Made by a program: the position numbers and the translations under genes. From Candidatus Altimarinota bacterium (GTDB lineage: Bacteria > Patescibacteriota > Gracilibacteria > BD1-5 > UBA2023), in contig JANJWP010000014.1 in assembly GCA_024709505.1 (NCBI GenBank), positions 115,047 through 179,046 of the forward strand: a stretch of DNA of 64,000 bases, read 5' to 3'. The notes under the pieces were generated by a model. The model was not told the origin of the DNA and made no database searches. It saw only the letters and a program-made list of their open reading frames with translations. Below are positions 1 through 64,000 of this stretch, piece by piece. Every line of letters begins with the position of its first letter. The stretch's first letter is position 1.

Positions 1-1479
1 ATCTATCTCCCGTTTCGAAAAGGATTTTTTTTCGATCGACCTTTTTACGAGTTCTTCGATGAGGAGCGGGAGCCGAATGTCGATTTTCTCGCGCCGTGCG
101 ACGTTCCATGCGGTCTCCATGTCTTCCAGCGCGACTTTCGCGACGAAAAGCTTTCGTAAATCCCCACCGTTCAAAAGGTATTCGGCCACCTTTTTTTCGC
201 CCCTCGCGTAGCTCGCGTCCTTGTGCTGGGCTCAGCGGTATCCCATGGGATAATTCCTTTTCCTTCGCAAAAGCAGGGAAACCTCATCCGCATGGGAATT
301 TCCGGACATGCGGTATTGCAATCGTATCAGGGTGCGCAATTCTTCTCCGGTAAGGATTTCTCCCGCGTATACTCCGGGATTCGCCCGGGTTTTTGCGAAT
401 TCCCGAAGTCCGACTCCGTTCACGAGCCCTTCCGCGATGCTCGCGATGCCTTCTTCGCGCTCGAGATTCCGTCCTCCGCGAAAACCTCATAGTACCTGGC
501 GGTTATTTTCGGCAATGAGATAGTGCGTTCCTATTTCGTGCTGAAGGAGCCCGAGAACCCGCGAAAACCGACGGATGGCGTATTCTTCGGAATTCGGAAT
601 CCGAAGCGCGTCTTCGCCGTCGTAAATGCTGCTTCGTTCTTCCACGACGACGGGCTTGTCGATTCGATAGGCGGAAAATGCCCTTCGAAAAATTTCAACG
701 TAAGCGTTCCGCGATACGGGGGCATCGTTTGGGTCTTCTGACATTTTCCAGTCTTCATAGCGCTTTCGTCTTCCTTGTCGGGATGAAGGCCGGGGAAGCT
801 TGTCTCCTCAAAGCTTTTGGAACAGCTTTCGAAAGGTTTCTTTTTCTCCGTTTTCCAATCTCCATGCGCCATTTTCGTATTCTCGGGCGAGTCTCCGCAG
901 AGCGTAGGCTTTTTCTTCGGGAACCTCCCGCAGGGATTCTCCGAATATCGTCCGTTCCAACGCCTCCATCTTTGCTATGGCGGAATTCACTTCGCTTTCG
1001 CCCATTGCGTGAGGTCGCCCACCTTTTTCCGCCTCGAAAGGGAGTCCGATTTGGGTGATTTCCAAAATCGTATCGAGATACGACAGCGACCCCTTGAGGA
1101 TTTCGATCCGCTCGGAAACCGCCGTTTTCGGCAAGCTTTCGATCCGCTCGAGGTGCCGCGCGATGTCCGAGCGTTTTTCGACCAGTTTTCGCCCGGCCTC
1201 ATTGAATGCTTTTTCCATGCCCTCTTCGGGCTTTACCCCTGCAAAATGCGAAAATATCGTCCGATTGAAGTATTTTTCACTCCCGATTTTCGTATACGCG
1301 TAGGTAACCTCGGCGATATCCCCGAGTTTCCCATCGAAAATTTCCGCCTCGGCGGACTCTATGATGCGTTCGGCCTCTGGCGATTCTTTCCTCATGGAGG
1401 GGGAGTGCGGTACGGTAAGCATTTTCTTTCGGGAATATATACTTGTTCCCATGCTACCACGCAAGGCGTTTCGCTGCAA
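1..1479 (-). CDS. DUF1704-type (QEGLA/MATCAP-like) zinc peptidase, partial, runs off the left edge
   Basis: Fragments 808..1479, 487..744 and 232..423 share one frame and are joined through TGA codons; HEIGTH motif (LLQHEIGTHYLIAENN). Exact start uncertain. Confidence 0.7.
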
Positions 1480-1550
1480 AAATCGAATCTTTTCGTTTTC
1501 CCGGAAGCGGTACTTCGGATATAGTTCCCATCGAATCCTTTCCCGTTTCC

Positions 1551-2138
1551 ATGTCCAAGCGCATTACCGATTTCCTCTTCGAGGCTTTCCACCTGAAAAA
1601 CATCAAACACGAAGGATGGCGTTTTTGCGGAATCCCTTCGCCCGACAGCGTTGCCGAACATTCCTTGAACGCTGCGCAAATCGGCTACGTCCTCGCGAAG
1701 ATGGAAGGCGCCGACGCCAACAAGGTCGCCGCGATGCTCGTTTGGCACGATTTGGCCGAAGTCCGCATCGGCGACCATCACAAAATTGCCGCACGCTATA
1801 TCGAAAACAAGAAGGAAATCGAAAAAAAGGTGATGTCCGACCAATTGGACGGCCTTGATTTCGGGCCGGAAATCGCGGACTTGTTCCACCAATACGAAGA
1901 GCGGAGCACCCTTGAAGGAACGATCGCCAAAGACGCCGACTACCTTGAGCAGGCGTTCCAAGGGAAAATCTTCGTCGAAACCGGATATCCCGTCGCGCAG
2001 AATTGGATCGACAACGTTGGAAAGGCTTTAAAAACCGAGAGCGCGAAAAAGCTTTGGAAGACCATGACCGAAAGCCATTCGACCGATTGGTGGCTGAAAG
2101 AAAATTTGAAGAAGCTCGAAGGAGGGCCATACCGCTAA
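1551..2138 (+). CDS. HD-domain hydrolase (YfbR/HDDC2-like 5'-nucleotidase family)
   Basis: ORF with SVAEHSLNAAQIGYVLA ... MLVWHDLAEVRIGD, typical of HD phosphohydrolases. Confidence 0.8.
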   Translation: MSKRITDFLFEAFHLKNIKHEGWRFCGIPSPDSVAEHSLNAAQIGYVLAKMEGADANKVAAMLVWHDLAEVRIGDHHKIAARYIENKKEIEKKVMSDQLDGLDFGPEIADLFHQYEERSTLEGTIAKDADYLEQAFQGKIFVETGYPVAQNWIDNVGKALKTESAKKLWKTMTESHSTDWWLKENLKKLEGGPYR

Positions 2139-2204
2139 ACCCTTGCCTTCGGGGCGACTCCGACTAAAATCGCGCTCTCGATACCTTATTACCGCCAAAC
2201 TTCC

Positions 2205-2975
2205 ATGGGACGCTGACCCGTCGTACAACGCCAAAAGGAATTGGCCGCGAAATCCCGCGGAAAAGTCTTTAGCATCCACGCGAAACTCATCGCTCTCGCC
2301 GCCCAACGCGGAAGCGATCCTTTAAAGAATCCGCACCTCGCCGACGCCATAGCCGCCGCTAAAAAGGACAACGTTCCGGCCGATAACATCGACCGTGCCG
2401 TCAGGCGCGGCGCGGGCCTCGACAAGGACGCGGCGCAAATCGAAGAAATCTCTTACGAGGGTTACGGTCCCGGAGGCGTCGCCATCATCGCGAAAGGGCT
2501 TACCGACAATCGCAACCGCACGGCCCCCAACGTCCGACACGTTTTCTCCAAATATGGTGGCGCTTTGGGCGAAACCGGTTCGGTTTCGAACTTCGCGTTC
2601 CGTCACAAGGGAGTCGCGTATTTCGGTCCTATCGCCGACGTCGCGGCATTTGAAGAGGCGGTCATGGCGAGTGATGCCGAGGATTACGGCATCGAGCCGG
2701 AAGGCGCCCGCGTCATATGCGATTCCAAAAAACTCGCCGCCGTGGTATCCGCCATGAAAACCGCCGGTTTCGTTCCGGAATCGCACGGATTCGAATACCT
2801 TCCCAATGCCGAAGTCGAAGTGGGGGAGTTTGACAAGGCTTTTAAAGTTTATAGACTCGTAGCAGACCTCGAAGAAGACGAAGACATCGAAAAAGTCTGG
2901 CATAACGCCGTCATTTCCGACGAAATGGTCGAAAAGATCGAAGAAGCCCTAGAATCATCGCGTTTCCGTACCTAA
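2205..2975 (+). CDS. yebC: YebC/PmpR-family transcriptional regulator
   Basis: ATG at 2205 then in-frame TGA (2214) gives MGRGPVVQRQKELAAKSRGKVFS, the expected YebC-like N-terminus; the rest matches YebC (SYEGYGPGGVAIIAKGLTDNRNRTAPNVRH). Confidence 0.9.
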
Positions 2976-2977
2976 AC

Positions 2978-3373
2978 ATGTCCGAACAAAACGTCCAAAT
3001 CTCCGACAATGCCATTTTCCTCGAACTCGCGTCGATCCATCCGCTTTCCGAGTTTGACGAAGTCGCGTTCATCGACCTGCTCGAACACTCCCTCTCACTT
3101 TCGGTTTTCGAGAAAAAGCGCGTCGTTGACGCGATCCCGACGCTTTCGCAGTTTCAGATCGACGAACTCATCAAGGTATTCGAAGACGAACGCGAAGAAT
3201 TCAAAAAACTCCTCTCCAAAGAGGGGGACACCATTCGGGATCTCGTCGTAAAGGCGAAAGAGGGTTGGAATCAGCTCCGCGAAATCTATTTCGCCGAACG
3301 TACCGCCCGGGAGAAGGCCAACGAAGACCAGGCGAAGATCGACGCGCTCAAAGCGTCTTTGGGCGAAGAATAA
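2978..3373 (+). CDS. hypothetical protein
   Basis: 131-aa ORF directly downstream of yebC, terminator after it. Confidence 0.6.
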   Translation: MSEQNVQISDNAIFLELASIHPLSEFDEVAFIDLLEHSLSLSVFEKKRVVDAIPTLSQFQIDELIKVFEDEREEFKKLLSKEGDTIRDLVVKAKEGWNQLREIYFAERTAREKANEDQAKIDALKASLGEE

Positions 3374-3395
3374 GGGCCTTTGATAGTCAAAATGA

Positions 3396-3773
3396 CTACC
3401 CTTCGATTGAGAGGTTCGAATACCGCGTAATCCGGTATCCCGATTCTGTTCGGTCGATGGCGACAAGTCAGGCACGGGTTCGGTCGAAGTCGAGCCCAAC
3501 ACGAAAGCAGTAGAGCGAAACGGCGCGAAAAAAATCGCGCCGTTTTTTGATGGTAAAAGATTCGACCGCCGTTCCTGCTGATTTTTGTCTCCGGAATTTC
3601 ACTTCGAAAAACCAAACCGTTCCCATGCGGTCCCGGGCGACGACATCGATTTCGGCGGCCCTTGCCGTCCAATTCCTTTCGATAATGCGAAAACCCGCTT
3701 TCGCGAGATGTTCGACGGCGAGCGTTTCTCAAAAACCGCCGACGTCGGTTCGAAGATTTTCTTTCGGCGGCAT
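3396..3773 (-). CDS. yraN: UPF0102/YraN-family endonuclease-like protein
   Basis: Not in the ORF track. With TGA=Gly: MPPKENLRTDVGGFGETLAVEHLAKAGFRIIERNWTARAAEIDVVARDRMGTVWFFEVKFRRQKSAG...; matches the YraN core (G-IIERN---GEIDLVA-D---VFVEVK-R). Confidence 0.85.
3518..3548 (+). terminator. Rho-independent terminator (inside the 3' part of convergent yraN)
   Basis: AAACGGCGCGA-AAAAAA-TCGCGCCGTTTTTT. Confidence 0.7.
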
Positions 3774-3920
3774 TTTTTCCGTTGGTGCGATCGGTCGTTT
3801 CGAGGTTTTCATATTCGAATCCTACTCCCTTCGCTCGCTGCTTCCGAAGAAAAATCCCGGAAAAACCGGGATTTCCCCAAACGGGAAACAAGCGTTGTCA
3901 TCCGTTGTCATCGGGGCGGG

Positions 3921-4649
3921 TTATCCCTCGAGCCCGAGCGTTCCGCTCTCGGCCCGGAGTTTGGTTTCGCCGCCGAGCTTGGGGTTGTAATGGTCGATGA
4001 GAAGTCGGATGAGTTCCTCTTTTTTCAGCTCGTCGCTTTTGAGTCCGATGGACTCGAGCGCGGTTTTGATTTGGCTTACCCGTTCGAGATTTCCCCGTTT
4101 GAGCGAATCAGCGCGACGGCGCTTTTCGCGAATCGAGGCGACGCTTTCCTCGCTCGTGATGGCGGACCAAAACGAACGAAACATGCCGAACATTCCAGTG
4201 TCGCGGACGCTTCGTTCCAAATCGGTATCGTAGGGGACGACGATGTAGAAGTCCTTGCGCATGATTTGCGCCATGTCAACCAAATTGGTCAAAAAATCGA
4301 TGTAGCGGTAGGTTTGTTCCTGCAGGAGGGAGTTCTGTTGTTTTACGGCGAGATTCTTCAGTTTTTGAAGGTACCCTTCGATATCGACCTTCAGCGATCG
4401 AACGATGATCTGGATGGGGAACCGGAGGGAATTTAAAAACCGTTGGTATCCCATGATGATAGCATCTTGTTCTTCTTCGCTCTTCAGGTTGAAATTCAAT
4501 GCCCGCACCCGTAAAACCATCCGTGAGGAACCGTCTTTCATAAAGACGCAGTTGTCGCGGATTTCCGAAAACGGAAGGTATTTTTGGGTGGTGGAATCTT
4601 TCCCCGGGGTTTTTGCCGCCTTTACGCCGGCTCCGGTAACGTCGGCCAT
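3921..4649 (-). CDS. TraC-like/T4SS-associated protein conserved in CPR
   Basis: 242-aa ORF; SEIRDNCVFMKDGSSRMVLRV, FLNSLRFPIQIIVRS; adjacent to PrgI-family gene. Confidence 0.6.
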   Translation of the reverse strand: MADVTGAGVKAAKTPGKDSTTQKYLPFSEIRDNCVFMKDGSSRMVLRVRALNFNLKSEEEQDAIIMGYQRFLNSLRFPIQIIVRSLKVDIEGYLQKLKNLAVKQQNSLLQEQTYRYIDFLTNLVDMAQIMRKDFYIVVPYDTDLERSVRDTGMFGMFRSFWSAITSEESVASIREKRRRADSLKRGNLERVSQIKTALESIGLKSDELKKEELIRLLIDHYNPKLGGETKLRAESGTLGLEG

Positions 4650-4654
4650 GTTCG

Positions 4655-5071
4655 CTAAATTTTAGAAAGTTGGTTTTCGACGGTTTCGAACGCTTCGCCC
4701 GCGTTTTTGCTTTCGATCTTGCTTTTGGCGTTGGCGTAAGAAGTGACGTAACCGACGTCAACGAACGTCGAGTGCGAATCGACGCCTTTTTGCCATACGC
4801 GCGTCCCAACGTTGAGCTGCAGCCGGATGAGGTTCAAGAGGAAGGGGAGGAACGTCATTTCGGAATTCTTGAAGAGCGCGATGACCGCGCCGAGTCCGGC
4901 AAAAAGAAGGGCCGGAATGAGGGCCGCCTCGGTTCCGATGGAAGGTTCGAGCTTTTTGAAGATCGAATACCCGAGTCCCGCTCCCGTCATGATAATGACG
5001 ATTTGGCGAATGGAAAGGCCGAGGAAAATGGTATCCTCGTTTTCGATCTGTACGGGAATCTTATATTGCAT
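4655..5071 (-). CDS. PrgI-family membrane protein
   Basis: MQYKIPVQIENEDTIFLGLSIRQIVIIMTGAGLGYSIFK; N-terminal PrgI pattern with two TM segments. Confidence 0.7.
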   Translation of the reverse strand: MQYKIPVQIENEDTIFLGLSIRQIVIIMTGAGLGYSIFKKLEPSIGTEAALIPALLFAGLGAVIALFKNSEMTFLPFLLNLIRLQLNVGTRVWQKGVDSHSTFVDVGYVTSYANAKSKIESKNAGEAFETVENQLSKI

Positions 5072-5222
5072 GGGGAATCGGTTTCATGACCGACTGGCAG
5101 TATACCGCATTTTTCGCCTACAATCAAAAACAAACCCCATTCCGTTTTGACTTCTTCAAGCTGCGTTCGTATAAATACCCCGAAAACCCCCGGGATTCCG
5201 GGGGAAAACGTAACCGTTTCCT

Positions 5223-6221
5223 ATGCGCTTCGACTTCATTAAGCACCGCTTCGCGTTCTATGGAGTGGGTGCCGTTCTCATGGCCGCTTCGGTGGCCGCT
5301 GGGTGGCTGCTTCCCCTCAATCTCGGAATCGACATGACCGGATGAACCACGTCCGAATATTCTTACCGCGGGGAAATCGACGTTCCTTCCGTAAGATCCG
5401 CCGTCGAAGCCGTGAAAAATTCGGCGGTCTTCGCAGGAAAGGAAGTCGTGAACAACGTGAACGTCTACAAGGTGTCCGGCGAAGAGCTCCTCGTGGTCGA
5501 AGCCGGTTTTTCCCGCCTTGAAGGAATGGGCGATGCGGATTTGGAAAAATCCAAAGAAGCGTTCAAATCGGCGGTAACCTCGGTGGTTTCGGATGCCGCG
5601 ACGGACGTCGAACTTGCCCGGTACGTGAACGTCGGCGAATCTTTCGGGGATTACATTAAGGAGACCGCTTACCTCACTCTTGCCATGGTGGTTTTGTTCA
5701 TCTCGGCATATATCGCTTACGCTTTCCGCGGGTCAATCGAAGGATTCACGAGCTTCTCGTTCGGATTCGTTACCGCCGCGTCCCTCGTGCACGACGTTCT
5801 CATCGCTTTCGGACTCTACGTTGCCTCGTCGTTCTTTTTCCCGGAATTCAAGATCGACACGTTTTTCATTACCGCGATGCTCACGGTCCTCGGATACTCC
5901 ATTAACGACACCATCGTCATCATGGACCGTATCCGCTCGAACCTCAAAATTCCCGCGAACCGGAAAAAGGATTTCGGAGTCCTCATCAACGATTCGGTCA
6001 ACGACACCCTTGCCCGTTCGATTTACACTTCGCTCACGGTGTTCCTTACCCTCCTGGCTCTCTTTTTCTTCGGGCCGGAAGCGATTTCCGGATTCGTTCT
6101 CGCCCTCCTCTTTGGAACCGTGGTCGGAACGTACTCTTCCATTTGCCTCGCCGCACCGCTTCTCTACGATATCAGCAAGGATGCCAGAGCCACCGCCATC
6201 AGCGCGGCCGCCAAGAAATAG
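5223..6221 (+). CDS. secF: protein translocase subunit SecF
   Basis: ATG 5223, in-frame TGA at 5343 gives LGIDMTGGTTSEYSYRGEI (cf. GIDFTGGT); SecF TM core downstream. Confidence 0.93.
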
Positions 6222-6228
6222 CTCTCAA

Positions 6229-6258
6229 GAAAAGCTCCCGGAAACGGGAGTTTTTCTT
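6229..6258 (+). terminator. Rho-independent terminator downstream of secF
   Basis: AAAGCTCCCG-GAAA-CGGGAGTTTTT. Confidence 0.75.
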
Positions 6259-6357
6259 GGCCTTCGTTCGCCCCGTGATTTTTTTCGCATTTCGATTTTA
6301 CAAAAAGAACCGTCCCTATATACTTCCCTCGCTTCCCGTCAATAGAGCGGATGCCCT

Positions 6358-6434
6358 GCCCTTGTAGCTCAGCTGGATAGAGCGCCTGGCTTCGAACCAG
6401 GAGGTCGTGGGTTCGACTCCTGCCGGGGGCACCA
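6358..6434 (+). tRNA. tRNA-Arg(TCG)
   Basis: Cloverleaf; anticodon loop CTTCGAA; encoded CCA. Confidence 0.93.
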
Positions 6435-6467
6435 TGAAGAACCTCAAAAAGAAGCAATCCGCGAAAT

Positions 6468-6551
6468 GCCCAGGTGGTGGAATGGTAGACACGTACGCTT
6501 GAGGTGCGTATGCCGAAAGGTGTGGAGGTTCGAGTCCTCTTCTGGGCACCA
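6468..6551 (+). tRNA. tRNA-Leu(GAG)
   Basis: Class II tRNA, anticodon loop TTGAGGT, GCCCAG...CTGGGC acceptor, encoded CCA. Confidence 0.93.
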
Positions 6552-6562
6552 TGAAAATCACG

Positions 6563-6596
6563 AAATCCCCCGTTGAAAGACGGGGGATTTTCTTTT
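6563..6596 (+). terminator. Rho-independent terminator after the tRNA pair
   Basis: AAATCCCCCGT-TGAAAG-ACGGGGGATTTTCTTTT. Confidence 0.75.
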
Positions 6597-6681
6597 ATTT
6601 CCGATTTCTTTTTCCCGTTAAAACGCGTATGCTTCGTCTAGTGAATTAAACGTTAATAAGGCGAATTCGTTCAAACCCCCC

Positions 6682-7644
6682 ATGCATTCTTCCAATCTCC
6701 AACCTTCTTTGCCCACGCGGATTCCCGCGTCCGAACTTCCGGAATCCGGAGGCTCGACCGCCGTCTCGTCCCTCGTTACCGGGAGCGTCGTCTCCCTCCT
6801 TTCCCCAGCCGAACCGGCGGGGGAGCCGTTCGATATCCGGGGCGAAGTGGTCGGAAGGGTGAAAAATCTCGCGCCCCTTCCACAAACGATCCTCGACATT
6901 TACGCCCTCAAACGCTCGAATCCTCCCGACATCGATCGGCTTTTAAAGGTTATCCATGACGATACGGTCATTAAGGCCAATCTCGTCCGGATTTCCAATT
7001 CCGTAGCGTATGGTCCCGCGAGAAAAATCCGCACCGACGAGGATATCCTTCAGGTTCTCGGGTACCGGATGATCATTAACGTGGCGATGTGCACAAGCAT
7101 CAACGGGCATTTGCGCACCGACTTGTCGCCTTATGGAATTACCCAGGAAGAATTGACCGCCAATTCGAACCGTCAAAGCGAAATTATCGGCTTTTGGTCC
7201 GATCCGTCTTTGTCTTCCATCCGAGAAGATTTGCAGTTCGCGGCTTCGTTGCAAGACTTGGGAATCGTCGTCATTTCGAAAACCGCCTTGGAAAAAGGGC
7301 TTGCCCCGGCCTTTCGCGAATCCATGGAATCCATTGGGGATCGCGCTTTGGCGGAAGAGGCCGTATTCGGCCTTTCTTCTTCGGCCGTTACGGGCCTCAT
7401 TTTTGAAGAATGGAAATTCAGCGAAGACCTGATCGAATTCATCCGGGCTGCCGATTTTCCCGAGCGGGCTTCCGAAGAAGCTTCGCTCGGAGCGAAAGCG
7501 TTGAAAATCGCTAAAACCCTCGCTCCGGCGGGAATGCCTGAGTTCTCCTCCGAAGCCGTAGAAAAAGCCCGACACCTCGTCTGCGAATACGGATTTGAAG
7601 AACGGGCGTTCGAGCGGATGCTGGAAAGAATGTCCCAAGATTAA
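6682..7644 (+). CDS. HDOD-domain protein
   Basis: GRVKNLAPLPQTILDIYALKRSNPPDIDRLLKVIHDDTVIKANLVRISNS, typical HDOD opening. Confidence 0.8.
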   Translation: MHSSNLQPSLPTRIPASELPESGGSTAVSSLVTGSVVSLLSPAEPAGEPFDIRGEVVGRVKNLAPLPQTILDIYALKRSNPPDIDRLLKVIHDDTVIKANLVRISNSVAYGPARKIRTDEDILQVLGYRMIINVAMCTSINGHLRTDLSPYGITQEELTANSNRQSEIIGFWSDPSLSSIREDLQFAASLQDLGIVVISKTALEKGLAPAFRESMESIGDRALAEEAVFGLSSSAVTGLIFEEWKFSEDLIEFIRAADFPERASEEASLGAKALKIAKTLAPAGMPEFSSEAVEKARHLVCEYGFEERAFERMLERMSQD

Positions 7645-7663
7645 ATATCTGCCAACCATTTTT

Positions 7664-7987
7664 ATGGAGACATCCATTCGAAATTCCGTGGTCGCCGGGC
7701 TTGCGTTTTCATGAACGGTACTCGCGTCGCATATCGCTTATGCCGCCGTTACCGGCGTTTGGACCGACACGTCTTCGCTTCAGGTTTCCAGCGGTTCGAC
7801 CCCCTATCCGCGAACCAATGGAACCAATTTTAATTCTCTTTGAACCGAATCCACTTACCGGTTGCAGGTGCGATCCAGTTATGGAACCGCTCAGACGTTT
7901 TATTTCAATCGTCCCGCAAACAATACCGGATCCGATAATAATGAAGCCGGTCTTTCCAACGCCGTCGCAACTGAAATCCATCAATAG
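7664..7987 (+). CDS. small secreted hypothetical protein
   Basis: With TGA=Gly: METSIRNSVVAGLAFSGTVLASHIAYAAVTGVWTDTSSLQVSSGSTPYPRTNGTNFNSLGTESTYRLQ... ending at TAG; signal-peptide-like N-terminus. Confidence 0.6.
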
Positions 7988-7992
7988 CGCCC

Positions 7993-8535
7993 ATGGCGGA
8001 ATCCCTTCCTAAAAATTCTCCGGAACCCCCGAAAACGGAAACTCCCCCGAACGACCGAGACCTTCCGACGCTCCTTCTTTTGCTCCTGCTTTCGATTATC
8101 GTTTTCGTCGTGGTTCTTTTTGATCCGAGATCGTCGGTAATCGGTGCCGACGTTCGTGAGAGCATCCGGGAGAAAGCGGCGGACGCCTATTTTGCCACCG
8201 AATCCGAAGTTCCGAAGGCCGTGACGAAGGCCTCCGATTTTTTTCGCTACGTTTCGGAATATCCGGGAGTTTTGCCGCGAATTCCCCCGGAATCCTTCCG
8301 TTCGGAATCCTTTCCGATTCCCCAAAATCCTTCGGTTTCGGAAACCCCGAAAGATCCCGCTCTGCCAAGCGCTCCGCCCCATCCGGATTCTCCGTTGACT
8401 TTGCGCTTCGGCGGTTATTCGCTTGAGATTTCCGGAACCCTTCCAAAAGAAGGAATTACCCTTTCGTCCGGTTCGGGTTCCATTACGATCGTGTCAGAGC
8501 ATTCCGATTTGCCAGTCCCCGCCTTTTCGCTATAA
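7993..8535 (+). CDS. hypothetical single-TM, proline-rich protein
   Basis: 180-aa ORF; TLLLLLLLSIIVFVVVLF TM segment. Confidence 0.55.
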   Translation: MAESLPKNSPEPPKTETPPNDRDLPTLLLLLLLSIIVFVVVLFDPRSSVIGADVRESIREKAADAYFATESEVPKAVTKASDFFRYVSEYPGVLPRIPPESFRSESFPIPQNPSVSETPKDPALPSAPPHPDSPLTLRFGGYSLEISGTLPKEGITLSSGSGSITIVSEHSDLPVPAFSL

Positions 8536-8548
8536 TTCGCCCGCCTCG

Positions 8549-8633
8549 CCCAGGTGGTGGAATGGTAGACACGCAGGTCTCAGAAGCCTGTGGGGGCAAC
8601 CCCGTGTGAGTTCGAGTCTCATCTTGGGCACCA
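8549..8633 (+). tRNA. tRNA-Leu(CAG)
   Basis: Class II tRNA, anticodon loop CTCAGAA, variable arm TGGGGGCAACCCC, encoded CCA. Confidence 0.93.
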
Positions 8634-8715
8634 ATTCGAACTTCGGTCTGCCGAATTTTGCAAAAGGGGCATTCCCCCGGACGCACCCACGTCCGTCATT
8701 CGTATCGAAACCCTT

Positions 8716-8792
8716 CAGGAAGTGGCGCAATTGGCTAGCGCACCAGCATGGGGTGCTGGGGGTTGTGAGTTCGAGTCTCATCTTCCTGACCA
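8716..8792 (+). tRNA. tRNA-Pro(GGG)
   Basis: Acceptor CAGGAAG/CTTCCTG, anticodon loop ATGGGGT, encoded CCA. Confidence 0.92.
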
Positions 8793-8797
8793 TTTTT

Positions 8798-8873
8798 GCC
8801 ACCCTAGCTCAGTCGGTAGAGCAACGCACTCGTAACGCGTAGGTCGTGGGTTCAAGTCCCATGGGTGGCTCCA
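8798..8873 (+). tRNA. tRNA-Thr(CGT)
   Basis: Acceptor GCCACCC/GGGTGGC, anticodon loop CTCGTAA, encoded CCA. Confidence 0.92.
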
Positions 8874-8956
8874 TCTCCCGAGAGGGATTTTTTCGGTGTA
8901 AAACCGTTTTTCGCTCGAAAGCGTCCATTCCTCCCCCCATTCCTTTTCTTTTTTTC

Positions 8957-9520
8957 ATGAAGACCGCAATGCAGTCCCGTCCGGGAACCGTTCTCAAAAT
9001 TGGGAACGATCTCATGCTCGTCGTGAAGTTTGAAATCCACCGCGGAGGCCGCGGTGCGACCAATATCAAGATGCGTCTGAAAAACCTCCTCGTAGGCAAT
9101 ACCCAAGATCGGGTGTTCGATTCCGAAGAAAAATTCGAAGACATCACCCTTTCCCGGGTAAAATTCGAGTACCTGTACGAATCGGCAGGTTCCTACGCTT
9201 TCATGAATCAGGAAACCTACGAACAAATCGAACTCACCGAAGACGACATCGGTGACGCGAAGAACTTTCTTACCGAAGGGCTCATGGTTGACGTGCAATC
9301 CTACGAAGGACGTTTCGTGGGAATCATCCTTCCGGCGACCGTCAGACTGGAAATCGTCGAATGCGAACCCGGCGTCAAAGGAAACACCGCCGATGGAAAG
9401 GTTACCAAGGACGCGACGGTCTCAACCGGTTATGTCCTGAAGGTTCCCGGATTCATCGAAAACGGCGAGACCATCGTAGTCAATACCGAAACCGGCGAAT
9501 ACCAGGAGCGCGCCAAATAG
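8957..9520 (+). CDS. efp: elongation factor P
   Basis: PGTVLKIGNDLMLVVKFEIHRGGRGATNIKMRLKNLLVGN...; full-length EF-P. Confidence 0.93.
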   Translation: MKTAMQSRPGTVLKIGNDLMLVVKFEIHRGGRGATNIKMRLKNLLVGNTQDRVFDSEEKFEDITLSRVKFEYLYESAGSYAFMNQETYEQIELTEDDIGDAKNFLTEGLMVDVQSYEGRFVGIILPATVRLEIVECEPGVKGNTADGKVTKDATVSTGYVLKVPGFIENGETIVVNTETGEYQERAK

Positions 9521-9526
9521 TTTTTT

Positions 9527-9558
9527 AAAAAAATCCGTCCCAAAAAGACGGATTTTTT
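9527..9558 (+). terminator. Rho-independent terminator of efp
   Basis: AAAAAATCCGTC-CCAAAAA-GACGGATTTTTT. Confidence 0.8.
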
Positions 9559-9587
9559 GTGCTTCAAGAGAGAGTCCCTTTGAAATT

Positions 9588-9615
9588 TTGACAATTAATA
9601 AAGAGTCATTAAGAT
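9588..9615 (+). promoter_or_regulatory. sigma70-type promoter
   Basis: TTGACA - 16 bp - TAAGAT, upstream of the 9653 ORF. Confidence 0.5.
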
Positions 9616-9652
9616 TCACTCCGAGTCAATTTTGAAAAGAAAGGGGTTCAAG

Positions 9653-9979
9653 ATGGCCGACGGTCCGCTGCGTACAAATCAGGCGGTAAACTTCCGTATT
9701 CCCGGGGAAGCCAAGCTTCTGCATTTCCTCTCCGATTGGTTCGAACTCGAGGTTTCGAAGTTCTTTACCCTCTCGGTGGTAACTCCCGGAACCGGGGAAC
9801 CGAATCTCGTGCAAGTAGTTCCTCGTGGAAAGAGCGCTCCGGAAGATGAAAGCTATTTCCATCTTCTGGAACGCTCGCTCGATACGAGCGGAATGCTGGA
9901 ATTTTGGAAAGAAAACGCCGAATTCCTGCCCCGTATCGGAGTGGTGGCAGAGAAATCGGTGGCGGAACTCGCGAGTTAG
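9653..9979 (+). CDS. hypothetical protein
   Basis: MADGPLRTNQAVNFRIPGEAKLLHFLSDWFELEVSKFF..., own promoter and terminator. Confidence 0.6.
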   Translation: MADGPLRTNQAVNFRIPGEAKLLHFLSDWFELEVSKFFTLSVVTPGTGEPNLVQVVPRGKSAPEDESYFHLLERSLDTSGMLEFWKENAEFLPRIGVVAEKSVAELAS

Positions 9980-9995
9980 GCGGGGGTTCCGGCAC

Positions 9996-10019
9996 AAAAC
10001 GCCCTTCGGGGCGTTTTTT
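9996..10019 (+). terminator. Rho-independent terminator
   Basis: AAAACGCC-CTTC-GGGGCGTTTTTT. Confidence 0.75.
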
Positions 10020-10123
10020 CGTCCGCGGAACGGTCTTCGATTTAGTGAGCGCTAGTCATGTCTTTCAACTGCATATTCTCCCGTTCGCATAACCGTAGTT
10101 CCAACCGTTATTTGAATGTTTTT

Positions 10124-10151
10124 TTGACAAATAAAAGTAGGACGATATCTT
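10124..10151 (+). promoter_or_regulatory. sigma70-type promoter
   Basis: TTGACA - 16 bp - TATCTT upstream of the pilin/RCC1 gene. Confidence 0.45.
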
Positions 10152-10195
10152 CCTGTTGAGGATTCTCAACTTCCATTTTCCCTAGCCGTAGGCAT

Positions 10196-13057
10196 ATGTT
10201 ATTCAAGCGATTCAATATTTCTGCCTTTACGCTGGTGGAACTCATTGTTGTAATTGCAATTCTCGCGGTTCTCTCTGTCATGGGTTTCCTCGCCTTTTCT
10301 GGTTATTCTGATTCTGCAAGGGATGTGGCGAACCGTGCCAATGTTCGAAGCGTATATTCGGCCATATCTTCCGAAAGCGCACTTTCCGGAGAATCTCCTA
10401 GGAAATACATCGTTTTTCAAACGTGAGCAACCTTGTCGGGAGCAACTTTTTCTTGAGTCATTTTTGTTCCTGGTTCATATTCCGATCCGACCGCCAATTA
10501 TACCGCTGGGATTCCCGATTGGTCTCTGCTCCGCCTAGATCCATTAAAATTCCGAATCGCAAAATCCGATGCTTTTTCTATCGTTCAAACCGCCTTCGCC
10601 AATTTCGACCCGCTCGTCGGTGCTATTGAGGTTCCGGAAATACTGCCTTCTGGAAAAAGCCGTACTCGAAGCTTCTTCCAAGTTGCGGGAATTTCTTCAG
10701 CCGGAAGGGTGTATGTTGAAGGGAATTTTCCAACGTCGGTATCCGGTTCCATTTCTGGGCTGATTAAAAATCCCACAAATCCCACGGAAGCTTTAATTGA
10801 CAGTATTGTCACGGATGCTCCGATTTATGCCTCCTGCTCCGGTGCGACATGGTCCGGAACGCTTGCGATATATGATGTGCCTGATCTTGGACATGATGCA
10901 TCCGCTTCAATTTTTCATACGGGCTCGATTACGAACGGTACTTTGATTCATCGGGCGACGGCGTCTTGCGACAATGGAAATCTTTCGTATTCTTCCGAAT
11001 CAGTTTCCGGGGATTGTGACAATGGATACGCATGGAATTCTACGCTTTTCTCATGTCAAATGGCCTATGAGGAAATCGACGCGAGTTTTGGTTTTCACGC
11101 TTGCGGTATTCTTTCATCTTGAGTGGTCAAATGCTGGGGATACAACGCCAGCGGTCAACTTGGCAACAACTCTGTGGTTGATAGTGCTTCTCCCGTTAAC
11201 GTTTCTGGGCTAACTTCTGGAATATCAAACATTACGACGGGACATTCCCATACCTGCGCCCTCACCACTTCCGGCGGGGTCAAGTGCTGGGGATACAATG
11301 TAAGCGGCCAACTCGGAAACAATTCCACCACGAATAGCAGCGTTCCCGTAGACGTCGTCGGACTTTCTTCGGGCGTGGAGCGAATAAGCGTCGGATACAA
11401 TAGCGCCTGCGCCCTCACCACTTCCGGCGGGGTCAAGTGCTGGGGATACAACGCTTACGGTGGTCTCGGAAACAATTCCACCACGAATAGCAGCGTTCCC
11501 GTAGACGTCGTCGGACTTTCTTCGGGCGTGGAGCGAATAAGCGTCGGAACCCATGACGCCTGCGCCCTCACCACTTCCGGCGGGGTCAAGTGTTGGGGTT
11601 TTAATCATGTTGGCCAACTCGGAAACAATTCCACCACGAATAGCAGCGTTCCCGTAGACGTCGTCGGACTTTCTTCGGGCGTGGAACAAATTTTCGCAGG
11701 AAACGCCACAACCTGCGCAGTCCTTTCTTCCGGAGTAGTGAAATGCTGGGGATGGAATGCATATGGACAATTCGGTAACGGTACAGTTGGAAATTCTTCT
11801 GTCCCCGTTGTCATTTCGAGTCTTTCGAGGGTTACCCGGATTTCCATTTGAGCCTACAATGTCTGCGCCATCGTTTCTTGATCTCCAAAGTGCTGGGGGT
11901 CGAACGGATTCGGCCAACTCGGAATCGGCATTACTACAAATTCCTCCGTTCCGGTGGACGTCGTCGGACTTTCTTCGGGCGTAGCGCAGGTGGGTGCTTG
12001 AGTGTACGCATCCTGTGCCGTTACTTCCGCTGGAGAAGGAAAATGTTGGGGGTTTAATGGAAATGATCGTCTCGGAAATAATACAAACCATCAAATCGCT
12101 GCCGGAAGCGCCATTCCTGGAAATGTTTCCAGCCTTTCTTCGAGTGTCGAATGACTCAGCATGGGATATTCCAACGCCTGCGCCCTCACCACTTCCGGCG
12201 GGGTCAAGTGCTGGGGATACAACGCTTACGGTGGTCTCGGAAACGGTTCCACCACGAATAGCAGCGTTCCCGTAGACGTCGTCGGACTTTCTTCGGGAAT
12301 AACTAAGATATCCGCGGGCGTGCATAGCGCCTGCGCCCTCACCACTTCCGGCGGGGTCAAGTGCTGGGGATACAACGCTTACGGTAGTCTCGGAAACGGT
12401 TCCACCGCCGACAGCAGCGTTCCCGTAGACGTCGTCGGACTTTCTTCGGGGGTCTCGAGCATAAGTACTGGGTATTATCACGCCTGCGCCCTCACCACTT
12501 CCGGCGGGGTCAAGTGTTGGGGAAGAAATCAACAAGGCCAGCTCGGAAACGGTTCCACCGCCGACAGCAGCGTTCCCGTAGACGTCGTCGGACTTTCTTC
12601 GGGGGTCTCGAGCGTGAGCGTTGGAACTTACCACGCGTGCGCTGTCCTCTCAACCGGGGCCTTGAAGTGCTGGGGATACAACGCTTACGGCGGACTTGGT
12701 GATGGAACGGCCGTTGCTCGTCGCACTTCTCCCGTAGACGTCGTCGGACTTTCTTCGGGGGTCTCGAGCGTGAGCGCCGGATATTACCAATCCTGTGCCG
12801 TTCTTTCGACAGGAGCCGTAAAATGCTGGGGATATAATCTCTACGGCCAGCTCGGAAACGGTTCCACCACGAATAGCAGCATTCCCGTAGACGTCGTCGG
12901 ACTTTCTTCGGGGGTCTCGAGCATAAGTACTGGGTATTATCACGCCTGCGCCCTCACCACTTCCGGCGGGGTCAAGTGTTGGGGATTGAATGCTTACGGC
13001 GGACTAGGAAATGGAATACAAAATATTCATTCGACCCCTAAAGACGTGAATCCGTAG
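10196..13057 (+). CDS. type IV pilin-like N-terminus fused to 13 RCC1-type repeats (surface protein)
   Basis: Fragments 10196..10426, 10709..11122, 11123..11851 and 12161..13057 share one frame, interrupted only by TGA. N-term [27 protein letters not shown]; 13 repeats of the type VKCWGYNxxGQLGNxS. Confidence 0.88.
11105..13050 (+). repeat. tandem RCC1-type repeats, partly near-identical at DNA level
   Basis: Recurring blocks tgcgccctcaccacttccggcggggtcaagtg and agcgttcccgtagacgtcgtcggactttcttcggg. Confidence 0.9.
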
Positions 13058-14057
13058 GGTAATTGCGCTTCTGTTGTCGATCGGAGGGATTTTCTGCTTC
13101 GATTTCCTGAATGATTGATTGGATGAAACTCTTTTTTCATGTGTTCTCAGATATTTTCAGGAAGGCTTTCGTTATGCTTTCCGAGGGGATCGCGAGAATT
13201 TCCGCGCATATCTGTGCATCCAGTTCGGAGAAATTCGGCGAGTTGAACGCGCGGGTCGCAGTCGCGTATTTCCGAAACGATTCCTCGGAATCGAAAAATG
13301 GTCGGACGAACGCAAGGAAATCTTCGATTTTCTCGATGTGGGCGCCGTTTTTCTCCTTGTAGAAATCCCAAAGGAACGGCCTGCCCGAAAGCATCGCCTT
13401 CACGGCGCTGTTTTCCCCCCGAACCACGTTTCCGGAAAATTCCCGCAAAAGCCTTTCGTATTCGTCGAAGCGGACGTATTCGACGTCCTTTCCGAAAACG
13501 CCGAACGGAATGGGGGAGAATCTTTGGATGGCATCAATCTTCCCAAGCGTTTCCGGATAGCAAAAAACGCTTACGAATGATTTTTTGGGCGAATTTCGCA
13601 CGGGTTCCGCTTCCGATTCGGATACGATAATCCCGGCTCATCATTCGACGGGCGAAGGAACCAAATGTACCACTTCGCTCCGTTCCGCCCGATAGCGGGT
13701 CGCGTTCATCGATGACACTCCGGCATCGAACCGCAGGTACGAAATCCGCAGGAGTTTTTCAATATGCCCTTCGGTTTCCGGTGGGATGAAATCAAAAAAC
13801 GAAATCACGGCGGACGAAGGTTGGAAATTCCGGTATTCCCCAAGATTTCGGTATTCCATTTTCGGGTGGGGCATTCCAAGCGTCAACCGATCGAAAACTC
13901 CCCGGTCGTCACAAAAAAACCGCACGCGCCATTCCGGTCGCAAAAACAGGAGCGATTCCCCCAAATCGAGCGCGAATCCGACGTCGCCGAAATTGTCGAT
14001 GGCCCTAACGAGGAAATCGACGGTTCGGGAATGGACGTTCGAAAAGTTTTCGGGCAT
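13038..14057 (-). CDS. earP: EF-P arginine rhamnosyltransferase EarP
   Basis: Frames of 13641..14057 and 13137..13601 joined via TGA; RAIDNFGDVGFALDLGESLL N-term, GENSAVKAMLSGRPFLWDFYKE C-term; TAG at 13038. Confidence 0.8.
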
Positions 14058-14137
14058 TTACTTTTGGGTAAAGGCGAGTATATCTTGAAGGAGTCGCTTT
14101 TCCAAGTTTGGAACGTTCGCCATTCTCTTTTCCTTTC

Positions 14138-15082
14138 ATGACGAAACCGCTTCCTCCTGCCCTTCTCGACCGGTTTTCTTCTTTTTTGTCCGAGCCGGAT
14201 TTCCGTTTGGCGCTTTCGGGATTCTCCGCCGAACGACCGGCTTCTTTTCGGGTGAACGGACTGAAATCCAACGTTTTCGAGGTTGAGTCGGCCTTATCCG
14301 CGAAAGGCATCCGTTTCGAACGGTTCGATCCCATTCCGGGGGCTTACGTCGTTCCAAAAGAGGATGAATACGCGCTGAAGGGGAGTGACGCCTACTATTC
14401 GGGAAAAATCTACGTCCAAGGACTTTCGAGTCTCATCCCCGCACGGTTTCTCGAACTGCGCCAAGGTGCTCGAGTTCTTGACGTGTGCGCGGCTCCAGGC
14501 TCAAAAACGACCCAAATTGCCGACATGCTTTCCGGCGGCGGGGAAATCGTCGCCCTCGAAAAACACCAGATACGCTTCGATAAACTCGCCTACAACTGCC
14601 GGCTTCAGGGGGCGCAGTCCGTCAAGCCCGTAAAAATCGACGCCATCCCCTATCTCGAACGCTTTTCCGGCGACGGGTTCGACGCAATATTGCTCGACGT
14701 TCCATGCTCCGCCGAGGGGAGAATTCGGATTTCCGACGAAAAAACCTTCGGCTTTTGGACGGCGAAAAACATCGAAGAAAAAGCGGAACTCCAAAAAACC
14801 CTGCTCTCCGCCGCTTTTTCCGCCTTACGTCCGGGCGGAACGCTCGTTTATTCAACTTGCACCCTCGCTCCGGAGGAAAACGAGGGCGTCGTGACGGATT
14901 TTTTGGAAGGCCATCCTTCCGCAAGCCTTGAATCGTGCGTTTTCGACGTTTTGGAATCCCGTCCAGGCATCGCGTCTTTCGGGGGGCGGGCGTTCCATCC
15001 GGAGATTTCGAAAACCCTCCGAATCCTTCCTTCGGAGCGTTTCGAAGGGTTTTTCGTCGCCAAGATTCGGAAGGGCAGGTAA
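14138..15082 (+). CDS. RsmB/RsmF (NOL1/NOP2/Sun) family rRNA/tRNA m5C methyltransferase
   Basis: VLDVCAAPGSKTTQIADM, LLDVPCSAEGRI, LVYSTCTLAPEENEGVV. Confidence 0.9.
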   Translation: MTKPLPPALLDRFSSFLSEPDFRLALSGFSAERPASFRVNGLKSNVFEVESALSAKGIRFERFDPIPGAYVVPKEDEYALKGSDAYYSGKIYVQGLSSLIPARFLELRQGARVLDVCAAPGSKTTQIADMLSGGGEIVALEKHQIRFDKLAYNCRLQGAQSVKPVKIDAIPYLERFSGDGFDAILLDVPCSAEGRIRISDEKTFGFWTAKNIEEKAELQKTLLSAAFSALRPGGTLVYSTCTLAPEENEGVVTDFLEGHPSASLESCVFDVLESRPGIASFGGRAFHPEISKTLRILPSERFEGFFVAKIRKGR

Positions 15083-15191
15083 ATGCCTTCGTTTTACGGA
15101 AATCCGATTTGCATCCGCTGCCGGTTTCCATATACTGCCCCCGTTTTCTCGTAAACGCACGTTTTTACGTCTCCTTTCTCATTTCGTTGTT

Positions 15192-15422
15192 ATGACGTTC
15201 TCTCCTCCGAAAAAGGCTTCCAAAGTCCAAACCGGCAAACGCCACGGAAAGTGGCAGCTTCTCAAGGCGAAAAAGCTTAAGGATCTCGTTTCCCTCCAAT
15301 ACGACGAACAGGGCAACGCCGTTGGTCTGTCGCACTTCGCCTCCGACGTTACCGGCACCTACAAGGGTCGCAAGGTTTACAACGTGGCCAAGGCTTCCAA
15401 GGTTACCACGGTTCGGGCCTAA
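15192..15422 (+). CDS. rpmF: possible divergent bL32 lacking zinc-ribbon cysteines
   Basis: Basic 76-aa protein; KKASKVQTGKRHGKWQL and GTYKGRKVYNV resemble bL32 ends; located just before nusB-rnc. Confidence 0.45.
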   Translation: MTFSPPKKASKVQTGKRHGKWQLLKAKKLKDLVSLQYDEQGNAVGLSHFASDVTGTYKGRKVYNVAKASKVTTVRA

Positions 15423-15428
15423 TCCCCG

Positions 15429-15458
15429 AAGGGGCCGGCTCCTGCCGGCCCCTTTTTT
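15429..15458 (+). terminator. Rho-independent terminator
   Basis: AAGGGGCCGGC-TCCT-GCCGGCCCCTTTTTT. Confidence 0.8.
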
Positions 15459-15512
15459 CGACCGGACAGCCTCGGGCTTTGGTCGTGAAAGTTCTTTTCC
15501 TTTTCCGATTCC

Positions 15513-15986
15513 ATGAAAAAAGCGAGCCGCCACGAAACGCGAGAATGCCTGTTGCAGGCCCTCTACGCGCGAAGCGTCCTAAGGGACCGCTTCGAGTTGG
15601 CCTCCTTTTTGGAATCGTATTTCGACGAACGCTTTTCGCACCTTTCGAACGACGCGTATTTTTCGGAATCGTTTTCCGGAATCGTCGGCCGTGAAGCCGA
15701 ACTTTGCGCCGTAGTTCGGAAATACGCCCCAAAATTCGACATCCCGATGATGCCGGTCGTAAACCTGCTCCCCATATTTATCGCCGCCTACGAGATGCTT
15801 TATCTCGAGTGCGACGCGGTTCCCGAGAAGGTTTCCATCGACGAAGCCATAGAGTTGACGAAAAAGTTTTCCGATGAACAGTCCAAAACGCTCGTCAACG
15901 GCGTTTTGAATTCCCTAAAAAACGACCGGACCTCCCTGAAAACCGAATTGTCGGACGGAAAAAATCCGGCATACGGAATCTTCTAA
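15513..15986 (+). CDS. nusB: transcription antitermination protein NusB
   Basis: RHETRECLLQALYA, EKVSIDEAIELTKKFSDEQSKTLVNGVLNSL. Confidence 0.85.
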   Translation: MKKASRHETRECLLQALYARSVLRDRFELASFLESYFDERFSHLSNDAYFSESFSGIVGREAELCAVVRKYAPKFDIPMMPVVNLLPIFIAAYEMLYLECDAVPEKVSIDEAIELTKKFSDEQSKTLVNGVLNSLKNDRTSLKTELSDGKNPAYGIF

Positions 15987-16004
15987 TCATTCATCCGGCC
16001 CGAC

Positions 16005-16748
16005 ATGGCCAAAAAAGTTTTTCGGTTCGACCGCGTCGAATTCGAAACGAAAATATCTGATTCCCTTAAAGCTCTCCGGATTTCGGCGAAGGCTTCGGAC
16101 TTCATTCCCGCGTTCATCCACCGCTCGGTGTTGAACGAGTATGATTTTCCTGAGTCGAACGAACGTCTCGAATTTTTGGGCGACGCGGTTCTCGAACTCG
16201 TGGCGACGGAGTTTTTATACGCGAAATATCCCGAAAAAACCGAAGGTGAAATGACGGATATCCGTTCGGCGCTCGTGCGTGGCAAAAACCTCGCGAAAGC
16301 TTCCGAACGCCTCGGTTTTGGGGATTTGGTACTTCTTTCGAGGGGCGAAACGCTTGCCGGATGAGACAAGAACCCCTATATATTGGCCAATACGTTCGAA
16401 GCGTTCCTATGAGCCCTCTACCTTGCTTCCGGTTTTGTCGCGGCACGCGATTTCGTCGCGGAACACGTGCTTTCACAGGTGGAAGAAATTCTCGAAGCGG
16501 AATTGCACGTCGATCCAAAATCCCGCCTTCAGGAACTCGCCCAAGCCCGTTTTGGAAACCCGCCGGAATACGAACTCGTTTTGGAATCGGGCGCCGATCA
16601 CGAAAAAATCTACGAAATCGCGGTTAAAGTCGGGGGTAAAATCGTTGGCAAAGGTGTTGGAACTTCCAAGAAAAAAGCCCAAGCCGTCGCGGCGGAAAAC
16701 GCTCTCTCGAAAGAGTCAGAATGGAATTCGGAATTCCCTTTGACTTAA
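16005..16748 (+). CDS. rnc: ribonuclease III
   Basis: With TGA=Gly at 16362 and 16413: SRGETLAGGDKNPYILANTFEAFLGALYLASG; NERLEFLGDAVLELV and C-terminal dsRBD. Confidence 0.95.
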
Positions 16749-16829
16749 GGAGTCGTTTCCATACAATTCTCCCGCTACTTAATCCACTGGGGCGGCTTCC
16801 TCGCCTTTGGAAATTCATTTTTCCCGCAT

Positions 16830-17072
16830 ATGATCGGTAAATTTAAAAAGCGCAAGCGCCTTCGTTGCCACGGCTTTCTCGCCCGCTCCGAATCCAAGGG
16901 CGGACAGAAGGTGTTGAACGCCCGTCGCCGCAAGGGTCGCTGGGTTCTTGCCGTAAGCTACCCGAACCGCTTCAAGGAAACGAAAGGAAAATCCAAACTC
17001 CACATCGTTGCCGGAGGTACTGCGCGCGTTGTCCAATATCCGGGCTCGAGCGAACGTTTCCGCGCCCGCTAG
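16830..17072 (+). CDS. rpmH: 50S ribosomal protein bL34
   Basis: KKRKRLRCHGFLARSESKGGQKVLNARRRKGRWVLAV; precedes rnpA-yidC. Confidence 0.88.
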   Translation: MIGKFKKRKRLRCHGFLARSESKGGQKVLNARRRKGRWVLAVSYPNRFKETKGKSKLHIVAGGTARVVQYPGSSERFRAR

Positions 17073-17089
17073 TTCTTTTTTCAAGGCCC

Positions 17090-17473
17090 ATGATCAGCAA
17101 GGATCGGAGGCTCGTCGAACGCGAAATCCGAAAGGTTTTAAAACATAAAAAACCTTTCTTTTCGTATTCTCTCGTGGCGAACGTTTCCGAAAATCGCGTC
17201 GGTTTTCCAAGATTCGCCGCGATTTTTTCAGGAAAATCGGTAAGATGCGCCGTGAGCCGGAATTTTTTCCGCCGCCGAGCGTATGAATTGGCCCGTCCGT
17301 ACTTGAGGACGGCATCGTCCGCCGACGTGGTCCTCGTTCCGAAAAAGGGGCTTCCGCTCAACCATCGCGACGCATCTACCGTGAGAGCGTTCGAGGCGGA
17401 CGTTTCCCACCTGTACGCAAAAATATTTTCCACCGTCCCGCGGCGGACCAATCCTTCCGAAGCCAAAAGTTAA
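17090..17473 (+). CDS. rnpA: ribonuclease P protein component
   Basis: FSYSLVANVSENRVGFPRFAAIFSGKSVRCAVSRNFFRRRAYE; rpmH-rnpA-yidC synteny. Confidence 0.85.
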   Translation: MISKDRRLVEREIRKVLKHKKPFFSYSLVANVSENRVGFPRFAAIFSGKSVRCAVSRNFFRRRAYELARPYLRTASSADVVLVPKKGLPLNHRDASTVRAFEADVSHLYAKIFSTVPRRTNPSEAKS

Positions 17474-17482
17474 CCCTCTCCC

Positions 17483-18673
17483 ATGAAAGACCGACTCCTG
17501 AATTTTCTCCTCGCATTTTCCGTTTTTCTCCTCATTTTCAATTTCCTCCTTCCGAAACCGGAGAAACCCGCGGCTCAAACGGGCGTTTCACTATCGGTCG
17601 CGAGCCGGACGCTAACCGTTCCCAACGTTCCCGTAATTTCCGTATCGAACGCCACGGCCTCCGGAGTGTCGTTTGATACGTGTGCCGATCTGGAAATACT
17701 CAAGGATTACCGGAAAATCAATCTCGACGGCGAGTTTTCAGCGTTCTGTCGGACCGAAGTTTTGAATCCCGGAGAGAAAAAAGCCCTTGACGTCTCGGTT
17801 CTGGCCCCGATTTTTTCCAATCCCGGACAATACGCCTTCAAATTGAAATCCAGCGGGGGAGAAACCGTGGCCGACGCGGTTTTGGAGGAGCGCGGATTTT
17901 TCCGCAATCTCTTCTCCGAACTGTTTTACCGTCCGGTATTCAACCTGTTCGTATACCTGATCGAAATCCTTCCCGGACATTCCCTTTGACTCGCCATCAT
18001 CGCCATAACGGTGCTCATCCGCTTTGCGCTTCTCGTGCCGCAGCATCACGTTCTCGTCTCTTCGCGCAAGATGCAGGCGATTCAGCCGAAGGTAAAGGAA
18101 GTCCAAAAGAAATACGAGGGAGATCAGGCGAAAATCGGAATGGAACTCCTCGAACTCTACAAGCGGGAAGGGGTCAATCCTTTGGGATCCTGCCTCCCGC
18201 TCCTCATTCAAATGCCGATTCTCATCGTGCTGTATTGGGTAATCATCGGCATTGCCGATCCGACGAACCGGTTTTTCCTTTATGCTCCGTTGGCTTCTTT
18301 CGAGCCGTCGCTCGTGCAAACCCAATTTCTTGGAATGGAGCTTAATGCGATAGGCGGAATCCCCGGATTCCTTCTTGCTTTGGCGGTAATGGCCTTTACT
18401 TGGCTTCAAATCAAACTTTCTCTTTCGAGGACTCCCGAATCCCAGGCTCCACAGGTATTCGAAAAGAAGGAAGACGGAAGCCTCGTGGCCGAATCCCCGC
18501 TCGATCCCCGCGCAATGAACGCTTTCATGCTTTGGGGCATGCCGACGATAATTGGCGTATCAACCTATTTCTTTCCCGCGGGAGTCGGAGTATACTGGTT
18601 GATAGGAACGCTCTTCATGCTCGTTCAACAGGCGGTAGCCAACCATTTCGTAGATACGAAGAAGCGCTCATAA
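17483..18673 (+). CDS. yidC: membrane insertase YidC
   Basis: 17483..17989 and 18011..18673 in one frame via TGA at 17987 (PGHSLGLAIIAITVLIR); KMQAIQPKVKEVQKKYEGD, PLLIQMPILIVLYWVI. Confidence 0.93.
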
Positions 18674-18690
18674 CCGGTAACTTTTTTCCT

Positions 18691-19374
18691 ATGGCCATCC
18701 TTATCATCGAAGACGACGTTGAGATTTCCGGAAACGTCGCGGAATATTGCACCGAACACGGATACGAGGTTGAGACCGCCGATAACGGCACCGACGGACT
18801 CAAACTCGCCCTTTCGGGTCGTTTCTCCTGCATCGTCACCGATATCATGCTCCCGGGAATCGACGGCTTTTCGATTATCAAACAAATCCGCGAGGCGGGA
18901 TTGAGCGTACCCATCATCGCGCTTACCGCCAAGGGCGAAATCTCGGACAAGGTCGAAGGACTTGACGCTGGAGCCGACGACTACCTCGTCAAGCCGTTTT
19001 CCCTGCGCGAACTCGAAGCCCGTATCCGCGCGCTGGTCCGTCGGGGAAATTCCACCGCACAGGACCATGGCGACCGCGTGTATCAGGTTGGTCCGCTCGC
19101 GCTTTCCACGGCAACGAAAAGCGTGAGTCGCGAAGGGAAGGTCATTCCGCTTTCCAAAAAGCATTTTCAGCTTCTCGAATTGCTTATGAAGAACGCCGGT
19201 CGCGTCGTTTCGAAATCCGAAATCGAAGCCGCCCTTTGGGAAGATTCCTCCGACCTTACGAGCGACGTCGTCCGAACCCACATGCAGATGCTCCGTGCGA
19301 AAATGGACATTCCGTTTGAAAAAGGCCTTATCCGCAACGTTCGGGGCATGGGATACGTCATTAAGGAAGATTAA
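18691..19374 (+). CDS. OmpR-family response regulator
   Basis: MAILIIEDDVEISGNVAEY receiver and winged-helix output domain. Confidence 0.93.
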   Translation: MAILIIEDDVEISGNVAEYCTEHGYEVETADNGTDGLKLALSGRFSCIVTDIMLPGIDGFSIIKQIREAGLSVPIIALTAKGEISDKVEGLDAGADDYLVKPFSLRELEARIRALVRRGNSTAQDHGDRVYQVGPLALSTATKSVSREGKVIPLSKKHFQLLELLMKNAGRVVSKSEIEAALWEDSSDLTSDVVRTHMQMLRAKMDIPFEKGLIRNVRGMGYVIKED

Positions 19375-20738
19375 TGAACCGTCTCTTCGAGCCCTTAAAG
19401 ATCCGAACCCGTATCGCGGTCCTCTTCACCGTCGCGTGTTCCTTTCTTATTTCCCTTACGGCGCTCGGAACCTATTTCGCTTATGCGCAAGCTCTTCGGA
19501 TGGAAACCGAAGAGCTTCTTTTCACGCAGTTTCTGACGCTCGCTCCGGTTCTCGAAGACGCAATCCACACCCCTTACGGCGTACGTCTGGGAAATTCGGC
19601 GCTTTCGCACGTTCAGGCAGCGGCCTCCGTGGGCGTGCTGACGATTTTGCGCCATGCCGATGGAATCGATGTCGGGCTTCCTTCCCGGCTGAAGGACGAC
19701 GTCGCGAAAGGCCGGGTGGGATTTTTCTACGAAACCCTCGATGGGGAACCATATATTTTTTATGCCGGACATTCGGGGGAATTCGACGTCGCGGTAGGAG
19801 TGAAAGAAGATGCCTACCTTTTAAATAAGCTGGCCTTCCGCGCTAATATTTTAGCCTTCATCGTGGCGGCTTCGAGCCTGGTCGCGCTTTTCGTTTCCTA
19901 TCTCGTGACGGCGAAAATCCTCTCTCCCGTCGAACTCCTTGCGGAATTGGTAGAAAAAACCGATCCCGAAAAGCGTTCTGACACCAAGATTGCCGATGCT
20001 TTTCCGAACGATGAAATCGGATATCTTGCCAAGGCTTTCGATCGCTTTAACGAACGCATCCGCGATTCGATCATCCGCGAAAAGGAATTCGTATCCGATG
20101 CGGGGCACGAACTCCGAACCCCTCTCACGGTCATCCGCACTTCGGCCGAACTCGTTCTCGCCTCTTCCGGACTTTCCGAGAAGTCGGCGCAAAAACTGAA
20201 AAACATTCTCGCCGCCGCCGATAAAATGGAGCGCCTCACTTCTGGATTGCTCGAACTTCGTAAAGAATCGAGAACGTTTTCCGAACCCGAAGAGGTTCGG
20301 TTTCCCGAACTCCTCTACGACATCACCGATCCGCTCCTTCCTTTTTTGGAAGATCGGGGCATTGCGCTCGAAGTGGCTGATTTCCCCGGGTTTTCCGCTC
20401 GTTTGCCGGCTTTAGAACTCGAAAAAATCGTTACGAATCTCGTTCGGAATGCCGCCATCCATTCGGGCAGCAAGCGCATCGTCGTCTCGGCGATGGCGGG
20501 TGAAGTCCGCGTTCGGGATTTCGGCATTGGCATTCCCGACTCCGAAAAACCGAAGATTTTCGGACGCTTCTATCGAACTGACAAATCCCGTCCGCTCGAA
20601 GGTTTTTGACTCGGTCTTGCCATCGTGAAAAAGATTGCCGACCGCGAAAAATGGGAACTCTCCATCCGTGATCCCGAAGGGGGCGGCGCCGAATTCGTGA
20701 TTGGCCTTTTCCCGGCATCGAAAATCCCCAAGGCCTAG
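19374..20738 (+). CDS. sensor histidine kinase
   Basis: H-box SDAGHELRTPLTVIRTS; N-box LVRNAAIHS; in-frame TGA at 20607 gives G2 box LEGFGLGLAIVKKIADR; ends ...ASKIPKA at TAG 20736. Confidence 0.94.
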
Positions 20739-20752
20739 GCCTTGGGGATTTT
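20721..20752. terminator. bidirectional terminator: perfect palindrome carrying both convergent stop codons
   Basis: AAAATCCCCAAGGCC-TA-GGCCTTGGGGATTTT, 15-bp perfect stem. Confidence 0.85.
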
Positions 20753-21724
20753 GTCGTATCGAATGCGTCATTTCCATCGTTCGAGCCTAAGCGCTCCGAA
20801 CGTTTTCGATTTTCCTCCGTACCGCATCGAACAGAAACGCAACATTTCCGATACCATCCCTTCGGAGAGTCCGATGCCGTTTCCGTTCATCCGCACGAAA
20901 AGCCTGGAGAGAACTTCTTTCCGGAAAAATTCCGAGAGCTCTGCGAATTCAACGACGTCGAAACTCCGGGGTGGTTCTTGGGCATCCAAATATTCCGAAA
21001 CTTCGTTTTCGAGGCGGGCATCGAGTTCACGGGCGTATTCGGCGAACCTCCCCATGGTTTTTGAGAAACCGGGATTCATCGCCTCGATTTCCGGAATGAG
21101 AAGTGCCCGAATGCGATTTCTTGAAAAAGAGAGGTCCGCGTTGCTCGAATCGGTACGATACGGTTGGCTTTTTGACGCGAGGAAAGCAACGATTTCCGAT
21201 TTCCGAACCGAAAGGAGGGGGCGCAAAAGCCCTCGGGAATCAATTTTGGGAATTCCGGAAAGCCCCGCGAGTTTCGAACCGCGAACGAAGTGGGACAAAA
21301 CCGTTTCGGCCTGATCGTCCGCGGTATGTCCGGTCAATACGTAGCGCATCCCCAGGCTCCGCGCGGTTTGAAAAAGAAAATCGTACCGAAGGGCTCTTGC
21401 CGAATCTTCGATGCCGGTTTTTCGAATCCGGGCTTCGCCCGTGACATCCCCGGTGCCAACCGAAAATTCCACGCCGAGGCGCTCGCAGAGATCGCGGCAG
21501 AATTCGCGGTCGCGGTCGGATTCCTCCCCCCGCAATCCGTGGTCGAAATGCGCGGCGCGGAGGTTTTTGGTTCAAAACCGCTCGACGCACGCCAAAAGGA
21601 GTCCGACCGAATCGCTTCCTCACGAAAGGGCGATCAGGATTCCGTTTTCCGGATCGAGGCGCTCCCGTCCGAAAAAATTTCCGACGGTTTCGGAAAGCGG
21701 TGGAATGGCCTTCTTTTTCGGCAT
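20735..21724 (-). CDS. tilS: tRNA(Ile)-lysidine synthase TilS
   Basis: MPKKKAIPPLSETVGNFFGRERLDPENGILIALSGGSDSVGLLLACVERFGTKNLRAAHFDHGLRGEESDRDREFC; TGA=Gly completes the SGGxDS PP-loop; reads through TGA at 20768 to TAG in the palindrome. Confidence 0.92.
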
Positions 21725-21725
21725 G

Positions 21726-22046
21726 CTACCTAAGGGGAAGTTCTTTTGCTAAACGTTCGCTGCGTGCCGAAAGGAATGGAAAAAGTTCGTCGTCCGGAGC
21801 GGTTTTGTTCGCGATGCGTTTGCCGCATTTTCCACATTCGTGAACGATGACGTATCAACGATTTTTCCGAACGTCCAAATCTACGGCGTCCATGATTCCC
21901 CCACAATCCGAAGCGCGGTCTCAGGGGAATTCGGCATCAACGTGGAGCGAAGAGAGACAAAACGGACAGTGGTTCCTCGCGGAACCTTCCGGATGGGTGG
22001 CTACGTCCTTTCCGCACCGCAGGCAACGGAAGGATTCGTTTTTCAT
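21726..22046 (-). CDS. RNHCP-domain (zinc-ribbon) family protein
   Basis: Not in the ORF track. With TGA=Gly: MKNESFRCLRCGKDVATHPEGSARNHCPFCLSSLHVDAEFPGDRASDCGGIMDAVDLDVRKNRGYVIVHECGKCGKRIANKTAPDDELFP... Confidence 0.85.
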
Positions 22047-22067
22047 AACGAACGGCATTTGGTTTGA

Positions 22068-22532
22068 TTATTCGGATTCGAAGGTTCGGCAATATTCGCG
22101 GATACGTCCGATGACGCCGCCCCGTGGTATTCCAAAGCGTTCTTCCAGGGTGCGCATCGAGTGGGTCGTGTTGTTGAGGGCGAAAAAGTAATCGCCCAAG
22201 TGGATCATGGCGTCAAACACCCGTCCCTCGCGCTTGAGGTCGAAGACGCCTTCGTGATCGGCGAGCATCCCGCGTTTGAGGAGCGATTCCACGAGGTGTT
22301 CTATTTGTCGAATGACTTCGGTTTCGGTTTCCCCTCCAAGTCGGCATGCGCCGTTTTCGTAGCAGTGGTGGTATACGAGCCGAAATTCGCCGTCGAATTT
22401 TTTCAGCACGCAAAGTTCGTCGAACACGATGTGTCCAAAGTCTTTTTGGAGCGTGAAGAAGAAGGATTCCGCCCGCTCCGGCAGATGCTTGGATTCAAGG
22501 TATGGATCCGGTCTGAGAAAGCGGTAGGACAT
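22068..22532 (-). CDS. hypothetical protein
   Basis: 154-aa ORF ending in TAA. Confidence 0.6.
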   Translation of the reverse strand: MSYRFLRPDPYLESKHLPERAESFFFTLQKDFGHIVFDELCVLKKFDGEFRLVYHHCYENGACRLGGETETEVIRQIEHLVESLLKRGMLADHEGVFDLKREGRVFDAMIHLGDYFFALNNTTHSMRTLEERFGIPRGGVIGRIREYCRTFESE

Positions 22533-22544
22533 ACGACGGAAGGG

Positions 22545-23081
22545 TTAAACCTTGAAGAAGGCCAAATCGCTCGGCGTCACCACGTTTCCGGAAAGGTAGT
22601 CCGTTTTTTCGCGGATGATCCGCAATACCATGAACGGATCGGGGATGAGATGCATGATGCGGACGTCGTTTTTTTGCTGTTCGATGATGAGCGCTCCGTA
22701 GTTGAGCATGTTCTGAAGGAGTCCGTGGCATTCGACGTCGATCTTCATCACCTTCGAAAGTTCGAGGATTTCGATATCCTCCTGTAAAAAAAGCGAACTC
22801 GTAATGATGATGATCCGGTCGCGGACGATGATGACCAGCTTGTTATGGAATTTTACCATTCCGAGCGCGAACTGGAGGATCGAATAATTTGCGAGAACGA
22901 GCACCGCGGGAAACACGAAGTACCGGAGCAAATCTTCCGGAACCTCATTTTTATAGAAGGTGAAGAGCGCTCCAACCCCCAAGGCGGCAACGAGGAGTAT
23001 GACGCCTTTCCCTACCAAGTAGAACAGGTAGATTGGGTGTCGTGAGACGATGCTCGAATCGTTTTCGATGATGGCGTTCAT
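22545..23081 (-). CDS. PH-domain (bPH2/YdbS-like) membrane protein
   Basis: Two TM segments then DRIIIITSSLFLQEDIEILELSKVMKIDVECHG. Confidence 0.6.
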   Translation of the reverse strand: MNAIIENDSSIVSRHPIYLFYLVGKGVILLVAALGVGALFTFYKNEVPEDLLRYFVFPAVLVLANYSILQFALGMVKFHNKLVIIVRDRIIIITSSLFLQEDIEILELSKVMKIDVECHGLLQNMLNYGALIIEQQKNDVRIMHLIPDPFMVLRIIREKTDYLSGNVVTPSDLAFFKV

Positions 23082-23086
23082 GGGGG

Positions 23087-23326
23087 CTAGCTCGTCATGA
23101 AATAGATGATTGCGAGCGAAATGCCAAGCAAGCAGAGCATGGTTATCCGAATCACGATCCTTTGTCGGCGATCGATCTTTTTGAGTCCGTTTTCGGCAAA
23201 CGGGGAACATTTATCGACGTGTCGGCGGTAGAGCACGTTGAGCCGCTTTTCAAAAACGGTCCATACGAACAGCCAGGCGACTGCGTACGAACCCATGAGC
23301 GCGACGGTAGCGAATCAGTCGCCCAT
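23087..23326 (-). CDS. small membrane protein
   Basis: With TGA=Gly: MGDGFATVALMGSYAVAWLFVWTVFEKRL...; two TM segments, ends TAG. Confidence 0.5.
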
Positions 23327-23453
23327 ATCCGGTTTGGTGAATGATAGGACTGCCTCCGTTTGCCACGAGTATATCGAACTCTCGGTTTTTGCAATAACGA
23401 TATGGATGTGTTACGATGTTTTGGAGTATCTTTTCCGCTTCCCGCCAAGACGC

Positions 23454-24770
23454 ATGTCGGCAATTACCAACGAAGAAGAATTCGAAAAAGTCAAAGAATC
23501 CCTCGCGAAAAAATCGGGAGGGGCGGCTTTTCGTTCCGAACGCTTCGACGAACTCTCAAAATTCGTTTCCGACGCTCTCGACCATCAGGACAGCGACCGG
23601 GCGTTGACGGTTATTACCCGCGGAGCCCTCTCTTTTGGGTGTTCCGACGTGCACTACGACCTTGCCGAAAGCGACACCGTCGTCCGTTTCCGCATTGACG
23701 GATCCCTCGTACCCGTTTTGCGATTGAGCCGCCAGCAGTACAAACTCATGCTCGAACGCCTCAAATACAAATCCGAACTCAAACTCAACATCACGAACGT
23801 TCCGCAGGACGGAAAATACCGCATCGAAGAAGAGGGACAGAAGATCGACGTCCGTATTTCGACCCTCCCCGTAAAATGGGGCGAGAACGTCGTGTGCCGC
23901 GTACTGGATTCGACGAGTTCGGTGCCCAAAATCGCCGACCTCGGATTCATGTGGACGAGCAAGCGCCAAATCGACAAAAGCCTTTCGAAAACGAACGGAA
24001 TGATTCTCGTAACGGGGCCGACGGGATCGGGAAAGACTACGACGCTCTATTCCATGCTTCGCGAACTCAATACCCAATCGCGCAAGATCATCACCCTTGA
24101 AGATCCCATCGAATACGAACTTCCCGGGGTCGTGCAGTCGGAGGTGAACGAAAAAAACGGCTATACCTACCACAACGGATTGAAGGCCTTGCTCCGCCAG
24201 GATCCCGATATCATCATGATCGGCGAAATCCGCGATTTGGAAACGGCGAACATCGCTGCCCAATCGGCTCTTACGGGACATTTGGTATTTTCGACGCTCC
24301 ACACGAAATCGGCGGCCGAAACTTTGGAGCGCCTCATGAACATGGGCGTTCCGTCATACATTCTTGCTTCTTCCATCGACATCATCATCGCCCAAAGGCT
24401 CGTGCGCAAGCTCTGTCCCCATTGCATCGAGTCTTATGAAGCCGACGCCGCCCAATCCGACACGATTCGTTGGATGATGCGCGACATTGGGATTGGCGCC
24501 GTGGAAAAGGCGCGTAAGGACGGATTCAAACTCCACCGATCGAAAGGATGCGAACATTGCGGATTCACGGGTTTTCGGGGGCGCCTTTGAATCTATGAGG
24601 TCCTCCATTTTTCCGAGGGAGTTCGCGATTTGGTCCGAAAAGGGGAGAGTCCTTCGAAAATTCTTGAGGAGGGTCGCAAAAACGATCTCATCCTCATGCG
24701 GGAGGACGGCGTATTGAAGGCCATGCGGGGAAAAACGACCCTCGAAGAGATTTTCGCGGCCATCGGGTAG
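23454..24770 (+). CDS. type IV pilus/T2SS assembly ATPase (PilB/GspE family)
   Basis: Walker A TGPTGSGKTTTLYSML, Walker B DPDIIMIGEIRDLETA, C-terminal HCGFTGFRGRLGIYEVL with TGA=Gly at 24588. Confidence 0.93.
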
Positions 24771-24776
24771 CCGTTT

Positions 24777-26150
24777 CTATTCGAACGCCGCCACCACGGG
24801 ATTCGGCAATCCCAAATCCCCGGGAATCTCGAAGCGGTACCCCGGAACGAGCGATTCTTTCGGGATTCCTCCGATTTCGACGTATTTCAAAACGTAGCAG
24901 GGCGTCGCCGTGCGAATTTCGACCGTTCGACCTCCGTTCGGAGAGGTTGGTCCTCCGGAAACCCGCTCGAGAATCTCCCGGTCTTCCGCCCGCTTTCCGG
25001 CAGGCATTTCCGAAATGTTGAGGTTTACGAAGAATCCTCCGGAAACCCGCTTATCGGAAAGATCGACCGAGAACCACGAAGTTTTCGGGTATCCGTATTC
25101 GTCGAATATCCCAATGCCCCCAAGGAGTGCCGCATACGAAACCGTCGCCGAACCGCCGTCGCGTTTGACGGAAGGTTTCGCGTGCCGAGAGAGATCGAAT
25201 CCGGCATGGCGGGCAAAAGATTCCACCACGGAAACGATTTCGAAATCAGTAAGGACCTCCGGTTTTTCCTCGTTTCATTCCGGCCAGGTTTCGAAATTTC
25301 GAACGATCGAAACGTCTCAGGAGTTTTCGTCGGCAAAGCCCGAAAGTCCATCCGCGGATACGTTCGGGACCGAAGTTGCGGGAATTCTCCAGTAGATTTT
25401 TTCCGAAGGAAGGGGAGGAAGCGTGCCCGAAAAGGAATAGCGAACCGGAGAAGGCGCCATGTCCGCCATCGGTGAGGCTTTCATGGCCAATCCTTCCGGA
25501 GCGGGAATCGAAAGAAGTCCCATCGCTCCATCATCCGATCCGCCGCCCGCCGGAACTCCGTCATTTTCGATTCCGTTCAATTCGGCGTCGAAATCCTCGA
25601 GGCTCCGATCTTCGGTTGGCGGCTCGGTCGAAAACGTCCTTTCTGCCGTTTCGCTGATCCCCGAATTCCGCTCATCCGTTTTTGGGGCCGTGGCATCCGC
25701 CCGAACCGCGACCGGTTTTCGATCCGTTTTTTCGATTTCCGGGTTTTCCGTGTCGGAAACGATTCCCGGACCATTATCGACGGAAAGGCTTTTAAAAGCC
25801 ACCGTTCCCGTCGTAGTGGTAGGAATTTCCGATTTTGTCGGAAGCAATTCGAATATCCCCAAGGTTGAAGCGATCGCGGCAATCCCCGCGAGCGCCACCG
25901 GAACCGAAAAGAATTTCGCGAAATTCGTCCAAAACGCTCCCCGATGTTCCGGTTTCCGGTCGGGGCAAAGGGCTTCGTCCAAAAGCCGTTCACGCAGTCG
26001 CGCGAAAAACTTCGGATCCACTTCGGTTTCCGGACGGCTTCGTACCATTCGGTCAATGAGGTCCAGCATTTCGGTTTCTTTCCCGGTCGGGATTTTTCCC
26101 GCCGTCCGAAGCTCTTCGAGTATGTTGGATGCTTTGCGTTTCGTTTCCAT
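24777..26150 (-). CDS. putative membrane anti-sigma-like protein
   Basis: 25317..26150 and 24777..25229 in one frame via TGA; single TM (PVALAGIAAIASTLGIF) after a short cytoplasmic segment; directly downstream of an ECF sigma factor. Confidence 0.6.
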
Positions 26151-26161
26151 GGCGGTTTTCC

Positions 26162-26731
26162 TTAGCGGATGAAGAGGGCGAAGAAGAAGAGGTATGCCAC
26201 GTTGGAGCGGACGTTTTCCAAAACCCTCGACACGATTTTTTTACAGTTATCGACCGACTTTCCCGTGATGTCGGAAATGTCTTCGTAGGGGAGATCGTCC
26301 CAAATTCGCAAAATGAGGATTTCCTTGTATTCCGGATTTACGGTTTCGAGATATTGGAGCACTCGTTCGATGGTCGAAGCGTCGTCGATTCTTGAAGCGT
26401 GATCGACAGAATGCGAAATTTTTCCCGAAGTGTCGGCATCGTCGAGATCGTCGGTGGTTTTCTTCGACCGGTAACGGTCGATGACCGCGTTTCTTGCGAC
26501 CGCGTAACAAAACCTTCGCAGTGCCGGCCACTCTTCCGGAAGATTTCCGCTCCGCAGTATTTTAAAGAATACGTCCGAGACGATGTCTTCTCGTTCGGCC
26601 GGATCTTCTACCCGATATGAAACGTAGCGGAAAACGTCTTCGGAAAGGGCGTCGAAAACTTCGCCGAAACGGCGGTGGTCTCCTTCGTTGAAAGCGGCGG
26701 CGGCATTCTCGATCCGTACGGTGTCGGTCAT
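26162..26731 (-). CDS. ECF-type RNA polymerase sigma factor
   Basis: FRYVSYRVEDPAEREDIVSDVFFKILRS; ILILRIWDDLPYEDISDITGKSVDNCKKIVSRVLEN. Confidence 0.88.
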   Translation of the reverse strand: MTDTVRIENAAAAFNEGDHRRFGEVFDALSEDVFRYVSYRVEDPAEREDIVSDVFFKILRSGNLPEEWPALRRFCYAVARNAVIDRYRSKKTTDDLDDADTSGKISHSVDHASRIDDASTIERVLQYLETVNPEYKEILILRIWDDLPYEDISDITGKSVDNCKKIVSRVLENVRSNVAYLFFFALFIR

Positions 26732-26804
26732 GGCGTTGGAAAATTCTGGTGCGTACGCACCGGATATGACGAATGCATTGTAACGAACGTGACGAAAAAG
26801 TCAG

Positions 26805-26830
26805 AAAAATCCCCGGAAACGGGGATTTTT
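26805..26830. terminator. Rho-independent terminator
   Basis: AAAAATCCCC-GGAAAC-GGGGATTTTT. Confidence 0.7.
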
Positions 26831-26854
26831 CACGTTACGGAAAGAAAACGGACC

Positions 26855-27541
26855 CTATTTGAAGAGCGCGTCGAGAATTTCGGCATCCTCCGGGGAGGTC
26901 GGGGCAATTATGTCCTCGACGATCTTCAAAACGGCTTCGAGTTTCGCTACGAGCTTGATGTTTCCGGCGGATTTGGCCTTTTCGATAAGGGCGCCGATAT
27001 TGGTTTTCGCCCGTTCGTAGAATTCGGCCTTCTTTTCCTCCGGAATCGCGCGCAGTTGCGTTTCGAGGCTTTTTCGGAGCTTGGGCGAGAGCGCGTCCTT
27101 TTGCGCGGGAACGTTTTTCTTCCGCTCCAGTTCTTTCTTTTCGTACTCCGCCTTCTGCTCGGATTGCTTTTTCTCCCATTCGGCTTTTTCCCCTGCCTTT
27201 TTCTTTTCCCATTCGGCCTTTTGTGCCGCGTGCGCCCTTTCTTTTATGGCTTTCACCGCTTCCCAAAACGCCGATTCGTCGGTTTTCGCCGCATCGAGGA
27301 GGTCGGAGGAAAGGGAAGACACGTCGTACCCTTTGGCCTTCAATTCGGCGTAAAGCTTGTTCCGCATTTCGGTGGACTTCTGTTGCTTCTCGATCTTCTG
27401 GTTTTCCCAGTATTGGACGTCTTTTTCTTGATATTGCCCCGTTTTCATTTCCGAAGAGGCGTCGCCATAGGCGTGCGCTCCGGTCATGGAGGCCGCCATT
27501 GCCGCTCAAAGAAGAAGGACTCCCGCGTTTTTCTTGCGCAT
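26855..27541 (-). CDS. secreted coiled-coil/charged-helix protein
   Basis: Start extended through TGA: MRKKNAGVLLLGAAMAASMTGAHAYG signal peptide; EKKKAGEKAEWEKKQSEQKAEYEKKELERKK low-complexity helix. Confidence 0.65.
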
Positions 27542-27674
27542 GGTAATTGAGAGGTTAGGGATATTACCGCCCCCATTCTCGCACGTTTTCCGCCGAACGC
27601 AAGAGGGGTGATCCATTCGCTTCGAAGAAGCGGCTTGACTTTTTAGAATTCGATTTAGTATTTCATTCGCACCA

Positions 27675-28712
27675 ATGCTAATCATGAATTCGATTTCCGA
27701 GCGAAATACCGCTTTTCCGGACGAATCCTCGGATTCGAAAGCCGGAAATCCAATCTCCGACGAACTCCTTTTGGCCATCGTTTCGGATTTTTCGGGGTTG
27801 GAAAAGCTGGAAAATCCCGAATTCGCCTCCCAATCCGAACCGACTCCGGTCATCCGGGCGTTCGAATCCCTTCCGTTTCCCGAACTGCATCTCGAAATTC
27901 ATGACGAACCCGATCGGGTGGAATTGGCGACTCCCCTGATCGAAACGACCGTTTCCTCGACCATCGAACGGGTTGGAGAAGGGGTATTCCAGGTAATGGA
28001 AGCGCCGCCGAGCGTTCGATCGGCCCAAATTCTCGCGATGCGCGCCGAACTTTTCTCCATTCTCTCGGAGGATTTGGATTTTCCCGAGTACCATGTGAGA
28101 ACCATTTTGAACCGCGCTTCCCAAATAACCGAAGGAACGGCCGAAAGCGAGCTTCGCGACCTCTCTTCGCTCCTTTTGTATTTCGTGGAGACCCTCGGAG
28201 TGTTTTTTGACAAGGAGGGACAATGGGGAGATTCGAAAGATTTCTACCTTTCGACCCTCGTGACCAAGGCGGACCGCCCAAGGTTCCATATTCGGGCGGT
28301 TCAGATTTTTTCGCGCTCCGAAAAAGGATCCGGAACGCCCTCCAAAATGTCTGAAACCCGCGCGAGAGAAGCTTTTGAACGCGATTATTCGCGTTGGAGA
28401 AAGCGTTTTGCCACTCTTCTTAAGCGCTATGGCGCGTCTTCCTCCGCGAACTTCCGCGTGGATTTCGCGAATAAGCCGTATGCCAAAACGGTCGAATCGT
28501 GTCTGAACGCGGTTTTCCCCCTTTGGGAAGACGTCCGTTCCGAATATCGTAAGACCGAATTCCAGATTTCTAAAATCCGCGGCGACGCCCTCGCGAAAAA
28601 GATCTCCCGCATCGAGGCCCAGTTTGATTTTTCGGATTTGGAGCGGCAATCCGATTTGGACGCCGCAAGGAATGGAACCTATCGTCCACGCCCAAAATCC
28701 AAGCCTGAATAA
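27675..28712 (+). CDS. hypothetical protein
   Basis: 345-aa ORF with codon use like neighbouring genes; opposite-strand ORF judged a shadow. Confidence 0.6.
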   Translation: MLIMNSISERNTAFPDESSDSKAGNPISDELLLAIVSDFSGLEKLENPEFASQSEPTPVIRAFESLPFPELHLEIHDEPDRVELATPLIETTVSSTIERVGEGVFQVMEAPPSVRSAQILAMRAELFSILSEDLDFPEYHVRTILNRASQITEGTAESELRDLSSLLLYFVETLGVFFDKEGQWGDSKDFYLSTLVTKADRPRFHIRAVQIFSRSEKGSGTPSKMSETRAREAFERDYSRWRKRFATLLKRYGASSSANFRVDFANKPYAKTVESCLNAVFPLWEDVRSEYRKTEFQISKIRGDALAKKISRIEAQFDFSDLERQSDLDAARNGTYRPRPKSKPE

Positions 28713-28725
28713 CCCTTCCGTTTTC

Positions 28726-30243
28726 ATGAATTCCCACTCCTCCTACGACGCTTACCAGGAACGGCTCAGAACGGCCGCGCTCCTTTCCAACGTTTCGGAA
28801 GTGCTTGATATCGACAGCATGTTTTCCATGCCGGAAAAAGCGTCCGTCGTCCGCGCCGAACAAATGGGCGCGATCCAAACGATCATCCACCGTCTTGCGA
28901 CCGACCCCGAATACGCGGCGATTCTCGAATCGCTCAAAACTGCCGATCTCGACGAATACCGGATGTCCAACGTTGCGGTCTCGGTTCGTGAATTCGTAAA
29001 GGCGAGCAAGGTTCCCGAACGGTTCGTAAAGGAATTCGCCGAAGCCCAAACCCTCGGAAAAGCGGCGTATTACGAAGCTCGCGACAAGCGCGATTTTTCG
29101 ATTTTTGCCCCGTCGCTCGAGCGTCTCGTAACCCTCCAGCGCGAATACGCCTCGCTCGTCGCTCCGGAAGGCAATCCCTATGACGCGATGCTGGCCGAAT
29201 ACGACCACGGTCTTACCCAATCGAAGCTCGACGCCGTTTTCGACCGAGTCCGCGAGCGGCTCGTTCCCGTCGTTCGAAAGATTTACGCTTCCAACGGGGG
29301 CGTCGCTCCTTTGACATTTCCATCGAGAAATAAGGACCAGACCAAAGACCAGGACATGGCGCTTTTCCGGGAACTTCTTTCCGAAATCGGTTTCGACCTT
29401 TCCCGAGGAACCGTTCAGGAATCCCCGGCCGGATTCATGATTGGGGGAAATCCCTTCGATACCAGAATCTATTACCGCGAAAAAGACATCGGCCTCATGG
29501 GCGTAATTTCGACCATCATGCACGAGGGAGGACACGGGCTTTACGAACAAAACCTCCTTTTTTCCGAATACGGGCTTCCGCGCGGATGCTATTCGAGCAT
29601 CATGGTCCACGAATCGCAATCGCGGCTCTACGAAAATCACGTGGGACTGTCGCGTCCGTTTTTGGATCGGCTCTCCGAAAAACTTTCCCGTCTCTATCCG
29701 GAAGACCTCGCGGACGTTTCCCCCGACGAATTTTACCGTCGGGCCAACGTGGTCGCTCCTTCGAAGCGCCGGACCGAATCGGACGAGTTAAGCTACCATA
29801 TCCACGTGCTCATCCGCTTTGAGCTCGAACGCGATCTTATCAACGGAAAGATTTCGGTCGCCGACCTGCCGCGCCTGTGGAACGAAAAATACCGGGACTT
29901 TCTCGGTATCGAATTTGACCACGAGGGCGAGGGCATCTTACAAGACATCCATTGGTCGGACGGTTCGTTTTGATATTTTCCGACCTATTCGGTGGGAACG
30001 TTCCATTCGGCGCAGTATTTCGCGAAAATGTCGGAAGAATTCGGCGACATTCCCGAGATGGTCCGTCGCGGCGATTTGCTGCCCATCCGCGATTGGCTCG
30101 TTTCCCACGTGCATTCGAAAGGGCGTACCAAGACCGGAGAGGAACTTCTTATCGAAGCCACCGGTTCGAAGCTCGACATGCGGCATTACTTCGAGTACGT
30201 CGAAACGAAGTTCCGCGAATTGTATCCGGAGGCGTTCGCGTAA
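28726..30243 (+). CDS. M32-family metallocarboxypeptidase
   Basis: [55 protein letters not shown] with TGA=Gly at 29971. Confidence 0.93.
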
Positions 30244-30294
30244 GGCGGATCATCACCAAATCGCGAATACCTTCCGTGACGCGCGCACAATGAT

Positions 30295-31779
30295 TTAGGC
30301 GATCCTCTGAAAAAGGGGTTCGCCCTTTTCTTTGACTTCGAAGGCGGTCTTTTCCGAAATTACTTCGTCGTATTTTCCGGCAAGCAGGCGTTCGCGTTGG
30401 GAGACGAGTCCCATGCGGTCGAGCATTTCCGACATTTTCTCCGGGAAAAACGGCATGAGGCAAACCGCGATTGCCCGCAGCCCTTCGCCCACGGTATGGA
30501 GCGTATCGACGACCCCGACGGCCTCTTTGTCCCACGGCTTTTTCGTATCGACGAACTTGTTGAGCGCGTCGGCGAATTCGAAGGCTGATTCGAGCGCGCT
30601 TCGAAGGTCGTAGGAAGCCATCGCCTTTTGGAAGGTTTCGACGAACGCGGTTTCCTTTGCGGCAAGTTCGGCATCGGTTTCCCCGTCGATCTTTCCGCCT
30701 TCCTTGAGCGAAAGCACGAGGAAACGGTTTAAAAGGTTTCCCAAATTGTTGGCGAGCTTGGCATTGAACGCGTTGACCGCCTGTTCTACCGAAAAGTCGC
30801 CGTCCTGGCCGATGGGGAAGGACGTGAGAAGGTAGAGAAGGAGGAGTTCCTTCGGGTATTGTCCGCAAAATTCCACCGGATCGATGGCATTGCCGAGGCT
30901 TTTCGAAATCTTCTGCCCGTCGATGGTGAAATATCCCGTCGTAACGATGTTTTTCGGCAAGGCATATCCTGCCGACAAAAGCATCGCGGGCCAAAAAATG
31001 GCATGGAAGCGGATGATGTCTTTCCCGACGACGTGGACGTCGGCGGGCCAAAACCGTTCGTCGCCGTTTTGGCAGGCGCTTACGTAGTTGAAGAGCGCGT
31101 CATACCAAACGTAGGTCACGTGGTTTTTGTCGAAGGGAAGGGGAATGCCAAACGTGCTTCCTTCGCGCGAGATGGAAAAGTCTTCGAGCCCCTCTTCGAT
31201 AAACGCCACCACTTCGTTTCCGCGGGATCGGGGAAAAATGAAGTCCGGATTCTCCGCGAAAAGCTTCTTGAGCCGGGCTTCGTATTTGGAGAGCCGAAAA
31301 AAATAGTTTTGCTCCTTAATAACGTCGGGCTTCTTTTTGTGATCGGGGCAAAGGCCGTCTTCGGTAAGGTCGGAAGGCTTCTTGAACGCTTCGCAACCAA
31401 CGCAGTACAACCCTTCGTATTCGCCCAGGTAAATATCGCCGTTATCGAACGATTTTTGGAGCACGCCCTGGACGAAGGTCTTGTGCTCGGGCGTCGTCGT
31501 GCGAACGAAATCGGTATAGGTAATGCCGAGCCCGTCCCAAACGGCTTGGTGCTTGGCTGCCATCGAGTCGCAGTATTCCATGATTTCCATCTTGGCTTCG
31601 GCGGCTTTTTCGACGACCTTTTGGCTGTTTTCGTCAACGCCCGTCGAAAACTTCACCTCGTACCCGAGGTTGCGGCGGTGCTTGGCAATGACGTCGGCGA
31701 TGAATGACGCGTAGGCATGGCCGATGTGCGGAATGCCGTTGGAATAGTAGATGGGAGTCGTGACGTAGAAGGTTTTCAT
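30295..31779 (-). CDS. metG: methionyl-tRNA synthetase
   Basis: MKTFYVTTPIYYSNGIPHIGHAYASFIADVIAKH; KISKSLGN. Confidence 0.95.
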   Translation of the reverse strand: MKTFYVTTPIYYSNGIPHIGHAYASFIADVIAKHRRNLGYEVKFSTGVDENSQKVVEKAAEAKMEIMEYCDSMAAKHQAVWDGLGITYTDFVRTTTPEHKTFVQGVLQKSFDNGDIYLGEYEGLYCVGCEAFKKPSDLTEDGLCPDHKKKPDVIKEQNYFFRLSKYEARLKKLFAENPDFIFPRSRGNEVVAFIEEGLEDFSISREGSTFGIPLPFDKNHVTYVWYDALFNYVSACQNGDERFWPADVHVVGKDIIRFHAIFWPAMLLSAGYALPKNIVTTGYFTIDGQKISKSLGNAIDPVEFCGQYPKELLLLYLLTSFPIGQDGDFSVEQAVNAFNAKLANNLGNLLNRFLVLSLKEGGKIDGETDAELAAKETAFVETFQKAMASYDLRSALESAFEFADALNKFVDTKKPWDKEAVGVVDTLHTVGEGLRAIAVCLMPFFPEKMSEMLDRMGLVSQRERLLAGKYDEVISEKTAFEVKEKGEPLFQRIA

Positions 31780-31938
31780 GGTTTTTCGGTGTGAATGGGC
31801 AGATTATAACGAAACCGGGGGAAATCCAATGCGAAAAAACCCTTTCGGCACGAGCCTTTGGCGTTTTTTGTCACGTTTCCCCCCTGTATGCGTATCATCC
31901 TTTGAGCCCCCGTCGTATCTCTTTTCTTTTTTTCCTCC

Positions 31939-32622
31939 ATGAAAAATGTCCTCCTGCTCTCCGTCGCGATTTTGGCCGGAGCTTTCCGTTTTTGACCCGC
32001 TACCGCCGAAGAAGCCGTAATGTGCACGGCGGAATACCGGCCCGTATGTTCCATCGACGGAAAAACTTATGGAAACGCCTGTTCCGCCGGAGCCGTGAAG
32101 GCCCAAATTTCTTACGCGGGCGAGTGCGACGACCGTTCGGAAATCGAAAGGTACGTCCGCGAGAACGTTTCGAAAATCGCTCCCGACCGCGAAGTTCTCG
32201 GTGGAAAATTTTACGTTACCTCCCTTGTTTGGGACGAAAGGAATTTCGGATCGGGCGTTCGCGTCGCGAAGGTTTCCTACGAAGATGGACACGTCGCTTT
32301 TTCGAGGACGTTCGCCGCGAAATCCTCGAAATCAGGAGTCCAAGCGTATCCGTTAGTATCGCCGGGGCAAAAATTCAGTCTTCTAAAAGGACGTAAGGCG
32401 ATTCTCCTTTCGTCAAAGGTTCTCGTCGGACTCTCCGATTTGAACGATTCGACTTGCCCCGCAGGGGTTCAATGCGTTTGGGCTGGCGAAAGGGCCGTAT
32501 GGACTTCGTACTTCAACGGAAAAACCTTCCGCGAAGGAAAAAATCTTTTTTCCGCTCTCGGAGCCGATATCAAGCTGGTTTCGAGCGATTACGAAACCTT
32601 CGCCGAATTCCAGGTCCAATAG
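31939..32622 (+). CDS. secreted protein with Kazal-type protease-inhibitor domain
   Basis: Signal peptide with TGA: MKNVLLLSVAILAGAFRFGPATAEEA; CTAEYRPVCSIDGKTYGNACSAGAVKAQISYAGEC. Confidence 0.82.
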
Positions 32623-32628
32623 GTTCGG

Positions 32629-33039
32629 CTAGAACTTCACGCACGTTTTCAATCCCGCGCGTATGGCCGATTCTATGGTTCCATGGTCGGTAACGGTGAA
32701 CTTTCCCACGAATTTGGTCTCAGCCTTGCGTTTAAGGCCCGTCGCGACGAGATCAACGTTGACGTAGCCGTATTTTTCGTCGGTGTGATGGTACCAGAAG
32801 ACGCAGTTTACTAAAAGCCGTCCGCCGTATTCGGGATCGCTCACCCGGAAGCGGATGTTGTTTCCCGCCGTCGCGATGGAATCGACGTCGAAATGCCCCC
32901 AATCGGTTTCGTCTTCGAAGTTGCGGTCGAGAACGTCGTAGAGTTTGGCAAGTTCATCCTTGTATTTTCCAGCGAATTTCGCTCTTGAATTGACCGATTT
33001 CTTTCAAAAATCGTCGAAACTCAATCGGTATTTCAGCAC
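32629..33039 (-). CDS. hypothetical protein
   Basis: VLKYRLSFDDFGKKSVNSRAKFAGKYKDELAKLYDVLDRNFEDETDWGHFDVDSIATAGNNIRFRVSDPEYGGRLLVN... via TGA at 33004; start uncertain. Confidence 0.5.
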
Positions 33040-33055
33040 GTTTGGTTTTTTGTGG

Positions 33056-33376
33056 TTACGGTCGAATCATGCCACGGAGGGCGTTATCGGGAATTCCGTT
33101 CGTTTTCCCGTCGGATTCGATTTTGGCGAGCCCTTCGCGCAAAGTTTTTTGCGTTTTCACGATGACGTGCGCCGTATGGCGGTCATCCGGATTTTGATGG
33201 GAATGCCTTTTCCGGCATCGCGTACAGTCGTCTATCGTTTGACTTACGGTTCGGGCAAGTTCTTCGGCCTTTTGCGAACCGTCCCCCTTAATTTCGGAAC
33301 ACGTTCCGTTAACGGAAAGTCCGGCGTTTCGGAGGGTTTTTCGGCAGATGGCCGCTTGATCGGCGAGATGTTTCAT
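33056..33376 (-). CDS. hypothetical protein
   Basis: MKHLADQAAICRKTLRNAGLSVNGTCSEIKGDG...; ends TAA; overlaps the neighbour start. Confidence 0.4.
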   Translation of the reverse strand: MKHLADQAAICRKTLRNAGLSVNGTCSEIKGDGSQKAEELARTVSQTIDDCTRCRKRHSHQNPDDRHTAHVIVKTQKTLREGLAKIESDGKTNGIPDNALRGMIRP

Positions 33377-33459
33377 GGGAAACGGAATGACGGTTTGAAG
33401 TATATCCTTTCGGAACCTTTCGTCACGTTTTTCATTGGGAAACCCCGGAGAATCGCGGA

Positions 33460-34605
33460 TTACCGCCCCGATTCCCCTAAAAATTCCAACCATCTTTCGC
33501 TTCCGACGAATCGGGCTTCGAGCGCTAAGAAGACTTCTTCGGCCGAAAAGTGCCGGGCGATGGCGCCGAAGCCTTCCGGTTTTTCGGAAGCTCCGTGTTT
33601 CCTCGGCTTGTTCGATGCGGTCGGATTTTCGTATCCAAGGACTTCGGAGAGGTCTTTCTTAAAGGGCGCGACTCCAAGGAGTTTGGCAAAGGATTCCAAA
33701 TCTTTCGGAATTTCAAAGTCGATTCCGAACGGCTTGAGATAAAACGGTCCCTTACGACGAAGTTCGTAGGAGAGCCGTGCAAATTCGGTAGCGAAAGCGC
33801 GACCACGGATTTTCCGTTCGAAAAATTGGCGGACTTCGGGAAGGTTTCCGATGCGGAGTCCCTTTTCCCTTGGAGTGCCTGCGGCAAGAACTTCGGAAAC
33901 GGCGGTTCGTACGCCTTCGACCGAATTCCTCCGGAAGACCCGGGGAGTTTTTTCGGCGGGCTCCTCGACGGCCTTCTCGATGGGCTTTTCGACTGCGGAA
34001 TCGGGTTTCGCCGAAGGCTTTGGGAGCCGCGGTTCGACGACGGTTTTCGAGCTCAAGACCGCCCCGGTTTTTGCAACCGTCTTGGCAGTTACGTTTTGAG
34101 CCGTGGGTTTCGGATTGGACTCTTGAACGGATTTTTGGACGGTCTCCGCAACGGACGGGAAATCGTCCATGCGAAGGGTTTTCGTCGCCGGTTCGGCAAG
34201 TCCGCCGTGCCGAAATTCGTCTTCTGCGTCGAGTGCGCGGACAAGCGCTTCAAGATTCGCTTTAAAGTCGCGGTTTCTGGAATGTTCCGGAGATTTTCGG
34301 CGTTCTTCGACGAGTTCCCGCAGGAGTTCGAGGGTTTCGGCGTCGCAAAGCGAAAGGCGAAACGTTCCGCGGATCCGGCGGATCATCGAGAAGAAGCTCG
34401 CCGGAAAATCCGACATCGCTTTTTCGATCGCGGAAAAGTGGTCTTCGTCCGCCGAGGCTTCGGCGTAGGCCGATTCGAGAATTCCTTTTTGCTGGCCGGG
34501 AAGCATCCGGTGAAAGAATTCGAGGCGGTCTTTGGAGACCTCGCGCAACGAACGCGGAGCATTGGCGGCCGAAAGGACGGAGAGTTCGGGGGAGGGGTGG
34601 TTCAT
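33460..34605 (-). CDS. hypothetical protein
   Basis: 381-aa ORF with low-complexity Pro/Lys/Glu middle region. Confidence 0.6.
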   Translation of the reverse strand: MNHPSPELSVLSAANAPRSLREVSKDRLEFFHRMLPGQQKGILESAYAEASADEDHFSAIEKAMSDFPASFFSMIRRIRGTFRLSLCDAETLELLRELVEERRKSPEHSRNRDFKANLEALVRALDAEDEFRHGGLAEPATKTLRMDDFPSVAETVQKSVQESNPKPTAQNVTAKTVAKTGAVLSSKTVVEPRLPKPSAKPDSAVEKPIEKAVEEPAEKTPRVFRRNSVEGVRTAVSEVLAAGTPREKGLRIGNLPEVRQFFERKIRGRAFATEFARLSYELRRKGPFYLKPFGIDFEIPKDLESFAKLLGVAPFKKDLSEVLGYENPTASNKPRKHGASEKPEGFGAIARHFSAEEVFLALEARFVGSERWLEFLGESGR

Positions 34606-34733
34606 GGTTCGATTTTATCGATTTATAAGAAATCGAACCGATTTGTCAAAAATAAGGCCCACCCCGTAGTCGCGCAATGTTCGCAAAGATTCGGAGTTTC
34701 CAAGGAAACCGCATAGAATGCCGTTAAGCGCGG

Positions 34734-35219
34734 CTATTTCGAGGGGCCTGATCTCAGAGAGATCCTCGCGCGGCTTGAAGAAGGTGAAAATCAGTCGAGC
34801 TTACCGTCTTCCAACAGTCGTAAAACCATCGCTTTCGTAGCCTCTGAAACCAGGGGGTTTTGCAAACATTCTTCGGAGGAAAAACTCCGCAATTCTTGAA
34901 TTTCGGAGTTTGGAGAGGGCAGTTCGAAAATTCGAACGCCGTATGCCGCAGCCACCACGGGCGTGCCGGTATTTGGAGTTCGCCCTTCGAACTTTCCCAG
35001 CCATTCCAATTTCTCGATTATCGATTCCAACGCTCCGGGTTCGATAAGAAGCTCTTCCGAGAGCTCCCGTCTGATGCAGGATTCGTCATTCTCGCCGAAT
35101 TCGCGTTTTCCGCCCAGCGGAATCCACATTCCACCCGTTCCCCGGTCTTTGTAGCCGAGAATGACCTTGTTGTCCGGAGTAACGGGGAGAACGTTGACGA
35201 CGTTTCGGATTTCTTGCAT
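34734..35219 (-). CDS. NUDIX hydrolase
   Basis: GGKREFGENDESCIRRELSEELLIE (NUDIX box GX5EX7REUXEE-like); reads through TGA at 34791 to TAG at 34734. Confidence 0.75.
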
Positions 35220-35235
35220 GTCGGAGGCGTTATCG

Positions 35236-37299
35236 TTACGAAGCCGTTCTTACGAGAATTTTTGTTTGTTCGACGACGTGCGCAACGGGGGATGGCGGAA
35301 AGAGGTCTGCCGCATCGATTTCCCGAAACGTTTCGAGTACCGCCTTGAAATGGCTGGTGCTCACCCAGGATTTGTATGACTTCGTAGCGTGGGGAAAAAG
35401 TTTTAAGAAATATCCCGAATCGAAAATTTCCCTATTCGTTCGGTATACGTTGACGATATCCCTGAGTACGTATTCGTTCATCGGATGGAGCAAAAGGAGA
35501 TCGAGACACCGTTTCGTGACGGTGGATGCGCCTTGCCCGTTCGCGTCCAGCATGATTTTGGCAATAAGGTCGGACGAATCGTCGGCTATCACGTTCGCGT
35601 CGCGGAATCGGTTCCGTTTTCCCGCGAATTCCAGAGCCTCCTTGAATTTTCCGGCGGCGCTAAGCAGACGAACCATGCGGTTCAGGTTTGTTCCCTGGCT
35701 GCTCGGAGGAGTTTTTTCCACGCATTCGAACGCCGAATCGTAATCGCCGGATCCGACGAATCCGATCATGGCCCCTTCGAGGATTTTCGTGACGTAATCT
35801 TCGGGAAAATCTTCTTTTTCATTCGTTCGCAACACGAGGGAATCGATGGCTCCCAAATTTCCCCCGGCGGCGTAATGTTTCGCAAGAATTTTAGCGGTAT
35901 CAAACGTTTCGTATCCGTTTCTGTGGAATGTCCCAAGCCTTTCATCGACGAACTCTTCCATTTCGGATACCAGCCGCTCCGTCATGGCCGTATCGTTTTC
36001 CATCTCCGAAAAACGCAAGAGCGTTCCAAAACGATGGCTTGCGCTTTTCATCGTTTCGACGCGTCCCATCACGCGGGCTGCAATTTTCTTCGCGAGTTTC
36101 GGATTTCATTTTTCCTTCAGAACGCCCGAAATTTCCAACATGCCCTCGGCATTTTTGGAATATTCGAAGGATTTTTCCAAAACTTCCGTGAGTTCTCGGA
36201 GGATCGCTTCGCCTTCGGAATCGATGACGGGGTTTGCGGATGCGACGAAATCCCGTATGGATGCCACGAGGCTCGTTAAAGAAAGAAATTCGATGCCGCC
36301 AAGATCCTTAAGCAGTTCCGCCGCTCTTTTTGGATCCTTGAATGCCTGGAAGTGAATTTCCGCAAGCGAAAGGAGCGCTGAAGATCTTCATTCGGGATCG
36401 CGGAATTTTCGGAATTCCGATTCGAACATTTCAAAAAGTTCGGGATCCGGAGCGAGTATGTCCTGGACTTCATTAAGCTTCTGATAAAAGAAGATTTCTC
36501 ACCGATTGGAACCGCAAACGGACAGAATTCGAAAACATTCTTTAAAGAGCTCGAACGCCCCTTTTCGGTTTCCTGATCTTGCGAATCAGGTTGCCGCAAT
36601 GAACAGGGCGTCAATCCTCCGGTTTCCCAATTCTTCCCGGGTTGGGGAAAGCCGGCCTTCTCATTTTGGTTCCGGTCGCTTCGCTGCGAATCCGAATATT
36701 TGTGAGAATCCTTTTCTGACGAGTGCCCCAGTTGATGCCGAATTTTTCTGCGAGGCAAAAAAGGGCGCGGATTTTGAATCGGAAGTCTCTTGGATGCCGT
36801 AAAAAATGGGATTTCCAATAAGCTCGAGGGTTTTTTGGTGGAGCCTTGGATTTTTTCCTCCGGCTTCCGCAAGATTTCGCACGACCGAAAATGCCGACAT
36901 GAGGGAGTCGCATTCTTCCATCCAACTTCCGGGATTTTGCTTTTCTATTTCTTGAATCGTTCCCTGTGCCACAATGTCCCAAAGCTCATCGACGCATCCG
37001 TCAAACTCGGGAAATACCGAAAGCTCATCCACGAGTTTGACGATATTTCAGAGCGAGAATTCGTTGAATTTCCTTTCGCATCCAAGATCTTCGGCCGAGC
37101 TTGAAACGATGTGGTCAAACGCTCCAAGAAACGCAATCTTGAGTTCGATAAAAGAATCGGGTTGTTTTTTTAGGCTTTCCCCGGTTTCGTCGATGCGGGA
37201 TTTCAAATTCGCCAACGCATTCCTCGCCCGATCTTCCGCCGTTAACCTTGTTTCCGACTGGTCCAAAGCCTTCATTGCGGTGTTCATGCGGTTTTCCAT
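35236..37299 (-). CDS. large alpha-helical (TPR-like) protein, 687 aa
   Basis: 37048..37299, 36661..37032 and 35236..36072 in one frame, interrupted only by TGA codons; ends TAA. Confidence 0.6.
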
Positions 37300-37337
37300 A
37301 ACGCGATAAGTTATTGCTTATGGAACATTCTACGGTA

Positions 37338-38048
37338 TTAGGGCTGATCGCGTCAATTTATGGACCGAAAGAAGTCAGAAATGTCAGCGACCGTCGCTTC
37401 CAATTGATTCTTTTCATTGAACGAATGCCCCGCTCACGCGATGATGGACAGTTTTTTCACAACGTTTTTGGGAATGAGCGACAACAGGGATTCGGAGTTT
37501 GAAAGCGGGACCACCTCGTCGTCATCCCCATGGACCACGATCGTCGGCACTCTCCATTTTTTCCATTCCGATTTCTTGATTCTGAAATCTTCGACGCGCT
37601 CGATTTGTCCGTAGGGCTTTGCGAGGAGATTTTCAACCGTCGATGTTTCCGATGTGAAAATCGCCGGAGCCAAAAATCCAAACGCGGAAACGTTTTCGTG
37701 CACGGCCAAAAGCGCGCGCAGTCCGCCAAAACTTTTTGCGACCACGAAAAAGTCCTCCATTCAAAAATTCCTGGAGAGGTGCGCTATGGCGTTCCGGATG
37801 TCGGTGACGTCTTCTTTTAAAGAACCATGCGAGAAAGCATCCGGTTTGACGTACGACCGGAGTTCGAATCGTATGAACGTAAATCCGGCACGGACGAACG
37901 CCTCTGCCATCGGTTCGGTTTTTTCTGACAACGCTCCTCCGCTTACGCCGGGGACGTAGACGACGAAAGGCGCTCCCGGACTAGAAGGGGAATCGACTAT
38001 CCCGTTCAGTTCGGCGTTTTTTGAAAAGTAAGAAAAGGCGGTTTTCAT
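37338..38048 (-). CDS. alpha/beta hydrolase (dienelactone-hydrolase-like)
   Basis: MKTAFSYFSKNAELNGIVDSPSSPGAPFVVYVPGVSGG; VAKSFGGLRALLA; IVVHGDDDEVVPL; IAGAGHSFNEKNQLEATVADISDFF (TGA=Gly just before the catalytic-His motif). Confidence 0.8.
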
Positions 38049-38435
38049 GAAGGGGTGGCGCGGAGGGGTTTTCGGATTTAGGATAGGGGATTTTGAAAAA
38101 AGCTCAAATAGGAGTGCCTCACGCCGCTTCGCGACTCCGGGAGACGGGCCGGGCCGCGAGCCAAATCGTTGGCTCGCTAAGACCTCGCTCCGCTCGGTTT
38201 GCCCTCCGTTCGACTCCGCCAGGTCGATTCGCACCATCTTAAAAACTCCCCACAAGGGGAAGTGTTTTAATCTTGCTGGACACGTCTCCGTGAGGAATAA
38301 ATACCGAATTTTCGGGATGCCTTTTGGCTTTCGAATGGAGAGAAGGTGGGAATTCTCCCGAAAGATACCGTTCGATATCCGTTTCCGATTCTTTTTAATT
38401 TTACATATTTTAACCATTTCCGCCCTACTTTTTAC

Positions 38436-38463
38436 TTGACAAAAATATTTTTTTGAATAATAA
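38436..38463 (+). promoter_or_regulatory. sigma70-type promoter upstream of tyrS
   Basis: TTGACA - 16 bp - TAATAA. Confidence 0.55.
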
Positions 38464-38510
38464 GCTCCAAAAGTCAATGGAAGACTGCCGATAATTCCTA
38501 AATGTTTTTT

Positions 38511-39728
38511 ATGAATATTGAATTGCAAGCTAAATCTCTGGAGAAGAGCGCTCAAATCATCATACCTGAAGGCGGTATCAGAAAAAAGCTCAAACAAGTT
38601 GAGAAAGAGGGGCGACCGCTCATCGTAAAGCTCGGTTTCGATCCTACCGCGCCGGATTTGCATCTCGGCCACGCGGTAGTTCTTAAAAAACTCAAGGAAT
38701 TTCAGGATTTCGGACATAAAATCATCGTGATTATCGGCGATTTTACCGCCCAGATCGGCGATCCCACCGGAAAGAACAAGTCCCGTCCTCCGCTCAGCAG
38801 CGAACAGGTCGCAGTCAACTCCCAAACCTACCTCAACCAGCTTTCCAAGGTTCTTGACCTTAGCAAGGTCGAGGTCAGGTTCAATTCGAAATGGTTCAAC
38901 GAAATGCGGCTTGCCGAAATGATCAAGCTCATGTCTCAGCATACCCTTGCCCAGATTCTTGAAAGAAAGGATTTTCAAAACCGCTACAACAACGGAGTGC
39001 CGATTTCCCTTCACGAACTCGTTTATCCGATTCTTCAGGGGCACGATTCGGTAATGATCGATGCCGATATCGAAATCGGTGGCGCCGATCAGCTTCTCAA
39101 TTGCCTCGTGGGCGGATATATGCAGGAGGTTAAAGGAAAGGTTGCGCAAACTGTCATTTGTATGCCGCTTCTCGCCGGCACTGATGGCAAGGACAAGATG
39201 AGCAAATCCCAAGGGAACTACATTGGGCTGAACGAAGACGTGAACGACGTATTTGGAAAGGTCATGTCCATTCCGGATTCGCTCCTGAAAAACTACGTCG
39301 AACTCACGACCGATTTCAGCGATGAGGAAAAGTCCGCGCTCGTAAGCAGGCTCGAATCCGGAGAAAACCCCATGACAATTAAAAAACTCGTCGCTTCCAA
39401 CATCGTGAAGCAATACCATGGAGCCGAACAGGCCGAGGCGGCGGAAAACTTCTTCTACAACCAGGTTCAGAACAGGAGCCTCGACGCCAAGCAGTACGCG
39501 GAAGTCGCTTTTGATTCGCTCGGATTCGATTCCCCGAAGGTCGGATTGGTCGACCTCTGCCACGCGCTCACTCCCGATAACAGCAAATCAGCAATCAGGA
39601 AACTAATCGAAGCCGGAGCCGTTTCCATCGGAGAAGAGAAGGTCGTCGACATTGTCGCCCAGGTGGATGTCATCGACGGGCTCAAGCTGAAGATTGGAAA
39701 ACGCGGTTTCTTCGAAATCCGCAAGTAG
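38511..39728 (+). CDS. tyrS: tyrosyl-tRNA synthetase
   Basis: KLGFDPTAPDLHLGHAVVLKKL, DKMSKSQGNYIGL, C-terminal S4 domain; no in-frame TGA. Confidence 0.94.
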   Translation: MNIELQAKSLEKSAQIIIPEGGIRKKLKQVEKEGRPLIVKLGFDPTAPDLHLGHAVVLKKLKEFQDFGHKIIVIIGDFTAQIGDPTGKNKSRPPLSSEQVAVNSQTYLNQLSKVLDLSKVEVRFNSKWFNEMRLAEMIKLMSQHTLAQILERKDFQNRYNNGVPISLHELVYPILQGHDSVMIDADIEIGGADQLLNCLVGGYMQEVKGKVAQTVICMPLLAGTDGKDKMSKSQGNYIGLNEDVNDVFGKVMSIPDSLLKNYVELTTDFSDEEKSALVSRLESGENPMTIKKLVASNIVKQYHGAEQAEAAENFFYNQVQNRSLDAKQYAEVAFDSLGFDSPKVGLVDLCHALTPDNSKSAIRKLIEAGAVSIGEEKVVDIVAQVDVIDGLKLKIGKRGFFEIRK

Positions 39729-39758
39729 CTCGGAGGTTACTTCGCAACCCAACTCGTC

Positions 39759-41297
39759 ATGAACCTTGAAACGCCCGAAGTTTTCCTGGTCAATCCAAAC
39801 ACTGAATACGGTTACCGGGAAGAAGGAATGAAGAACGAATACATCGGACTGGGATACCTTTCCTCATACCTTCGTTCGGTCGGGCGGACGTCCGAAGTCA
39901 TTGATGCCCGCTTGCGGAACCTCACGGTCGAAAACGTGTTGGAGAAAGTCGGGCGAAGTACGGGCGCCATAGTCGGCATTACGCTGTTTTCCGAATCGGC
40001 GACCCCTTGGGTCAGCGAATTAGTCAATAGGATCAAAAGCGCGGACCCCGGAGCGCACGTGGTTCTTTGAGGGTACTATCCGACACTTCAGACGAAAAAA
40101 GTTTTTGATTTGATTCCGTGAGCCGATTCCGTCGTCAAGGGCGAATGAGAACAGGCTTTGGCCGAACTCGTGGATAAGATATTGCAAGGCGGCGAATGGA
40201 AGGATACCGCGTGAATCGCGTACAGGGACCAGCAATCGTGAGAGGTGCTTGTTTCATTGCGGAGAATGCCCGAGGGCGATCTCGATTCCCTGCCTTTCGC
40301 GGATCGCCACGCGGATGAATCCCAAATCTCGGAGATCCTCATGGAAGGGAGCCGGGGATGCTTCAGTTGTTGTTCATTCTGTGCTATCAGACCATTCATC
40401 GCTCCTTCGAAAAACGGCCTTTGGAGGGGGAGGAGCGCCGATCATCTCGTGGACGAAATGGTCCACCTCCGATCGGTGTATCCGTCGATTAAGCGTTTTC
40501 GGTTTATCGATCCGTGCTTCTTCTGAAGTTCCGACATGGCGGATCGAAACATGAAAATTGCCAAATCCGTTTCGGAGCGTTTGCCGGGGATAGAAATGGT
40601 TCTCGAATGAAGGGTTCTCGACCTTCAGGAAGAATCTCGATCGCTCCTGCGCGAATTGAAAAAGGCGGGTCTGAAAGAAATATATCTTTGATTGGAATCC
40701 GGTAGCCAGTCGGTTCTGGATATGATGAGAAAGGAGTTCCGCGTCGAACAGGCGCTCGAAAGTCTGCGCATCCTCGAGGAAGAAGGCGTATTCTACGAGT
40801 TCGGTTTCATGATGTTCTCGCCGTGGACGCAGGAGTCCGATATCGACGCGAACGTCCGTTTCCTCAGGCGGGTGCATTTTCTTCCCATGCATTTGATGTT
40901 CCGCCAGATGGACGTCATTCCGTCGACCCCGTCCGCAAAACAAGTCAAAGGCCTCGTTCCCAAAGGGACGACGGGGTATTTCACGTATGAAAACGTTCCG
41001 ACCGTTCAGAAACTTAAGGCCTTCGCACGGTTTTTCGAGGCTTCGAGAAAAGATTTCTTCGAAGAATCGCACAAACTTTATGAGGGCGTGCGGGCCGAGT
41101 ACGAATCGGGAAATGTCGCCGTTATCGGCGTGTCCCGAATTTTGAGCGACATGGCGATAGAAGCATTCGAATTCTGCCGAAACGCGCTTCAATCAAGTGA
41201 CGATTTTTCCGAGGTGGCCAACCGTTGCACGGATATCTTCCTTCCGAAAATGCTTGCCGTCAGGAACGATATCCCCGTTCTCGCACGAGAAGGGTAG
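39759..41297 (+). CDS. B12-binding-domain radical SAM protein
   Basis: Three fragments in one frame, 8 in-frame TGA; GAHVVLGGYYPTLQ, VVKGEGEQALAELVDKI, radical SAM cluster EGSRGCFSCCSFCA, GLESGSQSVLDMM. Confidence 0.9.
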
Positions 41298-41328
41298 GAG
41301 TCCGAAATTATCCGTCGAATTCAGCGCA

Positions 41329-43017
41329 ATGTCTACAAAGCGGAAATCCGCCAATTACCAAGACGTTCTCGAAACGCTCCGTGAGAAATTCTTCCTCGAT
41401 CAGGAGGCTGGGAATGCTAGCCTCCTTTTGGAATTGGTCGAGAAGGCCTTGAAGAGCGCCATCGAATGACACGGGGAAGGTCCTCATTATCCGCGCTCCT
41501 GCGGGGATTCGTTCCAAAAAGCGTCAGCAGTCAGCCGGGAGGTCGATTCCGTCGGTACGGGCTTGGAAAACCCGTCTAATACCGTTTCCAACATCTTTCG
41601 GCACATGGGATGATCCGTAAAAGCGTTCGATCCGTACATGGTCAAAAACGTGCTTGCGCCGCCGAATTTCGTCCATTTGGCAACGTATTTGACCGTTTCC
41701 CTCTATATGCCGAACGCCGTTACCGGCGAAGACTCGTGAGACGCGCTGAACGCCGAATTGTACTGCGCCAGGTATCTTTCCAAACTCGCACGGCTCCCGG
41801 AGGACGAAACCGCCGGAGTTTTTACTTTCGGCTGAACGGGAACGAATCTGTACGCGTTCAAGATCGGTTTGCACAAGGCGTTTCCCGGGCATCATCTCGA
41901 CGGATTGCCGACCTGAGGAACCATCATCTGATCGAAACCCGCGCATTACTGCCATCAGACTTGAGCCGATTGGATCGGCATATGACAGAAGAATTACGTA
42001 CAGATCCCCTCGAATCCCGACCAGACGACGGATCTCGTGAAAATGAGAGAAGCCTGTGAAAGTGCGATTCGGCAATGAAAAACGATAGTGTGTTTGGAAG
42101 TGGCTTGATGAACGACTTCGTGAATGGGGATCGATGACATTGAAACCGTTTTCGAGATGAGGAACGGATTGGTCAACGAATTCAAGCTTCCGTACCGACC
42201 GCACATCCACGTGGATTCGGTGATAGGTTGGGCATATCTGTTTTTTCTGGATTACGATTTTTCGGAAAACCCTTCAGGATTCAGTGGTCCCGTTTTGGAA
42301 CGCCTTAAGAAGATTGCCACGAGGCTTTCCTGACTCCGCTTCGCCGACTCTTTCTGAGTGGATTTCCATAAGACCTGATACATGCCGTACAATTCCAGCA
42401 TGATCATTGTGCGGGATAAAGCGGATTTGCTCAGGCTCCGGCGAAACGGCGACATGATGACGCCGTTGTTCCATGACGACGCGGCCTACAATCCGGGGCA
42501 ACTTACCTTGGAAACTTCTCGTTCTTCCGCCAACATTCTCGCCACGTGGATGTCGCTGCGCTCCATGGGAAGCGATGGATATCGCGCATTGCTCTGACAT
42601 TCCATGGAAATATCCGAAATCGTCAGGTCCGAAATCCGCCTATCCGCGTCCGAATGAATCCATATCGCGAACCCCGATTCCTTCTGACCGGACGTTTTCG
42701 TGAGGTGCTACCTCCCGGGGACTGCTACCGATGAGGAATACGTTGCGGAATTTTCGGATACCGAAAGGCTCAATCGGAACGATCGGTACATGAACGCGTT
42801 CGCGAAATGGCTCCTTTCCAGCCGTTCGTCGGGAGAATCGGCCATTGCCGTAAGCAAATCGTCCGCGGCACTGTATACCGCTACCGGAGCCCCCATGCAC
42901 GCCCTCAGAATATATCCGCTCAACCCGAACGCCACGCCGGAAACCGCACGCGAACTCGTTCGGCGCCTAGTGGACGCGAAGCGCGAATACGACTTTTCGG
43001 TCGCGAAAACATCCTAG
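41329..43017 (+). CDS. group II PLP-dependent amino acid decarboxylase
   Basis: Continuous frame ending at TAG with 18 in-frame TGA; NTVSNIFRHMGG, FTFGGTGTNLYAFKIG, HVDSVIGWAYLF, DSFGVDFHKTGYMPYNSSMIIVRD (PLP-lysine motif). Confidence 0.85.
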
Positions 43018-43030
43018 CGCCAGTACGCCC

Positions 43031-44830
43031 ATGCAGATTCGCGATGACATGCCCCCGTATTCCGTTTCGGATTTTGACATCCTCTTGTGCGATTTCGACG
43101 GAACGCTCAATTCTTTCGACGTCACCGACGAGGTATTGCGGCGATTCGCTTCGGGCGATTGGCAGGAAGTCGGACGGCGTTACGAATCGGGCGAATCGTC
43201 GCACGAAGAAATGAATTCCCAATTCGTGTCGATGTTGCGTGCCAAACCTGGGGAATTGGAAGAATTCGTGAAAACGGAGACGCCCATGAGAAACGGGTAC
43301 CGCGATTTCTTCGCGTTCTTGGATTCCACGTCAATCGTCCCGATCATCGTAAGCGGATGATGGGACATTTGCATTCGGGCGGCAATGTCGGACCGTGCGA
43401 CCTTTTTTCCGGAGAGTTTCGAAGATTTGTCGAACGTCCCGGAGTGAGCAACGGTCGTGATATGCAACAAACTCGCTTATGACGAAGCTTTGGGGACCTG
43501 GAGCGTTCGTTTTCCGTGGGGTGGCATAAGCAGGCTTTCCTCTCCGGACAAACGCGCAATCCTGGACCGATTGCGAAAATCAGGACCGAAGAACGTCTTC
43601 GTCGTTTGAGACGGATCGACGGATTACGAAATGGCTGATTCCGCGGATTTCGTATTCTGCCGCGCGACCCTCGCGAAATACTGTGCCGATCAAGGATTGC
43701 CGCACCGGACGTTCGAATCCCTGGACGATGTGTCCGCCAAATTGTCCGAATTCCTTCCCGCTGTCCGCATCCTCAGCCTTCCTTCGTACCATCCGTATAA
43801 CGTGCGGTTCGATAATGGGAAGGACGTCGTTTTCGTGAACCCCGATGACGATACGTTCTCCGACGAAGCCGCTTGCGCTCCGAATTCTTTCGAAAGGAAA
43901 TATCCCCCCGAGTCCTACGATCTGGTACATATCCATTTCGAGTACTACCTGATACGACAAGAAGTGCTCCGCGATCTTTTGGAACACTTCCGTTCCCATT
44001 CGAAGGCTGTCGTTTGGACCTGTCACGATCGGAGAAGTCTTGTGAGTGAGGATTTCAGTGGCGAGTATGAAAAACTCATGTACGAACGCGCCGACCGGAT
44101 ACTCACTCTTACGCAATGATGCGCGGACTGGTTACGTCAGACATTCTGAAGCGAAAAAGAAATCGGGGTCGTCCCTTGCGGATACATGGCCCACCCTGCC
44201 GAAGTTCGGCGTTTATCTGAAGGGATATCGAAAGATCCCCGCCAATTCGTCTATCTGGCGGGAGATTTGCGTAAAAGCAAAGAAATTCGCCCCGCTTTGG
44301 AAGCGTTTCTCAAGTTCGCCCGAAAACGTTTCGCGAAACTGAAAATCCTTGTACGTTCCGACAAGCTGAAAGCCGCGGAACAATCCGATCCGCAGCTTGC
44401 GACGCTCCTTGCGAATCCGGAATTCGAGACGGTATCGATACCGCATATTACGGACGAACTCATCATACGGTCTTTTTTCGAAAGCCATGCCGTCATTCTC
44501 CCGTACCGTTGGTGAACGCATAGTGGACAACTGGAGATGGCTAAAGATTGTGGGTGCCACGTCGTCGCCTCCGACGTGGGGTATTACCGTGAACAATGGG
44601 ATGACATCCGTCTTTGGCGAGCATCCGAACGTTGGGACGAGGCCGAGTCCGAGCGGTTTTCCGAAGCGTTATCCGACGTGTTCGATAAGGAGCCACGAGT
44701 TCCGTTCTGAGACGCGCGGCTCGAAGAATTCACTCGTAATATTCTTTCTCGGCATGTCGAAACATACAGAAAAATTATCCGTTGGAACGAAAAGCGAAAA
44801 AGCGTTTTTTGCCGACTATCTCAAGTCTAA
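43031..44830 (+). CDS. HAD phosphatase (MtnX-like) fused to a GT4-type glycosyltransferase
   Basis: One frame, 7 TGA. HAD: DILLCDFDGTLNSFDVTDEV, PIIVSGGWD, KNVFVVGDGSTDYEMADSADFVFCR; GT: YDLVHIHFEYYLI, ERADRILTLTQGCADWLRQTFG, FVYLAGDLRKSKEI, VILPYRWGTHSGQLEMAKDCGCHVVASDVG. Confidence 0.8.
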
Positions 44831-45788
44831 GGGATTTCCGATTTCTTCCACGTTCTCCCGTGTAACATCTGGGAGAACGAATACTACGTATCGTTTGGAT
44901 GGCGGGTTCATTGCCAAGTTTTACAGGAACTCCGATTCGTCCGCATTTCATCGAGAAATCGGGGTTATGAAAAGGCTTGAAGGCCTTGGAATCGCCCCGA
45001 AGATAGCATTCGTGGAATCGGAAGTTCCCAATATCGACTGAGGGGTCTGCGTCATGGAAGAGCTATCATGAACCACATTAGCACGAAGATGGCCCTTTTC
45101 TGATGAGAAAGGGAAGGATCGGATAATGGCGGGCCTATCGAATCGGTTGAGGTGATTGCATGAACTTCCGGTCGGGGATTTCGCGTTCCTGAATTCTCCG
45201 GGAGAATGGACGTCGATATTCGAGCGTGAAGTCAGCGAATGTTTTCATCAGGCTTCCAAGGATCCGAAGATCGATCAGGAGGCAGTCTCTTTTCTTAAGA
45301 AGTATTACGAAACTCATAAGGACGCTCTTTCGAAAGATGGGGCGTTTGCGCTCGTCCATGGGGATATCCACTTTGAGAATGTACTAGTTGACGGGGATGA
45401 AGTATCATGATTGTTGGATTTCGAATTGGCGAGCGTAGCCCCCGTGGATTTCGAATTGGCGAAAATCGTCAATTTTTGTTTCGATGCCGTTCAGTACGTC
45501 GAGCCTGATCTGGAATGTTGGTACGAAGATTTTCAGGGCGGCGTACTTGATAGGATCAACAAAACGTATCCTGAAGTTTTCGGGTACCCGTGAGCTTTAG
45601 AAAGACTCAGGCTTTTCCTTATCCCCGATATCCTATGGGGCTTCAAATCTGGTTACGTTCCGAAATACGGACAATTTGATCCATCGCCGCAAACCGTTTC
45701 CAGATATAACAAAAAAGCTCACGAGCGGTTGGATTTCGTATTTGGGGAAGGTTTGGATAAAAAAGTATTCCGCGTGGTAAAAATATAA
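44754..45788 (+). CDS. APH-fold phosphotransferase/small-molecule kinase
   Basis: One frame, 5 TGA, ends TAA; TSGRTNTTYRLDGGFIAKFYR, ALVHGDIHFENVLVDGDEVSGLLDFELASVAPVDFELAKI (TGA=Gly before LLDFE). Confidence 0.82.
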
Positions 45789-46011
45789 TGGCTGAACATT
45801 CTCGAATTTTTCGAGTAAGTCCGTAAATGATTCTGGCCTCAAGTCAACAAGATAGTCCTGGATTCGAAAATCGAATCGCACACCAACCGGAGTCGAACTT
45901 TTCAATAGGCGAATCTTCTCTTCATTAAGCTACAAAATCGGATTCCGAACGTCCTATGACGGAAATGCCTCATTTTTCGGTCGAACTACGATAGGCATTA
46001 CCCACAAAAGC

Positions 46012-46036
46012 AAAACCCCCGATTTCTCGGGGGTTT
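46012..46036 (-). terminator. Rho-independent terminator of tRNA-Cys
   Basis: AAACCCCCGAGAAATCGGGGGTTTT on the minus strand. Confidence 0.7.
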
Positions 46037-46047
46037 CAATGTTGGTC

Positions 46048-46121
46048 TGGAGGCACCCAGCGGAGTCGAACCGCTCTCCAAGGCTTTGCAGGCCTCTGTA
46101 TAACCGCTCTACCAGGGCGCC
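46048..46121 (-). tRNA. tRNA-Cys(GCA)
   Basis: Acceptor GGCGCCC/GGGTGCC, anticodon loop CTGCAAA, encoded CCA. Confidence 0.93.
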
Positions 46122-46217
46122 AAGCGGATTAGCCCGGCCATTATAGGGAATTTTCGTTTGATGCAAGTCCGACTTCGCGCACCAAAAAGCCGGGCGCTTC
46201 CGCCCGGCCCGAGATAT

Positions 46218-46781
46218 CTATTTTACGCACTGGAAGCTTTTGGCGAGCCCTTCGTACCGGGCGGTCGATCCGGAGTTGAGCTCGATGCCGATGGTAATGA
46301 GATAGACGTCGCCCCCGCAGATTTTCGCCGTTTGGATAAAGCGTTTTTTTGGCGTGGTGCGGTTGTATTTTGCTTCGAAGACGTAGAGATTGGCAACGTC
46401 CGAATCCGGGTAGGAAATCTCTTTCTCGTCGAGCTTGACGTATTCTTCGTAAGCGCCGGTCGTAAGGGCTTGATTGACGACCGAATACTTTTTCGAGGTC
46501 ATCTTTTCTCCGTTTTCGCCCGGCTGAAGGGAATCTTTAAGAATGAGCATGTTGTTCGCGAAGCCCGAAGAAATGTCCGACGACGTCATCGCGAGGGCGA
46601 CGGTTCCGTTTTTTGGAGTGGGGATTTCTTTGGAATCCTTGGGAATCCAGCTTTTCGGCACGTCGATCGAAAATCCCGAACCCTCGTATTTCGTCAACGA
46701 AGCGGTGTCGGTTGACGAAGACCCGCACGAAACGAGAAGGAAGCAGGCGGCAACTGTGGCCGCGAGGGAAGCGTGTTTCAT
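46218..46781 (-). CDS. lipoprotein, PsbP-like fold possible
   Basis: MKHASLAATVAACFLLVSCGSSS lipobox; YEGSGFSIDVPKSW. Confidence 0.7.
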   Translation of the reverse strand: MKHASLAATVAACFLLVSCGSSSTDTASLTKYEGSGFSIDVPKSWIPKDSKEIPTPKNGTVALAMTSSDISSGFANNMLILKDSLQPGENGEKMTSKKYSVVNQALTTGAYEEYVKLDEKEISYPDSDVANLYVFEAKYNRTTPKKRFIQTAKICGGDVYLITIGIELNSGSTARYEGLAKSFQCVK

Positions 46782-46794
46782 AAGGCGGAAAAAA

Positions 46795-47145
46795 TTAAGC
46801 GAAGTGGGCCCAAACGCCCAAAACGAACATTACGGCACAAAGGCCGAGAATCGCATAACGGAGAGGGGAGAGGTTTTCGGAATACACCTTTATCCAATAG
46901 TTCGAAAGCTCATAAGCGAAGGCGTAGGTCGAAAACAAAAACGCCGGGAATAAAAAGTACGCCAGCGGCCCGGTGATTCCGGGCGCGAAGCCTCAAACCG
47001 CAAAAAGGTAGAACGAAAAATACAAACTCGCCGCCAGAACGAAGACGGTTTTGGCGACCGAGAGCCGCACGGCCACCGCCGAAAGTTCGTCCGGGAAGGC
47101 CGCGGCACGGATTTTAGCGAGAAGGTTCGCGTTGATTTTTTCCAT
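46795..47145 (-). CDS. small membrane protein
   Basis: MEKINANLLAKIRAAAFPDELSAVAVRLSVAKTVFVLAASLYFSFYLFAVGGFAPGITGPLAYFLFPAFLF... through TGA; ends TAA. Confidence 0.6.
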
Positions 47146-47195
47146 CGAACCGATAGGATGTTCGGGCTCTAAATTGTCCCGAAGAATACCCAAAA

Positions 47196-47492
47196 ATGTC
47201 GCTCACGCAAGAACAAATCGCCCACATAGCGAGACTCTCCCGGCTTTCGCTCTCGCCCGAAGAGCTCGAAAAGTACCGCACCGACCTTTCTTCGGTCGTC
47301 GATTACGTCGAAGTTCTCTCTTCGGTTCCGTCCGAATCTCTCGAGGGAATCGAGCCGACCTTCCCTTCGGTACTTCCGCTCCGCGGCGACGTCGTCAAGG
47401 AAAAGCCCGATCCCACCCGAAAAGAACTCCTTGCCCGTTCGCCGCAACGCGTCGTGGCCGACCAAATCGCCATTCCTAACATCATGGGATAA
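47196..47492 (+). CDS. gatC: Asp/Glu-tRNA(Asn/Gln) amidotransferase subunit C
   Basis: LTQEQIAHIARLSRLSLSPEELEKYRTDLSSVVDYVEVL. Confidence 0.92.
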   Translation: MSLTQEQIAHIARLSRLSLSPEELEKYRTDLSSVVDYVEVLSSVPSESLEGIEPTFPSVLPLRGDVVKEKPDPTRKELLARSPQRVVADQIAIPNIMG

Positions 47493-48607
47493 TGCGGGTC
47501 GTCCAAATCGCCTGCTACCGGTTTAAGAACCATTTCGAGACGGCGGTTCCCCTCTTTGGGCGGACCGCCGTTTCCGGCCCCAACGGCTCGGGAAAGACCA
47601 ATTTTCTCGAAGCCGCCTATTTCGCATTGAACGGCGCCCTACCTCCCGGAAAGCGTGCTACCGAGCTCGCCTCGGGCTTCGAAGGCGCGTTTTTCGTCCG
47701 GGCCAATATCGAAAACGAGTCAGGGCTTTCCTACGAGTTCCGCATTTCTTGCGACGTCCAAAAGAAATCGGTCTCGTTCGCCGTGCAGGGCGAAAACGTT
47801 TCCCGTTCGACCTACCTCGAAAGGCTTCCTTTGAGGGCGATGCTTTTTTCGCCCATCGAAATGAACGTCCTCTATCTCGGTCCTTCGCTCCGCCGGGATT
47901 TTTTGGACGAACCCGTTTCCCTCGCGTTCCCCGAATTTTCCAAACTTAAAAAGGAATACGCCGCCGCGCTCAAAAACCGGAACGTCCTCTTGAAAAAGAT
48001 CGCCGAAGGCGAAGCGAAATCCGAAGACCTTTCGGTTTGGGATCCCCTTTTCGCCGCCAAGGCCGCCGAATATCTCCGTTACCGCCTGAAATTCGTCGAT
48101 TATGTTCTTGCCCGCTCATCGAAACTCGGCGAATTTCTCGACGGAAAGTACGACGTCCGTTTCCGTTATGAAACCAAGACCGACCTCTCCGACATCGAAG
48201 GAAGCGTTTTGGCCTACCTTGCCAAAAACCGTGAACGCGACGTGATGCTCGGCCATACCTACGTCGGCCCTCATCTTGACGATTTTTCCCTTTCGGTCGC
48301 CGTCGCCTCCGGCGAAGTCCGGACGGAGGCCTACCTTTCGAGAGGGGAGAACAAGTCCCTGCTTTTCGCGCTCAAGCTTCTATCCGCCCAATTCCTCGAA
48401 GAAACCGGCGGAAAGCCGCTTTTCCTCCTTTTCGACGATCTTTTTTCGGAACTCGATCCCCATCGAGTCGAAGTCGTGCTCGATTCGGTGCGCCAAAAAG
48501 CCTTTGTGATTGCCGGACAAAAAATCCCAAAAGAAATGGCGGAACGCTTTTCCATGGGGAAATACGAATTTCAAAACGGCCACGATTTTCCTAAAGAGAA
48601 TAATTAA
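47492..48607 (+). CDS. recF: DNA replication/repair protein RecF
   Basis: CYRFKNHFETAVPLFGRTAVSGPNGSGKTNFLEAAYFA; YLSRGENKSLLFALKLLSAQFL; LFDDLFSELD. Confidence 0.92.
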   Translation: MRVVQIACYRFKNHFETAVPLFGRTAVSGPNGSGKTNFLEAAYFALNGALPPGKRATELASGFEGAFFVRANIENESGLSYEFRISCDVQKKSVSFAVQGENVSRSTYLERLPLRAMLFSPIEMNVLYLGPSLRRDFLDEPVSLAFPEFSKLKKEYAAALKNRNVLLKKIAEGEAKSEDLSVWDPLFAAKAAEYLRYRLKFVDYVLARSSKLGEFLDGKYDVRFRYETKTDLSDIEGSVLAYLAKNRERDVMLGHTYVGPHLDDFSLSVAVASGEVRTEAYLSRGENKSLLFALKLLSAQFLEETGGKPLFLLFDDLFSELDPHRVEVVLDSVRQKAFVIAGQKIPKEMAERFSMGKYEFQNGHDFPKENN

Positions 48608-48717
48608 AAATAAAATAGTTGCATTGTAAAGCATAATCCGTTTTCAAAGGCGGGTTTTTCTGATAATATAGGGAAGTATAGCATAAAAAATCCCTTAACT
48701 CCTTTCGGGCCAACCTT

Positions 48718-50430
48718 ATGAAACGACTTCTCGCCGCTTTTCTCTCCGTCGCGTTCTTCTTTCCCCATCAGGCCGTATTTGCCGCTGGAAAAATCGCGAA
48801 ATTCTCACTCACCGTCAACCAATCCGCCAAGGTCGGCGAAGCGCTTGACCTTACCGTGAAGGCTCTCGATAAGGACGGTGCCGTCGTTGCCGACTATGCC
48901 GGAACCGTCTACGTTACCGTCGATAACGATTCCAAAGCCACCATCCCGTATGCCGAAGGCTACACCTTCGTTTCCGCCGATCAAGGATCCAAAACCTTCT
49001 CCAAGGGCCTCGCGTTTTCCAAGGCTGGAAACATGACCGTTTCGGTCATCGACATCGACGACGACAAGGTTGAAGGCGTTGCCAAGGTTAACGTCACCGA
49101 GGGTGACTCCGGACCGGGCGTAACCGGATCGGAGTCGGTTGCCATTACTACGCCCGAAGCGGGCGGAACCGTTTCCGGAACCGAAACCGACATCGTTGGA
49201 ACTTCCAAGAAAAATTCCAAGTTCCAGGTGTTTCTCAACGGAGAAAAATCGGGCGAAGGCCAGACCGACGACAAGGGAGCCATCCTCTACAAGCTCAAGG
49301 GCATCGACCAAGAACAAAACGTTCTCGAAGTGAAGGTTCTCGACGGTTCCGACAAAGAAATCGGAACTTCCGGAAAGATTTCGTTCTCGGTAGCCGCTTC
49401 CGAAGGTCCGGCGTTCAAGTCCGTCACCATTAAGGAAGGAAAAACCGTAAAAGCCGGAACCGTTCTTAACGTCACCATCGCGGCCGATCCGAAGCTCAAG
49501 GAAGTTTCGGTTTCCTTTGGCGACAGCATCGAAGTTTTTAAGGAGCAGGCCTCCGGAGTCACCGCCGGAAACGTCACCGTAGGTTCGACGGGCGAGGGGA
49601 TATATGTTGGAACCGTCGTCGCGCCGATGACCCCGGGCGAATATCCGCTCGACGTCACGCTTGCCAACGACATGGGAAAAAAGACCGTCAAGACCGCCGC
49701 CGAAACCGTTACCGTTACCGAACTCCCGAAGCCGGCGTTCGAAAACGTCAAGGTCGAAACCTCCGAAACCCGCGCAACCTTCACTTTCTCGGTCGTAAAC
49801 GAACCGGAATCGGTTTCCAAGTTCAAGTTCTCCTACGGGACTGATTCCGGAGCCCTTTCGGAAGAATCGGTCACCTTCGAAAAAGCGAAGATCGTCCTCT
49901 CCGGTTCTGGAACTTCCGCTTCGGGCGCCACCTATAAGTGGTACGTCGATAATCTCGAACCCGGAAAATACTTCTTCAAGATCGCCGGACTCGATATCGC
50001 GGGGTCTCCGGTGACCGGAGTCGAATCCGACCTTCTCGAAGCTGAAATCAGCCTCAATGCCGCCGGCAAGTGTTCCATCGCCAACGTTTCGGGCCTCAAG
50101 GTCGCAACCACCGAAGATCAAAGCGTCCTCTCTTGGGATTCCATCCCCGAAGCATTGAGCTACAACGTTTACAAAAAAGACACCTCCGGATCTTACGGTC
50201 TCATTGAGAACGTAAAAGTTACTTCCTACACCATCCATTTGGCGAAGGACAGCGTTAAATTCGAGGATTTCGCCGTAAAGGCCGTCTGTTCCGACGCCGT
50301 TACCGAATCGGCTGACTATGCCGAAGCCACCAAGGTCCAAACCGGTCCGGCCCAAGTCATCGCGCTCCTTTCCCTCGCGCTCGGAATCGGATTCTTCATT
50401 ACCCGCCGCCGCTTCGGTTTCGGTTCGTAA
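48718..50430 (+). CDS. secreted multi-domain (Ig/FN3-like) surface protein with C-terminal TM anchor
   Basis: Signal peptide, beta-rich repeats, C-terminal ALLSLALGIGFFITRRRFGFGS; no TGA. Confidence 0.75.
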   Translation: MKRLLAAFLSVAFFFPHQAVFAAGKIAKFSLTVNQSAKVGEALDLTVKALDKDGAVVADYAGTVYVTVDNDSKATIPYAEGYTFVSADQGSKTFSKGLAFSKAGNMTVSVIDIDDDKVEGVAKVNVTEGDSGPGVTGSESVAITTPEAGGTVSGTETDIVGTSKKNSKFQVFLNGEKSGEGQTDDKGAILYKLKGIDQEQNVLEVKVLDGSDKEIGTSGKISFSVAASEGPAFKSVTIKEGKTVKAGTVLNVTIAADPKLKEVSVSFGDSIEVFKEQASGVTAGNVTVGSTGEGIYVGTVVAPMTPGEYPLDVTLANDMGKKTVKTAAETVTVTELPKPAFENVKVETSETRATFTFSVVNEPESVSKFKFSYGTDSGALSEESVTFEKAKIVLSGSGTSASGATYKWYVDNLEPGKYFFKIAGLDIAGSPVTGVESDLLEAEISLNAAGKCSIANVSGLKVATTEDQSVLSWDSIPEALSYNVYKKDTSGSYGLIENVKVTSYTIHLAKDSVKFEDFAVKAVCSDAVTESADYAEATKVQTGPAQVIALLSLALGIGFFITRRRFGFGS

Positions 50431-50445
50431 TTTCCTGGGAAGACC

Positions 50446-50487
50446 AAATCCCCGCCGCCCCTAACGGGAGCGCCCGGGGATTTTTTT
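50446..50487 (+). terminator. Rho-independent terminator
   Basis: AAATCCCCG ... CGGGGATTTTTTT hairpin. Confidence 0.65.
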
Positions 50488-50621
50488 CGCCTTGCGGAAA
50501 TCGGATTTGACACCCTCGGGGGATTCCATACAATGCGCGTACTTTTATGAGGCGCCCCCGGGACTTTGCGTCTATTATTCCGGGCGTTTCTCAATTTGTA
50601 CCTTTTATCATCCGTTCCGGA

Positions 50622-51032
50622 ATGCCTACGACGAAATCCGCGAAAAAGGCCCTCGCTCAGAGCGAAAAGAAGCGCTCCCGCAACCGCCATTTTTCCGAAC
50701 TTTACAAGGAGTCCGTAAAGAAGCTTGAACGTGCCGTCGCCGTAAAATCCGGCGATTTCGCAGAACTTCTTTCCGAAGTTTACTCCCGCATCGATACGCT
50801 TGCGAAGAAGAACATCATCCATTCGAACAACGCGGCCCGAAAGAAATCGGCGTTCGCTAAGCTCGTAAAATCGGTTCCGGGCGGCGACGCTCCGGCAGCC
50901 AAGAAGGCGAAAACCGAGAAGGCTCCGGCAGCCAAGAAGGCTCCGGCAGCAAAAAAAGCAGCCGCTCCCAAGGCCGAGAAGGCTCCGGCAGCCAAGAAGG
51001 CTCCGGCGAAAAAGGCCGCTTCCAAGGAATAA
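50622..51032 (+). CDS. rpsT: 30S ribosomal protein bS20 with repetitive C-terminal tail
   Basis: MPTTKSAKKALAQSEKKRSRNRHFSELYKESVKK; HSNNAARKKSAFAKLV; tail of APAAKKA repeats. Confidence 0.88.
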   Translation: MPTTKSAKKALAQSEKKRSRNRHFSELYKESVKKLERAVAVKSGDFAELLSEVYSRIDTLAKKNIIHSNNAARKKSAFAKLVKSVPGGDAPAAKKAKTEKAPAAKKAPAAKKAAAPKAEKAPAAKKAPAKKAASKE

Positions 51033-51565
51033 TGCGGATGTCCAAACCGGTTTCCAAAGAGAAACAGCGGAGGATTAACTCCGACATCGTCGCGAGCCGC
51101 CTTCAAGTCATTTCCGAAGAAGGCGAACCGCTCGGAATCCTTTCCCTTTCGGAGGCTTTGGCCCTCGCCGAAGAAAAAGAACTCGACTTGGTCGAGATGG
51201 GAATGAAAGACGACGTGGTCATGGCAAAAATCATGGACTACGGCAAGTTTCTCTTCAAACAGCAAAAGACGCAGGCGCAGGCCCGAAGCAATTCGAAAAA
51301 GGCCGACGTCAAAACCCTGAAGCTCACCTATAAGATCGGCGATCACGACGTTGACATCCGTCGCGCACAGGCGCTCAAGTTCGGTGCCGCGGGACATCCC
51401 CTGAAAATCGAACTCCGCCTCCGCGGTCGTGAAAACCACTACGAAGCGCTCGCCATGGATAAAATGAAGGAATTCATGAACTCCATTGCCGAGGCGTACA
51501 AGCTGGACGGAAAGATTACCCGAGCGGGAAACACCCTTTCCATTCTCCTCTACCCGAAAAAATAG
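51032..51565 (+). CDS. infC: translation initiation factor IF-3
   Basis: RRINSDIVASRLQVISEEGEPLGILSLSEALALAEEKELDLVEM; KIGDHDVDIRRAQALKF. Confidence 0.93.
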   Translation: MRMSKPVSKEKQRRINSDIVASRLQVISEEGEPLGILSLSEALALAEEKELDLVEMGMKDDVVMAKIMDYGKFLFKQQKTQAQARSNSKKADVKTLKLTYKIGDHDVDIRRAQALKFGAAGHPLKIELRLRGRENHYEALAMDKMKEFMNSIAEAYKLDGKITRAGNTLSILLYPKK

Positions 51566-51592
51566 CTTACCCAATCCAAAACCTTCGAGAAT

Positions 51593-51787
51593 ATGAAGTG
51601 CAAGACCCATTCCAGCGCCAAGAAGCGCGTCAAAATCACGGGCTCCGGAAAGTTCATGCTTCCGAAATCCTGCAAGCGCCACCTTCTCGCCAACAAGTCG
51701 AAAAAAGCCAAGGGCCGCAACAAGTACGGCGTCGAAGCTTCTTCGGCAAACGCCACCGCTCTCAAGCGTTGCCTTCCGTTCGCATAA
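51593..51787 (+). CDS. rpmI: 50S ribosomal protein bL35
   Basis: MKCKTHSSAKKRVKITGSGKFM; infC-rpmI-rplT synteny. Confidence 0.92.
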   Translation: MKCKTHSSAKKRVKITGSGKFMLPKSCKRHLLANKSKKAKGRNKYGVEASSANATALKRCLPFA

Positions 51788-51822
51788 TCGAGAACGAGTT
51801 ACCTATCTAATTTCAGCGTACT

Positions 51823-52167
51823 ATGACTCGCGTAAAACGTGGTCTTGCCACCCATAAGCGCCATAAGAAACTCATCGCTCTCGCGAAGGGATATCGTTTG
51901 ATGAATGGAAACGTTTTTTCCCGCGTAAAGAACGCCCTTGCCAAGGCGGGAACGAATGCTTACATCCATCGCCGCACTAAGAAGCGCGATTTCCGCGCCC
52001 TTTGGATCGTCCGTTTGAATTCGGCGCTCCGCCCACTCGGACTTTCTTACAGCGCGTTCATCAACCTCGCCTACAAGAAGCGCATGGAAATCGACCGCAA
52101 GAACCTTTCCAATCTTGCCATCAGCCATCCGCAGGTGTTTGCCAAGGTCGTTGAATCAGTAAAATAG
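51823..52167 (+). CDS. rplT: 50S ribosomal protein bL20
   Basis: MTRVKRGLATHKRHKKLIALAKGYR...NRRTKKRDFRALWIVRLNSALR-type sequence. Confidence 0.93.
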   Translation: MTRVKRGLATHKRHKKLIALAKGYRLMNGNVFSRVKNALAKAGTNAYIHRRTKKRDFRALWIVRLNSALRPLGLSYSAFINLAYKKRMEIDRKNLSNLAISHPQVFAKVVESVK

Positions 52168-52180
52168 GCTTCAATAAAAG

Positions 52181-52208
52181 AAGGCCCCGCATGAAGCGGG
52201 GCTTTTTT
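52181..52208 (+). terminator. Rho-independent terminator of the infC operon
   Basis: GCCCCGC-ATGAA-GCGGGGCTTTTTT. Confidence 0.8.
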
Positions 52209-52222
52209 ATTGGAACGCCCCC

Positions 52223-52567
52223 CTACGTTCCTTCGGGTTTTTCACAGGGCATTACAGATACCGAAGGCGGTTCCGCATACCAGGACTGGGCATTTGCCCG
52301 CTTATAGGTTTGTACCGTCGCGACGCAGGCGCCGTTTCGGATTTCGGTGTGGATGCGTTGGCGAATCGTACCGGCTCCGGAAGAAACGTCCACGGTGGTG
52401 GCGATGATGTTTTCGCTCGCTTCTTGAAGCGCGGCCATTCGTCCGTTCGAGTAGGCATTGCCAGAGACCAGTATCCCGGTCCAAACGCCGATGACGGCCA
52501 AAGCGTACAAGGGCGACCACTTCTTCAGATGCCGTTCCGCACAGGTGGGTTCGGTTGCGATAAGCAT
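52223..52567 (-). CDS. hypothetical single-TM protein
   Basis: 114-aa ORF, one TM, ends TAG. Confidence 0.5.
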   Translation of the reverse strand: MLIATEPTCAERHLKKWSPLYALAVIGVWTGILVSGNAYSNGRMAALQEASENIIATTVDVSSGAGTIRQRIHTEIRNGACVATVQTYKRANAQSWYAEPPSVSVMPCEKPEGT

Positions 52568-52591
52568 GGAACTTCCTTTCGTAAAAAATTT

Positions 52592-52786
52592 TTATTTCGG
52601 CCAAAAGGCAATCGCCGTACCGACGAGAACCACCGCTGCGGCAAATGCCAGTATCGGCATGCCAATGACTCGGTCAATCGCTTTAGAATGGGCAAGTTCT
52701 TCTTCTTTCCATGCCCGATGCCGTTCGAGCGTTTCCTTTCGTCTTTCCCGTCGGGCTTTGTCCGTACTGGGCGGAACAGTTCGCAT
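52592..52786 (-). CDS. small hypothetical membrane protein
   Basis: 64-aa ORF with C-terminal TM segment. Confidence 0.45.
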   Translation of the reverse strand: MRTVPPSTDKARRERRKETLERHRAWKEEELAHSKAIDRVIGMPILAFAAAVVLVGTAIAFWPK

Positions 52787-52844
52787 TTTTATTTCCTCCG
52801 AATAGAATGTCGGTGTGAAAAAAATACTACGAAACTAAACGAAA

Positions 52845-53120
52845 TTGTCAATATTTGCCCGTGCTGCCGTCGCTTCCATCCGCTTTTACCAGCGGTATTT
52901 TTCTCCCGACCACTCGCTTTGGGCGAAGGCCATGAATCGTCCGCCCTATTGCAAACATATTCCGTCTTGCAGTGAATACGCGGTCGAAGCGTTCCAAAAA
53001 AAGGGGTTCTTCGTCGGTTTGGGAAAATCAGTTTGGCGGGTATTCCGGTGCAATCCTTATTCGAAGGGAGGGTACGATCCAGTGGATACGCTCAAATCAC
53101 CCTTTTTCAAAGAAAGGTAA
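52845..53120 (+). CDS. yidD: membrane protein insertion efficiency factor YidD
   Basis: IRFYQRYFSPDHS...CKHIPSCSEYAVEAFQKKGFFVGLGKSVWRVFRCNPYSKGGYDPV. Confidence 0.93.
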   Translation: MSIFARAAVASIRFYQRYFSPDHSLWAKAMNRPPYCKHIPSCSEYAVEAFQKKGFFVGLGKSVWRVFRCNPYSKGGYDPVDTLKSPFFKER

Positions 53121-53133
53121 TTTAGACGTGATT

Positions 53134-55047
53134 TTATTGGAGGGCGCAGCGAAAACCGACGACCCGATACGAAGAAGTTGTTCCCCAATCTAAGTGTTTT
53201 GCAAAAATTCCGGCGTAGTCGCCGCTATTGCCACCGTATCCGCGAAGCAGCACGCGGTTGGAACCTCCGGTCGGATACGAATGGATGCGTCCGATTCCGT
53301 TTGAGGCGTTCATGTTCGCGGTCGCGGGACCGTATCCCGCGTAGGAATACGGGGCGCTGAAGGAACAGGTTCCCCCGGCCGCGCCGTCGGTGCCGGAAAA
53401 CGAGTACCAGTTGTCGGATCATGCACAAACTTGTCCGGCCATGGTACCATAGCCCGTTCCGTCCAAGGTGTTCGCCCCGTTGACGTGTTCCCAAACGTTT
53501 CCGGCGAGGTCCCAGACGATTTCCCCGTTGGTGAGTTTGAGTTGGCGTTTGTCGGCGCAGCTCGAACGGCTGGACGAGAGCGCGGCGTTGTCCGCGGAAG
53601 CCGCGGCGACATGGTCGGTTCCGGCGCCGTCGCATCCGAGCGAATCAAATTCCAAACCGTTGTTTCCCCGGAACATCCCGCCCGACCCCACCGATCCTCC
53701 CGACCAGTTCGCCGCGACCGATTCGGCGTTGCGGGCGACGGTCATCCATTCGTCGTTGGTCACGAGGTGGTAGCCGCTTCAAAGGGAGGCGCATGCGGCG
53801 ATGGCCTGGCTTTGGGTGAGGTCGGCGACGGGGGTTCATTCCGCTGTGCTCGCGTATGCGGCCCCCGCGGCGTATTTCCAGGTTTTCCACCCGTCCCCGG
53901 AAGGTTCCGAATCGCAGGCGATGCCCGGAAGTCCGCCGCACTGCCCCGGACTTTCGGACGTGTCCGCGAACTTCATCTCGTACTTCGCGAGGCAGAAATC
54001 CCCGGCAGCGGTCGGGAAGTCCGGGTTTCCCGGAACCCGGACGAAGCCCGCCGGGCAAACCCAGCCGCACGACGCGTCCGCGAACGTTCCGGAGAGGGTT
54101 CCGTCCGAACACGTCCGGGTTTCCGAAGCGCATGAGGAGTCGGGGTAGGTCGCTGCCCGGTATGCCGTGGCGGAATCCCCGTGCGCGAGCGTCCCGCCCC
54201 ACGGGAGGGCGCAGGAAGCCGGGGCCGGAATTCCGGAATCCCCTCCGTCCCCGGATCCTTCCGACGCCGAAACCGTTGACGAATCCGCGAGGGCTTCGGC
54301 CGGTCCGGCGTCCGGGTTGCGGACGAGTCCCGCGGCGGCGGGCTTGCCGTTGGATTCCGATGCGGCGAAGTCGGCGGCGGAAGGCGCCGGGAAATTCCCG
54401 AAAACGACCGCGGTTCCGGCGTCCGGAAGGATGCCGGCCACCTGGAAGAACGCCGCGGTACGGACGCGTCCGTTCGCGGAAGCCGTCGGGACGTCGGCGG
54501 CCCCGGCGGAAAGCGCGGTCCTGTCGAAGGCGGCGAGGGCTTCCGGAAGGAAGGGCGCGAAGGCGGCGGCCAAGCGGGAGTCCGCGGAAATTCCGGAAAC
54601 GCGGAACTTCCCGCCGTCGAGTTTGAGCCGGTCCCACCGAGGTTGTCCGGCGGTGTAGTTCGAATCCGCCGGGGCTTCCCCGACGTTCCCTCCCGTGAGG
54701 GCGACGGGGGTTCCATCGACGTAGAGGTACGCTCCGGAGAGGGCGTAGTCGGCGTCGTGGGAAACGTAGTAGCGGGGCGAGTTGCCCGTGAGGGCGGATT
54801 CGTTCGCGATCGCCGAATGCGCCGCGCGGACGTTGGCCTTCGCGCGGGCGTCGCGGGCGTCGGAAGAGTATCCGGAGAGCGCGAGGAATCCTATCGTGGC
54901 GAGAACCGCCAAAATCGTTATCACGACGACGAGTTCGGCGAGGGTGAATCCCGAGAGTTTCTTCGACGCCGCCTTGCGGAGCGTGCGGGAGACCCGGGAG
55001 GAGACGGAATCGGAAACGGCGGACAAACCCGTTTTTCGCGAAGCCAT
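53134..55047 (-). CDS. type IV pilin-like N-terminus fused to FGE-sulfatase/C-type-lectin-like domain
   Basis: 53836..55047 and 53419..53763 in one frame plus the extension to TAA at 53134, via TGA; FTLAELVVVITILAVLATIGFLALSGY; FVRVPGNPDFPTAAGDFCLAKYEM, NGEIVWDLAGNVWEHVNG, SSYRVVGFRCALQ. Confidence 0.87.
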
Positions 55048-55112
55048 GGCGGAGAAAGTGGAATGATTAAAATTACGTCGAACATTTTAGCCGATTTCTG
55101 GGAAAGAGAAAT

Positions 55113-55138
55113 AAAAAAATCCCCCGCAAGAGCGGGGG
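55113..55138 (-). terminator. Rho-independent terminator (minus strand)
   Basis: CCCCCGC-TCTT-GCGGGGGATTTTTTT on the minus strand. Confidence 0.75.
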
Positions 55139-55162
55139 TGGATGTCGGGCGGTTCGATCGAA

Positions 55163-55531
55163 TCAAAACCGTTCGAGCAGGGCGCGGAGAGTCCGTTCTT
55201 CCGACATTTCCACGCAATCGGGAAAGACGAGAAGTACGGCTTGTTGAAGGCACTCGGATTTGGAGGTTGCATGGTAGAGGGCGTTTTTGGAGAATTCCCC
55301 CCATCCTCCTTCGTGAACGTCGCGCTCGAGAATCTTGAGAAAGCCCTTGAGACGGTCGGTTCCTCCAAGGGAAACCGCTTCGCCGATCCAGCTCTGATTG
55401 CAATCGAGAAGCGTTTTCGCGCGTTCGAGCGCCCGGATTGCCTCCGTATAACGGCGGAATCGCGGAACGTCGATGGACGCCTTCGACAGTAGGGAATAAT
55501 TGAGGTGGGAATCCGGAAAAATTCGGCTCAT
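55163..55531 (-). CDS. hypothetical protein
   Basis: MSRIFPDSHLNYSLLSKASIDVPRF...; ORF-track end is TGA, readthrough would extend to TAA at 55073. Confidence 0.55.
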   Translation of the reverse strand: MSRIFPDSHLNYSLLSKASIDVPRFRRYTEAIRALERAKTLLDCNQSWIGEAVSLGGTDRLKGFLKILERDVHEGGWGEFSKNALYHATSKSECLQQAVLLVFPDCVEMSEERTLRALLERF

Positions 55532-55706
55532 GAAACACTCCTTCCTTTTTTGTCGGTTTGGTTTTGGTCGCTCCAATATGCCGAACGTCGGACATTTGTC
55601 AATCCGAGAATTTCGTTTTCGCACGAGGATTGACCGCATCGAAGTTCCACTTTTCGTTTTCGCGTCCGCGCGTATACTTTTCGCGTAGAAATTTTCCTAA
55701 AAAACC

Positions 55707-56321
55707 ATGTTGCTCGAAACCCTGCAATCCGCTGACGTGGCGGCGCTTAATGCGCTGCGTTCCCTGATTGACCCCAATTCCGGGTGGCAAGTCGCGCTCG
55801 TCCGTTTCTTTTCCGACGTCGAAGTGCTCGTAACCGCCATTTTGCTTGTGGTCCTTTGGCTTGACGCGCGTTTTCGAAAGGGGAATGACGAAGGGCGCAA
55901 AAAGGACGCCCTCGCATTTTTTTACGCCGTCATGGCCGCGTTCGCGCTGTATTGGATTTTGAATTTTGGCCTTCCGGCTCGTCCGCGTCCGGAATCGGTT
56001 TCGGCACTCCGCCCTCTCATCGACCATTTGCCCGATAATTCGTTCCCGTCTGGACACGGCATTTTTGCGGGCGCTTCTTTCATGGCGGCGCATCTCCTGT
56101 TTCAAGACAAGGCTTTGGCCTACGGCCTTCTTAGCCTTGGAATCCCCATGCTTTTAGCGAGGGTCCTTGCGGGCGTGCACTATCCGGGGGACGTAATTTT
56201 CGGTTTTTTCTTGGGAGCCATCCTCGTAAAATGCCTTCTTCCGCGAATCAATTCGTCCCGCTCCCGCCGTTCGCCGGCATATGTGATTCCGCTGCGAATA
56301 GCCTCGTTTTTCCGCCTGTAA
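55707..56321 (+). CDS. PAP2-family phosphatase
   Basis: GLPARPRPES ... PDNSFPSGHGIFAGASFMAAHLL ... RVLAGVHYPGDVIFG. Confidence 0.92.
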   Translation: MLLETLQSADVAALNALRSLIDPNSGWQVALVRFFSDVEVLVTAILLVVLWLDARFRKGNDEGRKKDALAFFYAVMAAFALYWILNFGLPARPRPESVSALRPLIDHLPDNSFPSGHGIFAGASFMAAHLLFQDKALAYGLLSLGIPMLLARVLAGVHYPGDVIFGFFLGAILVKCLLPRINSSRSRRSPAYVIPLRIASFFRL

Positions 56322-56332
56322 TTTCGTTTTCC

Positions 56333-56791
56333 ATGAATCTTTCCAAAACCTACCGCGTCGTATCCCAAAACGGCGTCCGAAATACCAGGCTTGGTGAAAT
56401 TCTCTCGCGCTCGCCCAAGACGCTTTTGTATTTCTATCCCAAGGATCACACTCCGGGATGCACCCTCGAAGCCCAGGACTTCACCCGAGTCAAGCCGGCC
56501 TTTTTCAAAGCGGGAATTTCCATCGTGGGGGTTTCGCTCGACGACGACCGGAGTCACGCCGAGTTCGTGGATTCGTGCGGAATCGGAATTGATCTTCTTT
56601 GCGATGATCGGACCCTTCACGACGAGTTTTCCGTTATCGGCGAGAAAAAGAATTACGGAAAAATCTACACGGGCGTCATTCGCTCGACGTTCCTTCTTGA
56701 TTCGAGCGGAAGCGTCTTGAAAGAATGGCGGAACGTCAAAGCGACGGGGCATGCAGCGAAAGTGGCCAAGGAATTGGGCGTTTCAGAATAA
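56333..56791 (+). CDS. bcp: thioredoxin-dependent peroxiredoxin (Bcp/PrxQ type)
   Basis: LLYFYPKDHTPGCTLEAQDFTRVKPAFFKAGISIVGVSLDD. Confidence 0.92.
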   Translation: MNLSKTYRVVSQNGVRNTRLGEILSRSPKTLLYFYPKDHTPGCTLEAQDFTRVKPAFFKAGISIVGVSLDDDRSHAEFVDSCGIGIDLLCDDRTLHDEFSVIGEKKNYGKIYTGVIRSTFLLDSSGSVLKEWRNVKATGHAAKVAKELGVSE

Positions 56792-56844
56792 TCCCCGCGT
56801 TCCCGCAACTTTTCATTTTTTCGGTTCCGGCTATACTCTCTTCC

Positions 56845-57657
56845 ATGAAAATCCTCATCTTCTGAGACGTTTACGGACGCATGGGGCGAGAGCTCGTCGC
56901 CCGCCACCTGCCCGCCCTAAAGGCGAAATTTTCGCCAGACTTCCTCATTGCCAACAGTGAAAACCTGACGAGTGGCAAGGGGCCCGTTCCCGAACACGTC
57001 GCTTTCATGCGCGAACTCGGATTCGACTGCCTTACTGGAGGGAACCACGTTTTTGCACACCTCAAAGACCTTTCCGAAGAGCTCGCGGATCCCGATTCCA
57101 TCCAAATCCGCCCGGCGAACTACTACGATGTCCCGGGGTATCCGATTCCCTGAAAGGGAACCCGCGTCGTCGAAAGAAACGGAAAGAGGATCCTCATCGT
57201 CAACCTTCTGTCGTCCACCTTTTTGAAGGACGAAGTGTACAACCCCTTCTTGAAGGCGGACGAAATTTTTCAAAACGCTGAGCCCGAAAGTTTGGATGCG
57301 GTCATCGTCGATTTCCATCGCGAAACCACCGCCGAAATTTACTGCATGGCCGAATATCTCTCGGGCCGGGCAACGTTCGTGTATGGAACCCACACTCATG
57401 TTCAAACCAACGACGAACACGTTTTGCCGAGCGGAACGGGAATGATTGCCGACGTCGGAATGACCGGTCCTTTGCATAGTGCCATTGGACAGGCGTTCGA
57501 AGGAAGGCTTCCGACCATGGTGACGGGAGTAAGCTTGTTTTCGAAAAAACCCGAACCCCTCACGGAAGGCCCGGGTTCGCTTCATGCCGTCTTGGTCGAA
57601 GTTCAAGATGGGAGGTGCGTCGCAATAGAAAAGATTCGTATCCGCGACGAAGCCTAG
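56845..57657 (+). CDS. YmdB-like metallophosphoesterase
   Basis: With TGA=Gly: MKILIFGDVYGRMGRELVARHLPALKAKFSPDFLIANSENLTSGKG; GTHTHVQTNDEHVLPSGTGMIADVGMTG. Confidence 0.92.
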
Positions 57658-57668
57658 ACGAAGCCTGG

Positions 57669-57698
57669 AAAAACCCGCCCCGGAAAGGGGCGGGTTTT
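57669..57698 (+). terminator. Rho-independent terminator
   Basis: AAAACCCGCCCC-GGAAA-GGGGCGGGTTTT. Confidence 0.8.
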
Positions 57699-57699
57699 C

Positions 57700-60600
57700 T
57701 TATGCGTTTCGAGGACCCGTTACCGTCGCCGAGAGGGTTTTGATAAATGCCTCCTTATTTCCCATGTCAGCGAAATACTTCTCCACGATCTTTTCGGTGG
57801 GGCGACCGAAAAGGTAGGGGAGAGCTTGGGAGAGAACGAATCCCAAATTGTTCGAGAAGAATTCTTTTTTGAACCGTTCTCCCGCTTCGGAAGGTGCGCC
57901 CCCGCCTTCGGGAATTTTCCATTCTCCCATCGTGGGAAGGAATCGCGAGAGCAGTTCGAACGTTTCTCCCGCGAAGAATTCCGCTTCCTTGGGGGAAATT
58001 TTGCCTTCCTGAATCCGGATTCCCGATTCGATGAGCGAATCCAATCGTGAAACCTTTCGTTCGTCGGGAGTTTGGACGGTCTCGTTCCGGAAAGAATCGA
58101 GTGCCTTTTGGATTTGCGGAAGCTTTTCGGCGGCAAACCGTTCGGTTCCGGAAAGTTTCGAAACGTCTACGAGGGAGACGAGTTTTTCCGAATCGACTTC
58201 CAAAAGCAAGGCCGCGGCGAGTTTTGCCGCTTTTGCCGCATCGAAATTTTTTCCAAGCGAAGCGAGTTCGCTTCGGTAGATCGTGACGAACGAGAGCATT
58301 TTTTCCCGGGGGACGGCTTTTCGAACCCGGTCGAGATGGTCGGCAATGGTCCCTCAAAACACTTCGGTACCAAGGAGTCCCGCAAATTCCGGAAACGCGC
58401 TTTTCGTTGCGGAAACGAGTTTCGCGTCCGTTGCGGAATCCGAAGCGTACATGACGTCCACCGCGAGAGGAAGAAGCCGTTCGGTATCGTGGCGCGGATC
58501 CAATTTTCCGGAAAACACGTCCGAAAACACGTCCGGATGCCGTTTTGCGAAGGCGGAAATCCGTTCTTTTCCGAAGGCCCGGAGGAACGTGATGCCGTAC
58601 TCGGCCGTTTTAGAATCCGTCGCAAGCCGTTCGAAGAATATCTTGCGCGTTTCGGGATCGGTTTTAGAAGCCGCCTCAAAAATGAGTCCGATCATTTCTC
58701 CGATCCGTTCGTTCGAAGGAGGAGCCGGATTTTCCGATTTGGAAATCGAAAGCCCTTTCTCGAGGAGGCTTGCGGATCCGTCGGCCCTTCGAACACAAAC
58801 CTTCTCCAGCAGGATCGAAAACCGTTCTTTCGAAAGCGAGGCGAGCAGTTCTCAAAAAATCTTCACCGCATCGATCGGAGGGGTGAGATTTTCTTTTCGA
58901 AGAAGCCCCGAGAGCGTTTCTTTCGGGAGAATTTCGCCATCCCGGAGGATATTGATCATTTCCGTGATGTCGCGCTTGTCGAAGGCTAATGCGCCGTCCG
59001 GTTTTTTCAGGTATTTCGCGATTCCCGAATTTTCCAAATTTCCCGAGAGAATTTCGGCCATTTCGCCTGCGGGCATGGAATAAAACGCGTCGATGGCGTA
59101 TTGCCGGGTCCGTTCGCCCACGTATTTGTTTCAAAGCGGATCTTTCATGATTGCCGCCACGATGGCGGCGAGTTTTTCCATTGACGCTCCGTTTTTTCCC
59201 GATTCGCCGGCCAATTTTGCGAACGCGTCCGCGGCGAACGAATGGAATTCCGGACTCGTCACGGCTATTTTGAGCGCGCTTTTCGGAATGTCCATCCCCG
59301 AAATCTTCACGTTTTTTCCGGGCAGGGAATCAATGGCCGCAGCCGCGGACGCGGAAACCCTTTTGGCGAGAAGCTCCTTCGTAATTTTCGCGGGCCTGTC
59401 CGGTCAGAAAAACGTCGAGACCATTTCGGCGAATACCCGGTTCGAAAGGGCGTCTTTCAGTTCGGCTGGCGCGGAATTTCCCTTCGGTTTTCCGACAACC
59501 TCTTTCGGCATTTCGACCGAAAGTCTCGATTTGAGTTCGATTGAGAAGGAAGAGAGATCGAATTCCACGATCGTTTTGATCCTTTCCACGAGTTCGCCCC
59601 TCGCAAGCTCCATATTGGTTTCGAGAATGCGTTCTTCGAGCGCGAAACGAAAGAAGTCTTCCAAAGATTCTATGCCCGTTTCCCGGGGTTTTTCACCCGT
59701 GACGGACGCTTTGATTTTCGCCCATTTTCCCTCCACGTATTTCCCCGCTGCGCTGAGGAGTTTGGCTCCGTTATCCCGAAGGAGTGCGAGAAGTTCTTTG
59801 GAGTCGCGAATTTCCATTTTCGCCCCTGATTTTTCGCCCGATCGGAAAATCATGGCCAAGGCTTCTGCGACCAAGTCTTTCGGAAGCTTGGCCGAAAGTT
59901 TCGAAACGGTTTCAAAGGTTGAATTCGCGTACTTTTCCAATTCTTTTTCGTCCGGAGGGTTCTTCGTAAAGAGAATGACGCCCTCATTCGCTTTTTTTAC
60001 GAGTGCAAAACGGTCTTCGTCCGAAAGCTCGCTCCGTTTCACGAGGGCGAGGAGTTTTGACGCAAGGGGGCTGTTGCGGATGGCCGCGAGATTCGAGAGC
60101 CCTTCCACTCCGGCGGTCACGGCCCCTTTCGTTATCGACGAATCCACGAGCTTCGCCGACTCGTGCGCGATTTTCACCGCGATGTCGGCGCGTTCTTTTT
60201 CGGAGAGCTGGCGTCCTGTCAGAATGGAAAGGGCGCTATCGCGGATTTCCTTTGAGAATTCGTCGAACGTCCGAAGAAACGTGTCCTTATCGACGTTTTT
60301 TGCGATTTCCGGAAGGATTTTCAACAGCACGGTCTCCAAATCCGGGAACCGAAAAAGAAGTTCGGACGCTTCGGGAATCTGTTTGATTTCCAAAAGGATC
60401 GCATCGATTTTTTCCGGCTTTCTTTTAGCGAGGTCCATCGCGAGTCCGAGCGTCGAACGCAGGGCGCGCATTCCGGTATCGAATTCTTTCGGTCCCGCCG
60501 AGAGTCTTTTTCCTTCCTGGGCAATCGCATATCCGTTTTCGAGCGCGGTCCGCACGAACAGGGCGCCCTGTTCCTCGGGGGTGAGAAAATTCTCGATGAC

Positions 60601-60921
60601 GAGCGCGGACATTCCCCGGAGCGGATGGTTTTTGGGAAGTTTCGCGTCGGTTTCTCGAAGGACCGCCACGATTTCGGTCAAATAGGCTTTGGCATCGGTT
60701 GGCATGCCTTCCTTTGAAGCGACTTTGACCATGATTCGGGATATGGCGACGTCCATGGCGGACTTCAAGGCTTCGCGCAAACTTTCCGGAACCTTCCGGA
60801 TTTTTTCTGCATTCCCGACGCCGATTTTTTCTGCATTCCCGACGCCGGCCGAAATTTCCCGTCCCCGAAGATTTTCGGTTCGGTTTTTGGGAATTCCTGA
60901 GCGCTCCGGAGTCTCTGCCAT
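57700..60921 (-). CDS. giant alpha-helical hypothetical protein (about 1073 aa)
   Basis: 59404..61071, 58852..59121, 58354..58695 and 57700..58299 share a frame, separated only by four TGA codons; ends TAA. Confidence 0.65.
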
Positions 60922-61065
60922 GGTCTGTTTGGCTGAATGTTCTTTCACGATGCTACCACATGCCCCAGCACAAGGCAAAAAACCCTTGATTTTCGAGGTT
61001 TCCCTTGCCCGGTTTTTTGGAAACCGTATAATCGGTCGTCGTTTCCGCCGTCCTAACATCCGAGC

Positions 61066-62271
61066 ATGCATCCGTTAAAAAACCTCCTCGTTTCGACCGT
61101 CGCGTTTTCCATCGCCGCCTCCGCGGCCGTATCTTTCGCCTTCGTCAAGTATTTTCCCTCGGTCCGAACTCCGGTTTCGACCGTCGCCCCGTCCGATATC
61201 CCTTCGCAAGTTCGATCTTCCGAGTCGGTTTCGGTTGCCGATATCGAAAGCGAGGTAAAGGCGGTGGCTTCCAAAGTGGGCGCTTCGGTGGTTTCGATCG
61301 TCGTCACGAAGGACATGAAGGTCTATCGGACCGATCCTTTCGGATTCTTTTACGAGCCTTCGGGAACCGTTCGGAAGAAGGTGGGCGGAGGAACCGGATT
61401 CTTCGTTCGGTCCGACGGGTATCTGCTTACCAATAAGCACGTTGTCTCCGATCCGAATGCCGAGTATTCGATTGTTCTTTCAAACGGCGAAGAGCTTGAA
61501 GGGAAGGTTCTCGCATTCGATCCGACCACCGATTTGGCAGTCGTCCGGGCGTATCGTAAGGATGGAAAACCCTATGATTCGGCGGTTCCGGCCGTTTCGG
61601 TTGCGCAAACGTCCGACCTTTCGGTCGGCTCGTTCGCCATTGCCATCGGAAACGCCCTTTCGGAATTTCAAAACACCGTGACGTTCGGAGTCGTTTCGGG
61701 GCTTTGACGTTCGATAGAGGCGGGTTCTCCCGACGGTGCGAGCGAACCGTTGACCGGCCTCATTCAAACTGATGCCGCCATCAATCCCGGAAATTCCGGA
61801 GGTCCGCTTGTCAACCTCTCGGGCCGGGTAGTCGGAATCAATACCGCCGTCACCCAAGGAGCGAACGGAATCGGATTCGCCATTCCGCTTTCCGAAAAAA
61901 TCGTTCGTGGGGTGGTGGATTCCGTCATTGAGCGCGGATCCATCAAGCGGGCGTTCCTTGGAATCCGCTATGCCCAGCTTACGTCCGAAAACGCTGCCGA
62001 AATGGGAATGGCGAAGATCTCGTGAGCCCTCGTAGCCGGGGAGAAGGGTTTTCCAGCGGTCGCGCCCGGATCTCCTGCGGAAAAGGCCGGAATCAAGGAG
62101 GGCGACGTCATTTTTGAAATCGACGGGAAAAACATCGGTTCGGCCTATGGGGTAAAAGAAGCTCTTTCCGAGAAGTTTCCGGGAGAAACAGTCCGCATCA
62201 AGGTCTACCGCAAAAACGTGCTCGGGTCTTTCGAGCCCGTTCCTTTCGAAGTTCAACTCTCCGATCGGTAG
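61066..62271 (+). CDS. HtrA/DegP-like serine protease with PDZ domain
   Basis: [33 protein letters not shown] (TGA=Gly), [18 protein letters not shown]-terminal PDZ. Confidence 0.94.
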
Positions 62272-62390
62272 GGTCCGACGAAAACCCCGAATCGCGTTGA
62301 TTTTTCCGTAAAGTCGTCTAAACTCGGTAAGTCATAGCGGCTTCGAAACTCCACATTCGAGCCTTTTTTCATTCCTTTTCGAGTTTTTCC

Positions 62391-63749
62391 ATGTCGTCAT
62401 CCGTTCCGCAGAAAGTCCGTGGCATGCAGGATATTTTCGGGGAGTACCAGAGGTACTTCAATTTTCTGAAAAAGGTCGCGCGCCACGAATTTCGAAAAAA
62501 CGGATTCACCCGCATCTCGACTCCCATCGTGGAAATGCAGGAGCTCATCGTGCGTTCCGCCGGAATCGGAAGCGACGTCGTTTCGAAAGAAATGTACTCG
62601 TTCCAAGACCGTAAGGGGCGCGAACTCGTCCTCAAACCCGAATCGACGGCCGGAGTCATGCGGGCGTATCTGGAAAATTTTCTCGACGAACCCCAGCCGG
62701 TCTATCTCTACTACATCGAACCGCACTTTCGTTACGATCGCCCGCAAAAGGGCCGCTACCGCCAATTCCACCAAGTGGGCGCTGAAATCATCGGCGAAAT
62801 CGATCCGGTCCTCGACGCGAAAATGATCCATATCGGATGTTCGGTTCTCGACAATATCGGACTGAAGGGGCGCTATAAGTTGAAGCTCAATTCCTTGGGC
62901 GTCGCCAAAGAACGGGAGAAATACGTTCAGGAACTCCAATCGTTTTTCGAAGCCCGGGCCCACCTCCTTGATGAGACGGACATCGCCCGCTTGCGGGCGA
63001 ACCCGCTTCGAATTCTTGATTCGAAGAACGAGGACGTCAAAGAACTTCTCAAGGTCGCTCCGAAAATTACCGATTTTCTCAAAAAGGAATCGAAAGATTT
63101 CTATTCCAAGGTAAAGGCCTATCTCGACATTCTCGGAGTCGAATACGAGGAAGACCACACGCTCGTGCGAGGGCTCGACTATTACAGCCATACCGTTTGG
63201 GAATGGGTTGACGGTTCCGGGCGCACTCAGGACGCTTTCGGCGGCGGAGGTCGCTACGACGACCTTTCCAAAAACATCGGGCATAAGGAATCCGTCCCCG
63301 CCGTCGGATTCGCGCTCGGTGCGGAACGCCTCATAGAAACTCTCGTCGATACCGGCGTCAAACTCCGAAATAAGGACGCGATCCACCTCTATTTCATTCA
63401 ACTCGGGGAAGATGCGACGAAAATGATCCTTCCCCTTTCGATAGAAGCCCGCAACCGGGGCGTGAATTCGATGCTTTCCCTCGGGACGCCCTCGCTCAAG
63501 GTTCAAATGAAAAAGGCCAATCGTCTGTGAGCCAGGTACGTGGCCATCGTTGGAATCATGGAAGCGAAGAAGGGCATTTGCCAATTGAAGGACATGCTTA
63601 ACGGTACGCAAGAAGAGCTTCGGCTTTCTGATTTGCTCGACCGCGTCGTTGCCAATATCGATGCTAAAGAACTGGATTTTTACTCTCCGACCAAGGATTT
63701 CGTCATCGAAGAACCGAAAACGGATTCGGAACCTTCCGAAAATTCATAG
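62391..63749 (+). CDS. hisS: histidyl-tRNA synthetase
   Basis: Motif 2/3 residues and ALGAERL; TGA at 63528 within MKKANRLGARYVAIVGIMEAKKG; ends TAG. Confidence 0.94.
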
Positions 63750-63752
63750 ACG

Positions 63753-63781
63753 AAAAAACGGGATATCACATCCCGTTTTTT
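63753..63781 (+). terminator. Rho-independent terminator of hisS
   Basis: AAAAAACGGGAT-ATCAC-ATCCCGTTTTTT. Confidence 0.8.
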
Positions 63782-64000
63782 CATTCATTTTTCTTTTGAC
63801 ACTTACCGTAAAACCCATAAGATGTGCGGGCTCTTTTCGAAGGGCCCGTTTTCAACGGAAAGCTCCTTAACATCCGACGCACAGGGAGGCCCAACGGCCT
63901 TCCGTCCCCGCCGCCCTCCCAAGGGCCGGCGGGGGAAAAACTTCAACCAAGCGAAATTTCAAAAAAAGTCCGTACCGCCCTCCGGGGCGGCGGCAACATT

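Follow-up and report, generated by a model that had tools for sequence, protein, structure and literature searches.

A modular type IV pilin with a probable DGR-type, C-type-lectin-like head, and its head-swapped paralogues, in a Gracilibacteria genome

Modular pilins and C-type lectins varied by diversity-generating retroelements (DGRs) are each already known, and a gene in a 64,000-nucleotide stretch of a Gracilibacteria genome (the stretch is here called the window; source genome G000, 1.17 Mb in 33 contigs, 98% complete) raises the question of whether a single protein may draw on both. An initial annotation placed at this locus a pilin-like protein with an FGE-like C-terminus; its coordinates hold, while the minus-strand orientation, the recoded TGA codons, and the connection to DGRs had been missed. 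Gracilibacteria and Absconditabacteria use code 25, in which TGA encodes glycine, as established for Gracilibacteria (PMC11452946). Because of three in-frame TGA codons (G404, G423, and G543), the gene is open under code 25 only; read with table 11 it contains three internal stops, the first of which ends the protein at residue 403. We regard it as next to impossible that these stops are real and that a 403-aa pilin is followed by unrelated sequence, the long protein being a translation artefact: the interrupted table 11 frame speaks for this, but the conserved head continues across the TGAs at 72 to 82% identity in a paralogue on contig C15 and in a homologue from the congener G001, residue 423 is glycine in all three proteins, TGAs also occur in homologous genes of the same genome and the same order, and the closest named matches are mostly Candidatus Gracilibacteria, with some unplaced Patescibacteria, code 25 being established for the former (PMC11452946).

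The N-terminus carries a class III signal in which G33 and F34 flank the predicted cleavage site and T, L, A, and E38 follow ahead of a hydrophobic helix, so that the pattern of G/A at -1, F at +1, and E at +5 is present; the F, T, L, E, and L columns are invariant in the family alignment (A1), and the leader, at 33 aa, is long for such a signal. Curated cut-offs were exceeded by both PF07963 (24.5 bits versus 21.2) and TIGR02532 (21.5 bits versus 16.3), and a profile of the module matched solved pilins over their N-terminal part only (7tgg, E = 1e-10), which confirms the pilin-like N-terminus read from the sequence at the outset. The roughly 230 aa that this protein was said to have in common with the RCC1-headed protein of the window were recovered as well, at 42% identity over residues 29 to 334 (E = 7.6e-39) and, by phmmer with residues 1 to 240, at E = 1.5e-37. 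Residues 27 to 167 also matched a plain pilin adjoining pilB on contig C24 (44% identity, E = 3.5e-21, single-sequence search). AlphaFold predicted a confident helix at residues 36 to 58 and an unusable fold beyond this first helix; the module model (pLDDT 66) had no fold match in the PDB, and the full-length model from a single sequence (pLDDT 36) failed to predict the head.

Table 1. The pilin gene and its parts, the related pilins of the source genome, and associated assembly genes. Positions refer to the window unless a contig (C) is named.
Feature	Location	Strand	Remarks
Modular type IV pilin gene	53134..55047	minus	637 aa, code 25 (TGA = Gly)
Leader peptide, residues 1-33, ...KKLSG/FTLAEL	54949..55047	minus	PF07963 and TIGR02532 over cut-off; alignment A1
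Mature pilin module, residues 34-245: alpha-1 helix and variable domain	54313..54948	minus	Common to paralogues and plain pilin on C24
Linker with Cys-containing segment (CALPWGGTLAHGDSATAYRA...), residues 246-330	54058..54312	minus	Sequence
FGE-subtype C-type-lectin-like head, residues 331-637	53137..54057	minus	Sub-threshold PF03781, homologues, 5vf4 TaqVP, L280
Variable-region-like patch, residues 604-630 (YGGNSGDYAGIFAKHLDWGTTSSYRVV)	53158..53238	minus	Comparison with C15, G001, and L280
In-frame TGA = Gly404	53836..53838	minus	
In-frame TGA = Gly423	53779..53781	minus	Gly likewise in C15 and G001 homologues
In-frame TGA = Gly543	53419..53421	minus	
RCC1 beta-propeller head on same pilin module	10196..13057	plus	Code 25; needs TGA = Gly
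T2SSE-family assembly ATPase (PilB/PilT type)	23238..24770	plus	One of four full-length copies in genome
Divergent PilD (prepilin peptidase)	C8:6442-7449		Found with lineage-specific query
FGE-like head	Window gene and C15		
FISUMP head (below cut-off)	C33		
RCC1 head	Window 10196, C6, C8		
Fibrinogen-like GGGWT head	C4		
SPRY + DUF7483 head	C2		
Plain pilin without head	C24:36379		Divergent from pilB in pilT-pilC-pilB locus; second pilin adjoins

Searching the source genome with the window protein gave matches at 18 places, which under code 25 resolve into 12 to 14 loci with the module. An exact count is hampered by four contigs (C6, C33, C24, and C13) that end inside family copies, as expected of near-identical repeats that break assembly; looser prepilin matches on C23 and C10 proved to be ordinary pilin-like genes and were left out of the family. 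The initial annotation had proposed to look for more copies of the module and would have been contradicted by a lack of further members and of N-terminal similarity; both exist, at the 12 to 14 loci and with the E value given above. Heads were assigned by Pfam and NCBIfam, and at least five recognised types are represented (Table 1); those at C27:87250 and C8:21491 were assigned to no family by either resource. The headed pilin on C2 (L026:3903-8000) is at least 1,366 aa long and contains SPRY and DUF7483 domains, and the linker of the C15 paralogue is longer than that of the window protein, with extra segments that appear as a gap in their alignment. Since one pilin of the genome (C24:36379) has no head, the headed proteins look like pilins with grafted domains, and since the module is retained and the head changes from paralogue to paralogue, the cell would carry a repertoire of pilus-borne binding heads. 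The modular set of surface pilins with exchangeable heads that had been suggested is thus upheld as to the module and its differing heads, while surface display and assembly into pili are steps that we infer.

Identity among the paralogues is mosaic. The window copy and the copy at the start of C6 are 100% identical over ∼165 bp of 5′ untranslated region and leader and only patchily so beyond, and the copies at the starts of C24 and C13 are 99.5% identical over 218 bp from the first mature residue, with unrelated leaders and upstream DNA. Window and C15 genes are near-identical over much of the head, with about two-thirds identity in the last ∼110 bp. Judged from these alignments, gene conversion and the exchange of segments between paralogues seem to have taken place, and assembly effects at contig ends may contribute to the pattern.

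The genome encodes four full PilB/PilT-type ATPases and eight PilC half-domains. A PF01478 search of G000 returned nothing, and this family scores weakly in relatives too; a missing prepilin peptidase can be rejected, as a lineage-specific query finds a divergent PilD. The prepilin peptidase family of this order scores near or below the Pfam cut-off. Assembly genes besides the ATPase of the window, which it had been suggested to check for, are accordingly present in the form of PilB/T, PilC, and PilD. A PilD-type peptidase would cleave the window protein between G33 and F34, the PilB/PilC machinery would build it into a type IV filament or attach it to one, and the head would be exposed for binding to a host cell, a prey cell, or some other surface. 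Elsewhere in the window, a 570-aa open reading frame without a Pfam match (48718-50430, plus strand) adjoins an SMC/AAA (AbiEii-like) ATPase (47492-48607, plus strand), and the two could form a two-gene system.

The pilin module extends to relatives, with profile matches in 40 of the 40 searched, mostly over the N-terminal pilin helix; among the matches listed, those that are near full length and high scoring come only from this genus (G000 and G001). The congener G001 has 18 matches, and its module carries FGE, FISUMP, LamG-like, and other heads. One relative (G008) has 70 pilin-profile matches and the others have up to 40; the G008 genome is 2.4 Mb in size with 6% contamination, and some of its 70 matches lie at contig ends. 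Named Gracilibacteria loci have this architecture as well, with different heads that by eye resemble RCC1, LamG, and FISUMP.

What the head of the window protein is can be approached through its homologues. PF03781 matches it below threshold (E = 0.06, 13.4 bits versus a cut-off of 23.3), and a profile of three FGE heads (window, C15, and G001) has a sole and weak PDB match (E = 0.013) in 5vf4, which is TaqVP, a DGR variable protein with the FGE-subtype C-type-lectin fold (PMC6328139). A third line of evidence comes from locus L280 of the relative G076, where a DGR-type reverse transcriptase (motif GLPIGSIVSQ) and a template accompany a variable protein homologous to the window head; the variable gene fragment aligns to window residues 454 to 635, and a contig end cuts it before its N-terminus. 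The FGE-like C-terminus of the initial annotation draws its support from the C15 and G001 homologues, the weak TaqVP match, and the DGR-linked L280 more than from the sub-threshold family match.

Similarity to PF03781 and the several T2SSE/T2SSF sets of the genome could also be read to mean that the protein is a pseudopilin-like, membrane-anchored surface enzyme, its head a formylglycine-generating (FGE-family) enzyme delivered by a type II-like system. Active sites of FGE enzymes contain a Cys pair. No such pair was seen by eye near the C-terminus of the window protein, where C634 is the sole Cys in the last 40 residues, and the hypervariability of the C-terminal patch from head to head is more in keeping with a ligand face than with an active site. 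The family score is also nearly 10 bits short of its cut-off, and the sister heads (RCC1, FISUMP, SPRY, and fibrinogen-like) have binding as their common theme, so that an enzymatic head is very improbable.

When the three FGE heads (window, C15, and G001) are aligned with the L280 template, each of its nine Asn codons meets a variable column, compared with 7 variable columns among the 26 others (Fisher p = 1.6e-4); the only gap in this alignment concerns a single G001 residue. At codon positions 1, 2, and 3, the C15 and G001 genes, which come from two species, differ at 10, 6, and 2 sites in the patch and at 41, 33, and 92 sites over the remainder of the head; third positions thus account for 2 of 18 differences in the patch versus 92 of 166 elsewhere (p = 3e-4) or, per third-position site, 2 of 35 versus 92 of 249 (p = 8e-5). 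From the sequences, this pattern is what a shared template with NNY codons would be expected to leave. Between window and C15, 17 of the 34 differences in the patch are at third positions, so the window copy is not a recent product of the template that served C15. Third-position GC in the window gene drops from about 0.78 to about 0.47 to 0.5 around residues 604 to 630, and its patch may stem from a different template or have been swapped in by recombination.

No DGR reverse transcriptase was found in G000 (98% complete) or the congener G001 (79%) by searches with the reverse transcriptase family and a DGR reverse transcriptase profile. In the same two genomes, pattern and BLAST/DNA searches for a template of the window, C15, and C33 patches returned only the genes themselves, and local template/variable repeat scans of G000 revealed no DGR. 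The sole reverse transcriptase of G000, on C32, was considered as a DGR enzyme and rejected since it is of retron type. This gene (C32:1289-2371, L020, minus strand) has QGAPTSP and YADD motifs and matches PADLOC RT_XIII/RT_III-A at E of about 1e-62; L222 of the congener is probably its orthologue. A viral origin of the window gene was likewise set aside, as it had no match in viral contigs or phage records. With neither reverse transcriptase nor template in G000 and G001, the window protein departs from DGR variable proteins in two defining features, and we class it as a modular pilin whose head is of DGR type and not as a proven DGR target. The head nonetheless appears from its sequence to be homologous to a DGR-type binding head and would work like one, and present diversification is possible. 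The stronger proposal, that Gracilibacteria type IV pili form an adaptive receptor system, in which a constant pilin module is duplicated over and over with swapped heads and DGRs mutate C-type-lectin heads on pilins so that ever new host ligands are explored, and that the window gene is a target today, its cassette residing on an unassembled or extrachromosomal piece, strikes us as doubtful.

Headed pilins are DGR targets elsewhere in the order. Several relatives encode, near a headed pilin, a reverse transcriptase whose motif, GLPIGNLTSQ, is that of DGRs; we surveyed 77 genomes of the order for DGRs, seeking template and variable repeats as pairs that differ at template adenines only. Nine cassettes in eight genomes (L211, L212, L213, L217, L219, L268, L269, L270, and L277) combine a reverse transcriptase, a template, and a target with an intact prepilin motif; L270 and L080 are apparently one contig, JAQUZB010000014.1, as they share an identical gene tail. 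Seven further targets are cut by contig ends (L216, L271, L274, L275, L276, L280, and L249). In 16 template/variable pairs, 250 of 258 mismatches are at template A, and control scans in which C, G, or T took the place of A as the mutable base gave no matches. Among seven targets scanned with Pfam, PF07963 is above cut-off in six, the seventh (L216) being cut before its N-terminus, and FISUMP matches the heads of all seven, five above and two below cut-off. The L276 and L249 cassettes have two variable genes each, the internal second one without a visible pilin motif, and pilins are thus only part of the target set. The DGR-type reverse transcriptase of L277 (G064, 5193-7139) is 649 aa long versus ∼400 for the others, and the L277 target is a pilin with a tail unlike FISUMP. 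Two other reverse transcriptases (G022:C109, L192, and G036:C33, L199) have the motif G(V/I)PIG..(L/I)SQ and YMDD and are unlike both the retron type and the main DGR types seen here. Hypermutation of headed pilins by DGRs in these relatives suggests how host-dependent bacteria might keep changing their adhesion.

A serious, if minority, prospect is that the window head was never touched by a DGR and owes its diversity solely to ordinary processes, namely duplication, gene conversion between paralogues, and selection acting on the ligand face. The absence of a detected DGR from G000 and its congener fits this account, as does the mosaic identity between paralogues (window with the C6-start copy, and C24-start with C13-start), and gene conversion with selection could mimic low third-position divergence. 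Selection alone, on the other hand, would not be expected to lower third-position divergence between species exactly in the patch, nor to produce the nine-of-nine coincidence with the template Asn codons of a homologous DGR. We therefore favor, at a probability of about 0.77, a modular type IV pilin that acts as a pilin-borne receptor with a head of the DGR-variable-protein type, its ancestors having probably been subject to diversification by a DGR. The receptor reading follows from the match of the putative ligand face, residues 604 to 630, to the variable region of a DGR homologue and from the targeting of headed pilins by DGRs in the order. Recognition of host or prey is, by analogy, the most likely role of the headed pilins.

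Modular type IV pilins have been described for Streptococcus sanguinis PilB/PilC by Raynaud et al. 2021, with 264 architectures, Patescibacteria included (PMC8179133), in a study which also reports that a domain grafted on a pilin acts in adhesion. The window protein resembles PilB/PilC, as portrayed there, in its N-terminal pilin module, class III signal, and C-terminal domain that is not specific to pili. It is unlike them in that one ∼230-aa module recurs, within 1.17 Mb of genome, in 12 to 14 paralogues that bear five or more recognised head types, and DGR-targeted heads such as those of Gracilibacteria relatives are not reported in the passages of that study consulted. As in TaqVP (5vf4), Mtd, and TvpA (PMC6328139), the patch lies at the extreme C-terminus, ending in GFRC; unlike for those proteins, the genome has no reverse transcriptase or template that we could detect, and the head sits on a pilin module. 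Most cellular DGR targets are considered to be binding proteins anchored in the membrane, and those of CPR/Patescibacteria share C-terminal C-type-lectin domains with the targets described here (Roux et al. 2021, PMC8144416). Compared by targets, the CPR-clade targets of that study lack recognizable membrane or other domains, whereas the Gracilibacteria targets have a prepilin signal and pilin helix. Type IV pili of Saccharibacteria have a demonstrated role in host binding and episymbiosis, and headed or hypermutated pilins are not described for them in the abstract of that report (PMC12206443). Another study links “putative pilin structures” to DUF1566 domains of DGR targets, citing earlier work (PMC6642488). 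In the literature searched, we found no description of repeated headed-pilin DGR targets or of a large head-swapped family in Gracilibacteria, although Paul et al. 2017 (CPR DGRs) and Xie et al. 2022 (Saccharibacteria pilus) may mention pilin targets.

How Patescibacteria choose and retain their hosts is an open question, and PMC8144416 did not settle by what route CPR-clade DGR targets, in which no membrane domain can be recognized, get to the surface, or how they function. One concrete and testable answer, suggested by the Gracilibacteria lectin heads that are targeted by DGRs and joined to a pilin signal, is display on type IV pili. Together with the swapping of heads among paralogues, this would provide a bacterium with an analogue of a variable receptor repertoire, held in a genome of roughly 1 Mb.
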